Assembly: GCA_963924555.1 (NCBI GenBank) | Contig: OZ004585.1 | Coordinates: 1,749,488 to 1,813,487, forward strand | Origin: Crambe crambe | Taxonomy: Eukaryota > Porifera > Demospongiae > Poecilosclerida > Crambeidae | Length of the DNA stretch: 64,000 nucleotides | Direction: 5' to 3' | In this document: piece after piece, positions 1 to 64,000 of the stretch | Layout of the letters: each line of letters opens with the position of its first letter | Numbering within the stretch: the first letter of the stretch is position 1 | Position numbers and translations under genes: made by a program | The notes under the pieces: generated by a model | Seen by the model: the letters and a program-made list of their open reading frames with translations, nothing else | Database searches by the model: none | What the model was told of the DNA's origin: nothing

Positions 1-144
1 TGCTACCTACAAAAGAAAAAGATACTCATGTCAAATTAATAATCACTGCATGCATATACTCTCAGTTGAAGTGACAGTAAATACTGCCACATACACAAAC
101 TTATATTAAACTTCAAGCACTAAGAAAAAAGGATAGAAACAAGT

Positions 145-390
145 AAATGCAAAAAATTTCTTTCAAATAAAAAGGTTAAGTAGGGATAGCTTAAAATCTA
201 GCTGGGCTATATAATGTACTGCAGTCGTATGAAAACAATCCCTACTTTTACAACTGCCATAGCTAGCTATAGGTATATTGGATGTAAATGTAGGGATTGT
301 TTTCATACGACTGCAGTACATTATATAGCCCAGCTAGATTTTAAGCTATCCCTACTTAACCTTTTTATTTGAAAGAAATTTTTTGCATTT
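145..390. mobile_element. palindromic foldback MITE, copy 1
   Basis: The two arms, about 100 bases each, are nearly perfect reverse complements (left arm begins AAATGCAAAAAATTTC, right arm ends GAAATTTTTTGCATTT). A spacer of about 45 bases separates them. Both arms contain the submotif GTAGGGAT and its complement. There is no coding content. Confidence 0.8.
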
Positions 391-1241
391 ATAATAATAA
401 TCAGAGAGTGCGCTAGCACTCTCTAAGTAGGGATGGCGGGTCAAAGGTCATAAGACTGTATGAACTAAAAACTCTTCTTTCTCTTCTACCCTTGCTCTAC
501 AGGTTCTCAGAAGGCTACAGTGAATTATTACATCTACAAAGAAGAGAGGAGAATGTTCAAAAACCAAAAATTCATTCGCTAACATAAGAAAAAAGCGAGT
601 TCTAAAATTGACTTTTGTTCTTTTTCTTTATAATAATAATAATAATAATAATAAGGATAATAAGATCGACGTACCGACTTACTGGCTATAGTCATCAAAA
701 TTCTGCTTTGGCCATCTGTTAGAGCGGCACCTAGAGGCTGATCTTTTGCTATTAGTTTTGACTAAGGCTCTACTTCACTATTCGAGCACTCGGAACACTA
801 GCTAATCTTTCGACGCCATTTTGAAGCGCACGTCGTTAGGGGGCGGGGCTTATGGGCGGAGCCACGTAAGCTTCTTAAGTTTAGCTTAGCTTAATCGTCT
901 TATCTGATGATGTTCCAGTCACTCCTTGCTGAATTACAGTACAGATGCTCATCTTATAGTATATTATAGCCAGTACTTGGCTGTAGTGTAGTCAGCTCAC
1001 ATGTCATTTAGCTACATTGCTGTTTACATTGCTGTTGCTGTAAAGTTTTATATTAAATAATAGACAAAACTTAAATAGCTAAACAAATTCTTCAACCAGA
1101 GACTGCTACCTACAAAAGAAAAAGATACTCATGTCAAATTAATAATCACTGCATGCATATACTCTCAGTTGAAGTGACAGTAAATACTGCCACATACACA
1201 GACTTATATTAAACTTCAAGCACTAAGAAAAAAGGATAGAA

Positions 1242-1499
1242 ACAAGTGAGTGTAAAAAATTTCTTCTAAATAAAAAGGTTAAGTAGGGATAGCCTAAAAT
1301 CTAGCTGGCTATATAATGTACTGCAGCCTCGTATGAATACAATCCCTACTTTTACAACTGCTATAGCTAGCTATAGGTAGTGGATGTAAATGTAGGGATT
1401 GTATTCATACGAGGCTGCAGTACATTATATAGCCAGCTAGATTTTAGGCTATCCCTACTTAACCTTTTTATTTAGAAGAAATTTTTTACACTCACTTGT
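1242..1499. mobile_element. palindromic foldback MITE, copy 2
   Basis: It has the same arms as the 145-390 element, with termini ACAAGTGAGTGT and ACACTCACTTGT. It sits eight bases from the next copy, so the two form back-to-back hairpins near the centre of the larger 395-2470 inverted repeat. Confidence 0.8.
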
Positions 1500-1506
1500 A
1501 ATAATA

Positions 1507-1770
1507 ACAAGTGAGCGTAAAAAATTTCTTCTAAATAAAAAGGTTAAGTAGGGATAGCCTAAAATCTAGCTGGGCTATAATAATGTACTGCAGCCTCATA
1601 TGAAAACAATCCCTACATCTACATCCACTACCTATAGCTAGCTATGGCAGTTGTAAAAGTAGGGATTGTTTTCATATGAGGCTGCAGTACATTATTATAG
1701 CCCAGCTAGATTTTAGGCTATCCCTACTTAACCTTTTTATTTAGAAGAAATTTTTTACGCTCACTTGTTT
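1507..1770. mobile_element. palindromic foldback MITE, copy 3
   Basis: Termini are AACAAGTGAGCG and CGCTCACTTGTT. The central spacer is in the opposite orientation to that of copies 1, 2 and 4, showing independent insertion or inversion. Confidence 0.8.
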
Positions 1771-2871
1771 CCATCCTTTTTTCTTATTGCTTGAAGTTGA
1801 ATGTAAGTTTGTGTATGTAAAGAATTGAATGGCAGTAGTGACCGTCACTTCAACTGAGACACTACAGCCAAGTACTGGCTATAATACTACTATAAGATGA
1901 GCATCTGTACTGTAATTCAGCAAGGAGTGACTGGAACATCATCAGATAAGAATAAAATTAGCTACCTAAACGATTAAACTGAGAAGCTTACGTGGCTCCG
2001 CCCATAAGCCCCGCCCCCTACCGACGTGCGCTTCAAAATGGCGTCGAAAGATTGGCTAGTGTTCCGAGTGCTCGAATAGTGAAGTAGAGCCTTAGTCAAA
2101 ACTAATAGCAAAAGATCAGCCTCTAGGTGCCGCTCTAACAGATGGCCAAAGCAGAATTTTGATGACTATAGCCAGTAAGCCGGTACGTCGATCTTATATT
2201 TATTATCCTTATTATTATTATTATTATTATTATTATAAAGAAAAAGAACAAAAGTCAATTTTAGACATCGTTTTTTTCTTATGTTAGCGAATGAATTTTT
2301 GGTTTTGGAACATTCTCCTCTCTTCTTTGTAGATGTAATAATTCACTGTAGCCTTCTGAGAACCTGTAGAGCAAGGGTAGAAGAGAAAGAAGAGTTTTTA
2401 GTTCATACAGTCTTATGACCTTTGACCCGCCATCCCTACTTAGAGAGTGCTAGCGCACTCTCTGATAATAATAATAAGGATAATAAGATCGACGTACCGA
2501 CTTACTGGCTATAGTCATCAAAATTCTGCTTTGGCCATCTGTTAGAGCGGCACCTAGAGGCTGATCTTTTGCTATTAGTTTTGACTAAGGCTCTACTTCA
2601 CTATTCGAGCACTCGGAACACTAGCTAATCTTTCGACGCCATTTTGAAGCGTATGTCGTTAGGGGGCGGGGTTATGGGCGGAGCCACGTAAGCTTCTTAA
2701 GTTTAGCTAGCTAAGCTTAGCTAGGTCTTCAGTTTAATCGTTTAGCTAGCTATTTATTCTTATCTGATGATGTTCCAGTCACTCCTTGCTGAATTACAGT
2801 GCTCGCCCTCAATTCTTTTATACATACACAAACTAATATTCAACTTCAAGAACTAAGAAAAAAGGATAGAA

Positions 2872-3131
2872 ACAAGTGAGTGCAAAAAATTTCTTCTAAA
2901 TAAAAAGGTTAAGTAGGGATAGCCTAAAATCTAGCTGGGCTATATAATGTACTGCAGCCTCGTATGAAAACAATCCCTACTTTTACAACTGCTATAGCTA
3001 GCTATAGGTAGTGGATGTAAATGTAGGGATTGTATTCATACGAGGCTGCAGTACATTATATAGCCCAGCTAGATTTTAGGCTATCCCTACTTAACCTTTT
3101 TATTTAGAAGAAATTTTTTGCACTCACTTGT
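2872..3131. mobile_element. palindromic foldback MITE, copy 4
   Basis: Termini are ACAAGTGAGTGC and GCACTCACTTGT. The left and right arms differ at a few positions (for example GAAAAC versus GTATTC near the centre), so the copy has begun to diverge. Confidence 0.8.
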
Positions 3132-3533
3132 ATCAAATACATTTATACATGAGGGTGAAAGGTCATCATTATCATCAGTGTGGAGCTTGCTTCACTCACC
3201 CTAATGAAAGTGCATACGTATAGCTATCATTCTAATACATGGATAAACAAAACACAACCATATGATGTACTCTAGGCCATTGTACTCTTTCATGCATGAA
3301 CCAGAATGCATTCTATGCAGTGTATGCATAACATAGCTGATAGTTGCTACATGGTCAATTGGCTGAGTGGGTAATACCCTCATTGCCAAATCAATAACAC
3401 ATTTAGAAACAGTCATTGATTTTATATTGAGTCATCAAGAGATGTGTATTGAATGAAAGAAGCCTTTACATCTCTAAGTAGTAGCTCAAATAGGATAGCA
3501 TTGTCAAAATCATCTTAGCATCTATGAAGAATT

Positions 3534-5615
3534 TAACGAGCTCCACTCTTCTTCTGGTCTCCCATCAAGTTATGCTCCAAGTTGGAACAGCAAGGATGCA
3601 GAAAGGACCAAAGATGACCCTACTGCAGACCAGCAGGAACTCCAGAAATTACTGATTGACGGAATCTTCAAGAATGAAAGTAACATAGCTGTGATAAGGA
3701 AGACCTTTAGACCAAACACCGACAAGATCTGTATCCCGATTTCTTATGAAGTTAATTACAGAACAAATGGAACTTCTAATGATACTCATTGCAGTGATAT
3801 AACCACTCCTTTATTCTACTGGACTCGTTATGACCCTAATGGAAAATTAATGAAGATTATAGCCATCTTGGCATCAACATCATCACTAATATTACCAGTA
3901 CCTGGCTTTGACTGGAATAGTGTCTGTGACACAAATACCTGGTCCAATAATCCTGATACAACTCTCAACATAGATCTGTATACTGCATGGAGGATGATAA
4001 GTCAGGCGTTGGGTACAATCACAACCATGGTAAGTAGTGAGTCCAAAAAATTATCAAAGGTTGGCTGTACTGTATGGGGAAATTTTTATCACAACTTCGT
4101 GGATTGAAACTTTCACTATTCATATAAAAACTTTCACTGTTTATATAATGAAACATTCAATTATATTACAGATGATTTGGGACAATTATGTTATCCATCA
4201 TTGAATTCTTACCTTCAACAGCACACAAGAATTAGATAACTGAATGTTCAATTTCACTTGCAGATGCCCATATATGGTCAACACAATGGGATGCCGCCAT
4301 CCAGGATATGACAGTTGGATATGCTACTCATGATAATGAAGGACTACCTCTAGACTTCATGGTGAATTTAGCATTATATAATATTCATCGCCCTAATCAC
4401 CATAGCCATTGGCAATACAGTATTCATTACCATACAAGAAGCTATCAAACCAAGTGAAGTAAAGAAACCAAAACTGTACTATCACTATTGGTCTGCAGTG
4501 GTACTCACCATAGCAACTATGTGCGTTATATTCATTGACAAGTTTGAACTAATCTATATTAATAGCATTGCGGTTCCACTTCTACTTGCACTTGGTATTG
4601 TGTGCGTGAAAGATTCAAAAACATTGACCGTACCACTGACGATATTAATTCCAACAAACCCATGCAAGTTCATATGGACTTATATAGTAACCATCATTGG
4701 GTTGTCATCTACACTAACATTCATCAGCTATCTCATCTATGCCTTGCCAACGATAATCTTCATGTACCATCTTCATCCGATTCGAACACTTATTAAAATC
4801 CCTTTCGTCATTGGAGCTATATCAATTACCGTTGCACTGGGATCAGTGGTTTACACCAGTTGGAGAAAGTCATTGTCCTGTATGTGGTCATGGGATGCAA
4901 GAAATTAAACCACTGCTCATCTGTTCTGCACACCCCTGAATGTAAACAACCGCTGAATCATTGTTGCATACATTTTCGTTCCAACTATAACAACGTCATC
5001 AAACAAATCACGTTGGAAAAACAGTACGACATTAAATATTATGAAAAGCCTATCGTTGAAGATTTTAAACTGTGTGGCCACAAATCAAACAGTATTTTTG
5101 TTTTTTTGATCAACTTTATACAATTGCTTGCTTCAGTCATGGCACTAGTCATTATTGTCTATGGAGTATTGGCTCTGGCAGATATTGTGTTTCAAGAGTC
5201 AAGTAACATAGATGCAACTATTAATAATGTCCTATTGGCTCTGATACCAACTGTTGCTGTTTATGCTGGAGCGTGGTTAGGGAAAGGAGTAATCTTTGAT
5301 TTAAAAGAAGACTTGAAGGAATTGAAGTTACGTGGTCAAAACAAAGAAAGTGAACAGGAAAAGTTGATTAAAGCTCTGAATGGTTTGTCAGAACAGATTA
5401 AGAGGATCATGAAGCATGAAGGAAAAGAAGAGTCAGGTGAAGACGTTGAGAGAGGAGGAGGAGGAGGAGGAAGAGGAGGAGGAGGAGGAGGGGAAAGAGG
5501 GGAGGAAGGAGAAGAAGGAGAGGAAAGAGGAAGGAGAGAAGACAGCAACACAATGGTGGACCCTGCACATGTACCCCTGCTAGAAATCCATCCAGCTCAA
5601 CAGAACTTGAAATAA
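3534..5615 (+). pseudogene. broken copy of the multi-pass membrane protein family
   Basis: This is a degenerate paralogue of the intact genes at 22972-25171 and 26614-28748, closest to the latter. The same two-exon layout is visible: exon 1 from ATG at 3534 to a GTAAGT donor at about 4030, acceptor CACTTGCAG before 4264, and stop at 5615. It is broken in several places. Relative to the 26614 copy, 19 bases are missing inside the signal peptide, bases are missing near 3980, there are further shifts near 4300-4390, and one base is missing near 4853. The C-terminal part (4860-5615) still reads as transmembrane segments followed by a tail rich in Gly, Glu and Arg. It is almost certainly not translated as a full protein. 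Confidence 0.85.
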
Positions 5616-6420
5616 TTCAAACACTTATGGCTACGTGATTACAAGACCAAGTGTTAATAACAAGTACATATTATGTGTCTATTGTTGTGGTAGTGTCAAT
5701 TTTGCTTAAATTATGATTTATACTGCATTCCCCTTGCCCCCCTGATCATATTGTCCCCCTGATCATTCCCCTTGCCCCCCTGATCATTCCCCTTACCCCC
5801 TGATCATTCATTATTACTGCTATAACTTTTTCAATTCTTAACTAAATTTCAAATTTCAACACCAGCTGATAGAGTGGATAATCAGCTCTCTGTTGATGCA
5901 TTAAACTATACATTTGGTTAAGAATTGAGAAAGTAATAGCAGTTAAAGTGAATAATCAAGGGGGTATTTTGAATGCAAATGTGATAGTCGAGGGTAGAAA
6001 TCAAATGCTACTCATATTTAGTCGAAGTTTGTCATGACTGATGCTTTACTGTCACAAATAGAAGCTCTTCTGGATGTAAGATTGTTGTACATTGATAACT
6101 TTTGTTATTGCTAGAACTCCATTACACATGAGCAATCAAAATATTGATATTGAAGTTGATGCTTTGACGAAGAGCTCTCCTCACCAACCCTGCAATGATA
6201 GGTACTCAAGACGCCATAATATTGACTCAAGATGGTGATCATATTGACACAACATTACCAAACATGCAATGTTTGTTTATATACATGCACACAGGGAGAA
6301 TCCACATTCTTACCATATAAATAAGCCCTTACTACAGCAATCTATAGCACATTTCAATTTTTACAAGAATAAGTGTGTACATTTTAGCTGTGTGACCATT
6401 TAACAGCACAAGGTAAGACT
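5616..6420. other. intergenic, no gene seen
   Basis: It contains a short degenerate tandem of a CCCCTGATCATTCCCCTTGC-like unit at about 5728-5815. The rest is AT-rich and resembles 28750-29160, because both follow a membrane-family copy in the duplicated block. No gene is visible. Confidence 0.5.
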
Positions 6421-6423
6421 TAG

Positions 6424-6885
6424 ATGGCTACCGATCTTGCAAACATGCCTTTTACTTCATTGCTGAGTTGCTACCAAGTGGAGAGAGATGGTTACCTCGA
6501 TACACGTGTAACTCCTCAATTCGATTTTTCAATACTGCAACCTGATGAAGAAATGAAAGAAGTATTGGAAGTCTTGGAATTAGCACCAATTGGCACACTC
6601 AGAAATCTTGAAGAAGATTCATTGACGGCATTCACAAGAATGTATCCCATTCCACCAAGCACAAGGTGCCCTCATCCCCCTGCCAATGAGAATGAAGAGC
6701 ATATGCAATGCTTGGAACAAACTGAAACATCATCAGAAAAGATGATTATTGAGCCATTCTATTTGAATGCTGTGGGCAGCTCCCAAAGATGTGGAAGACT
6801 TCGAGTAGTTTGGAGTCATGATCTTTCAAATGGTTATAATAATAGTGAGTTTGAATTAATTTGTACTGCTAACATTTTAATATGA
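6424..6885 (+). CDS. small unrecognised protein, member of a duplicated pair
   Basis: An open frame of 153 codons runs from ATG at 6424. The protein is acidic and proline-containing, with no membrane segment and no domain I recognise. Support for coding comes from a diverged copy at 29162-29716 that keeps the motif RMYPIPPSTR and the spacing around EPFY, each lying about 0.4-0.8 kb downstream of a membrane-family gene. A possible splice donor (GTGAGT) lies near 6845, so the last residues may belong to an intron. The copy at 29162 is disrupted by ATT-type simple repeats. The function is unknown. Confidence 0.45.
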   Translation: MATDLANMPFTSLLSCYQVERDGYLDTRVTPQFDFSILQPDEEMKEVLEVLELAPIGTLRNLEEDSLTAFTRMYPIPPSTRCPHPPANENEEHMQCLEQTETSSEKMIIEPFYLNAVGSSQRCGRLRVVWSHDLSNGYNNSEFELICTANILI

Positions 6886-6984
6886 TCATTGGTTTTTAGG
6901 TCTACCACATTCTGCTTTCAATCAGCATCATCAAAATATTCACTCACCCCACTCTCACTCTCACTCTACTCACCCCTACAGTAT

Positions 6985-7331
6985 GTCTGGGACAATGAAG
7001 ACTAAACTAGTGCCTTAGTAGGATCATGTCTTAGTCAAATTGTTCGCAAAAAAACAACGAAAAACCAAACAGGAAAAAAAAACAAAAAAAAAACCAAACA
7101 AAAAAAAATTCAAAAAAATTAAGAAAAAAATTTAAATAAAAAAAAAATTAAAAAATTAAATAAATAAAAATTCCCCCTCTTGTACAGCTACAGCATTGGT
7201 AGTAAGAGGTTTTACAGTACATTTTAGATGCATCAAGTGTACTGTATGTGACTGCACTGGTGGTGGTGGTGGGTGGGGCCAGTGCTATGTCACACTGACG
7301 AGTCCCAATAAGGACGAAACAGTACAAACTT
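6985..7331 (+). mobile_element. hammerhead-ribozyme repeat, copy A
   Basis: The repeat has three parts: a head containing ACTAGTGCCTTAGTAGGATC, flanked by the short inverted pair GACTAA / TTAGTC; an A-rich linker at about 7047-7170; and a body beginning CCCCCTCTTGTA that ends in a hammerhead ribozyme. The same order occurs at 17046-17323, 19945-20417, 21555-21790 and 29795-30089, and truncated at 36340-36487. The A-rich middle and lack of coding frame suggest a SINE-like or other non-autonomous retroelement, but no target duplication was established. Confidence 0.75.
7235..7331 (+). ncRNA. hammerhead ribozyme, type III, intact core (copy A)
   Basis: Reading 5' to 3': stem III strand GTACTGT (7239-7245), cleavage nucleotide A7246, stem I TGTGAC (7247-7252) paired with GTCACA (7289-7294), core CTGACGA (7295-7301), stem II GTCC/GGAC closed by a six-base loop (7302-7315), core GAAA (7316-7319), and the stem III partner ACAGTAC (7319-7325). 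Stem I continues beyond a small internal loop as CACTGG/CCAGTG, closed by a GGT-rich loop. Stem III extends with AAGT/ACTT. All core nucleotides of the hammerhead consensus (CUGANGA, GAAA, UH) are present. Predicted cleavage is after A7246. Confidence 0.9.
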
Positions 7332-8360
7332 AAAGTCAAAAATTGAAGCTCTTAATTAACTTTATTGCAAAAATAATCATAGAGCATGCATAATACACAG
7401 GCAATGTGTTCACTTAGTATTTGCTACAGTCACCAGACAAGTAAAGTTTGGTCTACTGCTACAAATACTTCATTAAAAGTGATTGACAGCTACTGTTATA
7501 TCAATTACACCTCCAGTAATTAAACTGGTAAAACTCCCCACCTCAGAAGTTGTCATCATTGTTTTGATTTTCTTACGGCAGTTGCAATGATCACTCCATT
7601 GTGAAAGAATATCAAAGCAAGTGACACTGTTATTTCATTAAGTCACTTAATTACGTTCAAGCATTCTAAACCTTGCCTAGCTAATCTCATAGAGAAGACA
7701 ATTCATTTTTATTACCTTAACTGCCATTTCTCATAATGTTTCAATGTTCAAAAGCCTTGCCTAATAGCTACAAACTGACACCAAGTTACCTTTTCATTTC
7801 TCAATAATATTTTGATGAATAATTTCTAAATTGAAACCCCTCCTCCCTTTCGTTCCTAAGCCAGGCCTCTAGCTAAAATGGTGCAATCTATAGAGTGCCA
7901 TAGAAATTTTGACCATGCCTAGTTTGCTTATAGCCGTACACATTTTTACTTGGACAACTCGTGCTTCTGTTCCAAGCTGAAAGTAGAAATGGTACGTGTA
8001 TTCAGAAGAACATCATTAGGGCTCGTAGCTAATCATGTAGGAGCTTATGTGATTATTACATGCCTATGTGTGCGCCTTTTGTTCTTAATAATAAGTTGAT
8101 GATTCAGTCTGTCCTATTGGTTGTGCTTGAAAGTACAGTGTAATGCAGATGTGTGTAGTAATAAGTTGATGATTCAGTCTGTCCTATTGGTTGTGCTTGA
8201 AAGTACAGTGCAATGCAGATGTGTGTAGTAATAAGTTGATGATTCAGTCTGTCCTATTGGTTGTGTTTGAAAGTACAGTGCAATGCAGATGTGTGTAGTA
8301 ATAAGTTGATGATTCAGTCTGTCCTATTGGTTGTGCTTGAAAGTACAATGCAATGTAGAT
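7332..8360. repeat. segment duplicated at 30090-30900 and 36490-37330
   Basis: The sequence following the ribozyme (starting near AAAGTCAAAA) is shared by all three loci with small indels and no open frame. At 30090 and 36490 it leads into PH-domain gene copies; here it ends in a 70-base tandem array instead. This indicates segmental duplication of a block that includes the ribozyme repeat. Confidence 0.75.
8089..8360. repeat. 70-base tandem repeat, about four copies
   Basis: The marker GATTCAGTCTGTCCTATTGG recurs at 8101, 8171, 8241 and 8311, exactly 70 bases apart, with only a few substitutions between units. The last unit is incomplete. A two-unit version is present in the duplicated segment at about 37200-37335. 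Confidence 0.95.
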
Positions 8361-8620
8361 GTGCCCTCAGTCACCAAATTTATTAATTTTATAGCTACGT
8401 AGCTATTGATTGATATTGTTACCACAAAGAATTACTCAAGAATAACTTAAAGTGAGAGTATAAACATAATGACAGTCCACATTCTAGTGTGGAGGGACAG
8501 GTCCTGAGGAAATTGATTCCAGCTGTAATCTGAGAGGCACAACTAGAGTTGAAGGAAGTCAGAAACACTGACTACTAACTCTCACAGTGTGTGTGAGTGT
8601 GTGAGAGAGAAAGAGTCTCA

Positions 8621-8812
<192 letters not shown>

Positions 8813-9056
8813 ATCATAAGAAAAATAAAAGGAGAAAAAAAATAAAAGTATAAGGTTGGTAAGACCTTTGTCCATTGCTTCATCACAGGTAGAGGTCACC
8901 TATTTAATCAAATTAACTTAATGATTAACTTTTAGGACCATTACTATACTTATGTTGAGACAGTGTGATCGTGAGATGATTCTACTAGTTGTTTGAGTTT
9001 TTTTGTTGTTTTTTTTTGTTTTTGTTTTTTGAGAACTTATTTTCTCTGAAAGCTTC

Positions 9057-9832
9057 CTATCCGGTCATCAGGGCACCAGTTCAATCATCACCAACCATAG
9101 GTTTCGGTCCCATTAGTCTCCTGACCTATGGCAAGCTACGAAAAGGGTGGGGTCACTCCCACAGGAGTCCGGACTGTGTCATTGTAGTCTCTTGAACTTG
9201 ACTGTTGTTTTTTCTGTTTTGACTGACACATGCTTAGTCTGTTGGCTTTTGGTGTGCAAACTACCACACTGGCTGATTCTTAGGTCTGATTGGGTTTTCC
9301 TATCTAACTGTGAGTCTGAGTAGTTGTTATTGTGTGTTATACTACATAGACTTAAATTATGTACCTGATGGCTGAGGATTCTCATATCTGATTCAGCTTT
9401 TCTTTTTTTCTGTCACCATGTGCTCTACTGCACGTCATTTAATTTTCATGCATAATGCATGAGTTTGTGGTATGTGTAGTGTAAATTAACTGGTTCTAGC
9501 TCGACTTAAGCTTTACTGTGTGGTGTGGTGTGTGTGTGTGTGTGTGTGTATGTGTGTGTGTGTTTGAGGGGGTTGTTTAAGCAGAAACAAAAAATGAAAA
9601 TTAAAATATAACTGGAAATGATCTTGTCCACTGCACTGCTGATTGGGACCAAGTTACAGTCTATTTATATAGCAAAGCCTAACACTCCCATTGATCCGAG
9701 TTAGTCAGCATTTGATACCAGTCATCAGGGGAGAACCCAATCCGATCAACACTAAGCCATGGGTTTCAGTCCCATTAATCTCCCGACCCATTGGCTAGCT
9801 CCTGGAAAGGGAGGGACCACTCCCACTATTCT
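9057..9832. repeat. two diverged copies of a dispersed repeat
   Basis: The segments 9057-9170 and about 9715-9832 share blocks such as GGTCCCATTA / AGTCCCATTA, CTCCTGACC / CTCCCGACC and a closing CACTCCCA. They are clearly related and in the same orientation. The sequence between them holds no gene that I can support. Confidence 0.6.
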
Positions 9833-10060
9833 TTTTGTTTGTCGTGAAAAGTTTGTCCTCTTTTGAAGTGTACATATTTACAGTCATATTGTCAGTGGTC
9901 ACTTCATTGGTACTCGCTTTTCTGTTTGTTCCCTACATCATCCTTCTCTTATATATAACTGACCCTTTACCTTTATCGAGTGTCACACAGAAAGTGCTAC
10001 TTCTTTCTTAGGAGGATCAAGCCACTACTGGACTCCTACTATGCTCCGTTTCCTTTTCAG

Positions 10061-10229
10061 TCACCCAAGAAAGTTGGTGATGATATTGCAGCTACGAAGG
10101 ACTGGAAGGGGTTGAAAGTTACTGTGAAACTCACCATCCAGAACAGACAAGCTCAGATAGAGGTAGTCCCTAGTGCTGCCTCTCTCATTATCAAGGCCCT
10201 GAAAGAGCCCCCAAGGGATAGAAAGAAGC
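10061..10229 (+). pseudogene. RPL12: orphan ribosomal protein L12 (uL11) exon
   Basis: Fifty-six codons encode the middle of cytosolic ribosomal protein L12, including [20 protein letters not shown] and the conserved KEPPRDRKK. The exon is bounded by a good acceptor (TTTCCTTTTCAG, ending 10060) and a donor-like GTACAAG after C10229, which leaves the C of the expected next Gln codon. The N-terminal (KIGPLGL-type) and C-terminal (HPHDIIDDI-type) portions of the family were not found nearby. It is most likely a duplicated single exon or gene fragment, though a gene with unrecognised flanking exons cannot be excluded. An AATAAA lies at about 10373. Confidence 0.75.
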
Positions 10230-10689
10230 GTACAAGAGAAATACTCGTTACTGGACTGACTTCCTTTTAGTGGTTCGCTGTGTCCTCTACATTGTGTTCT
10301 TGTTCAATTCACTGCACTAAAATCCTGAAGATCATCATTAAAACAATTCTCCTCTGTCAAGCTGGACTACCTCAATAAAGAAGTGTACTGTAGGTTCTAT
10401 CATTATTACGTAGCATGCAATGATCATAATAGCTAGCTACTTATTATTAGCTAACATGAACGATCACTGTCGGATTTAAAACTAGTTAGCTTGTTATGTA
10501 ATTACAAAAATTAATATTACTATTATAAAATTATGATCCAGTCAAAAATCCTTGCAGGAAATAGCTAAATTTCAGCTCTTATGAGAGAAAGAATTCAATT
10601 CATTGTTCCAATTTTAGCTACAAAATATACAAAATTTACTACATGACAAAAAACGCACATTGAATTGATCACTGAAGTATTGTTCATAG
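10230..10689. other. intergenic, 3' flank of TMEM63
   Basis: AT-rich spacer between the L12 exon (plus) and the TMEM63 stop codon (minus). No gene is seen. It presumably contains the TMEM63 3' UTR on the minus strand. Confidence 0.5.
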
Positions 10690-61450
<50,761 letters not shown>

Positions 61451-61660
61451 GTTCGTCCTCGCTTCTCTCACGGTTTCTCCGTCAAGCAGTCAGCTGATGG
61501 TATGGCCGGATCTATCAACTTATGGCCGGAGGCGCAATAGAGGGCGGTTACCGAGAGGTTAAAGGTCACGCCCATGCTGGAGGCCGCGCGCGCCAGGAGC
61601 GGTTACCATGCATGACGTAGGTCGCATTTTTAAAAAAAACGTATTTTAGCGTGTCAAAAA
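61451..61660. promoter_or_regulatory. CpG-rich head-to-head promoter region
   Basis: It contains GAGGCCGCGCGCGCCAGGAG at about 61578 and several other CpG sites in an otherwise AT-rich window. It separates the minus-strand TMEM63 start (61450) from plus-strand transcription leading to 61857. Confidence 0.55.
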
Positions 61661-61856
61661 TGAATCAAGCTGTTGAAGTAGCACAACAAGATTTTTCACA
61701 CAGCAACACTCAGGAAATATCATACTGCACTCCAGTAAATACTTGCCAAGGTTGTGCTGAAGTTATCTTAAATTCTGTGGTATTAGGAATCAAGTCACTC
61801 CAAGTACAATTTATCAGTTGTTTCAGGAAGATATTTTACTGAATTAGTGTGAAGAG

Positions 61857-62570
61857 ATGCCAGTGGATATGATGATAGAAGCAATGAAAGTGGTTTACAC
61901 TAAATCACGATCTGGGCATTCTAGGTCCTCATTTTTCAGTAAGACATCAGGATCTCTACCAAGGGGATCACAGTATGGCTTCTTGGGTTCCCCTAACCTT
62001 TCTGCCCATTCAGCCCAGAGTCACCTTTCAGCCCAGAGTCACCCTTCTTCCCATTCTGCACAGAGTCCCACCTCACCCCCCGGGTCAGATTTCGAACAAC
62101 CTGTGAAGGAAGCACTCGACTTTAACGTTTCCTATTCTGTCAAGGTGCAAAAGCATATTAACTGATGGGGAATGCATTTTGTTGATACATTGGCTAGCTA
62201 ATACCTCCCATGTGTTAGAAATTCGTGCTCCAAATCCTTGAAACTTATGGTTCACACTTCAATTTTTTGCAAACCACAAAAAAAATTACCCCACAAAAAT
62301 TAATCTTTGTACTATATACAGCATAGCATTGTATCAGTTATTTTATATCTCAATAGTACTATGGTTCTGGTACCATCCGACACTATTCTGACTTTGGAGG
62401 CTGTCAGTTGGTGATGGACCGAATGATTCAAAATCGACGCCACCTGACCACCAGCTTAATCCATTTGGCCTCAAAGAGACCTCCAAAGAGTACACGGTGT
62501 GAACTGACTTTCACGGCCTACGAGATGCAAGTATTTAACAACGAGACTCATGTAAGTGTTATTAATTTAG
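61857..62570 (+). CDS. unrecognised Ser-rich protein, 5' exons
   Basis: A first coding exon from ATG at 61857 to about 62147 (donor GTGCAAA) joins in phase 0 to 62357-62570 (acceptor TCTCAATAG, donor GTAAGTG). The first part is low-complexity, with repeats of SAQSH type (SAHSAQSHLSAQSH, then SSHSAQSPTSPPG). The second is a folded-looking segment with YYGSGTIRHYSDFGG and CELTFTAYEMQVFNNETH. An upstream exon near 61660-61752 may be 5' UTR or an alternative start. The gene probably continues past the window. I do not recognise the family. Confidence 0.6.
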
Positions 62571-64000
62571 CTATCCCACCCCAAACATTTCATGTAGACC
62601 CTGAGTCAGGTAAAGGGTTATTAATCCATAAACTTAGTTTGATATCATAAGTGTGCTGGATAAAGGATAACTCACTTTAAAAATTCCATTTTTTAAATGC
62701 ACACTACATAGCACAATCAACTATGGCTTGAAAGCTTAAAACCCACTTTATGAAATAGAATGCTCCAATCTTCTACCTGGAATGACTATTCCCCCGCTGC
62801 GCATGTGCAGCAAGGGGCAATCAGATGCCTGGGGCCAAAACTTGTAATAACTACTAAAATATGCACTTATTTAACACATTTTGCTGGCATATTAATTACA
62901 ATGTTTTCTTGAAGCCATAGATGCTGATAGCATAAAGAATGCTCTCCTGGTGGCTTGAATGCCTGTTTTTCTTGCCTCAATTAATTCAATCCTGCCTGAT
63001 ATTGATATAGCTTGCACGTGCACATGCTAAAAATTAATTAATTACGCACGTTAATTTCTTATAAGGTTGTGTGTAGGCTAGTGCCCCTAGTAATTACAGT
63101 ATGCTTCAACCAGACACTATTACAGCGGGGCATTGAACTCTATGAGCTGAAGTGCTGAACTTGTTCTTTTACATGCTAGCACTGTGCAATATGCATCTGT
63201 AGCTATTTCCAAATGCAGACCAGATCAAATATGACATAGTTACCTAGTATGCAAACTTCAAGTTTGGTCCTTCCAACCAAGGCCCCTTCAGAAGAACCAA
63301 TGTCGATAGCTTTACCTACAGGCTCCTGTGTAGTAGCTATATCAGTATTTTTAAAAATACATTTTTTTTTTTCAACGAAGACCCTCTTAGAATTAATGTC
63401 TTGTTGCAACCCATACTTTCATCATAACATTGGATCCACACCTAACAGCCGCCAGGAGAATCAGTCTGCGTATGTAACAATCATACTGTCCCTCAGACGA
63501 GCAGTGTGAGCCACCACAGTGTCACACCTATCAGCCAAGAGGATCTAGTCTCATAATCATATACTCTGCATCCCCCATCAATAATAAATGTCTTGAACTT
63601 TAATTACTATAACCACCACACCTGACCCTGTTTGGGGAATATTGATGTGAAATACGACACCTCATGGATGGGAGATCATGATGTTTTCATCATTATTTCC
63701 TCTGTCTGTCTTACTGTTGTGCTGTGGCTGTCTTTTCACAAGGTTATCTTAGTATCTTAGGATACAAAGAGGATTGCTATGGACACATTAATAGGAGAGA
63801 CAAAATTATTACAAAGAGACGAAATAATTTTGCTCCTCCTTAGCTACAGGAAATGTGGAAGGCTGAAAATGCTTCAGGAAAGACCTTCATTAGTTAAACA
63901 TACAGACACAAACAGTCAAGAAAGACACCCAAACAATGTCTAAAAAAGTTTAGCAGTGAAGTGGCATTGAATGAAAATTGAACTGAAATAACTATCAGAA
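62571..64000. other. intron or flank, no supported exon
   Basis: AT-rich. A plus-strand open frame at 63249-63509 and a minus-strand frame at 63203-63409 overlap and neither has a recognisable product. Confidence 0.4.

Follow-up and report, generated by a model that had tools for sequence, protein, structure and literature searches.

What a hammerhead ribozyme does within a gene cluster of a sponge, and whether it belongs to a repeat spread through the genome, are the questions raised by this locus. The window, i.e. the whole stretch of 64,000 nucleotides analysed here (C8:1,749,488-1,813,487, + strand), is part of a genome of 143 Mb in 119 contigs, and an earlier note had described in it an intact type III hammerhead in a dispersed repeat. 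The ribozyme is one of 13 copies, named A to M; the one first noted is copy I, and copies J, K, L and M also lie in the window. Copy I is a complete type III hammerhead motif, for which self-cleavage is predicted. On balance, it seems probable that these are locally amplified, extended type III hammerheads within an animal module, which would cut plus-strand transcripts and act in 3′-end processing or turnover near gene 3′ ends.

Anatomy of copy I and its recognition by covariance models

In copy I, stem III is formed by TGTACTG plus T (7238-7245) with A plus CAGTACA (7319-7326), giving 8 pairs with U16.1-A15.1 included, and the first segment of stem I by 6 pairs (7247-7252 with 7289-7294). 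A 1x3 internal loop (T7253 versus TAT 7286-7288) separates this segment from the distal part of the stem (Table 1). The core boxes CTGACGA (7295-7301) and GAAA (7316-7319) are intact, and stem II has 4 pairs (7302-7305 with 7312-7315). Sequence and fold agree on type III topology, with stem III open and stems I and II closed. As the cleavage triplet is GTA 7244-7246 (GUA in RNA), the cut is predicted between 7246 and 7247. The type III arrangement, intact core, stem lengths and U-A cleavage site had all been recognised in the earlier note, and sequence, fold and motif descriptor bear them out. The small internal loop that it had placed in stem I is likewise there, six pairs from the core, and loop II is the same in all copies, a placement that would suit a contact between stems I and II.

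The type III hammerhead is the minimum free energy fold of 7230-7334, the stability of which is not unusual (z -1.20; 22 of 200 shuffles as stable). A motif descriptor was applied to both strands, specifying minimum lengths of 5 pairs for stem III, 5 for stem I and 4 for stem II, perfect or G.U, together with the core boxes and a cleavable triplet. On the surrounding 183 kb it retrieved 8 copies, two of them among the five in the window, and nothing in 60 dinucleotide shuffles. This strict descriptor is passed by 8 of the 13 copies and failed by A, B, J, K and M.

Table 1. Features of the window discussed in the text (SL, conserved 63-base element).
Feature	Position	Strand	Remarks
SL upstream of copy I	6994..7056	+	84.6 bits (model R2)
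A-rich tract between SL and ribozyme, copy I	7047..7172	+	73% A in 100 bases from 14 bases after SL 16-base core
Upstream hairpin CCTCTT...AAGAGG	7176..7209	+	by eye in alignment; altered in A, B, D
Possible competing hairpin	7213..7246 (arms 7213-7224, 7235-7246)	+	inverted repeat; arm 13 bases before ribozyme
Type III hammerhead ribozyme, copy I	7238..7326	+	sequence, fold, descriptor; predicted cut 7246/7247
Distal stem I and apical GGU-repeat loop	7254..7285	+	7 pairs, 7254-7260/7279-7285; loop 7261-7278
Loop II CAATAA	7306..7311	+	all 6 columns invariant across the 11 distinct sequences
SL upstream of copy J	17045..17107	+	first bases overlap stop codon 17054-17056 of 130-aa frame
Hammerhead copy J	17233..17318	+	core intact; first stem II pair A.C
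Three tandem SL upstream of copy K	19953-20015, 20068-20130, 20192-20254	+	model R2
Hammerhead copy K	20324..20418	+	expected dead: GUG at cleavage site, stem III mismatch
Core-less relic	21714..21790	+	stem III 5′ strand and stem I; SL at 21558-21620
Intact 466-aa membrane-protein frame	27348..28748	+	1.2 kb upstream of copy L
Hammerhead copy L	29990..30084	+	intact; SL at 29797-29859
Hammerhead copy M	36402..36487	+	expected dead: A in place of G12; lacks an SL upstream

A covariance-model match, which the earlier note had put forward as a check, did not materialise: no Rfam family reached its gathering score on the window, and RF00008, run with permissive settings, gave copy I 22.1 bits, versus a cut-off of 48.5. 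The RF00008 alignment pairs GCTATGTC (from 7284, in distal stem I) with the 3′ strand, and not TGTACTG 46 bases further upstream, because helix I, with 13 pairs and a loop of 18 bases in copy I, is apparently longer than the model allows. Genome-wide (68 scored of 20,730 candidates), the best RF00008 match is copy C at 24.1 bits, and all five matches at E ≤10 are copies of the cluster ribozyme. Our own covariance model, R1, assigns 113.6 bits to copy I, which is among its training sequences. The Rfam type III model can thus miss long-arm hammerheads.

Weak matches to RF00163 in the genome number 36 (73 scored of 15,610 candidates), and three of these are copies E, I and L. Ten others that were examined (L014-L023) share the core CTGAAGA-GCTC-CAAATA-GAGC-GAAACAGTC (e.g. 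C15:2617178-2617217) and score 21-28 bits with R1. A GACTGTH partner for stem III is absent within 500 bases of the core in all ten. The two for which frames are listed (L015, L017) have the hammerhead-like stretch within open frames of at least 135 codons, which suggests that it is coding. These sequences were consequently rejected as ribozymes or as a dispersed ancestor of the cluster copies; they form a repeated hammerhead-like sequence, a false positive worth knowing for genome scans.

Copies, shared upstream element and conservation

Thirteen places in the 143 Mb match the core CTGACGANTCCCAATAAGGACGAAA at up to 3 mismatches, all of them in forward orientation within C8:1,659,262-1,785,943 (127 kb), and a reversed-core control pattern matches none. 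The repeat is therefore not the dispersed one that the earlier note had assumed, and forms a single one-strand cluster. A DNA search with 141 bases returned 16 places, all on the + strand of this cluster, namely the 13 copies and three relics in which the 5′ part of stem III and stem I survive but the catalytic core is lost. Successive copies lie 2.1 kb (C-D) to 29.7 kb (D-E) apart. The exact core pattern is absent from the prokaryote and virus contig collections, a weak test for an animal sequence, and the hammerhead has no match in phage records. The animal origin of the DNA, also given earlier, is confirmed by fourteen Wnt exon matches over cut-off in the genome. The mitochondrial contig C119 (19.5 kb) carries a COX1 readable with TGA as tryptophan and matches to COX2, ATP6 and ATP synthase subunit C; the genes and 22 tRNAs found on it are all on one strand. 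Cnidarian mitochondria keep at most two tRNAs, and we take genetic code table 4, the nearly full tRNA set and atp9 to suggest a demosponge.

A second conserved element, of 63 bases (SL), accompanies the ribozymes. Its 16-base core CCTTGGTAGGATCATR was found with at most 1 mismatch at 23 genome places, 20 of them in the cluster and all of these on the + strand; the 3 outside are single-mismatch places, versus 2 for the reversed control, and so at chance level. With up to 3 mismatches, the 183 kb yield the same 20 and no others, and these are also the 20 retrieved at 57.8 bits or more by model R2, built from 16 SLs, the next score being 13.7. The SL lies 153-760 bases upstream (core to core) of 12 of the 13 ribozymes, M being without one; D, G and H have two each, K has three, and each of the three relics has one. 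In 15 of 20 cases, at least 50% of the 100 bases after the SL are A, versus 1.4% of all windows of the sequence. Four of the five exceptions adjoin ribozymes D, G, H and K, and A-rich DNA (50-64%) precedes them; the fifth (C) has 47%.

Rfam gives only a chance-level match to the SL, on the opposite strand of the stretch. The idea of the SL as a stem-loop was dropped, with 0 pairs changed on both sides and 83.6% of cells paired; since pair counts give no support, only conservation of sequence is claimed. A peptide TK(L/V/F/Y)VPW followed by a stop can be read in several copies, yet coding alone cannot explain the SL, because conservation runs on past the stop.

The 13 ribozymes comprise 11 distinct sequences (B = A, E = I), with core and cleavage triplet intact in 11 copies. 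Within the core boxes, variation is confined to N7 (C or T), a core position free to vary, and to G12 (A in M); at the cleavage position, only K deviates, with a G. Copies K and M are for these reasons expected to be dead. Five of 50 stem columns vary, and two of these make up one compensatory C-G to U-A change (stem I, A/B). Further deviations are a 2-base bulge in stem I (A/B) and a mismatch at the distal stem end (D), and the internal loop of stem I reads U versus UAU, UAC or UGC across copies. One pair changed on both sides is equalled by 37 of 500 shuffles; covariation is not judgeable, because the copies are too alike.

In three non-overlapping pairs, the ribozyme changes more slowly than its homologous flanks: 2/89 versus 85/532 differences for E-L (approx. 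2% versus 16%; one-sided p 0.0001), 2/95 versus 67/574 for G-H (one-sided p 0.0013) and 3/90 versus 53/547 for C-F (approx. 3% versus 10%; one-sided p 0.029), flank differences being inflated by badly aligning A-rich DNA and pairs having been picked after the copies were seen. Comparison with the downstream flank only gave 5/89 versus 38/287 for A-H (p 0.031), and no significant difference for L-M, which includes the dead core of M (3/86 versus 17/258, p 0.22).

From 13 near-identical copies on one strand, mostly downstream of an SL, we infer that the cluster is transcribed and that self-cleavage processes its transcripts, with a use in 3′-end processing or turnover. The full module, read on one strand, would consist of the 63-base element, usually an A-rich tract, a small hairpin and the ribozyme. 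A plus-strand transcript, either read-through from upstream genes or a non-coding RNA of the module itself, would reach the module, and the ribozyme would fold and cut at the predicted site, as other hammerheads with the same core do. Of the two products, the upstream RNA would retain both the 63-base element and the A-rich tract, with a 2′,3′-cyclic phosphate at its end, and the downstream RNA would start with a 5′-OH. Processing or turnover of plus-strand transcripts of the cluster near gene 3′ ends would be the most likely role.

The main rival is a passive, locally duplicated relic, i.e. a small mobile or tandem-duplicated hammerhead sequence spread by local segmental duplication and gene conversion, which may cut in vitro and have no use in the animal. 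We regard this as possible, if doubtful. Several pairs are indeed plain segmental duplicates (E/I, 97% over 4.8 kb; F/J, 94% over 4.7 kb; G/K, 98% over 4.3 kb), and ribozymes are 93-100% alike in the 22 pairs compared; moreover, the dead cores of K and M, the three core-less relics and the broken genes upstream of E, H and I (see below) all fit such an origin. Against it, similarity persists in ribozyme and SL even where the intervening and flanking DNA has diverged or is unrelated: L and D share 96% over the ribozyme (-65..+33) and 92% over the SL, and otherwise have no alignment at E 1e-4 except to the second SL of D. The slower change of the ribozyme relative to homologous flanks argues in the same direction, and confinement to one strand of one cluster is atypical for a mobile element.

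Competing folds and neighbouring genes

Upstream of the ribozyme lies an arm that could form a competing hairpin (Table 1), the second arm of which holds the stem III 5′ strand and the cleavage site. This raises the prospect of a regulated ribozyme, in which the upstream arm (TACAGTGCA/TACAGTACA) would first hide these sequences until a protein or a condition frees them, a reading we hold to be rather unlikely. Eight of the 13 copies (C, E, F, G, I, J, L and M, with gaps of 6, 10 or 16 bases) have an arm complementary at 9/9 positions, and with 45 upstream bases included, the minimum structure lies 0.7-4.1 kcal/mol below the stem III structure in those eight. Complementarity nevertheless falls to 7/9 in A, B and D and to 8/9 in H and K, and shuffled upstream bases often disturb stem III too. 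Among 100 shuffles of the 45 upstream bases, those at or below the real value numbered 0 for I, 5 for E (which has the same 45 upstream bases as I), 5 for M, 11 for A and B, 15 for F, 26 for J, 31 for D, 38 for C, 55 for H and L, 66 for G and 100 for K. A proven switch was accordingly rejected: only I, E and M stand out, and the shuffles do not support it for most copies. A point against the proposed role in processing is that the predicted fold loses stem III in 13 of 13 copies with 150-base flanks; with 10-base flanks, 8 of the 13 form all of stem III, G, H and K form part of it, and A and B none.

Two further features recur in all copies. In each of the 13 copies, stem I is capped by a GGU-repeat loop of 15-25 bases that matches a two-tier G-quadruplex pattern, as do 1% of 20-base windows. 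The complement of loop II CAATAA, TTATT or TTATTG, occurs within 60 bases downstream of every ribozyme (after 7326 in I), versus 12.6% of windows; it is a lead only, because it reflects about three independent contexts and was seen after the fact.

For 9 of the 13 copies, a frame on the same strand ends 0.2-2.4 kb upstream; these frames belong to several kinds of gene. Exons of a nucleoside transporter precede copy A by 2.4 kb and copy B by 1.7 kb; two of those at A match PF01733, one above and one just under cut-off, and those at B are recognised by similarity only. A frame of 128-130 aa lies 0.2 kb upstream of C, F and J, with its stop 7-31 bases before the SL 16-base core; between C and F, its substitutions by codon position are 3, 3 and 11, favouring the third. 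Copies E, H, I and L are 1.2-1.8 kb downstream of members of a tandem membrane-protein family, and no near upstream gene could be assigned to D, G, K or M. Members of this family were noted at 3499-5615, 22780-25171 and 26569-28748 of the window and at five places in C8:1,702,479-1,745,438; by eye, they have a signal-peptide-like start and several membrane spans, and Pfam gave no confident match.

Ahead of E, H and I, the frames of the membrane-protein genes are split or contain stops, although the ribozymes themselves are intact; at these places the ribozyme is thus not coupled to a functional gene upstream. Four of the eight membrane-protein genes in the cluster (three with an intact long frame, one split) are not directly followed by a module. 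Neither ribozyme nor SL lies near the relatives on C5 (48%) and C15 (27%), where the best score is 13.2 bits (E 1.2). The link to functional genes upstream is incomplete, and is therefore counted against a 3′ UTR reading. A more specific proposal goes further: unrelated neighbour genes would share a 3′ cassette in which the SL and the encoded A-rich tract replace the poly(A) tail, and the hammerhead, possibly checked by the hairpin, makes the end. We consider this improbable. If true, such a ribozyme-made 3′ end would follow a logic like that of histone 3′ ends, although catalysed by the RNA itself.

Other coding traces were noted in the cluster. Between ribozymes A and B, on the opposite strand (L026:4298-5494, minus), lie broken reverse-transcriptase-like frames with a weak match to RVT_1 (E 0.011), and their FYGLPKVHK stretch recalls Penelope-like elements. 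The window also contains an exon like ribosomal protein L11 (9959-10270; PF03946, just below cut-off), an exon like the 7TM calcium-dependent channel family (12805-13083, minus; PF02714, below cut-off) and two PH domains that exceed the cut-off (32122-32433 and 38732-39091). At 1407-1599 and 5796-5963, both strands score below cut-off against plant miRNA precursor models, and these are probably inverted repeats.

Comparison with known hammerhead systems

Metazoan hammerheads are described as mostly type I and located in retroelements (PMC7229834). Type III hammerheads are reported from termite and dipteran genomes and from HDV-like RNAs of toad and termite (PMC7936874), and a discontinuous type III hammerhead from mammalian Clec2 3′ UTRs (PMC6155905). 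The view of the earlier note that a type III arrangement in an animal repeat would be unusual thus holds insofar as metazoan hammerheads are mostly type I, and has to be qualified by the type III examples published for termites, dipterans and Clec2. Domesticated-looking animal hammerheads are described as few and of unknown use (PMC6155905). Among the matches listed in open-licence literature, none described hammerheads from a sponge genome. Animal type III hammerheads are hence not new; the clustered module appears to be.

The Clec2 ribozyme resembles that of the sponge in type III order, enlarged helix I, animal host and position near gene 3′ ends, the last being inferred here. Its helix I is, however, given as 150-1500 nt (PMC6155905), whereas the sponge ribozyme has a continuous arm of 13 pairs containing an internal loop. 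The sponge ribozyme differs further in following several genes unrelated to one another and in having a 63-base element ahead of it, its UTR position being putative.

The termite, dipteran and HDV-like ribozymes share with it type III topology, a first stem, an internal loop and an extra hairpin on helix I, and are likewise found in animal DNA (termites, flies). According to PMC7936874, the termite/dipteran type has a first stem of 5 bp, an internal loop of 6-10 nt with GCCR and a helix II of 6 bp with a YGGC loop (pseudoknot), in contrast to 6 bp, a 1x3 internal loop and a 4-bp helix II with CAAUAA in the sponge. The sponge copies have no counterpart of the pairing between GCCR internal loop and YGGC loop II described for the HDV-like/dipteran type. 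Termite genomic copies are described in the same paper as isolated, and those of the sponge are 13 and clustered. Plant retrozymes and satellites carry compact type III hammerheads (RF00008; PMC7936874), which have in common with the sponge ribozyme the core, a 4-bp stem II and a first stem I segment of 6 bp. Their helix I ends in a loop of 6-8 nt, whereas that of the sponge continues into a further 7 bp and a G-rich loop of 15-25 nt, and the sponge copies score under the RF00008 cut-off.

Clustered hammerheads have also been described flanking genes in prophages (PMC3088659), where several lie close together around different genes. This likeness suggests transcript processing, although the setting there is bacteria and prophages and here a eukaryotic gene cluster. 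The sponge cluster is a one-strand, cluster-restricted family in an early-branching animal, in which intact, decayed and core-less members occur together with a second conserved element. It thereby offers a natural series for comparing ribozyme loss with transcript ends.

An origin as a ribozyme retroelement, retrozyme-like or otherwise, that is cut at two hammerheads and circularised is disfavoured and in our estimate very improbable. Hammerheads flank plant retrozymes (PMC4918200, PMC7229834) and lie in tandem repeats in animal ones (PMC7229834), and two modules do lie 2.1-3.1 kb apart in C-D, F-G and J-K. Retrozymes are, however, recognised by two hammerheads hundreds of bases apart or by short tandem repeats, in dispersed positions, whereas here no successive spacing is below 2 kb (smallest, 2.1 kb) and no copies lie outside the 127-kb cluster. 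Chance resemblance in a repetitive region has next to no credibility: the loose pattern CTGANGA-N8..36-GAAA is common (11 in the window versus 5.9 expected), but the full motif was absent from all 60 shuffles of the 183 kb, and conservation tracks the architecture of the ribozyme.
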